Assembly (NCBI GenBank): GCA_017615355.1
Contig: JAGAAJ010000018.1
Location: 1-50,078 of the forward strand
Length of the DNA: 50,078 nt
From: Prevotella sp.
GTDB lineage: Bacteria > Bacteroidota > Bacteroidia > Bacteroidales > Bacteroidaceae
Direction of reading: 5' to 3'
Positions 1-50,078 of this stretch are shown here, in pieces. The notes beneath the pieces were generated by a model. That model worked only from the letters and a program-made list of their open reading frames with translations. It was not told the origin of the DNA and did not search any database. A program made the position numbers and the translations under genes. Within the stretch, counting starts at the first letter, position 1, and each line of letters begins with the position of its first letter.

Positions 1-54
1 ACCTTTCTTTATCTTACGCGTACGCAAGGTTACGGTCTTACAAATGTTACTCAT
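1..54 (-). CDS. Tyrosine recombinase/integrase, N-terminal fragment cut by the window edge
   Basis: The minus strand reads from an ATG at 54-52 through 18 open codons to the window edge: MSNICKTVTLRTRKIKKG. This start resembles the arm-binding N-terminus of Bacteroides site-specific integrases that begin with a basic TLRxRKIKKG-like strand; the catalytic domain would lie outside the window. It is transcribed away from the window and lies 149 bp downstream of the multi-HTH gene on the same strand, an arrangement typical of Bacteroidales mobile elements. The assignment rests on 18 residues and recall of the family, so it is tentative. An unrelated basic protein is possible. Confidence 0.5.
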   Translation of the reverse strand, partial: MSNICKTVTLRTRKIKKG

Positions 55-203
55 ACTTGTATGAAATTTGTTTTGTTAATAATCGAAGGCTATGCGTCTC
101 ATAGCGGCTGCAAAGTAACTGCGTGATGAAAGTGTGACCAACTTACCTTTTCGTAATTCGTGGATAATTGTACTTTCACGCAGTTGATGCTTATTATTGG
201 GTG

Positions 204-1166
204 TTACTGGAGCCGATAAGCCCCGAATTGTGCCAGTCTGCTTGCCATTATTCGGTCTAATTCCTCCTTGACGATGAGGTTCTGTACACCGACTTTCACC
301 TTCGTGAGGTTGTTCTTTTTGACAATTACGCAGATGTTGCTTTTGGTCGTGCCATACTTCTCGGCAGCTTCGGTTGTGGTGTAGTATGCATCACTCGCCT
401 TCAGGTCCGGATGATATATCTCGTCAAGATGTATCTTTGAATAGTATGTCCTGCCGTATTCTCGTTTGGTGGGGATATGGCGGCGGTAGGCTTGGGTGCG
501 CAAAGATTCCTTGGTAGTGGAATAGAGGGCTTCTGCCTCCCCGGTGGTGAGCCACTCCGTCAAGGCTTCAATCTCGGCAGTAACTCCGAAGAGAGCATCC
601 ATGTGCTTTCGGCTGTAGTAGTTCTTTCCGGCAATCTTGCACATGGGTATATTGTTTCTCTTGGCAGAGGCATAGAGCCATGACTTTTTAACCTTGTAGG
701 TAGCCATGACATCCTCACCAGAGATGTAGTCAAGTGGTTCTGATGACCGCATACCATTTTCTGGTATGTGGTTATTGTCTTTCTTTGATGAAAGGGAAGA
801 GGAAATCTTTGGCTTGGATGTTGGCAGTACACGATGATAAGGATTGCCAGCAAGCATCTTCTCGATGTCTGCCTTTCGGATGAAAGCCATCCGGCTGCTG
901 ATTCGGGATGCAGGAAGTTTACCCTCGTTTACCAACTTGTAAACGTACTGGCGAGAGCATCCCATGAGGATGGCAGCTTTGGAGAATGTAAGATACTCCT
1001 GACTTGCGATGTCTATGACTGGCTGGACTGTCTTCAAAAAGTCCTGTTGCTTCTTCTTGCGCTGAGCCTTTGCTGTCTCTGTACAATGTTCTGAACAATA
1101 CCTCTGCGAACCGCTATTGCAAGTAAACACCTTGCCGCAGAAGGCACATTTTCTTGTCTTTCTCAT
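204..1166 (-). CDS. DNA-binding protein with a Cys-rich N-terminus and four tandem HTH domains
   Basis: This 320-residue protein starts with a Cys-rich, zinc-finger-like segment (C7, C10, C16, C24, C28) and a basic stretch. Four excisionase-like winged HTH units follow, at about residues 58-106, 147-194, 205-251 and 261-308. Each has the pattern 'hydroxylated residues, EA/KA, hydrophobic, S/T-x-x-x-[IVL]...', then a short beta wing ending in a 'YYS' or 'IR/VK' strand and a D/E-rich helix. Such proteins accompany tyrosine recombinases in Bacteroidales mobile elements, and one lies just downstream here. It probably regulates or architecturally assists recombination or excision. A long leader of about 250 bp containing phased 10-bp repeats separates it from its promoter. 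The precise role is inference; DNA binding is well supported. Confidence 0.75.
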   Translation of the reverse strand: MRKTRKCAFCGKVFTCNSGSQRYCSEHCTETAKAQRKKKQQDFLKTVQPVIDIASQEYLTFSKAAILMGCSRQYVYKLVNEGKLPASRISSRMAFIRKADIEKMLAGNPYHRVLPTSKPKISSSLSSKKDNNHIPENGMRSSEPLDYISGEDVMATYKVKKSWLYASAKRNNIPMCKIAGKNYYSRKHMDALFGVTAEIEALTEWLTTGEAEALYSTTKESLRTQAYRRHIPTKREYGRTYYSKIHLDEIYHPDLKASDAYYTTTEAAEKYGTTKSNICVIVKKNNLTKVKVGVQNLIVKEELDRIMASRLAQFGAYRLQ

Positions 1167-1226
1167 TTGACTCCTTTTTATGTGGTTTTACAATCATTTT
1201 CATGCAAACCGCCACGGAGTGAACCT

Positions 1227-1357
1227 TCGTCAATCATTGACAACCCTTGTCAACTCATTCCACGATGTCACGTTATTCAAATGAGGTCACTTCCTTGCTC
1301 CTTTTCCTCTCTGTCTTCAGTCAACCGTTGTACACACTTGTAAACTTTTGTCAACCC
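1227..1357. repeat. Two clusters of 10-bp-phased iteron-like repeats (TTGTCAACnC)
   Basis: Cluster 1 has units starting at 1227, 1237 and 1247 (TCGTCAATCA, TTGACAACCC, TTGTCAACTC). Cluster 2 has units at 1318, 1328, 1338 and 1348 (CAGTCAACCG, TTGTACACAC, TTGTAAACTT, TTGTCAACCC). Within each cluster the period is exactly 10 bp, one helical turn, and the clusters start 91 bp apart. They fill the 372-bp gap between the multi-HTH gene and the BspA-like gene and lie in the HTH gene's leader. They look like protein-binding arrays, for example recombinase arm or autoregulatory sites. Confidence 0.55.
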
Positions 1358-1414
1358 TGTCCACGAGATAGCAAAATAAAAGCCCTCAAAATTCTCCGCG
1401 GTAGAAATGCGTTG

Positions 1415-1446
1415 CAAAGGTAAGCGGATTTTTGAGAACCACCAAA
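1415..1446 (-). promoter_or_regulatory. Predicted promoter of the multi-HTH gene
   Basis: On the minus strand, TTTG (1446-1443) is followed after 20 bp by TACCTTTG (1422-1415). This is an exact match to the Bacteroidetes consensus TTTG-N19-21-TAnnTTTG. It gives a leader of roughly 240-250 nt. Confidence 0.65.
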
Positions 1447-1538
1447 AAGTAAGTCTGAAGTGTTAAAATCTAAAAGTGGTTGAAATACAACGATTTATCT
1501 GTATGTGTTTTTCATTATTTATAGTTGTTTAGAGGTCT

Positions 1539-2156
1539 CTAAATACAATTTTGGAAAGCATAGTGTCCTATGCTCGTCACGCTATTGGGAATAGTGATGG
1601 AGGTCAGGCTGGTGCAATCATTGAAAGCGTCATTTCCTATGCTCGTCACGCTATTGCCAATTGTAACGGAGGTCAGGTCCCAACAACCTAGGAAAATACT
1701 CCCACCAATGCTAGTCACGCTATTGGGAATCGTGACGGAGGTCAGGCTGCTGCATCTGAAAGCCCCGTCTCCAATGCTAGTCACGCTATTGGGAATAGTG
1801 ATTGAGGTCAGACTTCTGCAATCACGAAAAGCACCACTTATGCCAAGCACTTCATAAGTATTCCCTCTATATGTAACTCTTGAAACGATTTTTGCAACGC
1901 CCTTAAACTCCCATTTGTCATAGCCCGACACTACGAGATGGTCTCCTTCTATGGTGTACCTGATGTAGTCAAGATAGAAATTCTTGTCGTCAATAGAAGA
2001 GAAGATGCTGCCGTTATTAGTCGTGCCGTCATCTTTTACAACAACAGTAATGTCAACATTCTTTGCTTCGTCATCATTATCGTCACCACCACAGGCAGTA
2101 AACAGGATGAGTGGCAAGGCCAACAGGAAATAAAACAAATACTTTTTCATCATCAT
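1539..2156 (-). CDS. BspA-like leucine-rich repeat lipoprotein
   Basis: The start is placed at the ATG run 2156/2153/2150 (MMMKKYLF), because the open frame upstream has no signal-peptide character. This gives about 205 residues. A lipoprotein signal ends in LFTAC, followed by an acidic GGDDNDD spacer, so the protein should be a surface or outer membrane lipoprotein. After about 75 residues of linker there are four near-identical BspA/TpLRR (LRR_5) repeats of about 23 residues containing [14 protein letters not shown]. The protein stops abruptly in the next repeat ('FQNCI'), so it may be 3'-truncated or simply short. Family members bind host or matrix proteins; the ligand here is unknown. The repeats are also near-identical in DNA, which favours expansion or contraction. 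Confidence 0.75.
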
Positions 2157-2267
2157 TCGTTTGTTAATTATTGTTATTTTGAAAATACACAAAAAAACGT
2201 GAGCAATTACTTCGCTTACGTATTCCAGGTATCGGCAAACACCCATCGGCTTAAACGAGTATAGAGC

Positions 2268-2284
2268 TCACGCTAGCAGCGTGA
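2268..2284. repeat. Short perfect inverted repeat
   Basis: TCACGCT and AGCGTGA are separated by AGC in the 253-bp gap between hepT and the BspA-like gene. It may be a weak hairpin at the end of the mntA-hepT transcript or an operator. There is no clear U-tract, so a terminator is not claimed. Confidence 0.35.
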
Positions 2285-2409
2285 ACATCTACTTTTACTC
2301 TTGCCGATTCTTCAATTTGCCGATTTAGGAATACAAGAATCAAAGCGGACGCTTCAACGTATATGTCTTGAAAAATCATCTCAGCCCATAGGCATTCTGG
2401 TTTTAAAGG

Positions 2410-2763
2410 TTATACATTTTTTATTTCTTCTAGGTACTTCACGATTTTCTCACGAATAGGAAGCAAGTCCACGGAGATTGCTTCCCAAACGAGATCCTCT
2501 TCCACGTTATGATAACCGTGAATCAGGAAGTTTCGCATATTCGTAATCTGCCTCCATTTCAATTCGGAGTGAGCCTCACGAAATTCAAAAGTAAGCATAT
2601 TGGCAGCCTCACCAATTATCATGATATTATAAATGACAGCATGGTATGACTTCTTGTCGGCCAAGAAATCATTCATCTCTCTTCCATCAACATACTGGAA
2701 AATGGTGTCTATTGCCTGCAGTATGTCGCTGAGCCGTTTGGGATCATTACGCCGCTCTCTCAT
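2410..2763 (-). CDS. hepT: HepT-family HEPN ribonuclease toxin (DUF86)
   Basis: This 117-residue, mostly helical protein has the diagnostic RX4HXY motif at R77...H82-G-Y84 (RNFLIHGY), the catalytic motif of HepT HEPN ribonucleases. In studied pairs the partner MntA inactivates HepT by AMPylating the motif tyrosine. The gene overlaps the end of mntA by 17 bp on the same strand, the usual antitoxin-then-toxin order and a sign of coupling. All motif residues are intact, so an active toxin is expected. The pair may act in plasmid- or phage-related defence or addiction; that role is inference. It lies 2.4 kb from an integrase fragment, consistent with an accessory segment. Confidence 0.88.
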   Translation of the reverse strand: MRERRNDPKRLSDILQAIDTIFQYVDGREMNDFLADKKSYHAVIYNIMIIGEAANMLTFEFREAHSELKWRQITNMRNFLIHGYHNVEEDLVWEAISVDLLPIREKIVKYLEEIKNV

Positions 2764-3046
2764 AAATCAGGATTTTATCGCGGTCGGCACTCTCGCGAGC
2801 GAAAGGCATGAGGCCACCATCTGTAATTAAGTCAACTTCGCAACCAAGCAAGTCTTTTAAGTCCTCATAGATTTCACTAAGAGTGAACAGGCTAAAATGC
2901 TGTGACTTGTCGGGAAGAATCAGGATATCTACATCACTATCCTCCCGTTGCTCACCACGGGCATAGGAACCAAAGAGCCAAGCTTTCAGGACTGGCTGTG
3001 TCTTGAAATATTCAGCTATGAGTTGTGTCATCGTCTGCTGGCTCAT
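2747..3046 (-). CDS. mntA: MntA-family minimal nucleotidyltransferase antitoxin
   Basis: The protein is 99 residues from the ATG at 3046. An upstream open extension lacks a credible start, and the predicted promoter at 3088-3119 excludes it. The minimal nucleotidyltransferase signature GSx10DxD is complete: G26-S27 ... D38-V-D40. The C-terminal half contains the 'CEVDLIT' strand with a further acidic residue. MntA enzymes transfer AMP from ATP to the HepT tyrosine. The gene is the first of a two-gene operon and overlaps hepT by 17 bp. A nested palindrome and short direct repeats lie 120-210 bp upstream and could be operators. Confidence 0.87.
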   Translation of the reverse strand: MSQQTMTQLIAEYFKTQPVLKAWLFGSYARGEQREDSDVDILILPDKSQHFSLFTLSEIYEDLKDLLGCEVDLITDGGLMPFARESADRDKILIYERAA

Positions 3047-3087
3047 GATGATTCGGTCTATTACAGTAGAAACAACAAGTGATGTGG

Positions 3088-3119
3088 CAAAGATACAAAC
3101 AAAAATCCAAACCGCCAAG
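3088..3119 (-). promoter_or_regulatory. Predicted mntA-hepT promoter
   Basis: The minus strand has TATCTTTG (3095-3088), a good -7 element. CTTG (3119-3116) lies 20 bp upstream as an imperfect -33 element. The leader would be about 35-40 nt. Confidence 0.5.
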
Positions 3120-3192
3120 CAATTCTGGGAATATTTTAAACAAAGGTTTGCTCCACGTGAGGTCTGCGTTACCTCTATGTTACCTCTCAATA

Positions 3193-3255
3193 CAAGACCT
3201 GACATCGCAGAAGGCCTTTGTACAAAGGTGTTTTCAGAGACGATGTCAGGTCTTG
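3193..3255. repeat. 63-bp nested palindrome: 15-bp inverted repeat around a 14-bp palindrome
   Basis: CAAGACCTGACATCG (3193-3207) is the perfect reverse complement of 3241-3255. Inside the 33-bp spacer is a second perfect palindrome, CCTTTGTACAAAGG (3215-3228). Immediately to the left, GTTACCTCT occurs twice with an 11-bp period (3168-3187). The structure sits between the Nudix gene end and the mntA promoter, in a 323-bp gap with no gene. It may be an operator or cruciform; no U-tract supports a terminator. Confidence 0.6.
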
Positions 3256-3369
3256 ACTTTCTGATATGCTAATCTATCATCACCAGAGGCCAGATAGATA
3301 ATGCCACAACAGATAAAACCATGCAAACTCGAAAAGTGACTGGGGAAGGTGGCAATAGCCGTCGGGATT

Positions 3370-3870
3370 CTAGAATTGCCAAAAACGTGAAAATTCGCTC
3401 TCGAAGTTTGGGGTAAGTATGCCTTTCCCCATTGCCGCACGAATCTCCTGCATCGTCCAGAAACGGCCACCATCCAGTTCATCGGTTGAGGGATTTATCT
3501 CGCCGTCGTAAGTAGTTCGATGCACATACACTAACTCACGCTCTCGCTTGCTTTCAAACACATACTTGTCAACGAACTCCGGCATGAAGTCGACAATGCC
3601 CAATTCCTCTCGCACCTCTCGTTGCAGGGCCTCTTCTGGAGTCTCACCATAGTCTATATGGCCACCAACGGCAGTATCCCACTTTCCTGGCTGTATGTCC
3701 TTCCACTCAGGCCTTCTTTGTAGATAGATATCCCCCTGGGAATTGAACACATGAAGATGTACGACGGGATGAAGCAGCTTTGAACCACTATGGCACTCAC
3801 CTCGTGTTGCGGAGCCGATAACTTTTCCGTTTTCGTCTACTAATGGAAATATCTCCTGCTGATTATCCAT
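3370..3870 (-). CDS. Nudix hydrolase, YfcD/IDI-like subfamily
   Basis: The protein is 166 residues from the ATG at 3870; the seven extra upstream codons would need a TTG start. The Nudix box GX5EX7REUXEEXGU is complete at G70-I92 (G70, E76, R84-E85, E88-E89, G91). The N-terminus 'FPLVDENGKVIGSATR' and the 'HPVVHLHVFNSQGDIYLQRR' region resemble the isopentenyl-diphosphate isomerase-like/YfcD Nudix branch. Such enzymes cleave a nucleoside diphosphate linked to another moiety using Mg2+ held by the REXXEE glutamates. The substrate cannot be told from sequence. It is a single gene divergent from the DMT exporter. Confidence 0.88.
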   Translation of the reverse strand: MDNQQEIFPLVDENGKVIGSATRGECHSGSKLLHPVVHLHVFNSQGDIYLQRRPEWKDIQPGKWDTAVGGHIDYGETPEEALQREVREELGIVDFMPEFVDKYVFESKRERELVYVHRTTYDGEINPSTDELDGGRFWTMQEIRAAMGKGILTPNFESEFSRFWQF

Positions 3871-3904
3871 ATTATCAATCGGTAGTAACAATTGGCATGG
3901 TCGA

Positions 3905-3937
3905 CAAAATTAGCTGTTTTTCCTGGATTTCCCCAAT
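3905..3937 (-). promoter_or_regulatory. Predicted promoter of the Nudix gene
   Basis: On the minus strand TAATTTTG (3912-3905) is preceded after 21 bp by ATTG (3937-3934). This places transcription start close to 3900 and supports the ATG at 3870. Confidence 0.5.
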
Positions 3938-4061
3938 ATTTGTGCCATTATTTGTGATTTTTTATAAGATGAAAAACGCAAAAACCATGAAAGCTGCGTC
4001 GGGATATGAAATGATGAATAGCGCAAAAAAGGGGGATTCGTTGAAAAAAATGCGGAAGAAT

Positions 4062-4093
4062 GTTGATTATTCGCTGGGAAAAGCGTAACTTTG
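4062..4093 (+). promoter_or_regulatory. Predicted promoter of the DMT exporter operon
   Basis: GTTG (4062-4065) lies 20 bp before TAACTTTG (4086-4093). The expected start near 4098 rules out the upstream ATG at 4060 and supports initiation at 4114. Confidence 0.55.
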
Positions 4094-4113
4094 TAGTCGA
4101 AAGTCATTCAAGG

Positions 4114-5058
4114 ATGAGGATAAGAGACAACAAACCGCTGATTGCGCACCTCTCGATGTTTGGGGCCTGCGCCATCTGGGGATTGATGGCGCCGCTGGGA
4201 AAGGACGCGATGACACACGGAATCGACGGGCCGTCGATGGTAATGCTGCGTGTATCGGGAGGAGCGCTGCTGTTCTGGGTAGCCTCGTTGTTTACCAAGA
4301 GAGAGCATGTGCCGCTGAAGCATGTGTTTATCTTCATCGGTGCCGCTTTCTTTGGCATTGTGTTCAACCAGTGCGGCTACACCATCGGATTGTCGCTCAC
4401 ATCGCCCATCAATGCCAGCATCGTCACCACGTCGATGCCCATCTTCGCCATGATCCTGGCAGCCATCATCCTAAAGGAGCCCATCACGAGCAAGAAAGTG
4501 CTGGGAGTGATGATGGGTTGCAGCGGGGCCCTGATGCTGATTCTTACCAGCGCCGCCGGTGGCAGCGACAAGGTGGGCGACATTCGCGGTGACCTGTGCT
4601 GTCTCGGCGCACAGTTCTCCTACGCCCTCTACCTGTCGCTGTTCAACAAATTCATACGGCAGTACAGCGTGTTCACCGTCAACAAGTGGATGTTTCTTTG
4701 GGCCACAGTCATCCTGCTCCCGTTGGCTGGTCCCCACACGCTGTCGACGCTTAGCGGCGAACTGCCGACCAAGACACTACTCGAAACGGCATACGTGGTG
4801 TTCTTTGGTACATTTATCGGCTATATTCTCATCATCAAGGCCCAGAAGATCCTGCGTCCAACTGTTGTGGCCACCTATAACTATGTGCAACCGCTGGTGG
4901 CTGTGGCGGTGAGCCTCCTTGCGGGACTGAGCATCATGAAGTGGACGCATGCCCTCGCCGTCATCCTCGTGTTCAGCGGCGTATGGCTGGTGACAAAGTC
5001 GAGGAGCCGTGCGGATATGGACAAACAAAAGACAACAACAAATACTATTTCGAAATGA
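4114..5058 (+). CDS. EamA-domain (DMT superfamily) transporter
   Basis: The protein is 314 residues, the usual length for two EamA halves of five membrane segments each. The hydrophobic segments begin with 'LSMFGACAIWGLMAPLGK', the typical first EamA helix. Repeat two begins around the 'GDLCCLGAQFSYALYLSLF' helix. A short basic tail (KSRSRADMDK) follows the tenth segment. DMT members export metabolites or amino acids across the inner membrane; the substrate is unknown. The start at 4114 is chosen because the promoter lies at 4062-4093. The stop overlaps the next gene's start in an ATGA (5055-5058), so the two proteins are translationally coupled. Confidence 0.88.
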   Translation: MRIRDNKPLIAHLSMFGACAIWGLMAPLGKDAMTHGIDGPSMVMLRVSGGALLFWVASLFTKREHVPLKHVFIFIGAAFFGIVFNQCGYTIGLSLTSPINASIVTTSMPIFAMILAAIILKEPITSKKVLGVMMGCSGALMLILTSAAGGSDKVGDIRGDLCCLGAQFSYALYLSLFNKFIRQYSVFTVNKWMFLWATVILLPLAGPHTLSTLSGELPTKTLLETAYVVFFGTFIGYILIIKAQKILRPTVVATYNYVQPLVAVAVSLLAGLSIMKWTHALAVILVFSGVWLVTKSRSRADMDKQKTTTNTISK

Positions 5059-6704
5059 GACATTTTCCCCTTTGGATTCTGATATGGATGTTGGCAACCG
5101 TAGTGAGGGCGCAGGATGCCCCTACCCTACCCTGGGACGACACACCAAGACCCAAGCATGAGGTGAGGGCCATGTGGCTGACCGTAGTGATGGGCCTCGA
5201 CTGGCCGCTTACCACCAACCAGCAGCAACAGCAGCGTGACCTGCGACAAACCCTCGACCAACTGCAACAGGCAGGCATCAATACTGTATTGGTACAGGCA
5301 CGCGTGCGTGCTACTACTATCTACCCCTCACAGCTGGAGCCCTGGGAAGGTGGTTTTACGGGCACTCCGGGCAAGGCTCCCAGCTATGACCCGCTACAAT
5401 TCTGCATCGACGAGTGTCACCGGCGCGGTATGGAGTGTCATGCCTGGGTGGTGACCATCCCCATTGGGAAATGGAACAAGATTGGCGCCCAGCAGCTGAG
5501 AAAGAAACGTCCGGAGCTGGTGAAGCGCATCGGCGAAGACGCCTTCATGGATCCTGAGAACCCGCAGACGGCGACGTATCTTGCCAACGTGTGCCGCGAG
5601 ATCGTGAAGAAATATGACGTAGACGGCATCCACCTCGACTATATCCGCTATCCTGAGCAATGGAAGATCCGCGTCTCGCGAGTGCAGGGCCGCAAGAACA
5701 TCACCGCCATCGTGCAGGCCATCCACGACGCCGTGAAGCAGGAGAAGCCGTGGGTGAAGATGTCATGCTCGCCCATCGGCAAGCACGATGACCTGACACG
5801 CTATCGTGCCGGCGGATGGAACGCCCGTACTGCCGTGTGCCAGGATGCTCAGGAATGGCTGCGCACAGGGCTGATGGACCAGCTCTATCCGATGATGTAT
5901 TTCCAGGGTGACAACTTCTACCCCTTCGCCATCGACTGGCAGGAGCGGAGCTACGGTCGCACGGTGGTGCCCGGCCTGGGTATCTACTTCCTCGACCCGC
6001 GTGAGGGGAAATGGACGCTGGACATGGTGGAACGGCAGATGAGCGTGGTGCGCCAGCTGGGCATGGGGCATTGCTATTTCCGCTCGAAGTTCTTTACTGA
6101 TAACGTGAAGGGCGTCTATGACCTGGGCAAGCGGTTTGACGACACGCCGGCCCTTGTGCCGCCAATGACATGGGAGGGGAAGCCTGCGCCAACGGCTCCC
6201 ACGCAGCTCTCGATTGACGGGCAGCGACTGAGCTGGAGCGGCGCCGAAGACCGCAGCGGAGCACCCTATCTGCTCTACAACGTCTATGCCTCGAAGGACT
6301 ATCCCGTGGATATCAGCCGTGCAGAGAACCTGGTGGCCACACGCCGCATGGAGACTTCACTCATCGTGCCTGCCGCAGGGCTGAACTACGCTGTGACGGC
6401 GATGGACCGCTACGGTCAGGAGAGTCCTGCCGCTCAGCTGCTGCTCAACGCAGGGCCTGAATATGCCGTAGGACTCATTGCGAAGAGCGACGGCCGTCCC
6501 ATCGCCCTGCCTGACAAGGGACAGACGCTCGATGCCGACTTCGTCATCGTCGAGAGCCTGAGCGGACAAGAGGTCGGCATCTTCCCCTACAGCGAGATGC
6601 TCGACGTCTCTACCCTGCCCGACGGCATCTATCAGCTGCGCTCACTCGGTCGCAAAGGACGCAACCACCGAATCGGCTTCTTCTCGAAGAAAACAAACCA
6701 ATAA
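5055..6704 (+). CDS. GHL10/DUF187 family glycosyl hydrolase-like exported protein
   Basis: The protein is 549 residues from the ATG overlapping the previous stop. A signal peptide (MRHFPLWILIWMLATVVRAQ) is followed by the GHL10 fold, starting 'HEVRAMWLTVVMGLDWP'. It has 'TVLVQARVRATTIYPS' and the family hallmark DGIHLDYIRYP (residues 190-200), whose acidic residue is in the expected active-site strand. Residues from about 370 look like a fibronectin-III-like domain plus a C-terminal beta tail. GHL10 proteins are TIM-barrel enzymes thought to act on cell-envelope or other glycans; the substrate is not established. It is coupled to a DMT exporter, an association whose meaning is unclear. No terminator is obvious downstream. 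Confidence 0.85.
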   Translation: MRHFPLWILIWMLATVVRAQDAPTLPWDDTPRPKHEVRAMWLTVVMGLDWPLTTNQQQQQRDLRQTLDQLQQAGINTVLVQARVRATTIYPSQLEPWEGGFTGTPGKAPSYDPLQFCIDECHRRGMECHAWVVTIPIGKWNKIGAQQLRKKRPELVKRIGEDAFMDPENPQTATYLANVCREIVKKYDVDGIHLDYIRYPEQWKIRVSRVQGRKNITAIVQAIHDAVKQEKPWVKMSCSPIGKHDDLTRYRAGGWNARTAVCQDAQEWLRTGLMDQLYPMMYFQGDNFYPFAIDWQERSYGRTVVPGLGIYFLDPREGKWTLDMVERQMSVVRQLGMGHCYFRSKFFTDNVKGVYDLGKRFDDTPALVPPMTWEGKPAPTAPTQLSIDGQRLSWSGAEDRSGAPYLLYNVYASKDYPVDISRAENLVATRRMETSLIVPAAGLNYAVTAMDRYGQESPAAQLLLNAGPEYAVGLIAKSDGRPIALPDKGQTLDADFVIVESLSGQEVGIFPYSEMLDVSTLPDGIYQLRSLGRKGRNHRIGFFSKKTNQ

Positions 6705-6795
6705 CCGTTAACCAATAAACAATAACCTCGTTGATTGAATACTTAATAAAACCAAAAAAACGAGGCTGTACACGCGCGGTAATAAGAATAATGTG

Positions 6796-6803
6796 TAACT
6801 TTG
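6796..6803 (+). promoter_or_regulatory. Predicted -7 element for the OmpA/TPR lipoprotein gene
   Basis: TAACTTTG is followed by a 55-nt leader to the ATG at 6859. No good -33 TTTG is visible at the right distance, so an activator may be needed. Confidence 0.45.
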
Positions 6804-6858
6804 CACGATTCAAACGAAGAAAGCATAGACATTCAAACAAATAATTTTCTAAACAGCA

Positions 6859-8547
6859 ATGAAAAAGACAATCCTGTTCGCACTTTCAGCAGCCGCCGTG
6901 CTGCTGTCGTCCTGCTCGGGAAAGCTCGGTGCTCTCTCGGCAGACAACTTTACTGTGACCCCCAATCCCTTAGAGTCGCAGGCCGGTCAGGTGGCCGCCA
7001 CCATCAACGGCGTGTTCCCTGAGAACTATATGAAGAAGAAGGCCGTCGTGACCGTGACGCCTGAGCTGCGTTTCCAGACTCCCAGCGGCCTGCAGACCGT
7101 GAAGGGTCAGCCCGCCACATTCCAGGGTGAGAAGGTTCGCGGAAATGACCAGACCATCTCCTACCGCGTGGGTGGCCGTTATGCCATGAAGAATACCTTC
7201 ACCTACCAGCCCGAGATGGAGCAGAGCGAGCTCTTCCTCACCTTCAATGCCCAGGTCGGCAAGAAGACGGTGAAAGTGCCCGAGGTGAAAGTGGCCGACG
7301 GCGTCATCGCCACCAGCGAGCTCTACAAGCGTACGCTGGCCACGGCTCAGCCCGCACGTGCCCTCGACGGTTTCCAGCGTATCATCAACCAGAAGCAGGA
7401 GGCTAACGTGAAGTTCCTCATCGGCCAGGCCAACCTGCGCCGCTCCGAGCTTCAGAACAACAGCGTGCAGGAGTTTGTACGTCTGCTGAAGGAGATTGCC
7501 GCCAATCAGGAGACCTTGGTGATCGACGGCGTCGAGGTGTCAGCCTATGCATCGCCCGACGGTGGCTATCAGATCAACGAGCGTCTGGCCGGACAGCGTC
7601 AGGACGTGGCTGCCAACTACGTGAAGCAGGAGATGAAGAAGGCCAAGACCGACGCTCCCCTCGACACAAAGTACACCGCCGAGGACTGGGAAGGCTTCCA
7701 GGAGCTGGTCAGCGCCTCCAACATACAGGACAAGGACGTCATCCTGCGTGTCCTTTCGATGTATCAGGATCCCGAGGAGCGTGAGCAGCAGATCAAGAAT
7801 ATCAGCAGCGCCTTCCGCGAACTGGCCGACGGCATCCTGCCTCAGCTGCGCCGTGCCCGCATGACCATCAACTACGACGTGGTGGGCCGCGACGACCAGC
7901 AGATCAAGGACCAGCTGGCTGCCGACGCTTCAAAGCTCAGCGTTGAGGAACTGCTCTATGCCGCCACCCTCTACGACGACGATCTGGATCAGGCCGAGAA
8001 CGCCTACAAGAAGGCTGCACAACTGTATAAAAATGACCCCCGCGCATTCAACAATGTTGCACTCATCGAGTATGAAAAGGGCAATTACAACGAGGCTGCC
8101 GCTTGGCTAGAGAGAGCTTATGTTGTTGACAAGGCACAGCCTGAGACCAACGCCAACATGGGACTGATTGCCCTACAGCAGGGCGAGGTGAAGTATGCCG
8201 AGGAGCTCATCTCGAAGGCTACGGGTGCCAACGGCCTGAACGAGGTGCTGGGCAACCTGCATCTGGCACAGGGTCTCTATGCACAGGCTGAGCAGGACTT
8301 CGGCAAGCTGCCCACCAACTCTGCCGCTCTGGCTCAGATCCTGAACAAGAACTATCAGGCTGCAGCTCAGACGCTGGCCAACGTTCGCAACGCCGACGCC
8401 ACCACCGACTATCTGAAGGCTATCCTCAACGCCCGCACTGGCAACAATGCCGCTGCCGCACAGGCTCTGGCTACCGCCGTTGCCAAGGATCCCTCGCTTG
8501 CCGCATACGCTGCCAAGGACCTCGAACTGAAGAATGTTCAGAAGTAA
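6859..8547 (+). CDS. Lipoprotein with OmpA-like middle region and C-terminal TPRs
   Basis: This 562-residue protein has a lipoprotein signal (MKKTILFALSAAAVLLSSC). Residues 25-150 form a beta-rich region with paired 'VTVTPELRFQ' strands. The middle region contains 'VEVSAYASPDGGYQINERLAGQRQ', which resembles the peptidoglycan-binding OmpA motif (G-x-[TA]-x-x-x-G-x-x-x-x-N-x-x-L-[SA]-x-x-R). Residues from about 370 to the end are alanine-rich TPR helices ('NNVALIEYEKGNYNEAAAWLERAYVVDKAQPETNANMGLIALQQG' type, described not quoted in full). It is probably an outer-membrane-anchored periplasmic scaffold. The last 14 bp overlap the next lipoprotein gene, so the two are likely co-translated. The specific function is unknown. 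Confidence 0.8.
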   Translation: MKKTILFALSAAAVLLSSCSGKLGALSADNFTVTPNPLESQAGQVAATINGVFPENYMKKKAVVTVTPELRFQTPSGLQTVKGQPATFQGEKVRGNDQTISYRVGGRYAMKNTFTYQPEMEQSELFLTFNAQVGKKTVKVPEVKVADGVIATSELYKRTLATAQPARALDGFQRIINQKQEANVKFLIGQANLRRSELQNNSVQEFVRLLKEIAANQETLVIDGVEVSAYASPDGGYQINERLAGQRQDVAANYVKQEMKKAKTDAPLDTKYTAEDWEGFQELVSASNIQDKDVILRVLSMYQDPEEREQQIKNISSAFRELADGILPQLRRARMTINYDVVGRDDQQIKDQLAADASKLSVEELLYAATLYDDDLDQAENAYKKAAQLYKNDPRAFNNVALIEYEKGNYNEAAAWLERAYVVDKAQPETNANMGLIALQQGEVKYAEELISKATGANGLNEVLGNLHLAQGLYAQAEQDFGKLPTNSAALAQILNKNYQAAAQTLANVRNADATTDYLKAILNARTGNNAAAAQALATAVAKDPSLAAYAAKDLELKNVQK

Positions 8548-9547
8548 ATCCAAATACCATCTACTCTTTCTCATCCTGCTTGCTGCATCATCGTGCAGCA
8601 AGCAGGCTGACCGTTTTAAGCTGGAGGCCCAGTTCAAGAACCTGAACCAGGGCGAGTTCTACATCTACGACGTCAGCACAGGCGAGAAGGATACCATCGC
8701 CGTCAACGACGGCCGCTTCACTTATGAGCGGCAGCTTACCGATACACTCACGCTGGCCATCATCTTTCCCAACTACAGCGAGATTCCCATCTTCGCCACG
8801 CCAGGTGGTGAGGTGAAGATGGAAGGTGATGCATCGCATCTGCGCGATACGGAGATCAAGGGTACGCCAGACAACGAGCTCATGACGGCTTTCCGTCTGA
8901 AGACCAACGAGATGACGCCGCCAGAGGCTGAGGCCGAGGCCGAGAAATATATCAGTCAGCACGCAGACTCGCCCGTCAGCCTCTACCTCCTTCATAAATA
9001 TTTTCTGCAGTCCCTCACCCCCGACTATGCCAAGGCCTTCACGCTCTGCGAGAAGCTGCGCAAGAAACAGCCGCAGAACCAACATGTGGCACGCCTGCTG
9101 ACACAGCTCGAGACGCTGAAGACCTATAGTACTGACGGCATGCTGCCTGACTTTCAGGCCATCAGCACAGAAGGCGACACGGTGACAAATGCCACGATGC
9201 ATGCAGATGTAAACGTCATCATGGTCTGGGCAGCATGGAGCTACGAGTCGCAACAGCCCATGCGCACGCTGAGCAAACTGAAGAAGAAATATCCTGATCG
9301 GCTGAAGGTGCTGAGCATCTGCGTTGACGCCAGTCCTTCAGAGGGCAAGGGCGTGTTGGAACGCGACAGCGTCAATTGGCCTAACGTCAGCGACAATCTG
9401 ATGTTTCAGTCTCCCGTCTTGGCACAGCTTGGTATCGCCACCCTTCCCGCCAACATCATCACCAACAAACAGGGTAAAATTATTGCCCGTAATCTCAACC
9501 CCAGCGATCTGCAGGACAGAGTCAAGCTACTGTTAGGAGAAGAATAA
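8534..9547 (+). CDS. Lipoprotein with DUF4369-like and thioredoxin-like (TlpA) domains, CxxC lost
   Basis: This 337-residue protein has a lipoprotein signal ending LLAASSC. Residues 25-115 resemble the DUF4369 beta domain found before TlpA/ResA thioredoxins in Bacteroidetes. The segment from about residue 200 (MLPDFQAISTEGDTV) is a thioredoxin-like fold. Where active TlpA proteins read WAxWCxPC, this one reads WAAWSYESQQP, so both redox cysteines are gone. The cis-Pro loop (ATLPANIITN) is retained. It therefore probably binds or scaffolds rather than reducing disulfides. It overlaps the upstream TPR lipoprotein gene by 14 bp and converges on trxB. The fold is well supported; the role is unknown. 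Confidence 0.82.
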   Translation: MFRSKSKYHLLFLILLAASSCSKQADRFKLEAQFKNLNQGEFYIYDVSTGEKDTIAVNDGRFTYERQLTDTLTLAIIFPNYSEIPIFATPGGEVKMEGDASHLRDTEIKGTPDNELMTAFRLKTNEMTPPEAEAEAEKYISQHADSPVSLYLLHKYFLQSLTPDYAKAFTLCEKLRKKQPQNQHVARLLTQLETLKTYSTDGMLPDFQAISTEGDTVTNATMHADVNVIMVWAAWSYESQQPMRTLSKLKKKYPDRLKVLSICVDASPSEGKGVLERDSVNWPNVSDNLMFQSPVLAQLGIATLPANIITNKQGKIIARNLNPSDLQDRVKLLLGEE

Positions 9548-9643
9548 AAACAATAACCAATAACCGTTGTTATTTGTGAAGCAGGCTGCCGAACTGGTAA
9601 AAGCGGCAAAGCCTAGCAATTTAACGGTTATTGGTTATTGTTT
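9548..9643. repeat. Perfect 21-bp inverted repeat between convergent genes
   Basis: Arms 9548-9568 and 9623-9643 are exact reverse complements (core AACAATAACCAATAACCGTT). The left arm begins right after the TlpA-like stop codon, and the right arm runs into the trxB stop. Sequences with the same AACAATAACC/ATAACCGTT words occur at 6697-6730, 11172-11185 and 40733-40765, also between genes. It may act as a bidirectional processing or termination hairpin. It lacks a classic U-tract. Confidence 0.6.
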
Positions 9644-10574
9644 ATTGTCCCAAGAGGAATCTCTCAGCTTCAATGGCTGCCTGACAACCGGTGCCAGCGG
9701 CAGTAATGGCCTGACGGTAGACGGGGTCGGCGCAGTCGCCAGCCACGAAGATGCCAGGCAGCTTGGTGCGCGGAGTGCCGTCAATCTTCTTCAGATAACC
9801 CACCTCGTCGGTGTCGAGCCATTGCTTGAAGATGTCGGTATTGGGCTTATGGCCGATAGCGAGGAAGAAACCGTCGATGGCGATATCAACTTGCTCCTCG
9901 TCGGGCTCACCCTTGCGTTTCACCAAGTGGGCACCCTCCACGCCATCTTCGCCGAAGAGACCGAGGGTATTATGCTCGAAGAGTATCTCGATGTTCTCAC
10001 GCTCCATCACTCGCTGCTGCATCACCTTTGAGGCACGCAGGAAAGGCTTGCGCACGATGAGATAGACCTTCTTGCAGAGGCCACTCAGGTAGAGGGCATC
10101 CTCGCAGGCTGTATCGCCGCCGCCCACCACGGCCACGGTCTTCTTGCGATAGAAGAAACCGTCGCAGGTTGCGCAGGCCGAGACACCCTGACCCATATAT
10201 TTCTGCTCGTCGGGCAGGCCTAAGTATTTGGCTGAGGCACCCGTGGCGATGATAACGGTATCGGCCTCAATCTCATTGCCGGCATCGTCCTTTACGCGAT
10301 AGGGGCGCGAAGAGAAGTCTACCTCCGTGATCTCTCCGTCGCGAATGTCAACGCCGAAACGCTCAGCCTGCTGGCGCAGGTCCATCATCATCTGATTGCC
10401 GTCGACGCCCTCGGGATAGCCAGGGAAATTCTCCACCTCAGTTGTCTGCGTCAGCTGTCCGCCAGGCTGCAGGCCGCAGTATTCAATGGGATTCAGGTTT
10501 GCACGACTGGCATAAATAGCGGCAGTGTAGCCCGCAGGCCCACTGCCGATAATCAAACACTTGGTCTTTTCCAT
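9642..10574 (-). CDS. trxB: Thioredoxin reductase
   Basis: This 310-residue protein has the full flavoprotein layout. The FAD-binding GSGPAG is at residues 11-16. The redox pair C134-A-T-C137 is inside SACATCDGFF. The NADPH-binding GGGDTA is at about residue 150, and the C-terminal FAD motif FVAGDCAD at about residue 276. It reduces thioredoxin with NADPH in the cytosol. The gene follows gpx with a single base between the gpx stop (10576) and its own ATG (10574), so it is co-transcribed with a thioredoxin-dependent-type peroxidase. The operon therefore pairs a peroxide-scavenging enzyme with its probable electron source. Confidence 0.96.
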   Translation of the reverse strand: MEKTKCLIIGSGPAGYTAAIYASRANLNPIEYCGLQPGGQLTQTTEVENFPGYPEGVDGNQMMMDLRQQAERFGVDIRDGEITEVDFSSRPYRVKDDAGNEIEADTVIIATGASAKYLGLPDEQKYMGQGVSACATCDGFFYRKKTVAVVGGGDTACEDALYLSGLCKKVYLIVRKPFLRASKVMQQRVMERENIEILFEHNTLGLFGEDGVEGAHLVKRKGEPDEEQVDIAIDGFFLAIGHKPNTDIFKQWLDTDEVGYLKKIDGTPRTKLPGIFVAGDCADPVYRQAITAAGTGCQAAIEAERFLLGQ

Positions 10575-10575
10575 T

Positions 10576-11127
10576 CTACTTCAGCAATTCTTCAATCTGC
10601 TTTTCGATCTCGGAGATGGCGGTGGTGGGCTCGAAGCGGGCGACAACCATGCCTTTCTTGTCAACTAGGAACTTGGTGAAATTCCACTTGATGTCGTTCT
10701 TCTCCTTATAGTCGGGGTCTTCCTTCGACAGCATGTCGTCGAGGATGTGGGCGATGGGGTGCTCCATATCCCAGCCGGCAAAGCCTTTCTGCTCCTGCAG
10801 GAAGAGGAACAGCGGGTCGGCATCGGGACCGTTCACCTTCACCTTCTTGAAGCGGGGGAACTCTGTGCCGAAGTTCAGCTTGCAGAACTCGTGGATGCTC
10901 TCGTCGGTGCCGGGAGCCTGCTGGCCAAACTGGTTGCAGGGGAAGTCGAGGATGACAAACTCCTGCGAGCGGTATTTCTCGTAGAGCTGTTCCAGTTCCT
11001 CGTATTGCGGGGTGAAACCGCACTTCGTAGCCGTGTTCACGATGAGCAGTACCTCGTTGGCATACTCTTTCAGCGGCACGTCCTTGCCTTTTCTGTCTTT
11101 GACAGTAAAATCATAAACAGTTTTCAT
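10576..11127 (-). CDS. gpx: Glutathione peroxidase family (thiol) peroxidase
   Basis: The protein is 183 residues from the ATG at 11127; the longer frame lacks conserved sequence. The peroxidatic residue is a cysteine, C36 in NTATKCGFTPQ, not selenocysteine. The catalytic tetrad partners Q70 (CNQFGQQ), W148 and N149 (KWNFTKF) are present. Bacterial enzymes of this kind usually take electrons from thioredoxin. The adjacent trxB, one base downstream on the same strand, fits that. It probably reduces H2O2 and organic hydroperoxides in an anaerobe coping with oxygen exposure. No consensus promoter was found in the 75-bp gap to the nuclease gene. Confidence 0.92.
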   Translation of the reverse strand: MKTVYDFTVKDRKGKDVPLKEYANEVLLIVNTATKCGFTPQYEELEQLYEKYRSQEFVILDFPCNQFGQQAPGTDESIHEFCKLNFGTEFPRFKKVKVNGPDADPLFLFLQEQKGFAGWDMEHPIAHILDDMLSKEDPDYKEKNDIKWNFTKFLVDKKGMVVARFEPTTAISEIEKQIEELLK

Positions 11128-11202
11128 TCTTGTTGTTTGGTTTTTATGTTTAATGATAAATGTTGACAACGGAAATTGGTTATTGATCAACGGTATTGGA
11201 AA

Positions 11203-12111
11203 TCACAATCCCCACGCACGTTTCACGTTCTCGATGGGTAGTGTCTCCACTCTGTTCTCGACGTCATCGGGCAGGTTGCAGAAGAAGTCGATGCCCGTCT
11301 TCTCCTCCAGGTCACGGATGTTGACAGCCCAGTTGCTGAGCGGCTCATAGGTGACATAGCTGTCTCGATGCTCCATCCAGAAACCCACGGCCTTGTAGCC
11401 CTGAGCATTCTCAAGCAGCAATGCCACGAAGAAATACTGGGGCACACGCATCTCGCCCTTCACCAGCGTGGGACGTATCTGATCGTCCTCGATGGTGCCA
11501 CCTTTCACTACGTAGAGCACCTTCGTCTCGGAATTCTTGGCCCAGTTGCGCACCTGGCTTTCCAGACGGTACCAAGGGCTGTATTCCGATGCGTTGAAGG
11601 CCTTCGACTGCGGCTGCATGTTGGTGAGGAAGAAGGTCTGGTAGTTGGCCTCGGCAGAATAGAGCCTGTCGGCCGACGGGCAGATATGTCCGTGATCATA
11701 GCCGCTATTCCAGAAACAGTCCTTAGTGAGGTACGTGTTGTTGGGCAGCAGCGGATCGAAGGGATACTGGTTGTCGGTGGAGTAATAGCGCGACGTCTTC
11801 TGAACCATCGTGGCGGCGGTCATCTGATAGGCCGACCATCGCTGTGCCTTCTTGTCGCAGTCCCATTCCACGCTGTAGTTGATACCATAAGAGTCGTTGG
11901 TGGTGTGGATGAGCACAAGGCTGTTTCCTCCCTTCACGCGAGGAAACTCCAGTCGTTGCAGAGCCGGCTCCTTGTCGGTAGGATTGGCGTTGACGTTGGT
12001 GTTGGCGGATGGCTTTTTGTTGTCGTCCTCGTCATCGCTGCCGTGACACGATGCAAGGGTCAGCGCAAGAAGCGCCAAGGGCAGCAGTCGCCCGAAGGTC
12101 AGCAGTTTCAT
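11203..12111 (-). CDS. DNA/RNA non-specific endonuclease, lipoprotein
   Basis: This 302-residue protein has a lipoprotein signal (LTLASC, Cys22), then an acidic and Asn/Thr-rich linker. The NUC/Endonuclease_NS domain follows from about residue 65. The catalytic motif is D139-H-G-H142 (canonical DRGH, with Arg replaced by His), followed by the typical 'CPSADR'. The Mg2+ ligand asparagine is in 'FLTNMQPQ..AFN'. It should be an outer-surface or periplasmic nuclease that degrades nucleic acids for nutrient use or defence against extracellular DNA. It lies between gpx and the rpmE2 terminator, on the same strand. The Arg-to-His change might lower activity, though the catalytic His is intact. Confidence 0.9.
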   Translation of the reverse strand: MKLLTFGRLLPLALLALTLASCHGSDDEDDNKKPSANTNVNANPTDKEPALQRLEFPRVKGGNSLVLIHTTNDSYGINYSVEWDCDKKAQRWSAYQMTAATMVQKTSRYYSTDNQYPFDPLLPNNTYLTKDCFWNSGYDHGHICPSADRLYSAEANYQTFFLTNMQPQSKAFNASEYSPWYRLESQVRNWAKNSETKVLYVVKGGTIEDDQIRPTLVKGEMRVPQYFFVALLLENAQGYKAVGFWMEHRDSYVTYEPLSNWAVNIRDLEEKTGIDFFCNLPDDVENRVETLPIENVKRAWGL

Positions 12112-12133
12112 GGTTGGATTTCTAGAAAAAGAT

Positions 12134-12181
12134 AAAAGGTGCGCTCAAGGCATATGCAACTACCTTGGACGCACCTTTTTT
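12134..12181 (-). terminator. Rho-independent terminator after rpmE2
   Basis: The hairpin AAAAGGTGCG-CTCAAGG ... CCTTGGA-CGCACCTTTTTT has a GC-rich stem and A/T tracts on both sides. It could work in both directions. It separates rpmE2 from the nuclease gene. Confidence 0.8.
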
Positions 12182-12209
12182 AAGTCATGTGGTGTGTGTT
12201 GAAAGTATC

Positions 12210-12464
12210 TTACTTCTTCGCAGCCTTACCGTAGCGGCTCATGAACTTATCGACGCGTCCTGCCGTGTCGACGAGCTTGCTCTTACCTGTATAGAAGGGG
12301 TGAGAGGAGCTAGAGATTTCTACTTTTACTACTGGGTAAGTTTCGCCTTCGAATTCTACGGTATCATTCGTCTTTGCGGTAGACTTCGTAAGGAACATAT
12401 CGCCGTTGGACATGTCCTTAAACACGACGGGGCGATAGTTTTCTGGATGAATTCCTTGTTTCAT
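12210..12464 (-). CDS. rpmE2: 50S ribosomal protein L31 type B
   Basis: The protein is 84 residues and opens with the family start [15 protein letters not shown]. It contains '[11 protein letters not shown]' and the C-terminal '[12 protein letters not shown]' typical of type B L31. It has no cysteines, so it is the zinc-independent form that lacks the CxxC pairs. It binds the large subunit and bridges to the small subunit. It is a single-gene transcript with its own consensus promoter (12503-12534) and terminator (12134-12181). Confidence 0.95.
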
Positions 12465-12502
12465 TGTTCTTTAAAAATGTTGATAATAATAGTTTCAGCG
12501 TG

Positions 12503-12534
12503 CAAAGGTACGCTTTTTTTCCCGACTGTGCAAA
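12503..12534 (-). promoter_or_regulatory. Predicted rpmE2 promoter
   Basis: On the minus strand TTTG (12534-12531) and TACCTTTG (12510-12503) are separated by 20 bp. This exactly matches the Bacteroidetes consensus. The leader is about 35 nt. Confidence 0.75.
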
Positions 12535-12589
12535 CTTTTCCCGCTCTTTTTAGGAAAAAAGTGCAGCAGAGGGTGCGCAAACGGATACC

Positions 12590-13189
12590 TTAGCCGTTGA
12601 GCAGGGCGGCCGTGCGAACACGTGAGAGTGTCTCGGGCGTCATCTGCAGATAGCTGGCGATGTATACCAACGGGGCACGCAGCACCAGTTGCGGCGAACG
12701 TTTCACCAGCTTGGCGTAGCGGTCCTGGGCCGTCTCGAAACGCAGCATGTCGGCGTGGTGCTGACTGATGATGAGCGACTCTTCGAGTATCTTGCGATAG
12801 AGCATCTGGATGTTGATGCATTTGATAGCAGCCTGCTCCAGCTCGGCCTTCGGCAGCGAGTAGATAATTGAAGGCTCCAGCGCCTGTATCTGTAGGCGAG
12901 TGGGCTCTTCGAGGAACAGGCTCTCGATGCACATCACGATGCTATTCTCGGTAGCCATGTATTCGGTCAGCTCTTTCTTGTTCTTGTAATAGAACTGGCG
13001 TACCAGACCTTTCACCACCCAGTAGATGTTCTCGCAGGTCTCGCCTTCACGCAGGATAATCTCGTTCTTGGCGTACTTACGAGGGATGAGGATGCTCTCA
13101 AGGACATCCAGCTCGTCATGAGTCATGGTACTGTAGCGGCGCGCCAGTTCGCGAGCCACGTCACGGGGTGTTAAACTTAGGTTGGCCAT
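12590..13189 (-). CDS. Crp/Fnr family transcriptional regulator
   Basis: This 199-residue protein has an N-terminal cyclic-nucleotide-binding-like beta barrel (about residues 30-115; 'ILREGETCENIYWVVKGLVRQF'). A dimer helix and a C-terminal Crp-type HTH ('LVYIASYLQMTPETLSRVRTA') follow. There is no N-terminal Fe-S cysteine cluster as in Fnr, and the cAMP-contact residues are not clearly conserved, so the ligand is unknown. Bacteroidales members of this branch regulate stress or metabolic genes. It is the gene after lepA on the minus strand with a 26-bp gap and may be co-transcribed with it. The protein ends 3 residues after the recognition helix region, which is typical. Confidence 0.85.
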   Translation of the reverse strand: MANLSLTPRDVARELARRYSTMTHDELDVLESILIPRKYAKNEIILREGETCENIYWVVKGLVRQFYYKNKKELTEYMATENSIVMCIESLFLEEPTRLQIQALEPSIIYSLPKAELEQAAIKCINIQMLYRKILEESLIISQHHADMLRFETAQDRYAKLVKRSPQLVLRAPLVYIASYLQMTPETLSRVRTAALLNG

Positions 13190-13215
13190 TTTTCTTATGG
13201 TTTTTAAGGCTTAGA

Positions 13216-14997
<1,782 letters not shown>

Positions 14998-15019
14998 TCT
15001 TTAATGTACAATTTGGGTA

Positions 15020-15027
15020 CAAAATTA
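15020..15027 (-). promoter_or_regulatory. Predicted -7 element for lepA
   Basis: The minus strand reads TAATTTTG (15027-15020), with CTTG at 15050-15047, 19 bp upstream, as a weak -33. The leader would be about 20 nt. Confidence 0.45.
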
Positions 15028-15120
15028 CAAAAAAAATGACTAAATCCAAGACCTTGCCTACATTTTTTTTTATTTTTATGATTCTCCAACATGTGTGTAA
15101 CTTCTTTCATTTTTTTTTCG

Positions 15121-15128
15121 TACTTTTG
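15121..15128 (+). promoter_or_regulatory. Predicted -7 element for the ccsA-type gene
   Basis: TACTTTTG, with transcription starting near 15132, decides the translation start at 15159 rather than the upstream ATG codons of the long open frame. Confidence 0.5.
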
Positions 15129-15158
15129 CAGGCACCTTACGGAAAAGGACATTTGAGC

Positions 15159-16595
15159 ATGAACGCAGGAAACAGATACTGGACGATGAAAGAGGGCTTC
15201 CTCATTGGAGGAGGGCTGCTCGTCGCAGGCCTGATGCTGCAGCTGAGCGTCGGCCCTGTTGGGTGGGATGCCTTTGCGTGGCCTGTCAACGGCATTGTGT
15301 CAGCCGTTTTCCAGGCCATCATCGTTGGCATGTTCCTGCTGCGCAACAAGGGCCAGGCCTTCCGATTCGTCGGTACTTACCACGCAGCGATTCCTGCATT
15401 GGCGTATGCCGTCCTGCTGACAGTCATCATGGGCCTCACCCGGCAGCAGGCCGATGGCACCTGGCTGAGCAACATGCTGTCCTTCTGGCCCTTCGTGCTC
15501 ATCTATGTCTACATCGCCTTGATTCTCGGCGTGACGACATTGAAACAGCTAATGAATGTCCATCTTTCACTCTCTATCCGCCGCCTTCCACTTTCCACTT
15601 TCCACCTTTTTCCCTCCATCCTCCTCCATTTCGGCCTCTTCCTAGCGATGACCTGCGCTACGCTGGGCAATGCCGACATGCAGCGGCTGAAGATGATAAC
15701 GATGGTTGGCGTACCGGAGAGCAGGGCGATGGCGCAGGACGGCCTCGTCCACATGATGCCGATGAGCATCGAGCTGAAGAATTTTATCCTGGAGACCTAC
15801 GATGACGGCTCGCCCAAGCGCTTTGCGTCAGAGCTGCTGATTACCCCTCATGCTGATTCTCACACCTCTCACCTCACACCTCTCACCTCTACAGTCGACG
15901 TCAACAATCCTGTCGAGGTGGAAGGCTGGAAGATTTACCAATACAGCTACGACACGCAGATGGGCGCCAAGAGCCAGCTCTCGATTCTTGAGCTGGTGCG
16001 CGACCCTTGGCTGCCGCTGGTCTATGCAGGCATCTACATGATGCTGGCCGGGGCTGCCTGCATGTTGATGCTAAGGATCAGGTGGAAATTCGCCGTCCTT
16101 CTGGCCATTGCCTTCGCGATTGTCTTCCTTCTATGGCCATACATGCATTCCGACACGCCGATGCCGGCCCTGCAGAGTTCGTGGTTTGCTCCCCACGTCA
16201 TCGTCTACATGTTTGCTTATTCCTTCTTCGGAATCGTCACGCTGATGGCCATCTATCGACTGATAGTTTCCACCTCACATCTCACCTCTCACCTCACCAC
16301 TTTGGACACCTTCGTCTATGCAGGCCTTGCCTTGATGACTGTCGGCATGCTTTTTGGAGCCCTTTGGGCAAAAGAGGCGTGGGGCCACTACTGGTCATGG
16401 GACCCAAAGGAAACGTGGGCTGCCGTCACCTGGTTCGCGTACCTTATTTATATACACTACCGTCGCTTGCCGAAGCAGCAGCCCCGTCTTGTCCTCTGGC
16501 TCCTAATTGTTTCCTTCGTTTTATTGCAGATGTGCTGGTGGGGCATCAATTATCTGCCCTCTGCACAAGGTGCCAGCGTGCATACCTACAACTAA
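15159..16595 (+). CDS. Cytochrome c biogenesis protein, fused ResB-like/CcsA type
   Basis: The protein is 478 residues from the ATG at 15159, chosen because the promoter at 15121 excludes earlier starts. The N-terminal half has several membrane spans and a ResB-like periplasmic part ('TLGNADMQRLKMITMVG', 'MSIELKNFILETYDDGSPKRF'). The C-terminal half is CcsA/ResC with the heme-handling WWD motif around residues 407-420 (WGHYWSWDPKETW) and flanking histidines. It exports heme and ligates it to apocytochromes c. It is shorter than the roughly 800-residue fused versions known elsewhere in the phylum, so the ResB part is reduced. Three segments are encoded by low-complexity DNA (15588-15610, 15858-15890, 16271-16300), apparently in-frame insertions. 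Confidence 0.85.
   Translation: MNAGNRYWTMKEGFLIGGGLLVAGLMLQLSVGPVGWDAFAWPVNGIVSAVFQAIIVGMFLLRNKGQAFRFVGTYHAAIPALAYAVLLTVIMGLTRQQADGTWLSNMLSFWPFVLIYVYIALILGVTTLKQLMNVHLSLSIRRLPLSTFHLFPSILLHFGLFLAMTCATLGNADMQRLKMITMVGVPESRAMAQDGLVHMMPMSIELKNFILETYDDGSPKRFASELLITPHADSHTSHLTPLTSTVDVNNPVEVEGWKIYQYSYDTQMGAKSQLSILELVRDPWLPLVYAGIYMMLAGAACMLMLRIRWKFAVLLAIAFAIVFLLWPYMHSDTPMPALQSSWFAPHVIVYMFAYSFFGIVTLMAIYRLIVSTSHLTSHLTTLDTFVYAGLALMTVGMLFGALWAKEAWGHYWSWDPKETWAAVTWFAYLIYIHYRRLPKQQPRLVLWLLIVSFVLLQMCWWGINYLPSAQGASVHTYN
15858..15890. repeat. CTCACCTC-family low-complexity sequence in a coding region
   Basis: Runs of CTCTCACCTCACACCTCTC encode an unusual His/Ser/Thr-rich stretch (SHTSHLTPLTS) at about residues 234-244 of the ccsA-type protein. 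The same family occurs again in this gene at 16271-16300, between genes at 30614-30644, and across the exbD junction at 49470-49494. Confidence 0.6.
16271..16300. repeat. Second CTCACCTC-family copy in the ccsA-type gene
   Basis: CACCTCACATCTCACCTCTC and following bases encode STSHLTSHLTT in a loop between membrane spans. It has the same word composition as 15858-15890. Confidence 0.6.
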
Positions 16596-16604
16596 AACGC
16601 TTCT

Positions 16605-17939
16605 TTAATCGATTTCCTCGTCAGCCTCGTAGCCTCCCATCTCGCGGATGGCGTTCTTCAGCATGGTGTACTGCTGATAGAGGTTGTTGACGGCTTCCTC
16701 GCCCTGGGTGTAGTCGTGCATCGGCGACTTCAGGAAGAAACTGAGGAAACGCTGGGTGCCATAGCGTCCGGCACGGGCAGCAAGGTCGCTCAGCAGGCAG
16801 AGGTCGAGACACAAAGGTGCAGCAAGGATAGAGTCGCGGCAGAGGAAGTTGATCTTGATCTGCATGGGATAACCCAGCCAGCCGAAGATGTCGATGTTGT
16901 CCCAGCCCTCCTTGTTGTCGTTGCGAGGCGGATAATAGTTGATACGCACCTTGTGGTAGTATTGTGTGTCCTCATCATTGCCGTGTCCGTAGAGGTCGGG
17001 CTGCACATCAGGCTTGAGGATGGTCTCCAGCGTTGAGAGCTTCGACACCTCCTTGGTACGGAAGTTGGCAGGCTCGTCGAGCACCAGTCCGTCGCGGTTG
17101 CCCAGGATATTGGTAGAGAACCAGCCGCTCAGACCCAGACAGCGTGTGCCGATGATGGGTGCGAAGCCGCTCTTCACCAGCGTCTGGCCCGTCTTAAAGT
17201 CCTTGCCGGCGATGGGCATCTTCGTCTTTTCTGCCAGTTCCCACATAGCGGGGATATCGACGGTGGTGTTGGGAGCGCCCATGATGAAGGGAGCACCCTC
17301 GGTGAGGGCAGCGTAGGCATAGCACATCGAGGGAGCGATATGTTCGCGGTCGTCGGCCTTCATGGCGGCTTCGAGGTCGCTGAGCTTGTAGTGCACCTTC
17401 TCGTCGACGGGCACGTAGATCTCGGTAGAGGCAGCCCAGAGCACGACGATACGTGCGCAGCCATTCTTCTGCTTGAAGTCGCTGATGTCCTTCTTCAGGG
17501 CCTCGACCATCTCCCAGCGAGTCTTGCAGTCCTTCACGTTGTCGCCGTCCAGACGCTTGGCGTAGTTCTTGTCGAAGGCGGCCTTCATGGGCACGATCTT
17601 CTCCAGCTCGTCGCGAACGGGCTCGATGTCCTTCTCCTTCAGCACCTCGGCATACATAGCACTCTGATAAGCGTTCTGGGGATAGACATCCCAGCAGCCG
17701 AAGACGATGTCGTTCAGGTCGGCAATGGGCACGATGTCCTTGTAGGGGAGATACTTCTTGTCAGCTCCCTTCCCAATACGGATTTTGTCATACTGAGTCA
17801 TTGAGCCAACGGGCTTGCCGAGGCCCTTGCGAGTCATCAGCACGCCAGTCATGAATGTTGTTGCCACTGCGCCGTTGCCGACGACGAGGATTCCCAGTTT
17901 GCCCTCAGCGGGCTTCACACTGTTCTTTTTCTGTTCCAT
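16605..17939 (-). CDS. ino1: Inositol-3-phosphate synthase
   Basis: The protein is 444 residues from the ATG at 17939 (MEQKKNS). The NAD-binding motif 'ILVVGNGAVATTF' is near the N-terminus. Family motifs follow: 'VVLWAASTEIYVPVDEK', 'GAPNTTVDIPAMWELAEK', 'GKDFKTGQTLVKSGFAP' with the active-site lysine region, and 'NILGNRDGLVL'. It converts glucose-6-phosphate to inositol-3-phosphate. In Bacteroides a related enzyme feeds inositol phospholipid and sphingolipid synthesis, and that is the likely role here. It converges on the ccsA-type gene with only 9 bp between stops. Its upstream region is 88% identical over 60 bp to that of the adhesin gene at 22677-26054, suggesting shared control. Confidence 0.93.
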   Translation of the reverse strand: MEQKKNSVKPAEGKLGILVVGNGAVATTFMTGVLMTRKGLGKPVGSMTQYDKIRIGKGADKKYLPYKDIVPIADLNDIVFGCWDVYPQNAYQSAMYAEVLKEKDIEPVRDELEKIVPMKAAFDKNYAKRLDGDNVKDCKTRWEMVEALKKDISDFKQKNGCARIVVLWAASTEIYVPVDEKVHYKLSDLEAAMKADDREHIAPSMCYAYAALTEGAPFIMGAPNTTVDIPAMWELAEKTKMPIAGKDFKTGQTLVKSGFAPIIGTRCLGLSGWFSTNILGNRDGLVLDEPANFRTKEVSKLSTLETILKPDVQPDLYGHGNDEDTQYYHKVRINYYPPRNDNKEGWDNIDIFGWLGYPMQIKINFLCRDSILAAPLCLDLCLLSDLAARAGRYGTQRFLSFFLKSPMHDYTQGEEAVNNLYQQYTMLKNAIREMGGYEADEEID

Positions 17940-17958
17940 GTTTTTAGCTAAAAACTTA

Positions 17959-18018
17959 GAGTTAATTGTTTGCAATTTGAGTGCGAAATTAGTTAAAAAC
18001 TTTCAAACTAAAGCAATC
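17959..18018 (-). promoter_or_regulatory. Conserved promoter/leader block upstream of ino1
   Basis: These 60 bp match 26080-26139 at 53 of 60 positions without gaps. On the minus strand they contain TAATTTCG (17991-17984), a near-consensus -7 element, and a conserved TTGCTTTnGTTTGAA stretch in the -20 to -35 area. The leader is about 40 nt. Confidence 0.6.
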
Positions 18019-18051
18019 ATGCGCATATAAATTACAACAAACCTGATAAAA

Positions 18052-18080
18052 GAGACAATTGCTGCATTAGAATGAGACAT
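18052..18080 (-). promoter_or_regulatory. Shared upstream box, copy 1 (ino1)
   Basis: On the plus strand GAGACAATTG ... AATGAGACAT. Copies with the same CAATTG and GAGACA words lie at 21996-22022 and 26173-26200. In each case the box begins 61-62 bp upstream of the -7 element. It is a probable activator-binding site. Confidence 0.6.
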
Positions 18081-18098
18081 TTGTGCAAATAAGTCAGC

Positions 18099-18133
18099 AA
18101 AAAATCCCTGAACTGCAAAAGCAATCCAGGGAT
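18099..18133 (-). terminator. Terminator of adhesin operon 1
   Basis: On the minus strand ATCCCTG ... CAGGGAT form a stem with inner TGC/GCA pairing, followed by a run of six T. The hairpin is essentially identical to that at 22426-22460. Confidence 0.8.
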
Positions 18134-18157
18134 AATGATATACAGAAGAGAATCAGT

Positions 18158-18346
18158 TTACCAATCGAATCCCAAATCAAGGATGTCGAAATCTCCTTCG
18201 CGGCTGCCAGGGGTATTACCACCGCCACCATAGCCAACGTCGCCACTGTTCACGTCACCGGCTTTACTGGTAGTAGTGATCATCTGTTGCATATTGAGCT
18301 TTAATACCGTCATGGACGGTGTCAAATAATTCTTTTTCATTGTCAT
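18158..18346 (-). CDS. Microprotein of adhesin operon 1 (GGGG...DILDLGFDW family)
   Basis: This 62-residue protein starts 16 bp after the stop of the large adhesin gene on the same strand. The N-terminus MTMKKNYLTPSMTVLKL is followed by a Ser/Thr/Gly/Asp-rich middle with GGGG, and the protein ends DFDILDLGFDW. A paralogue of 58 residues occupies the same position after the second adhesin gene (22485-22661); the two share KKxYxxP, the tetraglycine and the C-terminal DILDLGxDW. There is no signal peptide or membrane segment. The conserved paralogue, position and terminator support a real gene. The function is unknown; it could be a small partner or regulator of the adhesin, or a peptide precursor. 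An alternative start is the ATG at 18340. Confidence 0.8.
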   Translation of the reverse strand: MTMKKNYLTPSMTVLKLNMQQMITTTSKAGDVNSGDVGYGGGGNTPGSREGDFDILDLGFDW

Positions 18347-18362
18347 GTTGTTTTTTGTGTTA

Positions 18363-21300
18363 TTACTTAATCACAACTTTTACACCGTTGTTAATGTACA
18401 GGCCCTTGCGAGTGGGTTGCTGGTCGAGCTTCTTGCCGTCAATAGTGTACCAATCGTTACGGATGGTTGCCTCACGGTCAGCATCCAAGATGCCCGTTAT
18501 TTCACCATCGCCGAAGATCATACGTGTAGTGAGAACCTTATCACCTGCCGTGATGCCGTGCAACGGGAAGTATGCGCGGAATGCCTTGATGGTCACAGCA
18601 GCATTGGGATAGTAGAGATTATCGTCGACACCAAGGAACAGCAGCGAGCGATCCTCACCCTCGGTGGTCAATGGGCTGTAGAGGCCTAAGAAGCTCACCT
18701 TACCGTCAGCGCTGAATACAGGCGTTGGGCTGGTACTCTTAATGGTCACATTTGCGAACTGAGGATTCTCAATGGTATTTGAGCCTTTAATGATATAAGG
18801 CATACCGGCTTCGATGCCGTTTGTTACCTCCTTGAAACTCAGGTTGAGTACGCCGCTTTCATCGTTGAAGTATGTGGCACTACTGTTGGTATTTAGCTCC
18901 TTTACAGTAACATCGCCCAGAGCACTACTACTTACGTTTGAAATATCGAAGGGCAAGCACAGAGCATTCCAAACACCGGTCAGGAACGAACGCTGGATGG
19001 TAACATGAGACTGTCTGCCGTAATTGTTGAGAAGTAGGCTGGTGTTGGAGGGATTATCCGAAAGCAGAACATCCTGCAGGGAAAGCAATGCGAACTCTCT
19101 TGGCTTGCTCCATTTTGTCGTTTCACCGCCCATGACACTCTGAACCTGATACTCATATGCATTGTTGGTAGCTAAACCGTTCAACGTAGCAGTAGCAGTA
19201 CCCACCGACAAGCTTTGCCATGATCCAGCGGTTGTAGGTGAATTGCAGATGACAATTTCGTCAACTAAGAAGTAATATTGATTATAAGAAGTACATTGAA
19301 TAGAAATGTATTTGACATCAGCTGGTAGTGACTGCTCATAGAGGTTCCACTGAGTGTTACTAACAGTAGTTTCTGCACTCCAGGTGAATGCATCAACATC
19401 ATTCGTCGTAGTTGAATAGCCCACCTTAAAGGATTCAGGACAAAGTGAGTGATAGTTACCACAATAGAAAGTCAGCGTAGCACCTGCTGCAATTCCGTTC
19501 AGTTTGGGAGAAATAAGGTATTGGGGGGAATTAGTAGTAGATCTGAATGCAAAAAGACCGTCCATAGCTCCACCACCGTTCTCCAAATTATAGGTAGTCC
19601 AATCGCCTTGTCCGCGTCCGAAGTCTTCGTAGAAGATTACTTCTGAATTGGCCATTGTTCTATACCGCACGTTGTAGCTGTCGCCACTAGCATCCCATGT
19701 GAGGACGGCTCCATCGGCCTTCAAATCTGCCACGATGTTAGTGGGCGTGGGACTGCAATCAACAGTATAAATGACGTTTTCGCTCAAGGGTCCCGTAGTG
19801 TTAATGATGTCCTCGCCATTCACATCCTGAACAATAATGTCGCCAACAAAATAATCATCGAAGAAACTTTCAGAATGCCACTCAAACCTGACAGGCCTGC
19901 CAGAGCATACTTCGAGCATACCCTTTACAATGCCGTTTGAGGCATTCTTAGGCACTGTCCAATTGGCAATGACTTCTCCCGTCACATTATCTACTACCAA
20001 GATGTATGAACCAAACCAGCCATTTTCATACGAACCCTCGTAATCATTCGCCTTAAGCTCATAGGCGATGTAGCACTTGTCCTCGTCAGAGCATTCAGTG
20101 CGGAAAAGGATTATGCTGCTCCAAGCACTCAGATCGTTATCATATTTTGCACGTACCTTAATCGCATACGCTGTTCCGCTTTGCAGACCTTCCAGCGTAT
20201 AGGGTTTTGTCGTAACTTCTGTTTCTGTGAAGTCCGTTTCACCCTCAGCCTTATAAGCCACCACCCATTTGGTGGCGGAGCCGTTATCCTTCCAGCTGAA
20301 TTTAACCGAGTTACAAGTCACATCACTATAAACTAATTCGGTAGGCGTAGGGAACTGCTCAGGCGTGGCAAAGCTTACGGCGTTGCTCCATAAACTTTGC
20401 TCAGTATCGCTGCAATAAGCCCGAACCTTTACGGTATAGGATGTGTTTTCCGTAAGGCCCATTGTATAGGGATTATTATGGACGGTAATCAGGTTTTCTT
20501 CGTCGTCGTTAATACAAATCTGCCACGTGTCCTGACCTTCCTCGCCAGGTGTCCAATTTAGCTGCACCGAGTTGTAAGTTATTTCACTAGCAACCAACCC
20601 TTTTGGTTTTTTACAGGATCTATATACATTAAAAGTGAAGTCATCAAGAACGAGGGAGGGAGCGTTTTCTTGATAGATATACTTGATGGCTATGCGTTTG
20701 GTTCCTACTGGGAAAGATTTTGAATATTCCTTCCATTCAGACGATGATACGCTTACCTCATCTCCGTATGTAAATTGGCTTGCATCGGCAACCGTCGCAT
20801 CAGTAGTATAGCCTATTAGGAACTTCTCATCCGGAGCACCGTAAACTGAAGTTTGGGTTCTTCTGCACCAGAAAGAAACATCAACAGCATCGTCGCCACT
20901 CATGAGTATTGGTGAAATCAAAGATCCGCTTTGCTCAAAAGCGAATAGGAATGCATACGAACTATTATGGTTTTCGTACGTTGTAATACCAGACCATTGA
21001 GAAGTATAATTGGCTATCCAGCCGTCTGCGGCTAGGTCATTGTTCTCAAAACCGTACTCATAAGGCAAGGTCACGCATTTGTAAGTGCTGAAGGTAACAG
21101 GACTAGACCATTCGCTGGCGTATCCGCCACCACAGTCAGCCTGTACCTGTACTTCGTATGTAACGCCTGCGTCCAAACCCTCAATCGTGAATGAAGCATT
21201 GGTGCTGCAACTCTCTACCGTCCAATCATCAGTGCCGCTTATTCTATAACGCACATTCCATGTATCAACATCCGAAATCCAGCTGACTACAGCACTCTCA

Positions 21301-21878
21301 TTGGTGATGGCCGAAATGGAAACTCCCATTGGCTTGGGACAGGAGGGGGGAACCATAAAGGTAAAATCATCAAGATAAAGGTAATAAGCTTTGTTATAGA
21401 TATACTTGATGGCAATGCGTTTAGTTCCAGCTGGGAATATGCGTTCAAATTCCAGCCAAGAGGTTGAAGCGGTCACCACATCACCGTAAGTGAAAGCACT
21501 GGCATCGGTAACCGTCTCATCGGTGGTATAACCAACCTGAAACTGTTCAACATAAGAGTCACTTTGTTTCTTATACCAGAAATAAACGTCAATACCATTG
21601 TCGGTCCCTGTGAAGATAGGTGACATTAAGTAAGCGCGCTGTTCATGATAATTAAAGCTAAAGCCATAAGAACCCGTTCTTGAGACACGGGGATCAATTG
21701 TGGTGAAATCAGAGGTAGCTCCTTGTAGCACCCAGCCGTCTGCGGACAGGTCATTGTTCTCAAAGCCGTACTCATAAGGCAGGGTCTGTTGTGCTTTCGC
21801 TCCTCCTAGGAAACAGAAAGTGGCGAGGAACGTCATTGCCGCCCTTGCCAAAAATCTTGAGTAAGATGTTCTTTTCAT
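18363..21878 (-). CDS. Large secreted fibronectin-III/jelly-roll adhesin 1
   Basis: The protein is 1171 residues from the ATG at 21878. The upstream frame to 21929 overlaps the -7 box, and the paralogue starts with the same MKRTSYSRF. A signal peptide ends AKA-QQ. Domains in order are: a jelly-roll (MAM/choice-of-anchor-like) module from 'YEYGFENNDL' to 'LDDFTF'; a fibronectin-III domain; a second jelly-roll; two fibronectin-III domains; a 107-residue module (C at 20075 to C at 19757) shared with adhesin 2; another jelly-roll with fibronectin remnants; and a beta-rich tail. The C-terminus (DWYTIDGKKLDQQPTRKG... VKVVIK) is the kind of conserved tail seen on Prevotella surface proteins. Probably a surface adhesin; the ligand and secretion route are not shown by sequence. 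Confidence 0.85.
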   Translation of the reverse strand: MKRTSYSRFLARAAMTFLATFCFLGGAKAQQTLPYEYGFENNDLSADGWVLQGATSDFTTIDPRVSRTGSYGFSFNYHEQRAYLMSPIFTGTDNGIDVYFWYKKQSDSYVEQFQVGYTTDETVTDASAFTYGDVVTASTSWLEFERIFPAGTKRIAIKYIYNKAYYLYLDDFTFMVPPSCPKPMGVSISAITNESAVVSWISDVDTWNVRYRISGTDDWTVESCSTNASFTIEGLDAGVTYEVQVQADCGGGYASEWSSPVTFSTYKCVTLPYEYGFENNDLAADGWIANYTSQWSGITTYENHNSSYAFLFAFEQSGSLISPILMSGDDAVDVSFWCRRTQTSVYGAPDEKFLIGYTTDATVADASQFTYGDEVSVSSSEWKEYSKSFPVGTKRIAIKYIYQENAPSLVLDDFTFNVYRSCKKPKGLVASEITYNSVQLNWTPGEEGQDTWQICINDDEENLITVHNNPYTMGLTENTSYTVKVRAYCSDTEQSLWSNAVSFATPEQFPTPTELVYSDVTCNSVKFSWKDNGSATKWVVAYKAEGETDFTETEVTTKPYTLEGLQSGTAYAIKVRAKYDNDLSAWSSIILFRTECSDEDKCYIAYELKANDYEGSYENGWFGSYILVVDNVTGEVIANWTVPKNASNGIVKGMLEVCSGRPVRFEWHSESFFDDYFVGDIIVQDVNGEDIINTTGPLSENVIYTVDCSPTPTNIVADLKADGAVLTWDASGDSYNVRYRTMANSEVIFYEDFGRGQGDWTTYNLENGGGAMDGLFAFRSTTNSPQYLISPKLNGIAAGATLTFYCGNYHSLCPESFKVGYSTTTNDVDAFTWSAETTVSNTQWNLYEQSLPADVKYISIQCTSYNQYYFLVDEIVICNSPTTAGSWQSLSVGTATATLNGLATNNAYEYQVQSVMGGETTKWSKPREFALLSLQDVLLSDNPSNTSLLLNNYGRQSHVTIQRSFLTGVWNALCLPFDISNVSSSALGDVTVKELNTNSSATYFNDESGVLNLSFKEVTNGIEAGMPYIIKGSNTIENPQFANVTIKSTSPTPVFSADGKVSFLGLYSPLTTEGEDRSLLFLGVDDNLYYPNAAVTIKAFRAYFPLHGITAGDKVLTTRMIFGDGEITGILDADREATIRNDWYTIDGKKLDQQPTRKGLYINNGVKVVIK

Positions 21879-21926
21879 TGTTGTTTGTTTAATTGAATTT
21901 TTTGTTTTTGATTTGCAATTTGGCTG

Positions 21927-21934
21927 CAAAATTA
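21927..21934 (-). promoter_or_regulatory. Predicted -7 element of adhesin operon 1
   Basis: TAATTTTG on the minus strand, about 45 nt before the ATG at 21878. The flanking sequence (TTTGCAATTTG, ATTCAAAC-AAAGCAA) aligns with the ino1 and adhesin 2 upstream regions with one gap. Confidence 0.6.
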
Positions 21935-21995
21935 GAAAAAATCATTCAAACAAAGCAAACAATATGTGTAGAAGTCACAACAAATCCAACGAGTG

Positions 21996-22022
21996 GAAAC
22001 AATTGCTTAAAAGATTGAGACA
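21996..22022 (-). promoter_or_regulatory. Shared upstream box, copy 2 (adhesin 1)
   Basis: On the plus strand GAAACAATTGCTTAAAAG followed by ATTGAGACA. It begins 62 bp upstream of the -7 element, matching the 61-bp spacing at the other two genes. Confidence 0.6.
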
Positions 22023-22066
22023 ATTGTGTAATGCATGTACCGTTATTCCTATTGCAGAATGAAAAA

Positions 22067-22165
22067 GAGCCTCTAAAATTTCCTGAAGAGCCTCCTTATT
22101 TTGCTAAAGAGCCTCCTTATTTTGCTGAGTAGCCTCCTTTTTTTCTCAGGAGCCTCCCCAGATTG
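22067..22165. repeat. 21-bp tandem repeat, about five units
   Basis: Units begin with GAGCCTC (or TAGCCTC) at 22067, 22088, 22109, 22130 and 22150. The second and third copies share GAGCCTCCTTATTTTGCT. On the minus strand each unit reads ...AAGGAGGCTC. It lies in the long gap between the two adhesin operons. A 66-codon minus-strand frame (22273-22073) reads through it as a basic heptad-like (RRLxSKI) series, but expression is unsupported. Confidence 0.7.
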
Positions 22166-22189
22166 CCACAAAGAATTGTTAAAATTGGA

Positions 22190-22370
22190 TTTTCTGACAA
22201 TTCTTACAATTCTTACACCTAAATATGCGCCCTCCATCAGACTAAAAGAACAAAAGTTTGCATAATAATACAATTAATATACTATAAAAATAGTATAAAC
22301 TATTCTTATTTTCTTCTTCTTTTGTGGTAGTAGTGTGTATTTTTTACTAATTGTAAGAATTGTCAGAAAA
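22190..22370. repeat. 181-bp segment bounded by perfect 22-bp inverted repeats
   Basis: Arms 22190-22211 and 22349-22370 are exact reverse complements (core TTCTGACAATTCTTACAA), with 137 bp between. The inside is A/T-rich and includes a small palindrome TACTAT-AAAA-ATAGTA. It lies between the terminator of operon 2 and the promoter region of operon 1. The dimensions resemble Bacteroidales invertible segments, or a MITE. No clear target-site duplication flanks it, and no consensus promoter is visible inside. Confidence 0.7.
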
Positions 22371-22425
22371 AGTATTTCAGGCCTCCAAAAACCCTTTCCC
22401 AACGGAACCTCCGCAGCAAAAACAC

Positions 22426-22460
22426 GAAAAATCCCTGAACTGCAAAAGCAATCCAGGGAT
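22426..22460 (-). terminator. Terminator of adhesin operon 2
   Basis: The hairpin (ATCCCTG 22431-22437, CAGGGAT 22454-22460) has a T-tract on the minus strand. The surrounding 90 bp, including the 3' end of the microprotein gene, are nearly identical to 18099-18190. Confidence 0.8.
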
Positions 22461-22484
22461 AATGATATGCAAAAGCGAATCAGT

Positions 22485-22661
22485 TTACCAATCTAATCCC
22501 AAGTCAAGGATGTCGCAATCGCGTGACAATTGGCCGCCGCCTCCTACCTCATCGATGGCTTGGGGGCCATCAGCAGGACTTCCAGTACCCAGCAGGTACT
22601 CTGACTTTATGTTCACCACCTCTGTCTCAGGTGACATGTATGCTTTCTTATTCATTGTCAT
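22485..22661 (-). CDS. Microprotein of adhesin operon 2 (GGGG...DILDLGLDW family)
   Basis: Fifty-eight codons run from the ATG at 22661, 15 bp after the adhesin 2 stop, to a TAA at 22487-22485. I read it directly as MTMNKKAYMSPETEVVNIK at the N-terminus, then a Gly/Asp-rich middle with GGGG, ending CDILDLGLDW. It is the paralogue of the 62-residue protein at 18158-18346, and the 3' ends of both genes and their terminators are nearly identical in DNA. It carries one cysteine, which the other lacks. There is no signal peptide. Function unknown; the conserved gene order says it works with, or is expressed with, the preceding adhesin. Confidence 0.8.
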   Translation of the reverse strand: MTMNKKAYMSPETEVVNIKSEYLLGTGSPADGPQAIDEVGGGGQLSRDCDILDLGLDW

Positions 22662-22676
22662 GTTGTTTTTATGTTA

Positions 22677-25600
22677 TTACTTAATCACGACCTTATTGCC
22701 GTTCTGGATATACAGTCCCTTACGAGTGGGCTGCTTGTTGAGTTTCTTGCCGTCAACGGTGAACCAATCGTTATTAGTTGTTGTTTCACGGTTGACATCA
22801 GCAATGCCTGTGGTTTCATCATAGCCAGGCAGAGCGAGGAACGAGCGTGTTCCGGCAGGCACGGCCAGATAGGCCTTGTGTGCACCGCTTGTGAAAGCAG
22901 CACCGTTGTCAACGCCCCAATACCAGCCAATGTTCTCGCCGCTCTTGTCATAGCTCAACATATAATACTTTCCGCCGCCTGTCGTCGTTGCTGCCACGTC
23001 GCTACCATGCAGCATATTATCTAAAGTGATGGGATCAGCTGTCTTTCCTGCGAGGAAGATAGGCTGCTGGCTTGCTGCTTCGGCAGATGCAATCTGCAAC
23101 AACACAGCAGTGGCAGCAGGCACCACTTCGCCGCCTTCAGCGATGGTCTCATACGTCAGTACTGACTCGTCCTTTGCAGTAACGATACGCGCAACCATGT
23201 CCTCGGGCAGCACCACATCGCGCTGACTATTATAATATGTAGCGAAGCCCTCCTTGGCGAAGTTCAGGAACAATCCCTCCAAGTTTGCATCCTGGTTGAT
23301 ATCAAGTCCATGCAGGGGCAGGAAGGGCAAAGTGCCAGTAGCGGCACTTCCGCTGAAGGTGCCGGCAGGAACTTCAGAGCTGTAGGTAATCGTTCCTGAT
23401 GCGGCAACCTTTATGAAGGCGCCCTCGCCAGGAGCCAGTACCACAGCGTTCTTATAGACTTCGAAGCCGTCACCTGCTGCGTTCATCTTATAGAAAGAAG
23501 CATCTTTGCTATAACTGATATAGCCATTGCAGGTGAATGGATTACCCACCAATGCCCATCCATTGAACGGGTTGGTGGAGGTGGCATCGTAGGTAACATC
23601 AGCAGTATTGGTGCTGTTATAGCTTGAAGGAGCTGTTCCCGTGAAGTCTAATGTCTTGTCTTCCTTGTTTGCGCAAAGATAGCCATTAAGGTATTTTAAG
23701 CCAATATTGTCACCTGCAACGAATGCACTTTGTTGGCGGTTTGCCTCGTAATTAATCCATTCAAGGTCTTCAGTGGCGTCAAAGCCAAAGAGGTCATAGT
23801 CACCTTTAGCCAAATCTCCAACATAACTCCACGTAGAGCCATCACTTCCTACAAAAGTGACACCGGTGAATGGACTGGCAATGAGGTTATATTTGCCTTC
23901 GCCATCGCCATAACCAGAGATATTCTTATTCATCGTTACCCTTAAGGTGGCAGTCTTGTGTTTTAACTGACCGCCATCCTCAATGGTGATGCTACCGCCA
24001 TCGATAGTGGCTTTACCAGCACAGGCTACTACACCAGCGGGAATGGTGGCATCGGCTTTAATACGCACATTATTATTAATAGTGGGAAGTGCTGTTACAG
24101 CATTTCCGTCTACGTCCGTCCAATTGGCAACTCTATTCCAGTCGCCATCGTTTGAAAAGACAAGCATATCGTCCTTTGTTTTGAAGAAGGATGAGGCGAT
24201 TTTGCTTTCTTCACCTGGGCCACAAATGCCCTTCACCTGCCATGCATATGGTGTATTGGGGGTCAAGCCTGTGGCTGTGTAAGAAGTAGCGGTGAGGGGG
24301 ACCTCAACAAGGTCAGTCTCAGCAGAGACATATACTGCAAAGTTCTCAGCAGGATAGTTCGGGTCTTGGCCTTTTGCTACGAAACTGATGCTACCGCCCA
24401 GTTGGATGCCAGAGATAATCATCCAGTTGTCAGGGCTGAGGGCACCAACACCTGTAACCCAACTTGCTGACGAGACACTATAAGTTCCATTGCCAGTAAG
24501 ATTGTTTTGGTCATCTTTACCGTTCGTACGAATGCCCCATTGGTAACCGTCACCATCCAAATCCATATTCGTGATTTCGGAAGGAATAGTGCCATTTTCA
24601 AAGTCTTGGGTGTAGACGGTTGTTCCAACAGCATTTTTTACGACAATGTCGTCCACATTAAGCATGAACATGTCGCTCACATCATAGTGGCGTATGGCGA
24701 TAGAGCCCATTCCGCTGTATTCACTGAGGTCATAGGTGTAGGTGGTCAAAGTTGCAGTGGCTTGTTGGTCTTCACCCACCTGATGCCAAGGACGGTATTG
24801 GAGCAGGTAGCTGTCGTTGGTGCCTTCCCAACTCAGCTTTGTAGTAGTGGTTCCTATTTCAGTAACAGCAAGGTTTTTGGGCTTTGCGCAAGTGGCAACG
24901 ATGCAATCAACAGTATAAAGGACGTCTGCATTCAAAGCTCCAGTTGTGTTAATGATATCCTCGCCATTCACATCCTGAACAATAATATCGCCAATAAAAT
25001 AGTTGTCGAAACCGCCTGAATACCACACAAACCTGAGAGGCCTGCCAGAGCATACTTGGAGCGAGCCTGTAACAATACCATCTTCGGTATCCTCAGGCAC
25101 TGTCCAATAATCTATGATCTCTTCCGTCTCTTCATCGAGAACAAAAAGATATGAATCATACCAGCCATAAGCATAAGAACCATTGTAGGCTTTTGCGTTA
25201 AGCTTATAAGTGATATAGCACTTGTCCAAGTCAGTGCAGTCAGTGCGGAAAATGATTTCGCGACTCCAGTCACTAAGAATGTTGTCATTTTTTGCACGTA
25301 CTTTAATAGTATAGGCTGTTCCGGCTTGCAGACTTTCCAGCGTATAGGGATTTGTCGTAACCTCTATTTCTGTGAAGTCCGTTTCACCCTCAGCCTTATA
25401 AGCCACCACCCATTTTGTAGCTGCACCCATTTCTTTCCAACTAAGTTTGACCGAGTTGCTAGTAACATCGTCAGGGGCTAAGGGGATGGGCTTGGGGATT
25501 GCATCGGTTTCGGTAAAGCCGAAGTCATCAACAAACAATCTATATTGATAGCTGGAATAATAATAGATTGCTACATACTTAGTACCAGCAGGAATAATGA

Positions 25601-26054
25601 ATTTTTCAGATTGTGTCCAAGTAGTACTCTTTGTTGATATTTCATCTCCGAAGGTGAAACTTGTTATATTAGCGTCAGTTGCAGAGTAACCTACTTTGAA
25701 TTTTTCCGTGCCTTTGGAGTCGGAAGCTTTATAGTAGAACTGCAATGCAATGCCTGAAGTAGTACTTAATTCTGGAGAAATCAGATACTGGTCATAAGAA
25801 CTATCACTGGAGTAAGAAGAGAACCGGAATCCATAGTCGCCATCATGTTTCGCAGCATAAGTAATACCGAATTCAGATTCGTTAGCAGTACTTTCGTTTA
25901 CAGTAGTCCAGCCTTCTCCGGCCAGGTCGTTGTTTTCAAAGCCATACGAATAGGGTAAGGCTTTTTGTGCTTTCGCTCCCCCCAGGAAGCAGAACGCGGC
26001 GAGGAGGGCCATTGCCGCCCGCGCCAGAAATCTTGAGTAAGATGTTCTTTTCAT
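22677..26054 (-). CDS. Large secreted fibronectin-III/cleaved-adhesin protein 2
   Basis: This 1125-residue protein starts MKRTSYSRF and has a signal peptide ending AKA-QK. It contains: an N-terminal jelly-roll ('YSYGFENNDLAGEGW' to 'VDDFGF'); a fibronectin-III domain closely matching one in adhesin 1; the 106-residue shared module (24903-25220); a split fibronectin-like region enclosing a domain with 'DLDGDGYQWGI ... SPDNWMI', which resembles the cleaved-adhesin/hemagglutinin domain of gingipains; then a long beta-rich part ('GDWNRVANWTDVDGNAV', 'YNLIASPFTGVTF'). The C-terminus is a DWFTVDGKKLNKQPTRKG... KVVIK tail. Probably a surface adhesin that binds host or diet polymers. It is first in an operon with the microprotein gene; operon 1 is a diverged copy. 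Confidence 0.85.
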   Translation of the reverse strand: MKRTSYSRFLARAAMALLAAFCFLGGAKAQKALPYSYGFENNDLAGEGWTTVNESTANESEFGITYAAKHDGDYGFRFSSYSSDSSYDQYLISPELSTTSGIALQFYYKASDSKGTEKFKVGYSATDANITSFTFGDEISTKSTTWTQSEKFIIPAGTKYVAIYYYSSYQYRLFVDDFGFTETDAIPKPIPLAPDDVTSNSVKLSWKEMGAATKWVVAYKAEGETDFTEIEVTTNPYTLESLQAGTAYTIKVRAKNDNILSDWSREIIFRTDCTDLDKCYITYKLNAKAYNGSYAYGWYDSYLFVLDEETEEIIDYWTVPEDTEDGIVTGSLQVCSGRPLRFVWYSGGFDNYFIGDIIVQDVNGEDIINTTGALNADVLYTVDCIVATCAKPKNLAVTEIGTTTTKLSWEGTNDSYLLQYRPWHQVGEDQQATATLTTYTYDLSEYSGMGSIAIRHYDVSDMFMLNVDDIVVKNAVGTTVYTQDFENGTIPSEITNMDLDGDGYQWGIRTNGKDDQNNLTGNGTYSVSSASWVTGVGALSPDNWMIISGIQLGGSISFVAKGQDPNYPAENFAVYVSAETDLVEVPLTATSYTATGLTPNTPYAWQVKGICGPGEESKIASSFFKTKDDMLVFSNDGDWNRVANWTDVDGNAVTALPTINNNVRIKADATIPAGVVACAGKATIDGGSITIEDGGQLKHKTATLRVTMNKNISGYGDGEGKYNLIASPFTGVTFVGSDGSTWSYVGDLAKGDYDLFGFDATEDLEWINYEANRQQSAFVAGDNIGLKYLNGYLCANKEDKTLDFTGTAPSSYNSTNTADVTYDATSTNPFNGWALVGNPFTCNGYISYSKDASFYKMNAAGDGFEVYKNAVVLAPGEGAFIKVAASGTITYSSEVPAGTFSGSAATGTLPFLPLHGLDINQDANLEGLFLNFAKEGFATYYNSQRDVVLPEDMVARIVTAKDESVLTYETIAEGGEVVPAATAVLLQIASAEAASQQPIFLAGKTADPITLDNMLHGSDVAATTTGGGKYYMLSYDKSGENIGWYWGVDNGAAFTSGAHKAYLAVPAGTRSFLALPGYDETTGIADVNRETTTNNDWFTVDGKKLNKQPTRKGLYIQNGNKVVIK

Positions 26055-26079
26055 GTTTTTGATGGTTTGGTTAATAATT

Positions 26080-26139
26080 GAGTTAATTGCTTACAATATG
26101 AGCGCAAAGTTAGTTAAAAACTTTCAAACCAAAGCAATC
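26080..26139 (-). promoter_or_regulatory. Promoter/leader block of adhesin operon 2
   Basis: This contains TAACTTTG (26112-26105), a consensus -7 element, and the conserved TTGCTTTGGTTTGAA stretch. It is 88% identical to the ino1 block at 17959-18018. The leader is about 47 nt. Confidence 0.65.
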
Positions 26140-26172
26140 GGACACGTACAAATTTAAATGAATTTGACAAAT

Positions 26173-26200
26173 GAAACAATTGTGTAAAAGATTGAGACAT
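26173..26200 (-). promoter_or_regulatory. Shared upstream box, copy 3 (adhesin 2)
   Basis: On the plus strand GAAACAATTGTGTAAAAG followed by ATTGAGACAT. It begins 61 bp upstream of the -7 element. Nineteen of the first 27 or so positions are obviously shared with copy 2, while copy 1 keeps the CAATTG and GAGACA ends. Confidence 0.6.
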
Positions 26201-26245
26201 CAGCGACAGCCTCGTTCACGAATTAAACAAATAAAACGGATTCTT

Positions 26246-26278
26246 TTTGCGAAGATTCATAAAAAATGCGTAAATTTG
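26246..26278 (+). promoter_or_regulatory. Predicted nth promoter
   Basis: TTTG (26246-26249), 21 bp, then TAAATTTG (26271-26278). Transcription should start within about 3-6 nt of the ATG at 26287, giving an almost leaderless mRNA. Confidence 0.6.
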
Positions 26279-26286
26279 CGGCTGTT

Positions 26287-26919
26287 ATGAAAAGAGAAGA
26301 GAGATACCGCCTTGTGCTGGATCACTTCAGGCGAGAGATGCCTGTGGTGACTACGGAGTTGGAGTTTGGGAGTGAGTTCCAGCTGTTAGTGGCTGTGGTG
26401 CTGAGTGCGCAATGTACGGACAAGCGTGTGAATATGGTGACACCTGAGCTGTTCCGCCGTTTCCCTGATGCCGCTGCGATGGGTGCCGCCGAGCCCGATG
26501 AGGTGTACGAATACGTGAAGAGCGTGAGCTATCCCAACGCGAAGGCTCGCCATTTGGTGGAGTTGTCGCGTATCATCACGGAGCAGCACGGCGGCGAGGT
26601 GCCCAACGATATGGATGCGCTGCTGCAGCTGCCTGGTGTAGGTCGCAAGACGGCTAACGTGATGCAGGCCGTTGCCTTCGGACGTGCAGCAATGGCTGTC
26701 GATACGCACGTGTTCCGCGTGAGCCACCGCCTCGGCCTTGTGCCCAAGACGGCAAACACGCCGCTGAAGGTGGAGCAGCAGCTGGTGAAACACATCCCTG
26801 AGGCCGACATCCCGCAGGCCCACCACTGGCTCTTGCTACATGGCCGCTACGTCTGCACGTCGCGTGCTCCGCATTGCAACCGCTGTGCCCTCGAGCCGTA
26901 TTGTGCCAAGCAGATATAA
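26287..26919 (+). CDS. nth: Endonuclease III
   Basis: The protein is 210 residues from the ATG at 26287 (MKREERY), which matches family starts; the upstream ATG at 26266 lies before the promoter. The helix-hairpin-helix LPGVGRKTANV carries the catalytic lysine, and the catalytic aspartate is in VDTHVFRV. The C-terminal [4Fe-4S] ligands follow the exact C-x6-C-x2-C-x5-C spacing (CTSRAPHCNRCALEPYC). It is a bifunctional glycosylase/AP lyase that removes oxidised pyrimidines. It is a single gene followed by a strong terminator shared with the convergent PpiD-like gene. Confidence 0.95.
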   Translation: MKREERYRLVLDHFRREMPVVTTELEFGSEFQLLVAVVLSAQCTDKRVNMVTPELFRRFPDAAAMGAAEPDEVYEYVKSVSYPNAKARHLVELSRIITEQHGGEVPNDMDALLQLPGVGRKTANVMQAVAFGRAAMAVDTHVFRVSHRLGLVPKTANTPLKVEQQLVKHIPEADIPQAHHWLLLHGRYVCTSRAPHCNRCALEPYCAKQI

Positions 26920-26936
26920 AGACGAAAAGATAAACG

Positions 26937-26970
26937 AAAAAGGCTGAGCTCGTATGAACTCAGCCTTTTG
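26937..26970. terminator. Bidirectional terminator between nth and the PpiD-like gene
   Basis: AAAAAGGCTGAG (26937-26948) pairs with CTCAGCCTTTT (26959-26969) around a 10-nt loop, with T-rich sequence after it. The symmetrical A/T tracts suit both convergent genes. Confidence 0.85.
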
Positions 26971-27011
26971 TTTTTCGTTCTCGTAGCGAAGCGTTTCGTC
27001 TTCGTCAACGT

Positions 27012-29222
27012 TTAGAACTGATAGCGGTTGTCTGTCAGCCCAGCCTTTTCGGCAAGCACTTCCCAGAAGCTGGTGAAAGGATTCTGGTGGATGGGTCTGC
27101 CGCTTCTGTCAGTCAGGGGATTGCCTGCGATGTCGGTCTTGGTCGGCGTTACGATCCAAACCTGATTGCGAATCAGGTCGGTCTCCACGGCGCGACGGTC
27201 GAAGGTTCTTGCAGAGTCAGTCTCACAGCTGTCCACCTTGAAGAAGTAGACACCATTGGCACCCTTGAAAGGCTTCTTAGCGTTCTGTCCCACGGCTGTT
27301 GCGGCGATGGCACCGTCAAGACCGCGTTCTCCCATATTCATCACGGGGAGGGTTGCAGGGAAGCCTACGCTGCTGAGGGTCGTCGATGTGCCGCCCTTCT
27401 GCTCAGCCTGTTCCACTGTGGTAACACCAGCCAGCTTCTTCAGCAGGATGTCGGCCTTCTTGTCCTTGATCACCTCGGCACGGAGAATCTGCTCTGCGCC
27501 CTTGATGTCAAGATAGCCCACGGGGTTGATCTTCGTCACAGCTGCAACCATGAAGCGGCCCTCGGCGGGATCACGGTAGATCTCAGAGATGCTGCCTTCC
27601 TCAGCCTTGGCGAAAGCCCATTTCACGGCGTCGCGAGTATTGGTCAGAGCCACAGGAGTGCCGATGGCGCTGGCGTCGCTGAGCAGGTTCTTCTGCTCCT
27701 GGATCTCAAAGCCAGCCTGAGCGGCTTTCTTCTCCAAGTCAGTAGCATTGGAGCAGGAGCTCACGTATGCGCTGAAGTTGTTATAGGTATTGTCCTCAGT
27801 CTCAGAGGAAGGACGAATCTCGTTGCTGATAATAGCTACGTCGTAGAGGGTGCTTACCTTACGCTCGGTGACCTTGAATATCAGCACACCGTTGGTGATG
27901 GCAACGCGCTGCAGCTCGTTGACCTTGGCGGGACGGACAGCTGCGATGATAGCCTTCGTTTCGGCATCGATGTTGGTTCTGCCCTGATAGACATCGGCGC
28001 TGAGCCACATGTCACCCTTCTGCAGGCTCATCTTGTTGACGAGGGTGTCGATATCTGTGCCAGCGTTGATGACGTTGATGATGCTGTCGGCACGCTTCTC
28101 GACATCGTTGGCGGTAGCGGGAAGGGCGATGAACTCGAAGTGGATGGAGTCTACGTCCTGATAGCGACGGTTCAGACGAGCGATAGCCATGCTCTCGATG
28201 GGCTTGTTGGCACTCATGGTCATGTAACGGAAGGGAGCGGTAACGGTGCTGTCCTTCATGTTGTCAAGACTGTCGAGCAGAGCTGCAGAGATGGCACGGA
28301 TGCCGTTCTTGTTGTAGGGACGGTCAGCGTGGTAGGGGATGGTGGAGCGATGCATAGCAACGACAGTCTCAATCTTAGCGCTGTCGTTGTTGAACTGATC
28401 GGCAGCCTCCAGCAGGCTGTTGGTCAGGTTCTCCATATCGGCATCAGAGGGCTGCACCTTGCACACCACGTACTTGATGTCGCGAGTCTCCTTGTTCCAC
28501 TTGAACTGCTCCTTCATCTCCTCGTACTTAGCCTTCAGGTCGGCCTCGCTCACCTGCACCTCGTTGTCGTTGATGGAGGCGTAGGGGAAAGCAACCACCG
28601 TTACGTCCTTTAAGGTATTGCCACCTTCGAAGGACACCTTGGCTGAGTATTCGTTGCTGAGCATGCAGGCCTGCAGCAGGGTCAGATACTTCTCGCGAAG
28701 CAGATTCTGACGCAGCATCTTCTCAATCATGTTCCAATAGGCGTCGAAGTCCTTGAAACGCTCAGGATCCTGCTGCTTCATGCTTGCGTAGGCCTGGGCC
28801 ACATAGTTGTGGTCGAACTCGCCGGCCTGATTAAAGAATTCCTGCGGCATGAACTGACGGGGCAGGGCAGGATGGTTGGGCATAGCCAGCACGGCTTTGA
28901 TCTCTTCGTCGGTGACGCCGAGGCCGAGCTTTGCACACTCTTCCTCCAATACGGTGTTCTTCACGAAGTCATCCCATACCAGGTTGCGGACTAATTCCTC
29001 ATTCACGTCTTTTCCAAACAAGGCCTTGTACTCTTCCGAGCGCTGCTGAAGGTCTTGGATAGAAAGCTTTTCGCCCAATACTTTTCCTACTTGCTGGCGA
29101 GCCTGATTGCTCGAGGTCTCGCACTGCCTTGTAAAGTCAGTTGCAATGAAGCCGAACAAAGCCAGGCCGATGATACCCACCAGCCAAGGACCCCAGCTTC
29201 TGATTTTTCCAATTGCTGCCAT
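27012..29222 (-). CDS. PpiD/SurA-like membrane-anchored peptidyl-prolyl isomerase
   Basis: This 736-residue protein has one N-terminal membrane anchor (WGPWLVGIIGLALFGFIATD) and a large periplasmic part. The SurA_N-like helical region spans about residues 40-230 ('VGKVLGEKLSIQDLQQRSEEYKALFG' pattern), and parvulin-like regions follow at about 340-470 and beyond. This is the layout of PpiD chaperones, which fold newly exported outer membrane proteins. The gene order PpiD-like, CorC-like, lptC, OMP on one strand is an envelope-biogenesis cluster common in Bacteroidales. Parvulin catalytic residues are not clearly recognisable, so chaperone activity may dominate. Confidence 0.85.
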   Translation of the reverse strand: MAAIGKIRSWGPWLVGIIGLALFGFIATDFTRQCETSSNQARQQVGKVLGEKLSIQDLQQRSEEYKALFGKDVNEELVRNLVWDDFVKNTVLEEECAKLGLGVTDEEIKAVLAMPNHPALPRQFMPQEFFNQAGEFDHNYVAQAYASMKQQDPERFKDFDAYWNMIEKMLRQNLLREKYLTLLQACMLSNEYSAKVSFEGGNTLKDVTVVAFPYASINDNEVQVSEADLKAKYEEMKEQFKWNKETRDIKYVVCKVQPSDADMENLTNSLLEAADQFNNDSAKIETVVAMHRSTIPYHADRPYNKNGIRAISAALLDSLDNMKDSTVTAPFRYMTMSANKPIESMAIARLNRRYQDVDSIHFEFIALPATANDVEKRADSIINVINAGTDIDTLVNKMSLQKGDMWLSADVYQGRTNIDAETKAIIAAVRPAKVNELQRVAITNGVLIFKVTERKVSTLYDVAIISNEIRPSSETEDNTYNNFSAYVSSCSNATDLEKKAAQAGFEIQEQKNLLSDASAIGTPVALTNTRDAVKWAFAKAEEGSISEIYRDPAEGRFMVAAVTKINPVGYLDIKGAEQILRAEVIKDKKADILLKKLAGVTTVEQAEQKGGTSTTLSSVGFPATLPVMNMGERGLDGAIAATAVGQNAKKPFKGANGVYFFKVDSCETDSARTFDRRAVETDLIRNQVWIVTPTKTDIAGNPLTDRSGRPIHQNPFTSFWEVLAEKAGLTDNRYQF

Positions 29223-29284
29223 TTAATTTGTCTGTTTTTTTGTTTTTATTTCTTTTATTTTTTCGATTTTCCAAATTCAGCCTG

Positions 29285-29292
29285 CAAAATTA
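29285..29292 (-). promoter_or_regulatory. Predicted -7 element for the PpiD-like gene
   Basis: TAATTTTG on the minus strand, about 60 nt before the ATG at 29222. There is no good -33 at the usual spacing. Confidence 0.4.
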
Positions 29293-29321
29293 CAAATTTT
29301 GCGTGAAACAACGGCATCTTT

Positions 29322-30596
29322 TTATGAAAAAATGTCATTTTCATTCACTTTTAGTTTCACGAGCTCTATTTTCGTGGCTGTATTCTTGATTATTTTGAAT
29401 TCGAAACGCCCGATATGCACTACTTCGTTGAGTTTCGGGAAACTCTGATACTCATGCAGGATGAAGCCGCCTACGGTCATGTAGTCATCGCTCTCAGGCA
29501 GGCCGATGTCGAACAGTTCGTTCACCTTCTCAATCTCGAGTCGGGCCGACAGCATGTACTCGCCGCTGTCGAGCCGCTTGGCCACATAGTTGGTGGAGTC
29601 GTGCTCGTCCTCAATATCGCCAGTAATCTCTTCCATGATGTCCTCAAGCGACACCAGTCCGCTGGTGCCTCCAAACTCGTCGACGACCACAGCCAACGAG
29701 CGTTTCTGCTGCATCAGCAGCTTCATCAGTTTCGATGCCAGCATGGTCTCGGGAACAAACGAAATCTCGCGCACCAAGTCGACGCACTGCTGATCCTTCA
29801 CGGTGAACATATCGGAGGAGTGGATATAGCCGATGATGTGGTCGATGTCCTCATGGAAAACAAGTATCTTGGAATGGCCCGACTCGATGAACACCTGCTT
29901 GAGTTGCTCAATAGTGGCCTTGTCTTCCACCGCATCAATCTCTGTGCGAGGCACCATGCAGTCGCGTACCTTGGTGTCGGAGAAATCCAGCGCATTCTGG
30001 AAGATTTTCACCTCCTCCTCTATCTCGTCATCGTTGCGTGCATTGTCGATGCTGCTCTGCACCAAGTAATCGAGATCCACCTTGGTAAACTCCTTGTCAT
30101 CGCTGTCCTTGTCCATCCTGACACCTACCACCCGAAGCAGTCCTTTCGACAGCAGCGTGGCAAAGCGTGAGATGGGCCACAACACGAAATAGCACGCTGC
30201 AGCTGGCAATGCGAAGAATGTGAGCATGGCGTTGGGGTTGGCCTTGAAGATGGTCTTCGGCAGGAACTCGCCCGTGAAAAGCACAATGAGTGTGGAAAGC
30301 AATGTATCGGCAGTGACGCGACCTGCATCGTCGAGTCCGCTGAAGAGTGTCTGGTCGAAAATGCGTGCGAAGAGAATGCCGTAGATGACCAGCGCGATAT
30401 TGTTGCCCACAAGCATCGTGGAGAGGAAATTGCTGGGATGGCGATAGAACAGGTCGATGGCGCGCTGGCTCAGCCCGTTCTTCTCGCGAGCCACCTCTGC
30501 CAACAGGCGGTTGCTCGACACGAAGGCTATCTCCATGCCCGAGAAGAACGCGGAGAACACCATTGCAACCACAATGCCTATTATCAATGCTGTCAT
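29322..30596 (-). CDS. CorC/HlyC family protein (CNNM, two CBS, CorC_HlyC domains)
   Basis: This 424-residue protein has an N-terminal DUF21/CNNM membrane domain (about residues 1-170, beginning 'TALIIGIVVAMVFSAFFSGMEIAF', described in part). Two CBS domains follow ('VRDCMVPRTEIDAVE...' and 'DQQCVDLVREISFVPETMLASKLMKLL'), then a C-terminal transporter-associated CorC_HlyC domain ('MTVGGFILHEYQSFPKLNEVV'). Relatives include GldE and magnesium/cobalt efflux proteins. It is probably an inner membrane divalent-cation transporter or regulator. It sits between PpiD-like and lptC genes; the 51-bp gap to lptC holds a CTCACCTC repeat rather than a promoter. Confidence 0.88.
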   Translation of the reverse strand: MTALIIGIVVAMVFSAFFSGMEIAFVSSNRLLAEVAREKNGLSQRAIDLFYRHPSNFLSTMLVGNNIALVIYGILFARIFDQTLFSGLDDAGRVTADTLLSTLIVLFTGEFLPKTIFKANPNAMLTFFALPAAACYFVLWPISRFATLLSKGLLRVVGVRMDKDSDDKEFTKVDLDYLVQSSIDNARNDDEIEEEVKIFQNALDFSDTKVRDCMVPRTEIDAVEDKATIEQLKQVFIESGHSKILVFHEDIDHIIGYIHSSDMFTVKDQQCVDLVREISFVPETMLASKLMKLLMQQKRSLAVVVDEFGGTSGLVSLEDIMEEITGDIEDEHDSTNYVAKRLDSGEYMLSARLEIEKVNELFDIGLPESDDYMTVGGFILHEYQSFPKLNEVVHIGRFEFKIIKNTATKIELVKLKVNENDIFS

Positions 30597-30613
30597 AATC
30601 TGCCTTTATCTAA

Positions 30614-30644
30614 TCTCTCACCTCACACCTCTCACTTCTCACCA
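30614..30644. repeat. CTCACCTC-family sequence between lptC and the CorC-like gene
   Basis: TCTCTCACCTCACACCTCTC and following bases fill most of the short gap. It is the intergenic counterpart of the copies inside the ccsA-type gene. Confidence 0.6.
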
Positions 30645-30647
30645 CTA

Positions 30648-31298
30648 TTAATATCTGCGGTGCTTTTCAGGCGCAGGGCGCAGCGGCTCGTTGTCCTCAT
30701 CGCCTTCGTTGTTATTGGTCTGTGGCTCTTCGCCTTCCATATCCGCTGCCATAAACGAGCCCACGCTATTACTCACGATGTAGTGCTCCATTTTCTCGTC
30801 GCTGCGGAAGTAGGTGCCTTCCATCGTGCGTTCAGGAGTGACGACACGTGAGAAGACCGTGCTGTAGAACTCGTGCTTCACGCCGTCCCAATAGAGTTCC
30901 TCACTGGTGTAGATGAGTCCCTTGACGTTGCGGATGCTGACCCTGCCACGCAATTTCCACAGACGTATTTGGTCGAAGTACCACGCCGTGTCGGCCTGAA
31001 TGTAGGCCTGCATGTGGAACTGCTCATCGAACTGTTCGAAGAAAATACCCTTCATAAACTCCCATCGTGAAGGGATGCGGGCGGTATTCACATCCCAACG
31101 TTCTGTGACGATTCGGTATTTGATGACGCCGGAGTCGGTGATAAGCGTATTCACGCCGTAGGTGGTCATCACCGATGCCGAATCCTCAGGGTTGACGGCG
31201 GCAGCAATATGCTCCTGTGCCTCGCTACAGGAAATGAAGAATAAAGAATGAAGAATGAAGAATGTTACACCAAGCAATAGTATCAACTTCCTTCCCAT
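30648..31298 (-). CDS. lptC: LPS export ABC transporter periplasmic protein LptC
   Basis: The protein is 216 residues from the ATG at 31298 (MGRKLILLL). The open frame continues upstream for 30 codons without recognisable protein features. A signal/lipobox (FFISC) is followed by the LptC/YrbK beta domain: 'YGVNTLITDSGVIKYRIVTERWDV', 'FEQFDEQFHMQAYIQADTAWYF', 'RGRVSIRNVKGLIYTSEELYWD', 'GTYFRSDEKMEHY' patterns. It relays LPS from LptB2FG to LptA across the periplasm. The hydrophobic core of the signal (FILHSLFFI) is encoded by an ATTCTTC repeat that also occurs just upstream of the gene. The acidic C-terminal tail (NNNEGDEDNEP) is unusual. Confidence 0.85.
   Translation of the reverse strand: MGRKLILLLGVTFFILHSLFFISCSEAQEHIAAAVNPEDSASVMTTYGVNTLITDSGVIKYRIVTERWDVNTARIPSRWEFMKGIFFEQFDEQFHMQAYIQADTAWYFDQIRLWKLRGRVSIRNVKGLIYTSEELYWDGVKHEFYSTVFSRVVTPERTMEGTYFRSDEKMEHYIVSNSVGSFMAADMEGEEPQTNNNEGDEDNEPLRPAPEKHRRY
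31231..31264. repeat. ATTCTTC-family repeat encoding the lptC signal peptide core
   Basis: On the plus strand GAATGAAGAATGAAGAATG and neighbouring words. The same repeat occurs at 31378-31398, upstream of the gene. Confidence 0.65.
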
Positions 31299-31402
31299 CA
31301 CAGTGCTTCTCCGCCTCTTCGTAGCGGTAGCATATTCTTGCGTCCCTTCGGTAGCAAGCGACCAAAGGTCGAGCGCTTCATTCTTCATTCTTCATTTTTC
31401 GT
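31299..31402 (-). other. Spacer between the outer membrane protein gene and lptC
   Basis: This contains a hairpin CGACC-AAA-GGTCG at about 31359-31371 and an ATTCTTC repeat at 31378-31398. No consensus promoter is visible. It is open in the lptC frame, but the encoded residues look like repeat translation rather than protein. Confidence 0.4.
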
Positions 31403-32707
31403 TTAATCGATTCTCCACTTGTCGAACCACTTCTCGTTGAAGGTCACGCCCACGCTGATGCGGAAGGTATTGTCGGTGATGAGATCTTTGGCCGATGAAC
31501 GAACCCATTGGGCGCTGATGTTCAGCACGGAGCGGTTGTTCCACATATTCTGCAGAGGCAGTCCCAAGCCGGCGCTGACACTCATCTCCTTAGGGCCGTC
31601 CTGTCCGTTGATCTTATAATAAGGAGTGACATAGGCGGCTCCGATGCGATAGTGCACACGCTTCAGATAGTTGCGGCGGCTGGTGGCATCAGGCACATAG
31701 TCAGCACCTAAGCTGACACGGGTGCGGTCTGTCAGCAGCCCGTCACGCAGCATATAGGTCTTCGACGTCTCGTCGTAGTCAGGATAGCTGACCTTGCCCC
31801 ACTGCTGCATTGTGAAGTCGGCGGCAATGGTAAGCTTATTCTTGTGTTCCCACGCCAGGCCAGCACCGATAGTGGTGGGCAGTTCCAGTCCGTTCTTAAT
31901 AGTAAAGGTGGTGGTGTCGCTCACCATCGTCGAGGTGTTCATGTTGATGATGTCGCAAGTGGGGTCAGCGTTCAGCTTGTGACCCAGACCCCAAGTGGCA
32001 CCCAGCGTCACGCGGTCTTTCCTGCCGAGAGGTTGCTGCCACTGCATACCCAGCGTGAGGTTGTAGTTGCTGACGGTGGCCTTGTAGGTCTTCGACAGCG
32101 AGTTGACGGTAATGGTGCCCGATGAAGAGGCACTACGAGTATAGCTGCCCCAGAGGTAGCCAAAGTTAAAACCGATGGAGAGCGGTTTCACAGGATTCCA
32201 GCCAGCACCGACGAAAGCCTGATGCAGGCCGCCCTTGCCGTCGAAAGTCTCAGTGATGCGTCCGATAGTGGTATTCAGATAGGTGCTGGTGGAATAGTTA
32301 TAGCCCACATCGCTGAAAGGCAGCAGACCGAAGCTGACGCCGAAGTGGCGTCTGATGCGGAATAGTCCCACCACGTAGTCAAAAGTGCCCTTGCTGGCGT
32401 TGACGCTGGTGTTGCCCTCCTTGAAATTGGTGAATTGTCCTGAGAGTCCTGCGTCGAAGAGCATCGTCAGCGAATCAACGGCTGAGTAAGAGGCGGGGTT
32501 CAGCGTGTTCACCAGCGTACCATTACGCATGGCGATGCCTGTTCCGCTCATACCGCGATTGAAGCTTTGCGACTGGTCGGCCAACACACCTAAGCCATAC
32601 TGGCTATAGGGCGAGAAGGTGCTGCTCTGCGTGTTGCTCTGCGCCCATGAGGCCGTTGCTGCAAACAGGCTTGCGGCGATAAGGCCGCACACAAATATTT
32701 TTCTCAT
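31403..32707 (-). CDS. Outer membrane beta-barrel protein (FadL/OMPP1-like appearance)
   Basis: The protein is 434 residues from the ATG at 32707, the first start downstream of the promoter's -7 box. A signal peptide ends SWAQ. The start of the mature protein ('SPYSQYGLGVLADQSQSFNRGMSGTGIAMRNGTLVNTLNPASY') resembles the plug region of FadL/OMPP1-type transporters. The rest alternates aromatic beta strands and closes with a typical C-terminal strand before 'WFDKWRID'. It is likely a passive outer membrane channel for hydrophobic or unknown substrates. It is first in the row OMP-lptC-CorC-PpiD. The family assignment beyond 'barrel' is moderate. Confidence 0.78.
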   Translation of the reverse strand: MRKIFVCGLIAASLFAATASWAQSNTQSSTFSPYSQYGLGVLADQSQSFNRGMSGTGIAMRNGTLVNTLNPASYSAVDSLTMLFDAGLSGQFTNFKEGNTSVNASKGTFDYVVGLFRIRRHFGVSFGLLPFSDVGYNYSTSTYLNTTIGRITETFDGKGGLHQAFVGAGWNPVKPLSIGFNFGYLWGSYTRSASSSGTITVNSLSKTYKATVSNYNLTLGMQWQQPLGRKDRVTLGATWGLGHKLNADPTCDIINMNTSTMVSDTTTFTIKNGLELPTTIGAGLAWEHKNKLTIAADFTMQQWGKVSYPDYDETSKTYMLRDGLLTDRTRVSLGADYVPDATSRRNYLKRVHYRIGAAYVTPYYKINGQDGPKEMSVSAGLGLPLQNMWNNRSVLNISAQWVRSSAKDLITDNTFRISVGVTFNEKWFDKWRID

Positions 32708-32734
32708 TTTGTTGCTTTCTATCTTTTCAGCCTG

Positions 32735-32766
32735 CAAAGGTACGAAAAGGCATGTGAATTACCAAA
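32735..32766 (-). promoter_or_regulatory. Predicted promoter of the outer membrane protein/lptC cluster
   Basis: TTTG (32766-32763), 20 bp, TACCTTTG (32742-32735): an exact consensus. The leader is about 24 nt. It rules out the frame start at 32737. Confidence 0.75.
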
Positions 32767-32899
32767 TTTTTTTCGTTTTTACGCAAAAAACTAACGTTGG
32801 TTAAGATTTCCGGCTGTTCTGTGCGAGAAAAACCATATCGCTCACGAAAAACTAACAAAAAATAACGGGTGAAATGTGTCAGATGTGGAAAAAAGAGCG

Positions 32900-32907
32900 T
32901 AATTTTG
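32900..32907 (+). promoter_or_regulatory. Predicted -7 element for the DUF4105 gene
   Basis: TAATTTTG, with TGTG at 32875-32878, 21 bp upstream, as a weak -33. Transcription near 32912 leaves at most a few nucleotides before the ATG at 32918. Confidence 0.5.
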
Positions 32908-32917
32908 CATCGTGAAA

Positions 32918-34087
32918 ATGAAAGAACGTTTTTTCCGCAGCCTTTGCGTGCTCGCGGCGATGTTGTGTGTCAGCCTGCCAGCAGGTGCGCAGTCCTATAC
33001 CATAGAGGATATGGACAGCATCGAAATAGGTCTCGTCACCTGCTCACCCCACGACGAGGTGTATAGCCTCTACGGACACTCTGCCCTGCACGTACATGAC
33101 TTGCGTACCGACAGTCATCTGGTATACAACTACGGCGTCTTCGATTTCAGGAAGCCTCATTTCGTGTGGCGTTTCATCATGGGTAAGACCGACTACTGTC
33201 TGGAACGCTACTCCGCATTTGATAGATGGGTCAAGTCCTACACCAAGTGGGGCTGTCTGGTGGAGGAACAGATACTCAACCTCAGCAATACAGAGAAGCT
33301 GCGTCTCTTTCAGGCGTTGGAGGAGAATCTGAAGCGCTATCCCGTCTATCGCTACAACTATTTCTTCGATAACTGTAGCACACGTCCCAGGAACATCGTT
33401 GAGCGCAGTCTTGACGGCAAGGTGAACTATGCCGCACGGCCTGACTACAACCCGACATTCCGCGAGATGATTCATGCTTGCACCAAAGACCATCCGTGGG
33501 CTACCTTTGGCAACGACCTGCTGCTGGGACTGCGCGCCGATATAAAGGCCACGCAGCGTGAACAGGAATTCCTGCCTGCAAACCTGTGTTACGACTTCGA
33601 CCACGCCACCGTTGTCCGCGAGGACGAGACACGCCCGCTGGTGTTGCGCCATGTGGTGATCGCACCCTTGAGCCAGCAGCCTATCAGTGGCGGATTTCCT
33701 ATCTCGCCTCTCGCGTGTACATTATTTATATTAGGAGTCAGCATCTGCATCTTTGTGATGGAATGGCGCAGAAAACGTACAATGGTATGGTGGGACGCTG
33801 TACTGATGCTGCTCACGGGCCTGCCAGGTCTGTTGCTGTTGCTGATGTTCTTCTCCGAGCATCCTGCCACCAGCACCAACCTGCAGATTCTAGTGCTCAA
33901 TCCCGTGGCCCTATTCTTCCTGCCTGCTGTCATCAGACATCGTCGTACCCGCTGGTTCACCATCAGCCTCTGCTGCCTTATTGCCTTCTTCATCGGCGGC
34001 ATCTGGCAGGATTACGCCACGGGTATGGAATTTGTGGCACTAAGTTTGCTGTTAAGATATTGGATACATCGCCGACATGACAAATAG
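32918..34087 (+). CDS. DUF4105 family exported membrane protein
   Basis: The protein is 389 residues from the ATG at 32918; a GTG at 32912 is an alternative. After a signal peptide (AGAQ) comes the DUF4105 domain with 'VYSLYGHSALHVHD', containing conserved histidines, and 'NYFFDNCSTRPRNIVE', with the conserved Asn-Cys-Ser-Thr. These resemble a His/Cys papain-like catalytic arrangement. Residues from about 270 form several membrane helices. The biochemical function of the family is unknown. It overlaps the next gene by 11 bp, so the pair is probably co-translated. Confidence 0.85.
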   Translation: MKERFFRSLCVLAAMLCVSLPAGAQSYTIEDMDSIEIGLVTCSPHDEVYSLYGHSALHVHDLRTDSHLVYNYGVFDFRKPHFVWRFIMGKTDYCLERYSAFDRWVKSYTKWGCLVEEQILNLSNTEKLRLFQALEENLKRYPVYRYNYFFDNCSTRPRNIVERSLDGKVNYAARPDYNPTFREMIHACTKDHPWATFGNDLLLGLRADIKATQREQEFLPANLCYDFDHATVVREDETRPLVLRHVVIAPLSQQPISGGFPISPLACTLFILGVSICIFVMEWRRKRTMVWWDAVLMLLTGLPGLLLLLMFFSEHPATSTNLQILVLNPVALFFLPAVIRHRRTRWFTISLCCLIAFFIGGIWQDYATGMEFVALSLLLRYWIHRRHDK

Positions 34088-35654
34088 ACACCTCTATATC
34101 ACACTGCTGGCGCTCCTCGGCTTTACCACCGACTCACCAGCACAGGAGCAGGCACGCACTGCGCCAAGACTGGTCATTAACATTGCCATTGACCAGCTAC
34201 GCTCCGACTACCTCGAGGCCTTTACTCCACTCTATAGTGAGGGCGGCTTGAAGCGACTGCTCAACGGCGGCACGGTCTTTGTCAATGCCTCTTATCCCTT
34301 CACACCCGTCGACAGAGCCTCAGCCATTGCTGCGCTGAGCACGGGCACCACCCCCTATTATAATAGTATGGTAGGCAACCAGTGGCTCAACCGCGAGACG
34401 CTGCGTCCTGTGGGTTGTGTCGATGATAGTCGCTTCGCAGGTCTGCTCACGCATGAGATGACATCACCCGACGGCCTGCTAACATCGACGCTGGGCGACG
34501 AGCTGAAGGTGACCACAGGCGGCAAGTCGCTTGTCTATGCCATCGCCCCCTATCGGGAGGCCGCCGTCCTGTCAGCAGGACACGCTGCCGACGCAGCTCT
34601 GTGGATTGACAATGTCTACGGCGACTGGTGTACCTCTACCTACTACACGAATCTGATGCCTTCATGGCTCAAGGTCTACAACGATAAGAACGCACCAGCG
34701 AAAAAGATTGTCAACACCCAGTGGGAGCCGCTCTACGACGTGACAGGAACGTACAACTACTTCCTCTATACTGGCGACAACAAGCCCTTCCGCCATCAAT
34801 TCAAAGGCGACTATCGCTTCAACAATTACAAGGAGAGTGCGCTGGTCAACGCCGATGTCACTGAGTTGGCTGTACATTGTATCGCCAGCACTGGCATGGG
34901 CCAGGACATGGTGCCCGACCTGCTGAGCCTGACCTATTATGCCGGAACATACGGACATCAGCGTGTGACAGACTGTCAGATGGAGCTGCAGGACATATAT
35001 ATGCGCCTTGACCGCGAGCTGCAGCGACTGATGGCCTATATCGACCTTAACTTCAGCGCCAATGATGTGCTTTACGTCGTCACATCTACGGGCTACAACG
35101 ATGTGGAGCCTGCCGACTATCTGGCCTTCCGCATCCCCACGGGCACGCTGAACATGACACGCACAGCTCATCTGCTGAACATGTACTTAGGCGGTATATG
35201 GGGACAGGACGCCTATGTGGAGGCAACCTACAAGAATCATATCTTCCTCAACCACAAGTTGTTGGAAAAGAAGAAGATCAGCCTCAACGAGGCCACCAGC
35301 CGTTCGCAGGAATTAGTGGCGATGATGCAGGGCGTGCGCAATGTGTATACCTCCCTGCAGTTGCTCACCGCACAGAACCCGCAGATGGAAAAGATTCGCA
35401 ATGCCTTCCATCCGCAGCGTTGTGGCGATATCATCATTGAGGCTGCTCCTGGCTGGACTGTGCTCAACGAAGACACACAGCAGAGCTATGTCTCAACTGC
35501 CTCTTTCACACAATTTCCTATTATCATCTATGGTGCAGGAACACGGGCCGAACGCATTGCTACGCCTGTCACTACTGACCGCATTGCACCTACCATTGCA
35601 CGTTCCATTCGCATCCGTGCACCCAATGCCTGTTCCTCTGAGCCATTATTTTGA
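34077..35654 (+). CDS. Alkaline phosphatase superfamily (PafA-like) protein, probably inactive
   Basis: This 525-residue exported protein (signal MTNRHLYITLLALLGFTTDS) starts its domain with 'PRLVINIAIDQLRSDYLEAFTPLYSEGGLKRLL', the recognisable metal-binding Asp strand of PafA-type phosphatases. The nucleophile region, usually TGHASIYTG, reads TPVDRASAIAALSTG. The later metal sites, usually D-x-x-GH and TADHG, read YYAGTYGHQ and VTSTGYNDVE. Most zinc ligands and the Thr nucleophile region are therefore altered. The fold is clear but catalysis is doubtful. It may be a binding or scaffold protein in the envelope, coupled to the DUF4105 protein by an 11-bp overlap. Confidence 0.8.
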   Translation: MTNRHLYITLLALLGFTTDSPAQEQARTAPRLVINIAIDQLRSDYLEAFTPLYSEGGLKRLLNGGTVFVNASYPFTPVDRASAIAALSTGTTPYYNSMVGNQWLNRETLRPVGCVDDSRFAGLLTHEMTSPDGLLTSTLGDELKVTTGGKSLVYAIAPYREAAVLSAGHAADAALWIDNVYGDWCTSTYYTNLMPSWLKVYNDKNAPAKKIVNTQWEPLYDVTGTYNYFLYTGDNKPFRHQFKGDYRFNNYKESALVNADVTELAVHCIASTGMGQDMVPDLLSLTYYAGTYGHQRVTDCQMELQDIYMRLDRELQRLMAYIDLNFSANDVLYVVTSTGYNDVEPADYLAFRIPTGTLNMTRTAHLLNMYLGGIWGQDAYVEATYKNHIFLNHKLLEKKKISLNEATSRSQELVAMMQGVRNVYTSLQLLTAQNPQMEKIRNAFHPQRCGDIIIEAAPGWTVLNEDTQQSYVSTASFTQFPIIIYGAGTRAERIATPVTTDRIAPTIARSIRIRAPNACSSEPLF

Positions 35655-35659
35655 TTTTT

Positions 35660-35692
35660 TTTGCAGGATTACGCAAAAATTGTGTACCTTTG
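35660..35692 (+). promoter_or_regulatory. Predicted secA promoter
   Basis: TTTG (35660-35663), 21 bp, TACCTTTG (35685-35692). The leader is about 52 nt and A-rich before the ATG at 35749. Confidence 0.75.
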
Positions 35693-35748
35693 CACCCGCT
35701 TAGAAAAAAAAAAGTAAATCGTAAATTGTCAAATTGTACATATAAAAA

Positions 35749-38700
35749 ATGAATTTCACCAATATTCTTAAGTCACTGTTCGGCGACAAATCGTCGCGTG
35801 ACATGAAACTCATACAACCCTTCGTGGAGAAGGTGAAGGCACAGACACCCAAGATAGAGGTGCTCGACAACGATGCGCTACGTGCCCGCACTCAGGAAAT
35901 AAGAAAGCAAGTGCAGGCCGCCGCTACAGAGCAGAAAGCTGAGATAGAGAAGCTGAAGGCCACCATCGAGAACACACCCTTGGACGAGCGTGCTGATATC
36001 TTCGCCAAGGTGGACAAGCTCGAGAAGGTAGCTCTTGATAAGTACGAAGAAGCCCTCAATGAGGTGATGCCCGAGGTCTTTGCCATCGTGAAGGAGACGG
36101 CCAAGCGCTTTGCCGAGAACGAGGAGACCATCGTCACGGCTACCGATTTCGACCGCGAGCTGGCTGGCGACCCGACGAAGGACTTTATCACTATTGACGG
36201 CGACAAGGCTATCTACCATAACCACTGGACAGCCGGCGGCAACGACCTGAAGTGGGAAATGATTCACTACGACGTGCAGCTCTTCGGCGGCGTCGTGCTG
36301 CATCAGGGTAAGATTGCCGAGATGGCTACTGGTGAAGGTAAGACGCTGGTGGCTACGCTGCCTGTCTTCCTCAATGCTCTGACAGGCAATGGTGTACACG
36401 TCGTCACCGTCAACGACTATCTGGCCAAGCGTGACTCTGAGTGGATGGGGCCGCTCTATATGTTCCACGGACTCAGCGTCGACTGCATCGACAAGCATAA
36501 GCCCAACTCGCCTGAGCGTCGCAATGCCTATCAGGCTGACATCACCTTCGGTACAAACAACGAGTTTGGCTTCGACTATCTGCGTGACAACATGGCCACA
36601 TCGCCTGCCGACCTCGTGCAGCGCGCCCATAACTATGCCATCGTCGACGAGGTTGACTCCGTGTTGATTGACGATGCGCGTACGCCTTTGATTATCAGCG
36701 GCCCCGTGCCCAAGGGCGAGGTGCAGATGTTCGAGGAATATCAGCCACTGGTCGAAAAGATAGTAGGTGTGCAACGTCAGCTGGCTACGCAATACCTGGC
36801 CGACGCCAAGCAGAAGATTACTGCCGGACAGCAGAACGACGACAAGAAGCTGCTCGAAGAGGGCTTCCTCTCGCTGTTCCGTTCGCACAAGGCCCTGCCG
36901 AAAAACAAGCCGCTTATCAAGTATCTCTCGGAAGAGGGTATCAAGGCTGGCATGTTGAAGACGGAAGAGACCTACATGGAGAATAACAACCGCCGCATGC
37001 CCGAGGCTGTAGAGCCGCTCTACTTCGTCGTTGACGAGAAGCTGAACAGCTGCGACCTCACCGACAAGGGTACGGCATGGCTTGCCAAGCAGGTCGACGA
37101 TCCCGATCTCTTCATCCTGCCCGACATCGCCGCACAGCTCTCTGCTCTTGAGGCTGAGACAGGTCTCACCGACGAGGAGCGCGTGAACAAGAAAGATGAG
37201 CTGATGGCCCACTACGCTGTGCAGAGCGAGCGTGTGCACACCCTGCAGCAGTTGCTCAAGGCTTACTGTATGTTCAACAAGGACGACGAGTACGTGGTCA
37301 TCGACGGCGAGGTGAAGATTGTGGACGAGCAGACAGGCCGTATCATGGAGGGCCGCCGCTGGAGCGACGGACTGCACCAGGCTGTTGAGGCCAAGGAGCA
37401 CGTGAAGGTGGAGGCTGCCACGCAGACCTTTGCCACCATCACCCTGCAGAACTATTTCCGCATGTATCACAAGCTGGCAGGTATGACGGGTACAGCTATC
37501 ACAGAGGCTGGTGAGTTCTGGGACATCTACAAGCTCGATGTCGTGGAGATTCCCACCAACCGTCCCGTTATCCGCAACGATATGGACGACCGTGTCTACA
37601 AGACCCAACGTGAAAAGTACCGCGCCGTCATCGCCGAGGTGGTGAAGATGCGCAATGCAGGCCGCCCGACGCTGATTGGTACGACATCGGTGGAGATCTC
37701 TGAGTTGCTCAGCCGCATGCTGTCGATGTATGTCGATCCTGAGACGGGCAAGCGCGAGGGCATTCCCCACCAGGTGCTGAACGCCAAGCTGCACCAGAAG
37801 GAGGCCGACATCGTGGCTCTGGCCGGTCAGCAGGACAGCAACGGCAAGGGTGCTGTGACCATCGCCACCAACATGGCTGGTCGTGGTACCGATATCAAGC
37901 TGTCGCCTGAGGTGAAGGCAGCAGGCGGTCTGGCCATCATCGGTACAGAGCGCCATGAGAGCCGTCGTGTGGACCGCCAGCTGCGTGGTCGTTCTGGACG
38001 TCAGGGAGATCCGGGCTCGTCTGTGTTCTTCGTTTCTCTCGAAGACAAGCTGATGCGTCTGTTCGCCTCTGAGCGCATTGCCCGTGTGATGGACCGCCTC
38101 GGATTCAAGGAGGGCGACATGATTGAGAGCTCGATGATCAGCAACAGTATCGAGCGCGCTCAGAAAAAGGTGGAGGAGAACCATTTTGGTGTGCGCAAGC
38201 GCCTGCTGGAATACGACGACGTGATGAACAAGCAGCGTACCGTCATCTACGAGAAGCGCCGCCACGCCCTGATGGGTGAGCGTATCGGTATGGATATCGC
38301 CAATACGCTGTGGGACCGCGTCAGCACCACCATCGAGCGCAACGACTACATAGGTTGTAAGGAAGAGTTCATCCGCCTGTTTGGTATGGAGGTGCCCTTC
38401 ACCGAGGAACAGTTCCTCGACCTGCGCCGTCGCGACGAGATTGCCGAGAACGCTTTCCAGGAGGTGCTGGCACACTTCAATCGCCGCTGCGACCGCATCC
38501 GCGAGGTGGCACTGCCTATCATCAAGAATGTCTATGAGAACCAGGGACACATGTACGAGCGCATCCTCGTGCCCATCACCGACGGACGTCGCACCTACAA
38601 CATCGCCTGCAACCTGAAGGAGGCCTACGAGACAGAGTGCAAGAGCGTGGTGAAGGAGTTTGAGAAGCAGATGCTGCTCCACATCATCGACGAGGCATGG

Positions 38701-39126
38701 AAGGAGAACCTGCGCGAGCTCGACGAGCTGAAGCACTCTGTACAGAACGCCAGCTACGAGCAGAAAGACCCGCTCCTCATCTTTAAATTAGAGAGCGCCA
38801 AGCTGTTTGACAACATGGTGAACGAGATGTTCAACCGTCAGGTCACCATCCTCACCCGTGCCCAGATTCCTGAGATGCAGAACCGTGAGGTACAGGAGGC
38901 CGCTCCTGAGCAGCACACCGACCGCCGCGGCTACACCGAGAACAAGCAGTCGGCCGAGCAGGAACAGCTTGTTGACCAGAATCAGCGTGCCGCCGCCCAG
39001 CACGACACCCGTGCCCAGCAGCCACGTAATCCTATCATCAAAGACAAGCTGCCAGGCCGTAACGATCCCTGCCCCTGCGGCAGCGGCAAGAAGTTCAAGA
39101 ACTGCCACGGACGAGGCATCGTCTGA
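35749..39126 (+). CDS. secA: Preprotein translocase ATPase SecA
   Basis: This 1125-residue protein is longer than proteobacterial SecA (about 900) because of insertions usual in Bacteroidetes. Walker A (ATGEGKTL) is at about residues 194-201. The '[20 protein letters not shown]' DEAD-equivalent, '[13 protein letters not shown]', '[13 protein letters not shown]' and the helicase motif VI region '[15 protein letters not shown]' are all intact. The C-terminal SEC-C zinc motif is [13 protein letters not shown]. It drives export through SecYEG. It has its own promoter and a terminator. Confidence 0.98.
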
Positions 39127-39140
39127 TTGACATAGTAAAA

Positions 39141-39185
39141 AAGGAAGGCATATCGTTGCTACTCTGCAGCGATATGCTTTTCTTT
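39141..39185 (+). terminator. secA terminator
   Basis: GCATATCG (39148-39155) pairs with CGATATGC (39170-39177), with extra TGC/GCA pairing inside, followed by TTTTCTTTT. Confidence 0.8.
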
Positions 39186-39231
39186 TAAGATTTTTTTCCC
39201 AGCTGAACGCAGATTATATCAAATAAAGTTG

Positions 39232-39239
39232 TATCTTTG
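39232..39239 (+). promoter_or_regulatory. Predicted -7 element for cstA
   Basis: TATCTTTG, 40 nt before the ATG at 39280. No good -33 is seen. Confidence 0.45.
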
Positions 39240-39279
39240 CAGTCGTAAAGTGTTTTCTTGAAAATAGAAGTAGAAAAGT

Positions 39280-40743
39280 ATGATTACTTTTGCTGTGAGC
39301 CTGGTGGCTCTTGTCTTGGGCTATTTCCTCTATGGCCGCTTCGTGGAACGTGTTTTCGGACCTGACGACAGGCCTACGCCTGCTGTGGCCAAGGCCGACG
39401 GTGTAGACTTCATGGTACTGCCCGGCTGGAAGATCTTTATGATTCAATTCCTGAACATTGCCGGTACTGGTCCCATCTTCGGTGCCATCATGGGTGCACA
39501 GTTCGGACCGGCCGCCTACCTGTGGATTGTGCTGGGCTGCATCTTCGCTGGTGCTACGCACGACTATATGAGCGGTATGCTCAGTGTGCGCAATGGCGGC
39601 ATCAACCAACCGGAGATCATCGGTCGTTTCTTAGGCAAGACGACGAAGCAGGTGATGCTGGTATTCTCGGTGTTCCTGCTGATGATGGTAGGTGCCGTGT
39701 TTGTGTACAGCCCCGCCACACTGATGCAGGGCCTCTGCGTGGAACATGCCCCATCGATGGAGGTTCTGGGCGACAGCACATTCTGGATCATTGTCATCTT
39801 TGCATATTATCTCATCGCCACGATGATGCCTATCGACAAGATTATCGGCAAGGTATATCCGCTGTTCGCCTTCTCGCTGCTGTTTATGGCAGGTGCACTA
39901 TTGGTGATGCTCTTTGTCAAGCAGCCTGCCATTCCCGAACTGTGGGAAAGCCTGCCCACTAAGGCCCTGACTGCCGACAGCATCTTCCCCTGCCTGTTCA
40001 TCACCATCGCCTGTGGAGCCATCAGCGGCTTCCACGCTACGCAGAGCCCGTTGATGGCACGCTGCATGAAGAGTGAGAAGCAGGGACGCCCCATCTTCTA
40101 CGGAGCCATGATTACCGAGGGTATCGTGGCACTCATCTGGGCCACAGTAGCCATGTACTTCTTCTATGACCAGCCCACACCCGGTTATCAGCTGATAGAG
40201 GGAGGCGAAGGCATCATCAACAAGGCTCCAAGCATCGTGAGTGCGATATGCGACAGCTGGCTAGGCCTCTTCGGCAGCATACTGGCCATCCTCGGTGTGG
40301 TGGCTGCGCCTATCACCAGCGGCGATACCGCCCTGCGCTCGGCACGTCTCATCATTGCCGACTTCGTTCACCTGGAGCAGCGCACCATCCGCAAGCGACT
40401 CTACATCTGCATTCCCTTGTTCGCAGCTGTCATCGCCCTGCTTATCTGGCAAATTAGCGACGCAGAGGGCTTTAAGAAGATATGGAGCTGGTTCGGATGG
40501 AGCAACCAGACACTCTCCGTCTTCATGCTCTGGGCCATCACCGTCTATCTGGTTCAGCAGAAGAAACCGTTTGTCATCACGCTGATTCCAGCACTGTTCA
40601 TGACAGTGGTGTGCTCCACCTATCTCATTACCCAGCAGCTGTTCCATCTCGATGACATGTGGAGCTGGATCATCGCAGGCATTGCCTTCGTCATCGCAGC
40701 CCTATGGTTCTGCCTGTGGTACAGGAACAATAAAAAACAATAA
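39280..40743 (+). CDS. cstA: Carbon starvation protein CstA family transporter
   Basis: This 487-residue polytopic membrane protein is of the shorter CstA form. Family motifs include 'GPIFGAIMGAQFGPAAYLWIVLG', 'AGATHDYMSGMLSVRNGG', 'CGAISGFHATQSPLMARC' and 'APITSGDTALRSARLI' in order. CstA proteins import peptides or pyruvate in carbon limitation. The final helices end 'LWFCLWYRNNKKQ'. It is followed after 40 bp of A/T-rich repeat-like sequence by the small barrel gene. Confidence 0.93.
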   Translation: MITFAVSLVALVLGYFLYGRFVERVFGPDDRPTPAVAKADGVDFMVLPGWKIFMIQFLNIAGTGPIFGAIMGAQFGPAAYLWIVLGCIFAGATHDYMSGMLSVRNGGINQPEIIGRFLGKTTKQVMLVFSVFLLMMVGAVFVYSPATLMQGLCVEHAPSMEVLGDSTFWIIVIFAYYLIATMMPIDKIIGKVYPLFAFSLLFMAGALLVMLFVKQPAIPELWESLPTKALTADSIFPCLFITIACGAISGFHATQSPLMARCMKSEKQGRPIFYGAMITEGIVALIWATVAMYFFYDQPTPGYQLIEGGEGIINKAPSIVSAICDSWLGLFGSILAILGVVAAPITSGDTALRSARLIIADFVHLEQRTIRKRLYICIPLFAAVIALLIWQISDAEGFKKIWSWFGWSNQTLSVFMLWAITVYLVQQKKPFVITLIPALFMTVVCSTYLITQQLFHLDDMWSWIIAGIAFVIAALWFCLWYRNNKKQ

Positions 40744-40783
40744 CCGGTAATCGTTAAACAATAAACACTAAACAAATACAGCT

Positions 40784-41302
40784 ATGAAGAAAATGTTTCT
40801 CTCACTGCTTTGCGCCATTTGCGCATTGGCAGTCAACGCACAGACCTACACCAACAAGCCCTATCAGGACCGCCCGCCTTTCGGCGAGGGTAAGTTCTAC
40901 GTGGCCACAGGCTTCTCGGGACTCGACCTGAGCTTCAATGACATGGAGAAGTGGAACCTCGACGCATCGTTAAAGGGTGGCTATCTTTTCCAGGACAACT
41001 GGATGGTTACCGCACAGGCTGGCTATGACTGGCATCAGAAGGCTCACAACGCCTTTACGGCTGGTGCAGGTCTTCGCTACTACATCGAGCAGAATGGTCT
41101 CTATGTAGGTCTCGGCGCCAACTACGTGCACAAGATGCATGACTACGACGACCTGATGCCTACCATCAACTTGGGCTACGCCTTCTTCCTCAACCGCACC
41201 GTCACCATTGAGCCGGAGGTTTACTACAACCAGAGCCTCAAGAACCACGGTGACTACAGCGGCTTTGGCTTCCGCATCGGCTTTGGCATCTATTTCGAAT
41301 AA
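40784..41302 (+). CDS. Small outer membrane beta-barrel protein
   Basis: This 172-residue protein has a signal peptide (MKKMFLSLLCAICALAVNAQ). The rest consists of short amphipathic strands, for example 'KFYVATGFSGLDLSF', 'LDASLKGGYLFQDNWMVTAQAGY', 'GLYVGLGANYVHKM' and a final 'FGFRIGFGIYFE' ending in phenylalanine-like barrel closure. It resembles eight-stranded OmpW/OmpX-like proteins. Its function is unknown. It lies 28 bp before nadC and 40 bp after cstA on the same strand, probably as part of one transcript. Confidence 0.78.
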   Translation: MKKMFLSLLCAICALAVNAQTYTNKPYQDRPPFGEGKFYVATGFSGLDLSFNDMEKWNLDASLKGGYLFQDNWMVTAQAGYDWHQKAHNAFTAGAGLRYYIEQNGLYVGLGANYVHKMHDYDDLMPTINLGYAFFLNRTVTIEPEVYYNQSLKNHGDYSGFGFRIGFGIYFE

Positions 41303-41329
41303 AACCAAAAACCAAAACTAAAAACCATT

Positions 41330-42178
41330 ATGCTGAGTACTGAAGAATTAGTCGACAGATTGATCGATTTGTCGTTTGCCGAGGACATCGGCGACGGCGA
41401 TCACACCACTTTGTGCTGTATTCCCGAAGACGCCATGGGCCGTTCACACCTGCTTATCAAGGAAAACGGTATCTTGGCTGGCGTCGAGATAGCCAAGGAA
41501 GTATTTCATCGCTTCGATCCTGAGATGCAGGTAGAGGTGCTGATGCAAGACGGCACAAAAGTGAAGAAAGGTGACATTGCCATGATTGTGACGGGTCGGG
41601 TACGCTCGCTGCTGCAGACGGAGCGACTCATGCTGAACATCATGCAGCGCATGAGCGGCATCGCCACGATGACGGCCCGCTATGTGGAGCGCCTCGAAGG
41701 TACGGGTACCCGCGTGCTCGACACTCGCAAGACCACACCCGGTATGCGCATCCTGGAGAAGCAGGCTGTGAAGATTGGCGGCGGCTGCAATCACCGCATC
41801 GGACTCTTCGATATGATCCTGCTGAAGGACAACCACGTCGATTTCGCTGGTGGCATCGTCAATGCCATCTACCGCTGTCATGCTTACCTGAAGGAGAAGG
41901 GCCTCGACCTGAAGATTGAGATTGAGGTCAGAAACTTCGACGAGCTGCAGCAGGTGCTCGACCACGGCGGTGTAGACCGTATCATGCTCGACAATTTCTC
42001 CGTGCCCGACACGAAGAAGGCCGTCGACCTCATTGCCCACCGCTACGAGACAGAATCGAGTGGCGGCATCACCTTCGACACCATTCGTCCCTATGCCGAG
42101 CAGGGTGTCGACTTCATCTCTGTCGGTGCACTGACACATAGCGTGAAAGGTCTCGACATGAGTTTCAAGGCTTGCTAA
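41330..42178 (+). CDS. nadC: Nicotinate-nucleotide pyrophosphorylase (carboxylating)
   Basis: This 282-residue protein is normal family length. Recognisable elements are 'EDIGDGDHTT' near the N-terminus, 'LNIMQRMSGIATMT', 'VLDTRKTTPGMRILEKQAVKIGGGCNHRIGLFDMILLKDNH' (substrate-binding Arg/Lys/His; described in part), 'IEIEVRNFDE' and 'IMLDNFS'. It converts quinolinate and PRPP to nicotinate mononucleotide, CO2 and PPi in NAD synthesis. The genes for quinolinate formation are not in the window. Confidence 0.97.
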   Translation: MLSTEELVDRLIDLSFAEDIGDGDHTTLCCIPEDAMGRSHLLIKENGILAGVEIAKEVFHRFDPEMQVEVLMQDGTKVKKGDIAMIVTGRVRSLLQTERLMLNIMQRMSGIATMTARYVERLEGTGTRVLDTRKTTPGMRILEKQAVKIGGGCNHRIGLFDMILLKDNHVDFAGGIVNAIYRCHAYLKEKGLDLKIEIEVRNFDELQQVLDHGGVDRIMLDNFSVPDTKKAVDLIAHRYETESSGGITFDTIRPYAEQGVDFISVGALTHSVKGLDMSFKAC

Positions 42179-42200
42179 TCATCTTCTATTACTACACCTT

Positions 42201-43580
42201 ATGAAAAGACTACTAACTGTTATTCTTGGGGCAACTATCGCCCTGAGCGTCTCTGCACAGCAGGTGCAACCGTTGCAAACCGTAGTACCTGAGCGTCCCG
42301 CAGGACAGCAGGACGTCCTACAACTGACAGCGCCCCCACTCAAAGTGGTGCGTGTGGGATTTATCGGCTTGGGCATGCGCGGCCCCGGTGCCGTGGAGCG
42401 TTTTGCCCAGATTGAGGGTACTGACGTGAAGGGGCTCTGCGACGTGGTGCCTGAGCGTGTAGAGGACTGCCAGAAGCTCCTGGAGAAGCATGGCCGTCCG
42501 CGTGCCACCGCCTACAGCGGCTCTACGGAGGCCTATAAGAAGATGTGCGAGCGCAACGACATCGACCTCATCTACATCGCCACCGACTGGGTACATCACG
42601 TGCCCCTGGCACTCTACGCTATGGAGCACGGCAAGCACGTGGCCATCGAGGTGCCAGCAGCCATGAACCTTGAAGAGATTTGGCAGCTCATCAACACCTC
42701 CGAACGCACACGCAAGCATTGCATGATGCTGGAGAACTGCGTCTACGACTTTTTTGAGCTTGCCGCTCTGAACATGGCCCAGCAGGGGCTCTTCGGCGAG
42801 GTATTGCACGTGGAAGGATCCTACCTTCACAACCTCGACGACTTCTGGACGGCCTACTGGAACAATTGGCGTCTGGACTACAACGCCAAGTATCGTGGCG
42901 ATGTCTATCCCACACACGGCATCGGCCCCGACTGTCAGGTGCTGAACATCCATCGCGGCGACCGCATGGACTATCTCGTAGCGATGGACACTAAGCCCTA
43001 CAATGGTCCCAAGGTGGTGAAGAAGGTGACAGGCAAGGACTGTCCCGATTTCCAGAATGGCGACCAGACATCGACGCTCATCCGCACCGTCAAGGGTAAG
43101 ACCATGCTCATCCAACACAACGTGCTGACACCGCGTCCCTACAGTCGCATGTTCCAGATCGTGGGCAGCGACGGCTACGCCAGCAAATATCCCGTCAACC
43201 AGCTGCTCTTCCGTCAGGAGATGCTCAGCAGTGACGATGTGCCCGACCATGAGAACCTGAACGCACACGCTCCCCTACCCTCTGCCCTCTGTCAGGAGAT
43301 GCTGCACAAGTACCTGCCGTCCTTCGTCAAGGAGCTGGAAGAGACCGCCAAGAAGGTGGGTGGACACGGTGGTATGGACTTCATCATGGACTATCGCCTC
43401 ATCTACTGTCTGCAGAACGGCCTGCCTCTAGACATGGATGTCTACGACATGGCCGAGTGGTGCTGCTTAGGCGAGCTGACGCGTATCTCAATGGAGAACA
43501 ACTCCGCTCCAGTAGCCATTCCCGACTTCACACGTGGTGCCTGGAACCGTATCGACGGTTTCCGTTATGCATTTAAATAA
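42201..43580 (+). CDS. GH109-family alpha-N-acetylgalactosaminidase-like, exported
   Basis: This 459-residue protein has a signal peptide (LSVSAQ), then a Gfo/Idh/MocA Rossmann domain with GFIGLGMRGPG (about residue 53). Family-specific 'IATDWVHHVPLALYAMEHGKHVAIEVPAA', 'ENCVYDFFELAALNMAQQGLFGEVLHVEG' and the diagnostic GGHGGMDFIMDYRLI (about residue 388) place it in GH109. These enzymes use bound NAD+ in an elimination/addition mechanism to release N-acetylgalactosamine or related sugars. The last base of its stop codon is the first base of the next gene's ATG (TAATG), coupling it to a sugar kinase. Together they suggest mucin or glycoprotein GalNAc salvage. Confidence 0.9.
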   Translation: MKRLLTVILGATIALSVSAQQVQPLQTVVPERPAGQQDVLQLTAPPLKVVRVGFIGLGMRGPGAVERFAQIEGTDVKGLCDVVPERVEDCQKLLEKHGRPRATAYSGSTEAYKKMCERNDIDLIYIATDWVHHVPLALYAMEHGKHVAIEVPAAMNLEEIWQLINTSERTRKHCMMLENCVYDFFELAALNMAQQGLFGEVLHVEGSYLHNLDDFWTAYWNNWRLDYNAKYRGDVYPTHGIGPDCQVLNIHRGDRMDYLVAMDTKPYNGPKVVKKVTGKDCPDFQNGDQTSTLIRTVKGKTMLIQHNVLTPRPYSRMFQIVGSDGYASKYPVNQLLFRQEMLSSDDVPDHENLNAHAPLPSALCQEMLHKYLPSFVKELEETAKKVGGHGGMDFIMDYRLIYCLQNGLPLDMDVYDMAEWCCLGELTRISMENNSAPVAIPDFTRGAWNRIDGFRYAFK

Positions 43581-44728
43581 TGAGTAGAGAGGATTTGCTT
43601 GATGTCATCCGCCATTTCCAGCTGGATGGCTCGCCGCAGGAGGTAAAACCTTTGGGCAGCGGCCTCATCAACGACACCTATCTGGTGACGACGGCTGAGA
43701 CCGATGCCCCTGATTATGTGCTACAGCGCATCAACAACGCCATCTTCACCGACGTGGACCTGTTGCAACACAACATCGAGGCTGTCACCCGCCATCTGCG
43801 CCGCAAGCTCGAAGCCGAGGGTTGCCCAGACATCCGTCGCCGTGTGCTACAGTTTATGCCCACCGTTGATGATGCCGCCTCCACTGCGTCCGGCGGTTCC
43901 TCCGCCTCCACTGCGTCCGGCGGTTCACCCGCCGGAAAAACCTATTTCTTCGACGGCCAGAACTACTGGCGCATCTCCGTCTTCATCCCCGACTCGATGA
44001 CGCTGAGCGAGGTCACCCCCGCCACCTCCTATGATGCCGGGCGTGCCTTCGGCCGCTTCGAGCAGCAGCTCACCGACCTGCCCGAGACGCTGGGCGAGAC
44101 CATCCCCGATTTCCATAACATGGAGCTCCGTCTGCGCCAGTTGCGCGATGCCGTCGATGCCGATGCCGCAGGACGTGTGGCCACCGTCAAGGACGAACTG
44201 GCGCTGATAGACAAGTATGCCGACGAGATGTGTCAGGCAGAGCGCCTTTATCGCCAGGGGCTGTTGCCCAAGCGCATCTGTCACTGCGATACGAAGGTGA
44301 ATAACATGCTCTTCGACGCGAAGGACTCTACCGTGCTCTGCGTCATCGACCTCGACACCGTGATGCCCTCCTTCGTCTTTTCCGACTATGGCGACTTCCT
44401 CCGCACCGCCGCCAATACCGTTGCCGAGGACGATCCCAACCTCGACCGCATCGCCTTCCGATGGGAAATCTTCGAGGCCTTCACTCGTGGTTATCTGGAG
44501 TCGGCACGCAGCTTCCTCACGCCCGTAGAGCTGGAAAACCTGCCTTTTGCCGTTGCTCTCTTCCCCATGATGCAAGCCGTGCGCTTCCTTGCCGACTATC
44601 TCAACGGCGACGTCTACTACAAGACCACCTATCCCGACCACAACCTTGTCCGCACCCGCAACCAGCTTCGCTACTTCCAGTGCGTAAAGGCCCGTCAAGA
44701 CGATATGGTGGCGTTTATCACCGCTTAA
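43580..44728 (+). CDS. APH-family sugar kinase, N-acetylhexosamine 1-kinase-like
   Basis: This 382-residue protein of the aminoglycoside phosphotransferase fold begins with 'PLGSGLINDTYLV' (ATP-binding loop) and 'YVLQRIN' (lysine replaced in the usual VLK position by Q-R). The catalytic loop is HCDTKVNNMLFD at about residue 234, and the metal-binding 'VIDLDTVMPS' is at about 256. Members of this branch include NahK, which makes GalNAc-1-P or GlcNAc-1-P. The coupling to GH109 supports an N-acetylhexosamine substrate. A Ser/Ala/Gly-rich insert at about residues 98-120 comes from two 27-bp tandem repeats. Confidence 0.82.
   Translation: MSREDLLDVIRHFQLDGSPQEVKPLGSGLINDTYLVTTAETDAPDYVLQRINNAIFTDVDLLQHNIEAVTRHLRRKLEAEGCPDIRRRVLQFMPTVDDAASTASGGSSASTASGGSPAGKTYFFDGQNYWRISVFIPDSMTLSEVTPATSYDAGRAFGRFEQQLTDLPETLGETIPDFHNMELRLRQLRDAVDADAAGRVATVKDELALIDKYADEMCQAERLYRQGLLPKRICHCDTKVNNMLFDAKDSTVLCVIDLDTVMPSFVFSDYGDFLRTAANTVAEDDPNLDRIAFRWEIFEAFTRGYLESARSFLTPVELENLPFAVALFPMMQAVRFLADYLNGDVYYKTTYPDHNLVRTRNQLRYFQCVKARQDDMVAFITA
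43877..43935. repeat. Two 27-bp in-frame tandem repeats plus hairpin in the kinase gene
   Basis: Copies at 43877-43903 and 43904-43930 share GCCTCCACTGCGTCCGGCGG. The end forms a palindrome CCGGCGG-TTCAC-CCGCCGG (43917-43935). It encodes ASTASGGS twice. Confidence 0.75.
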
Positions 44729-44766
44729 AAAATAAAGCCTCCGAAATCGGAGGCTTTATTATTTTT
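44727..44766. terminator. Bidirectional terminator between the kinase and the TonB receptor
   Basis: AATAAAGCCTCCG-AAAT-CGGAGGCTTTATT is a perfect 13-bp stem with A/T tracts on both sides, between convergent genes. Confidence 0.9.
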
Positions 44767-44773
44767 GCAATGC

Positions 44774-47245
44774 TTAGAAATGTAACCGAAGGTCTATACC
44801 TACCTGCAGGGGATTACCGCGTTGTGCGAAGTACTTCGGGCTGTCTGCTGCAGAGCTCTGCACGGCAAATGTGTTATAGCCCGTGTCGGTGAGGTTACGA
44901 CCCCACAGCGAGAGCGTCATCATGCCAATCTTCCTGTCATTCACCCTGTCAACGAATGGAAAGGTATAGTCAGCATGGGCGCCAAGAAGGGCATAAGCCT
45001 TCTGCGAGAAGGTGTTGGCCTCATCCCACCAGGTCTTTCCCTGACCCGTGACATTGGCACCAAGGACGAACTGTCCGATATGCCAGTCGGCCATTGCATT
45101 AAACGTGTGCTGCGGCACGAAGGGCACGTAGTTATCCTTGTAGGTGTCGTATTCGTCGAACTTCGCATTGGTAAAGCCATAGCTGACACCCCAGTCGAGG
45201 GCATTGTCGAAGGCGCGTCCACGCAGGGTGGTCTCCACGCCGCAGGAGTGGCTCTTGCCAGCGTTCACCATGATGCGGCCATAGTTGCTGTTGGGCTCCA
45301 TGATGGAGAGCTGCTGGTTGCGAATCTGCATGTAGTAGAGGGCGAGGTCGAAGTGAGCCTTGCCGCCGAAGAGGTTCAGATGCGTGCCGAGTTCATAGTT
45401 CCACGACTCCTCGGGCTTGTAGCCGATGGTCTCCTCGATAATCTTGTATTCCTGTGCTGTGTGTTCAACGTCGTAGTCGCCGCGCATAGCGTCCTGCTGG
45501 TGGGCGTTGAGGTCGGTCTGAAGGATATCACTGAACATCTGGATGTTGTAGCCACCCGTGCGGTAGCCCTTCGACACCAGGGCGTAGACATTTCCATTGC
45601 CAATGTTGTAGGTGAGACCCACCTTGGGCAGCAGCTGAGTATAGCTCTTTGAAAGGTTGTCGGCCACGTGCGACGTCAGGTGATAGGTGGCCTGCCGCTG
45701 AGCCGTGCCGCCCGTTATGTTCATATAGGCCTGGGCATTATAATCAATTTCCACGTTGTCGTAGTTGAAGCGCAGACCAAGCGTCAACTTCAAGCGGTCG
45801 CTGAGTTTGACGTTGGACTCATGGAAAAGGGCGACGTTCCACTGCGGCGTGTGGAACATCTCAGGCACAGCCATCTCGGCACTCATGCTGATGCCGGCCT
45901 GCTCCACAGCGGCCTGTGCTGCTTTCAATGCGGCAGCTTCAGCGGCCTGTTGCGGCATACCTTGTGCCAGCATCTGCTGCAGCATCTGCCCGTACATGGC
46001 CTGCTGCATAGCACCCTTCATGGCGTTGGTGATGGCATTACCGATGGGGCCGGTGAGGGCTTCGCCGAAAGTGACGGGTGCATCGGTGCGCAGCCACTGG
46101 TAGGAGCCGAAGAGGCCGCTGGCGTGCTGCCAGTCTATTGTTGAGTGTTGATGGTTAAGGGTTGAGTGAGGGTTACTGCGCAACACAAACTCCTGCGTCA
46201 GGGCATTCATCTTCTGACGCTGTTCCAGGCGCAGATAATCAGGTGTCATATAGTCCTGGTCCATCATCATCCGGTCCTTCAGGTGCTGATAGCTGGTAGT
46301 CGAGGTGAATAGCAGCCTGTCCATGTCATAGCCGATGCTCAGACCCGTGTTCAGCATATTGCGCTTATAGCCGTTCATGATGGTCGTGGCGGGGTCCTGA
46401 ACATCCGTGAACGTTGTCGACAACTGCGCATACATATCATAATTGCCCTGTCCAAACTCGCCATAGCCAAAGCCGTTCTGATTCACCCATTGATAGTCTA
46501 CCGTCCAGTCGAGCTTCAGGGGCTGTGTGGGCTGCCAGATGAGACGTGCCTTGCCGCCGGCCTCCAGACTCTTGTCGTTCTTCACGTCAAAGTTCTGATT
46601 ATCAAAAAATCCCTTCAGTCCGCTGTAGAAACATGACACGGTGAAGGCCAGCTTGTCGCTGGGACGATGATAGTGGGCCACCTCCACATCGCGATAGAGG
46701 CCGCTACCCACGCTGAGCTGTACATCGGTACCCTGATAGGCCATCGGATCTTTCGAGTAGATGCGCACCAGTCCGCCCTCGGTGTTCTGTCCGTAAAGCG
46801 TTCCCTGCGGACCGCGCAGGATGTCGACGCGGTCGAGCATATAAAAGTGGTTGTTGAAGGCAGCCTTCGACATCAGGGGGATGTTGTCGTAATAGACGCC
46901 TACGGCAGGGTTGTTGATACGCGATCCGATGCCGCGCACATACATCGATGACGTGAGTCGCGAGCCATAGGCCGGCATCACAAACGAGGGGACAAACTGC
47001 GACAGCTGACTCAGGTCGCGCACGTTCAACTGCTGCAGCTGGGCATCGCCGAAGACGCTGCTGCTCACCGGCTGGAGGCGCAGGCGCACCTGTTCCTTGG
47101 GCTGTGCCACCACTACCACCTCGTCGAGGTCGACAACACGCGACGAGTCATTTACTTCTATCTCCACAGGCGTCACACCGGCCTGCGCAATATTGGCAGC
47201 CATCGCCAGAACGACGATGGCGCTGTGTTTCAAAGCTTTATTCAT
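44774..47245 (-). CDS. TonB-dependent outer membrane receptor
   Basis: This 823-residue protein has a signal peptide (MAANIAQAG). A short TonB-box-like region 'VDLDEVVVVAQP' is followed directly by the plug ('SSVFGDAQLQQLNVRDLSQLSQFVPSFV', 'YVRGIGSRINNPAVGVYYDNIP', 'VDILRGPQGTLYGQNTEGGLVRI'). A 22-stranded barrel follows, ending 'GNPLQVGIDLRLHF' with terminal Phe. It lacks the N-terminal carboxypeptidase-D-like domain of SusC proteins and has no SusD neighbour, so it resembles siderophore, heme or vitamin receptors. An Ala/Gln/Met-rich insertion lies at about residues 395-455, and a repeat-derived segment at 359-369. Confidence 0.92.
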   Translation of the reverse strand: MNKALKHSAIVVLAMAANIAQAGVTPVEIEVNDSSRVVDLDEVVVVAQPKEQVRLRLQPVSSSVFGDAQLQQLNVRDLSQLSQFVPSFVMPAYGSRLTSSMYVRGIGSRINNPAVGVYYDNIPLMSKAAFNNHFYMLDRVDILRGPQGTLYGQNTEGGLVRIYSKDPMAYQGTDVQLSVGSGLYRDVEVAHYHRPSDKLAFTVSCFYSGLKGFFDNQNFDVKNDKSLEAGGKARLIWQPTQPLKLDWTVDYQWVNQNGFGYGEFGQGNYDMYAQLSTTFTDVQDPATTIMNGYKRNMLNTGLSIGYDMDRLLFTSTTSYQHLKDRMMMDQDYMTPDYLRLEQRQKMNALTQEFVLRSNPHSTLNHQHSTIDWQHASGLFGSYQWLRTDAPVTFGEALTGPIGNAITNAMKGAMQQAMYGQMLQQMLAQGMPQQAAEAAALKAAQAAVEQAGISMSAEMAVPEMFHTPQWNVALFHESNVKLSDRLKLTLGLRFNYDNVEIDYNAQAYMNITGGTAQRQATYHLTSHVADNLSKSYTQLLPKVGLTYNIGNGNVYALVSKGYRTGGYNIQMFSDILQTDLNAHQQDAMRGDYDVEHTAQEYKIIEETIGYKPEESWNYELGTHLNLFGGKAHFDLALYYMQIRNQQLSIMEPNSNYGRIMVNAGKSHSCGVETTLRGRAFDNALDWGVSYGFTNAKFDEYDTYKDNYVPFVPQHTFNAMADWHIGQFVLGANVTGQGKTWWDEANTFSQKAYALLGAHADYTFPFVDRVNDRKIGMMTLSLWGRNLTDTGYNTFAVQSSAADSPKYFAQRGNPLQVGIDLRLHF
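46139..46171. repeat. Low-complexity insertion in the TonB receptor gene
   Basis: On the minus strand CTCAACCCTTAACCATCAAC and CACTCAACA encode HSTLNHQHSTID at about residues 359-369. The word pattern is that of intergenic low-complexity spacers. Confidence 0.5.
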
Positions 47246-47293
47246 TTTTATAAATTTCGTTCTTTCAGTTTAGTCCGTGTCGGTAGTCCTATC

Positions 47294-48361
47294 TCAGGAT
47301 GCGCCCGAAAACTGTTTGATGCGCTGCTCCTCCGAGAGCTTACATATTAATAATGTGTCGTCGTTCTCGGCCACGATATAGCCATCGAGACCCTGAATCA
47401 CAACCTTCTTCTCCTGCGTGGTATGCACGATGCAGCCACGACTCTCGAAGAGCGAGATGTTCTCGCCGATGAGGGCGTTGCCGTAGAGGTCGCGCTTCGA
47501 CTGTGTGAGCAGCGAGCCCCATGTGCCCAGGTCGCTCCAGCCGAAGTCGGCAGGACAGACAAAGATCTCCTCCGCCTTCTCCATGATGGCATAGTCCACC
47601 GAGATGTTCTCGCATTTGGGGAACTGCGCGTTGATGACCAGCTGCTCCTCAGGCGTGCCATAGACGGGCAGCAGCGCCTCGAATATCTTCGCCATGCGCG
47701 GCTGGTAGACGCGGAAGGCATTGACGATTGTCGACACATTCCAAATGAAGATGCCGGCGTTCCAGAAATAGTTGTTCTTCTTGATATACTGCTCGGCCGT
47801 CTGCAGGTCGGGTTTCTCGCGGAACGAGTCGACGCGGAAGATGCCCTTGTTGCGCAGCGACGGCGACGACAGGTCGCCCTGTATATAGCCGTAGCCCGTC
47901 TCAGGCCGTGTGGGCTTCATGCCGAGGGTGACGATGGCATCGCTGTCGGCAGTAAAGGCCATGCACTCGCTGACCACACGCTGAAACTCCTGCACGTTGG
48001 TCACGATATGGTCGCTGGGCGTGACGACGATGTTCGCCTTCGGGTCTCTCGACTTGATGCGCCAGCTGACATAGGCGATGCAGGGTGCCGTGTTCCTGCG
48101 GCAGGGCTCGCAGAGGATGTTGCCTCGCGGCATGTCGGGCAGCTGCTCGCTGACGATGTCGGCATACTTCTCGTTGGTCACCACCCACACGTTCTCGGCA
48201 GGCACCAACTGGCCGAAACGCTCTACGGTGAGCTGCAGCAGGGTCTTGCCCGTGCCCAGCACGTCGATGAACTGCTTCGGGCGTTCCTCCGTGCTCATAG
48301 GCCAGAAGCGGCTTCCTACGCCGCCGGCCATGATGACAAGATGATTATTCTTTCTTCCCAT
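47294..48361 (-). CDS. manC: Mannose-1-phosphate guanylyltransferase
   Basis: This 355-residue protein has the nucleotidyltransferase domain only, without the C-terminal isomerase half of bifunctional ManC. The signature 'IMAGGVGSRFWPMSTEERPKQF' region is complete, followed by 'NILCEPCRRNTAPCIAY' and 'VVTPSDHIV', 'FREKPD', 'WNAGIFIW' and 'GWSDLGTW'. It makes GDP-mannose from mannose-1-phosphate and GTP for polysaccharide or glycoprotein synthesis. It lies 33 bp downstream of the Lrp-family gene and 48 bp upstream of the TonB receptor on the same strand. Confidence 0.94.
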   Translation of the reverse strand: MGRKNNHLVIMAGGVGSRFWPMSTEERPKQFIDVLGTGKTLLQLTVERFGQLVPAENVWVVTNEKYADIVSEQLPDMPRGNILCEPCRRNTAPCIAYVSWRIKSRDPKANIVVTPSDHIVTNVQEFQRVVSECMAFTADSDAIVTLGMKPTRPETGYGYIQGDLSSPSLRNKGIFRVDSFREKPDLQTAEQYIKKNNYFWNAGIFIWNVSTIVNAFRVYQPRMAKIFEALLPVYGTPEEQLVINAQFPKCENISVDYAIMEKAEEIFVCPADFGWSDLGTWGSLLTQSKRDLYGNALIGENISLFESRGCIVHTTQEKKVVIQGLDGYIVAENDDTLLICKLSEEQRIKQFSGAS

Positions 48362-48394
48362 ATGATTACTGTTTAGCCCATTGCAGGCCCATGT

Positions 48395-48868
48395 CTAATC
48401 CTCGCCCGGGAATTTGGTGACGGGCAAAGAGCGAGAGATAGCCGTGTGGAACGAGATGATCGTCCGCGAGCGGGCTCCTAAGGGCTGCAACTTGTCGTGA
48501 ATGATTTCAAGCAAATGGTAGTTGTTATGCGCAAAGAGCTTGATGAACAGGTCGTAGTCGCCAGTGGTATAGTGGCACTCCACCACCTCGGGCATCTTCT
48601 TCAACTGTTCCACCACCTCGTCGAAGGTCTCAGGATTCTTCAGGTTCAGGCCGATGAAGGCACATGTCTCGTAGCCTATCTTCTCAGGGTCGATGATAAA
48701 CTGCGAGCCCTTCAGCACGCCCATGCTGGTGAGCTTCTGGATGCGCTGGTGGATGGCGGCACCGCTGACGTTGCATGTGCGGGCCACTTCGAGGAACGGC
48801 ACACGAGCGTCCTCGGAAATCATTTTCAGGATTTGCTTGTCTAACCTGTCAAGTTTCTGGTTTGCCAT
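48395..48868 (-). CDS. Lrp/AsnC family transcriptional regulator
   Basis: This 157-residue protein has an N-terminal AsnC-type HTH ('LDRLDKQILKMISEDARVPFLEVARTCNVSGAAIHQRIQKL', in part) and a C-terminal RAM ligand-binding domain ('CAFIGLNLKNPETFDEVVEQLKKMPEVVECHYTTGDYDLFIKL', in part). It is full-length for the family. It usually responds to an amino acid and binds DNA as an octamer. No neighbour suggests the effector. No consensus promoter was found in the low-complexity gap upstream. Confidence 0.93.
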   Translation of the reverse strand: MANQKLDRLDKQILKMISEDARVPFLEVARTCNVSGAAIHQRIQKLTSMGVLKGSQFIIDPEKIGYETCAFIGLNLKNPETFDEVVEQLKKMPEVVECHYTTGDYDLFIKLFAHNNYHLLEIIHDKLQPLGARSRTIISFHTAISRSLPVTKFPGED

Positions 48869-48902
48869 AATCTTTGATATTTATTGGTTTGCGTTTCTTT
48901 GT

Positions 48903-48968
48903 CGTTTTCGTCTTCGTTTTCGTCTTCGTTTTCGTTAACGTTATCGTTATCGTCATCGTCTTTCGTTA
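48903..48968. repeat. CGTTTTCGTCTTCGTTAACG low-complexity tract
   Basis: Runs of CGTTTTCGTCTTC, CGTTAACG and CGTTATCG lie between the Lrp gene and exbD and extend into the 3' end of exbD. Related sequence lies at 49203-49243 (inside exbD), 50056-50078 and 26970-27009. Confidence 0.6.
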
Positions 48969-49465
48969 TCGTTCCTCTCCGTTGCCGAGTAGTTGATGCG
49001 CAGGGCATAGTTCTGCTGCAGCGTCTGTTTGATGTCGCTGATCAGTCCCATCGGCACATCGCGGTCGGCCTTGATGCTCACCGTCATGCGCCCCTGGTCC
49101 TCGCTGTTCATCTGGCTGCGCTCACTTTCGATAAAAGCCTTGATGTCGTCGAGTGTCGCGATGTCGTTGTTCAGCTGGATAAAGAACTCGTCGTCTCCAA
49201 CGTTTTCGTTAAGGTTATCGTTAACGTTATCGTTAAGGTTCATCCTTCTCCCCACATAGATATGCACCACGCTGGCCTTGTGTCCCAGCTTTTGTATCTC
49301 CGTACCCTGCGGCACCTCATAGTGCACCTTCAGGTCGACGTCTCTCATGTGCGTCACAATCATAAAGAAGAACAGCACGGTAAAGATCAGGTCGGGCAGC
49401 GACGATGTGTTCAGCATCGGCACGTCCCTGTCCTCATTGTTCCTTGCAAAGTATCTGTTCCTCAT
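48953..49465 (-). CDS. exbD: ExbD/TolR family biopolymer transport protein 2
   Basis: The protein is 170 residues from the ATG at 49465, 7 bp after the previous gene's stop; a GTG at 49483 is the alternative. A short N-terminus (RNNEDRDVPMLNTSSLPDLIFTVLFFFMIVT, in part) carries the conserved Asp in the single membrane helix. The periplasmic domain ends 'DRDVPMGLISDIKQTLQQNYALRINY'. With ExbB it would couple proton flow to TonB. Residues around 76-92 are an Asn/Asp-rich insertion (NLNDNVNDNLNENV) encoded by the CGTTAACG repeat. Confidence 0.88.
   Translation of the reverse strand: MRNRYFARNNEDRDVPMLNTSSLPDLIFTVLFFFMIVTHMRDVDLKVHYEVPQGTEIQKLGHKASVVHIYVGRRMNLNDNVNDNLNENVGDDEFFIQLNNDIATLDDIKAFIESERSQMNSEDQGRMTVSIKADRDVPMGLISDIKQTLQQNYALRINYSATERNDNERR
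49203..49243. repeat. CGTTAACG-family repeat inside exbD
   Basis: GTTTTCGTTAAGGTTATCG, GTTAACGTTATCG and GTTAAGG words encode a run of alternating Asn/Asp with Leu/Val. It is in frame and matches the neighbouring intergenic tracts in composition. Confidence 0.65.
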
Positions 49466-49472
49466 ATTCTTC

Positions 49473-50051
49473 TCACCTCTCACCTCTTACCTCTGAAATC
49501 CTCTTCGGATACACCATCGCCACAGCATCGCGTTCCTCCTGCGAGCAAAGGGCATAGGCGTGGCCGAAGCGGCTGCGGGCCAACCGGTCGCGCAGGTTGT
49601 TGTAGCCGCGGGCAATGGCGTTCTGCATCTCGAAGTAGGCATTATACGTAGTCTCGCGGTCGGCCTCGATGGTGATGATATGGCGGTCGCTTACGCGGCA
49701 TCTACCTATCAGGTGCACCTCGCGCTCACTCTTCTCAGGCAGGTCGGCGGCGTCGCTCACGTTGGCCACGAAGTCCTCCACCCTTTTGGTCAGCTCATCG
49801 TTGCCGATGGTCTCGCCGTTGCACGTCAGCACATCGTCGGCATCCAGCCGCAGCTCCAGCACATTGCGTTTCTTCACCTCCTGCTCCTGCTGCTCCGTGG
49901 TGTCCTCGGGCGGCGGCAACTGACTCGTCAGGCCCTTGTCGGTGTCCATCGAAGAAGTCACAAGGAAGAAGATCAGCAGCATAAACGAGATGTCAGCTGT
50001 TGATGTCGTGTTGAGTTGCGGCACTTCCCTATTCCTTCTTCTTCTAAACAT
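49473..50051 (-). CDS. exbD: ExbD/TolR family biopolymer transport protein 1
   Basis: This 192-residue protein has the standard ExbD N-terminus (MFRRRRNREVPQLNTTSTADISF) and a membrane helix with the conserved Asp (STADISFMLLIFFLVTSSM). The periplasmic domain is longer than usual, with a Glu/Gln-rich linker (EDTTEQQEQE). The C-terminus (PKRISEVRGER) is partly encoded by a CTCACCTC-type tract. Tandem ExbD genes downstream of exbB are usual in Bacteroidetes; exbB probably lies beyond the right edge. The start follows a CGTTAACG-type spacer at 50056-50078. Confidence 0.9.
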   Translation of the reverse strand: MFRRRRNREVPQLNTTSTADISFMLLIFFLVTSSMDTDKGLTSQLPPPEDTTEQQEQEVKKRNVLELRLDADDVLTCNGETIGNDELTKRVEDFVANVSDAADLPEKSEREVHLIGRCRVSDRHIITIEADRETTYNAYFEMQNAIARGYNNLRDRLARSRFGHAYALCSQEERDAVAMVYPKRISEVRGER

Positions 50052-50078
50052 TTCTTTTCGTTTTCGTTAACGTCAACG

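Follow-up and report, generated by a model that had tools for sequence, protein, structure and literature searches.

Related surface-protein and peptide systems

According to PMC10202324, the effectors of the T9SS outnumber, per genome, those of any other secretion system. Among them are the short-CTD cargo proteins of Prevotella intermedia, for which the main text of PMC11969387 gives C-terminal signals of 43-55 aa and a cleavage consensus of PT/GI. The two large proteins described here resemble these in their 43-aa C-terminal signal, a T|GI cleavage site, and motifs B, D, and E, and differ in their association with a microprotein; the main text of that paper lacks the words 'operon', 'downstream', and 'small protein', and does not appear to describe such a partner. 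Another likeness is to the Cleaved_Adhesin domains (K1-K3) of the gingipains of Porphyromonas gingivalis, where residues ~479-579 of one large protein (unit B) match the Lys-gingipain structures 3m1h and 4itc. The unit B protein differs from the gingipains in lacking a protease domain among its Pfam matches, in carrying FN3, and in being paired with a microprotein. The fimbrillin-like lipoproteins of Bacteroidales (Mfa_like_1, PF13149) are found beside some relatives of the microprotein, whereas the partners in our locus are CTD cargo with the microprotein downstream. Finally, double-glycine leader precursors share with the microprotein an N-terminal segment that is conserved and, after it, a variable part rich in Gly; the microprotein differs in having no match to the leader families and another spacing of conserved hydrophobic positions, and no dedicated transporter was noticed. 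A search of titles and abstract openings in the literature found no description of such a microprotein gene.

Organization of the two operons

The window, which is the whole stretch of 50,078 nucleotides from a contig of Prevotella sp., contains two operons side by side on the minus strand. The initial annotation had assigned them the same order of upstream box, -7 element, secreted protein of 1125-1171 aa, spacer of 15-16 nt, protein of 58-62 aa, and terminator, and all of these elements were located. They are listed below in the order of the minus strand.

26173..26199, minus strand: unit B upstream box, TGTCTCAATCTTTTACACAATTGTTTC
26105..26112, minus strand: unit B -7-like element, TAACTTTG
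22677..26054, minus strand: unit B large secreted protein, 1125 aa, with signal peptide, choice-of-anchor J / Cleaved_Adhesin, FN3, and short CTD; predicted T9SS cargo
22680..22808, minus strand: unit B short T9SS CTD, 43 aa, TT|GI to VVIK
22485..22661, minus strand: unit B microprotein, 58 aa, its ORF 15 nt after the large ORF
22431..22460, minus strand: unit B intrinsic terminator, 13-bp stem
21996..22022, minus strand: unit A upstream box
21927..21934, minus strand: unit A -7-like element, TAATTTTG
18363..21878, minus strand: unit A large secreted protein, 1171 aa from ATG, with signal peptide, FN3 (four stretches), and short CTD; predicted T9SS cargo
18366..18494, minus strand: unit A short T9SS CTD, 43 aa, IT|GI to VVIK
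18158..18346, minus strand: unit A microprotein, 62 aa, its ORF 16 nt after the large ORF
18104..18133, minus strand: unit A intrinsic terminator, 13-bp stem
17983..18008, minus strand: second occurrence of the unit B promoter core, ahead of the myo-inositol-1-phosphate synthase gene that lies downstream, a sign of local duplication

The -7-like element of unit B is of the Bacteroidota TAnnTTTG type. A search of the window for the complete Bacteroidota promoter pattern, with both parts and a spacer of 19 nt, had no matches, and for this reason only the -7-like element is claimed. At up to three mismatches, the 26-nt promoter core occurs at two sites in the genome, upstream of unit B and of the myo-inositol-1-phosphate synthase gene, with the version in unit A being more diverged. 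The promoter is not exclusive to the pair of large protein and microprotein, and the core was ruled out as the mark of a regulon, as both sites are local, in an assembly that is 89.7% complete.

A scan for terminator patterns performed close to chance overall (9 found, 7.2 expected). The terminators of units A and B have the longest stems of that scan, at 13 pairs each, and fold far better than shuffled sequences (z of -4.9 and -5.9). They had been described as near-identical, and 55 of 58 nt are indeed alike across the non-coding terminator region beyond the microprotein genes. The 3' ends of these genes are equally alike (28 of 30 nt). The small gene had also been thought to be conserved between the units, which is not borne out by the proteins, with an identity of only 42%. 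Because the likeness of the 3' ends runs on into non-coding DNA, the shared DILDLGxDW ending looks like common ancestry or conversion at the level of the DNA. This ending had been proposed as a signature of the family; as a DNA pattern (at most one mismatch) it finds this genome only among 399, and the signature was therefore moved to the N-terminus. The two units may have originated by local duplication and domain shuffling.

Large proteins as predicted T9SS cargo

The large proteins of units A and B have in common the signal peptide, one block of 258 residues (57%), and the C-terminus, and differ in the order of their domains, in agreement with the initial annotation. In both, the N-terminus is a Sec-type signal peptide (start MKRTSYSRFLARAAM), with 12-residue hydropathy maxima of 2.0 and 2.5. 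The Cleaved_Adhesin domain of unit B was recognized by PF07675 (E=1e-24), and none of the four window proteins matched an Mfa_like (fimbrillin) domain at E<=1.

At the extreme C-terminus of each is a CTD of 43 aa, with cleavage sites of IT|GI in unit A and TT|GI in unit B, followed by motifs B (WYTIDGKK in A, WFTVDGKK in B), D (GLYI), and E (KVVIK). The main text of PMC11969387 defines motif B of short CTDs by Tyr, Gly, and a basic residue, motif D by GxY and Ile, and motif E as basic; WFTVDGKK has Phe in place of the usual Tyr. The spacing is ~12 aa from the cleavage site to motif B and ~7 aa from B to D, with borders that were set here and may differ from the published ones. These values are nearer to those that the same text reports for short CTDs (6-11 and 1-6 aa) than to those for long CTDs (19-30 and 10-17 aa). 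No sorting-domain model of the T9SS was among the Pfam or NCBIfam matches at E<=1, and such models may miss short CTDs. The T9SS machinery is encoded in the same genome (SprA/Sov, by SprA_N at E=7e-211; PorV, E=1e-127), and we predict that both large proteins are T9SS cargo.

The partner had been expected to be an FN3/jelly-roll adhesin. A Pfam scan of 30 partners does not support this specificity, which we reject: FN3 was present in one, 13 had no Pfam match, and others carried a C10 peptidase, BspA-type LRR, cohesin, pectinesterase, and more. The constant feature of the partner is a T9SS short CTD, not an adhesin. Some other partners have, by eye, the GxN variant of motif D that PMC11969387 describes.

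The microprotein family

Both window microproteins match the family profile (E=1.7e-27 and 4.7e-24), and both are among its seeds. The family motif is MKKxYxxPxx[EK][VI][VI]x[LIV]....[ML][LI][AC]xS, followed by a variable middle and an acidic end. In the family logo, most of the information lies within the first ~25 residues, with a drop immediately beyond [LI][AC]xS; the part that follows varies between members and is Gly-rich and acidic, with a mean net charge of -5.5. Only 2 of 146 microproteins have hydropathy of the strength of a Sec signal. A model of the unit A microprotein (m086ba1de84c2), built from eight sequences, has a mean pLDDT of 59; by block this is 77 and 77, then 47-56, and no secondary structure is assigned in it. 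The acidic tail is probably disordered, as judged from this model.

In most pairs of microprotein genes, changes are most frequent at third codon positions; of the 28 pairs for which dN/dS could be computed, 27 have a value below 1. By these codon comparisons, the microprotein is under purifying selection. Searches of Pfam, NCBIfam, and PHROG gave no credible match for the 32 family members tested. One PHROG match was below 0.01 (phrog_3068, E=0.0025, one member), with its function not given. Among viral contigs, 14 stretches fit the pattern of a hand-made consensus peptide, and none is a relative.

Linkage to CTD genes and distribution

In this genome, all eight microproteins (E<=1e-4) lie directly behind a CTD gene. 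The same is true of 63 of 84 matches in the genus and 82 of 106 in the family, counts that favour the CTD-adjacent subfamily, whose members seeded the profiles; for the remaining 21 and 24 homologues, the HMM search recognized no CTD partner. It had been considered that homologues might lie mostly away from such proteins, and these counts speak against this. The median gap between the genes is 22 nt, and the start of the microprotein overlaps the stop of the cargo in 9 of 145 cases. Seen from the cargo side, of 26 loci retrieved through homology to the adhesins, 6 have a microprotein behind a CTD gene. The family is present in 13 of the 22 genera sampled; all 13 have partnered copies, and most of the partner cargo proteins are not mutually homologous by BLASTP. 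Inheritance is paired: where two microproteins are at least 60% identical, their cargo is homologous in every case (15 of 15 pairs), compared with 543 of 6445 pairs at 20-30% identity. The earlier proposal that adhesin and microprotein are selected as a unit is thus partly upheld: the linked unit is recurrent and its small gene is under constraint, but 'adhesin' is too narrow a term.

The presence of the microprotein tracks the T9SS. Across 61 genomes it was found in 33 of 42 with SprA and in 1 of 19 without (33/9/1/18; Fisher p=5e-8), and the counts by genus are 13/2/0/7 (p=2e-4), with both p-values ignoring shared ancestry. Nine SprA-positive genomes have no microprotein match. The one exception in the other direction (G010) has 17 microprotein matches and no SprA_N. 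It was set aside as a counter-example given its PorV match (E=1e-125), which is as in SprA-positive genomes; the PorV model also passes the cut-off in the SprA-negative G002 (E=1e-47), and the case of G010 rests on the strength of its match. In other families of the same order, the microprotein was found in 1 of 58 genomes.

In this genome, of 40 CTD-like places (E<=1, possibly including some chance matches), 33 are not followed by a microprotein match, and T9SS export as a whole therefore does not require the microprotein. Three well-assembled genomes of the same genus (G005, G056, and G075) have a single copy each (E<=1e-4), with no CTD partner. Some unpartnered copies adjoin genes for lipoproteins, a few of them fimbrillin-like, and some are in genomes without a T9SS, which argues against a role specific to this system. 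Beside fimbrillin-like genes, the microprotein is mostly just upstream.

Possible functions of the microprotein

With a probability of about 0.5, we favour the reading that each unit is an operon of one short-CTD T9SS cargo protein and one lineage-specific microprotein that likely serves as an accessory inside the cell. One mRNA would encode both, with stop and start sometimes overlapping. The cargo would pass through Sec, be carried by PorV, and leave by way of Sov; PorU would cut it at T|GI, and it would then be anchored at the surface. The microprotein, without a Sec signal, would act within the cell, where its conserved segment of ~25 N-terminal residues might bind a shared element, so tuning the output, targeting, or export-competence of the adjoining surface protein. 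Taking the comparisons together, its most likely function would be either that of such a non-Sec accessory, co-expressed and serving the production of surface proteins, or that of a peptide precursor with a leader.

As a precursor, the microprotein would have a leader of ~25 residues, up to [M/L][L/I][A/C]xS, that is cut by the peptidase of a transporter, and the Trp-bearing rest would be secreted or displayed at the surface to work beside the surface protein. The fall in information content just after this motif, the variable and acidic remainder, the restriction of pLDDT values of ~77 to the first 20 residues, and the occurrence beside both T9SS cargo and lipoproteins, two kinds of surface protein, are all consistent with this. 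We consider it somewhat unlikely, as none of the 32 members has a credible match to a family of leaders or bacteriocins in Pfam or NCBIfam, the hydrophobic positions are unlike the double-glycine pattern, and the short flanks read (~1.5-4.5 kb) showed no obvious gene for processing or transport. Membership of the double-glycine leader class was rejected, as no leader-family model in Pfam or NCBIfam matched any of these members at E<=1. The sole peptide model seen was lasso_cyano (E=0.12, one member).

The accessory reading also has to be weighed against explanations in which the microprotein has no such role. A small selfish or neutral gene could duplicate along with surface-protein genes by local recombination, with no functional tie. 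The window units, with their ends homogenized at the DNA level and their duplicated promoter, look like products of such events, co-duplication alone could yield paired inheritance, and the homologues that have no CTD partner fit as well. Hitchhiking is nevertheless improbable given purifying selection on the microprotein, its tracking of T9SS genes, and its partnering, in every genus with the family, with mostly non-homologous cargo and with two classes of surface protein. It is very improbable that the small ORFs are untranslated and that what is conserved is instead a 3' UTR or an RNA element before the terminator. This would suit the window, where the ORF 3' ends are as conserved as the non-coding terminator; it is at odds with open frames that share a protein profile across genera, with the predominance of third-position changes and low dN/dS, and with start codons that overlap cargo stops.

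A broader and more tentative suggestion, to which we give rather less than even odds, is that these lineage-specific, mostly disordered microproteins, encoded one per gene beside T9SS cargo and some fimbrillin-like lipoproteins, form a general, undescribed companion system of surface proteins that predates or has outlived the T9SS in the family. They would act either as escorts or regulators in the cytoplasm or as peptides that are secreted together with the surface protein once freed from a common leader. If the microprotein is a peptide precursor, each genome would make several different surface-linked peptides that have apparently not yet been looked for. These tiny genes may be an overlooked part of how the cell surface is made, and a partner microprotein that is unnamed in Pfam and NCBIfam would provide a new handle on the making or control of surface proteins. 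A CTD gene followed within ~60 nt by MKKxYxxP can be used as a marker of such pairs in genomes.

Two operons pairing predicted cargo with a microprotein

Two neighbouring minus-strand operons, units A and B, had been proposed in the initial annotation to share the order promoter, large secreted protein, microprotein and terminator, and both are present as described:

18104-18133, minus strand: unit A terminator, 13-bp stem
18158-18346, minus strand: unit A microprotein gene, 62 aa
18363-21878, minus strand: unit A large protein gene, 1171 aa, 16-nt spacer to the small gene
18366-18494: unit A short C-terminal signal (CTD)
22431-22460, minus strand: unit B terminator, 13-bp stem
22485-22661, minus strand: unit B microprotein gene, 58 aa
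22677-26054, minus strand: unit B large protein gene, 1125 aa, 15-nt spacer to the small gene
22680-22808: unit B short CTD

A terminator pattern scan detected no terminator-like site in either 15-16 nt spacer between large and small gene, and across the whole region it found 9 sites against 7.2 expected, which is near chance. The 3' terminators, one per unit, have stability z-scores of -4.9 and -5.9 relative to shuffled sequences. We infer that cargo and microprotein genes are co-transcribed, and that translation is coupled where they overlap. The large proteins do differ in domain order as claimed; a block of 258 residues (57% identical), the signal peptide and the C-terminus are common to both. 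The small gene had been described as conserved; the two microproteins are 42% identical.

Both large proteins contain FN3 domains, and that of unit B also has a Cleaved_Adhesin/choice-of-anchor J domain (Pfam, NCBIfam), with gingipain K adhesin structures matching around residues 479-579. The last 43 residues of each fit the short CTDs of type IX secretion system (T9SS) cargo in Prevotella intermedia, which are described as 43-55 aa long with cleavage consensus PT/GI and motifs B (Tyr-Gly-basic), D (GxY-Ile) and E (basic) (PMC11969387). Differences from these are that motif B of unit B has Phe at the usual Tyr position, and that the spacings, with borders set by us, are about 12 and 7 aa, slightly over the published 6-11 and 1-6 (PMC11969387). 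Genes for the T9SS components SprA/Sov and PorV are present in the same genome. By motif, both large proteins are predicted T9SS cargo, which would be exported by this route for putative surface display. No T9SS sorting-domain model was found among Pfam or NCBIfam matches of the window proteins at E<=1, and therefore short-CTD cargo may be under-annotated.

The microprotein family and its partners

With the unit A tail as query, 40 CTD-like places were identified in this genome (E<=1). Downstream of the 30 that were fetched, an ATG-ORF scan revealed three small MK(K)xYxxP-type ORFs besides the two window genes, and these five proteins formed the A2 profile. A2 gave seven matches in this genome at E<=1e-5, each 15-51 nt downstream of a CTD gene; an additional weak match (E=0.13) had no CTD partner. 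The 32-member profile A4 gave eight matches at E<=1e-4, all partnered; in the eighth, the small gene overlaps the stop codon of its CTD gene. No match to the microprotein follows 33 of the 40 CTD-like places, so it is not required in general.

Searching 40 genus genomes, this one among them, with the seven-member profile A3 returned 91 matches at E<=1e-3. All 84 outside this genome were examined. In 63, a CTD gene identified by HMM ends between -4 and 233 nt upstream; by eye, the other 21 comprise 7 with variant CTD-like ends, 3 with a contig end within 170 nt, and 11 with none. A4 was run against 61 family genomes, each at least 90% complete except ours, giving 113 matches at E<=1e-4; seven of ours were left out as already examined, and 82 of the remaining 106, which include one of ours, have a CTD gene upstream. 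Of the other 24, roughly 6 show variant ends when inspected by eye, and in 3 more the contig ends within 45 nt. Among positive genomes, 23 of 26 in the genus set (ours excluded) and 28 of 34 in the family set carry one or more partnered copies. Such counts lean towards the linked subfamily, since CTD-adjacent members seeded the profiles; in addition, several of the genomes are fragmentary, and variant CTDs and lipoproteins were assigned by eye. In three well-assembled genomes of the genus (G005, G056, G075) the single copy found has no CTD partner. The gap between cargo and microprotein genes has a median of 22 nt over 145 partnered cases (9 overlapping, 74 at 0-30, 34 at 31-60, 15 at 61-100 and 13 at >100 nt).

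The linkage is also seen from the cargo side. Searching GTDB genome contigs with the unit A protein recovered 26 loci, many of them in MAGs of ruminant-gut Bacteroidaceae, Bacteroidales or Prevotella. The relatives that carry names point to a Prevotella-like member of the Bacteroidaceae as the host of the two units. A microprotein lies 40-135 nt behind the CTD gene in six of these loci (L129, L130, L133, L135, L145, L154); for a seventh match (L152), the gene in front has no CTD. By chance, a random site would fall within 400 nt behind a same-strand CTD in about 0.25% of cases (40 CTD places, 3.25 Mb).

The expectation that the partner is an FN3 adhesin did not hold. Of the 63 genus-set partner genes, 33 were complete (at least 200 aa) in the fetched DNA and 30 of these were scanned: LRR_5 was found in 4, C10 peptidase in 2, cohesin in 2, pectinesterase, FN3 and ubiquitin-like domains in 1 each, and InlB-type, Ig-like, MBG or carbohydrate-binding repeats in 5; one further protein had a match under its cut-off, and 13 had no domain match at E<=0.001. 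Given this diversity, the partner class is short-CTD cargo rather than adhesin. L107:818-3565, a predicted CTD cargo of the same genus, bears a ubiquitin-like domain at its N-terminus (PF00240, E=1e-22). Cargo of at least 220 aa was available for 139 of 152 gene pairs, and homology was scored outside the CTD. Cargo was homologous in 15/15 comparisons at microprotein identities of at least 60%, 6/8 at 50-60%, 33/73 at 40-50% and 543/6445 at 20-30%, many of the comparisons falling inside a single genome. Similar microproteins thus go with homologous cargo, as expected if pairs duplicate together.

Co-occurrence with T9SS and linkage to lipoprotein genes

SprA_N was found in 42 of the 61 family-set genomes. 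The microprotein is present in 33/42 SprA-positive versus 1/19 SprA-negative genomes (Fisher p=5e-8), and by genus in 13/15 versus 0/7 (p=2e-4), both values ignoring shared ancestry; the genera that lack T9SS may represent a single clade or only a few. The lone exception, genome G010, has 17 microprotein matches and no SprA_N. Its PorV match (E=1e-125), as strong as in SprA-positive genomes, makes a T9SS likely there, with SprA perhaps lost to an assembly gap; alternatively, the translocon is possibly divergent. The PorV model also reaches its cut-off, at a weaker E=1e-47, in SprA-negative G002.

A second linkage involves lipoprotein genes, which by eye adjoin 6 of 12 inspected unpartnered loci. 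The microprotein lies just upstream in L058, L059, L062, L169 and L214, and downstream in L106; in L191 it lies behind an apparently decayed CTD gene. A search of 18 T9SS-less genomes gave weak relatives only: six genomes yielded 9 matches at E<=0.5, the best at 3.5e-4. Of eight examined, six are just upstream of lipoprotein genes and two are not. Loci in this linkage include L262, L263, L264, L268, L269, L270 and L271, where the relatives are mostly upstream and have no CTD partner. Mfa_like_1 (fimbrillin-like) was found in four of nine lipoproteins scanned (L262, L263, L269, L106), a scan that left out L214 (too short in fetched DNA), L268 and L270. Among 58 genomes from the rest of the order, one has a match, and it likewise precedes a lipoprotein gene. 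These neighbours weaken a strictly T9SS-specific role and suggest that the microprotein is tied to surface proteins in general.

Sequence, selection and possible role of the microprotein

The microprotein is under purifying selection: among 33 pairs at 60% protein identity or more, a choice that lowers dN/dS somewhat, 28 were computable and 27 gave dN/dS <1 (0.08-0.62), the remaining pair giving 1.8 on seven changes. The family logo is MKKxY[ILM]xPxx[EK][VI][VI]x[LIV]....[ML][LI][AC]xS, and information drops directly after it. Mean net charge is +1.3 over the first 25 residues and -5.5 over the remainder. Trp occurs among the last 20 residues in 121 of 151 distinct partnered members, and is the final residue of both window microproteins. 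Judged by a 12-residue hydropathy mean >=2.0, 2 of 146 distinct partnered microproteins have a hydrophobic stretch as strong as a signal peptide, versus 25 of 33 cargo proteins; at >=1.6 the numbers are 16 and 27. An AlphaFold model of the unit A microprotein, resting on eight sequences, has pLDDT of about 77 for the first 20 residues and blocks of 47-56 for the rest, with pTM 0.18 and no secondary structure assigned.

Alongside the observed architecture, CTD motifs, genomic linkage and selection, we favour a reading in which the microprotein would work inside the cell as an accessory in making surface proteins, by way of its conserved N-terminal segment. The main rival is a secreted peptide for which this segment would be the leader. 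The present data do not separate the accessory and secreted-peptide readings well.

Other features around the two units

The intervening DNA (22064-22144 and 22190-22370) contains three direct AAAGAGCCTCCTTATTTTGCT-like repeat copies at 21-nt spacing, together with a 22-nt perfect inverted repeat whose arms are separated by 137 nt. The unit B promoter core recurs at 17983-18008, ahead of the myo-inositol-1-phosphate synthase gene that lies downstream of unit A; the genome assembly has no further copy at <=3 mismatches. A gene for a SurA/PpiD-like periplasmic folding factor (27012-29222; SurA_N_2, rotamase) lies close to the adhesin operons and shares their strand, with an endonuclease III gene on the opposite strand in between.
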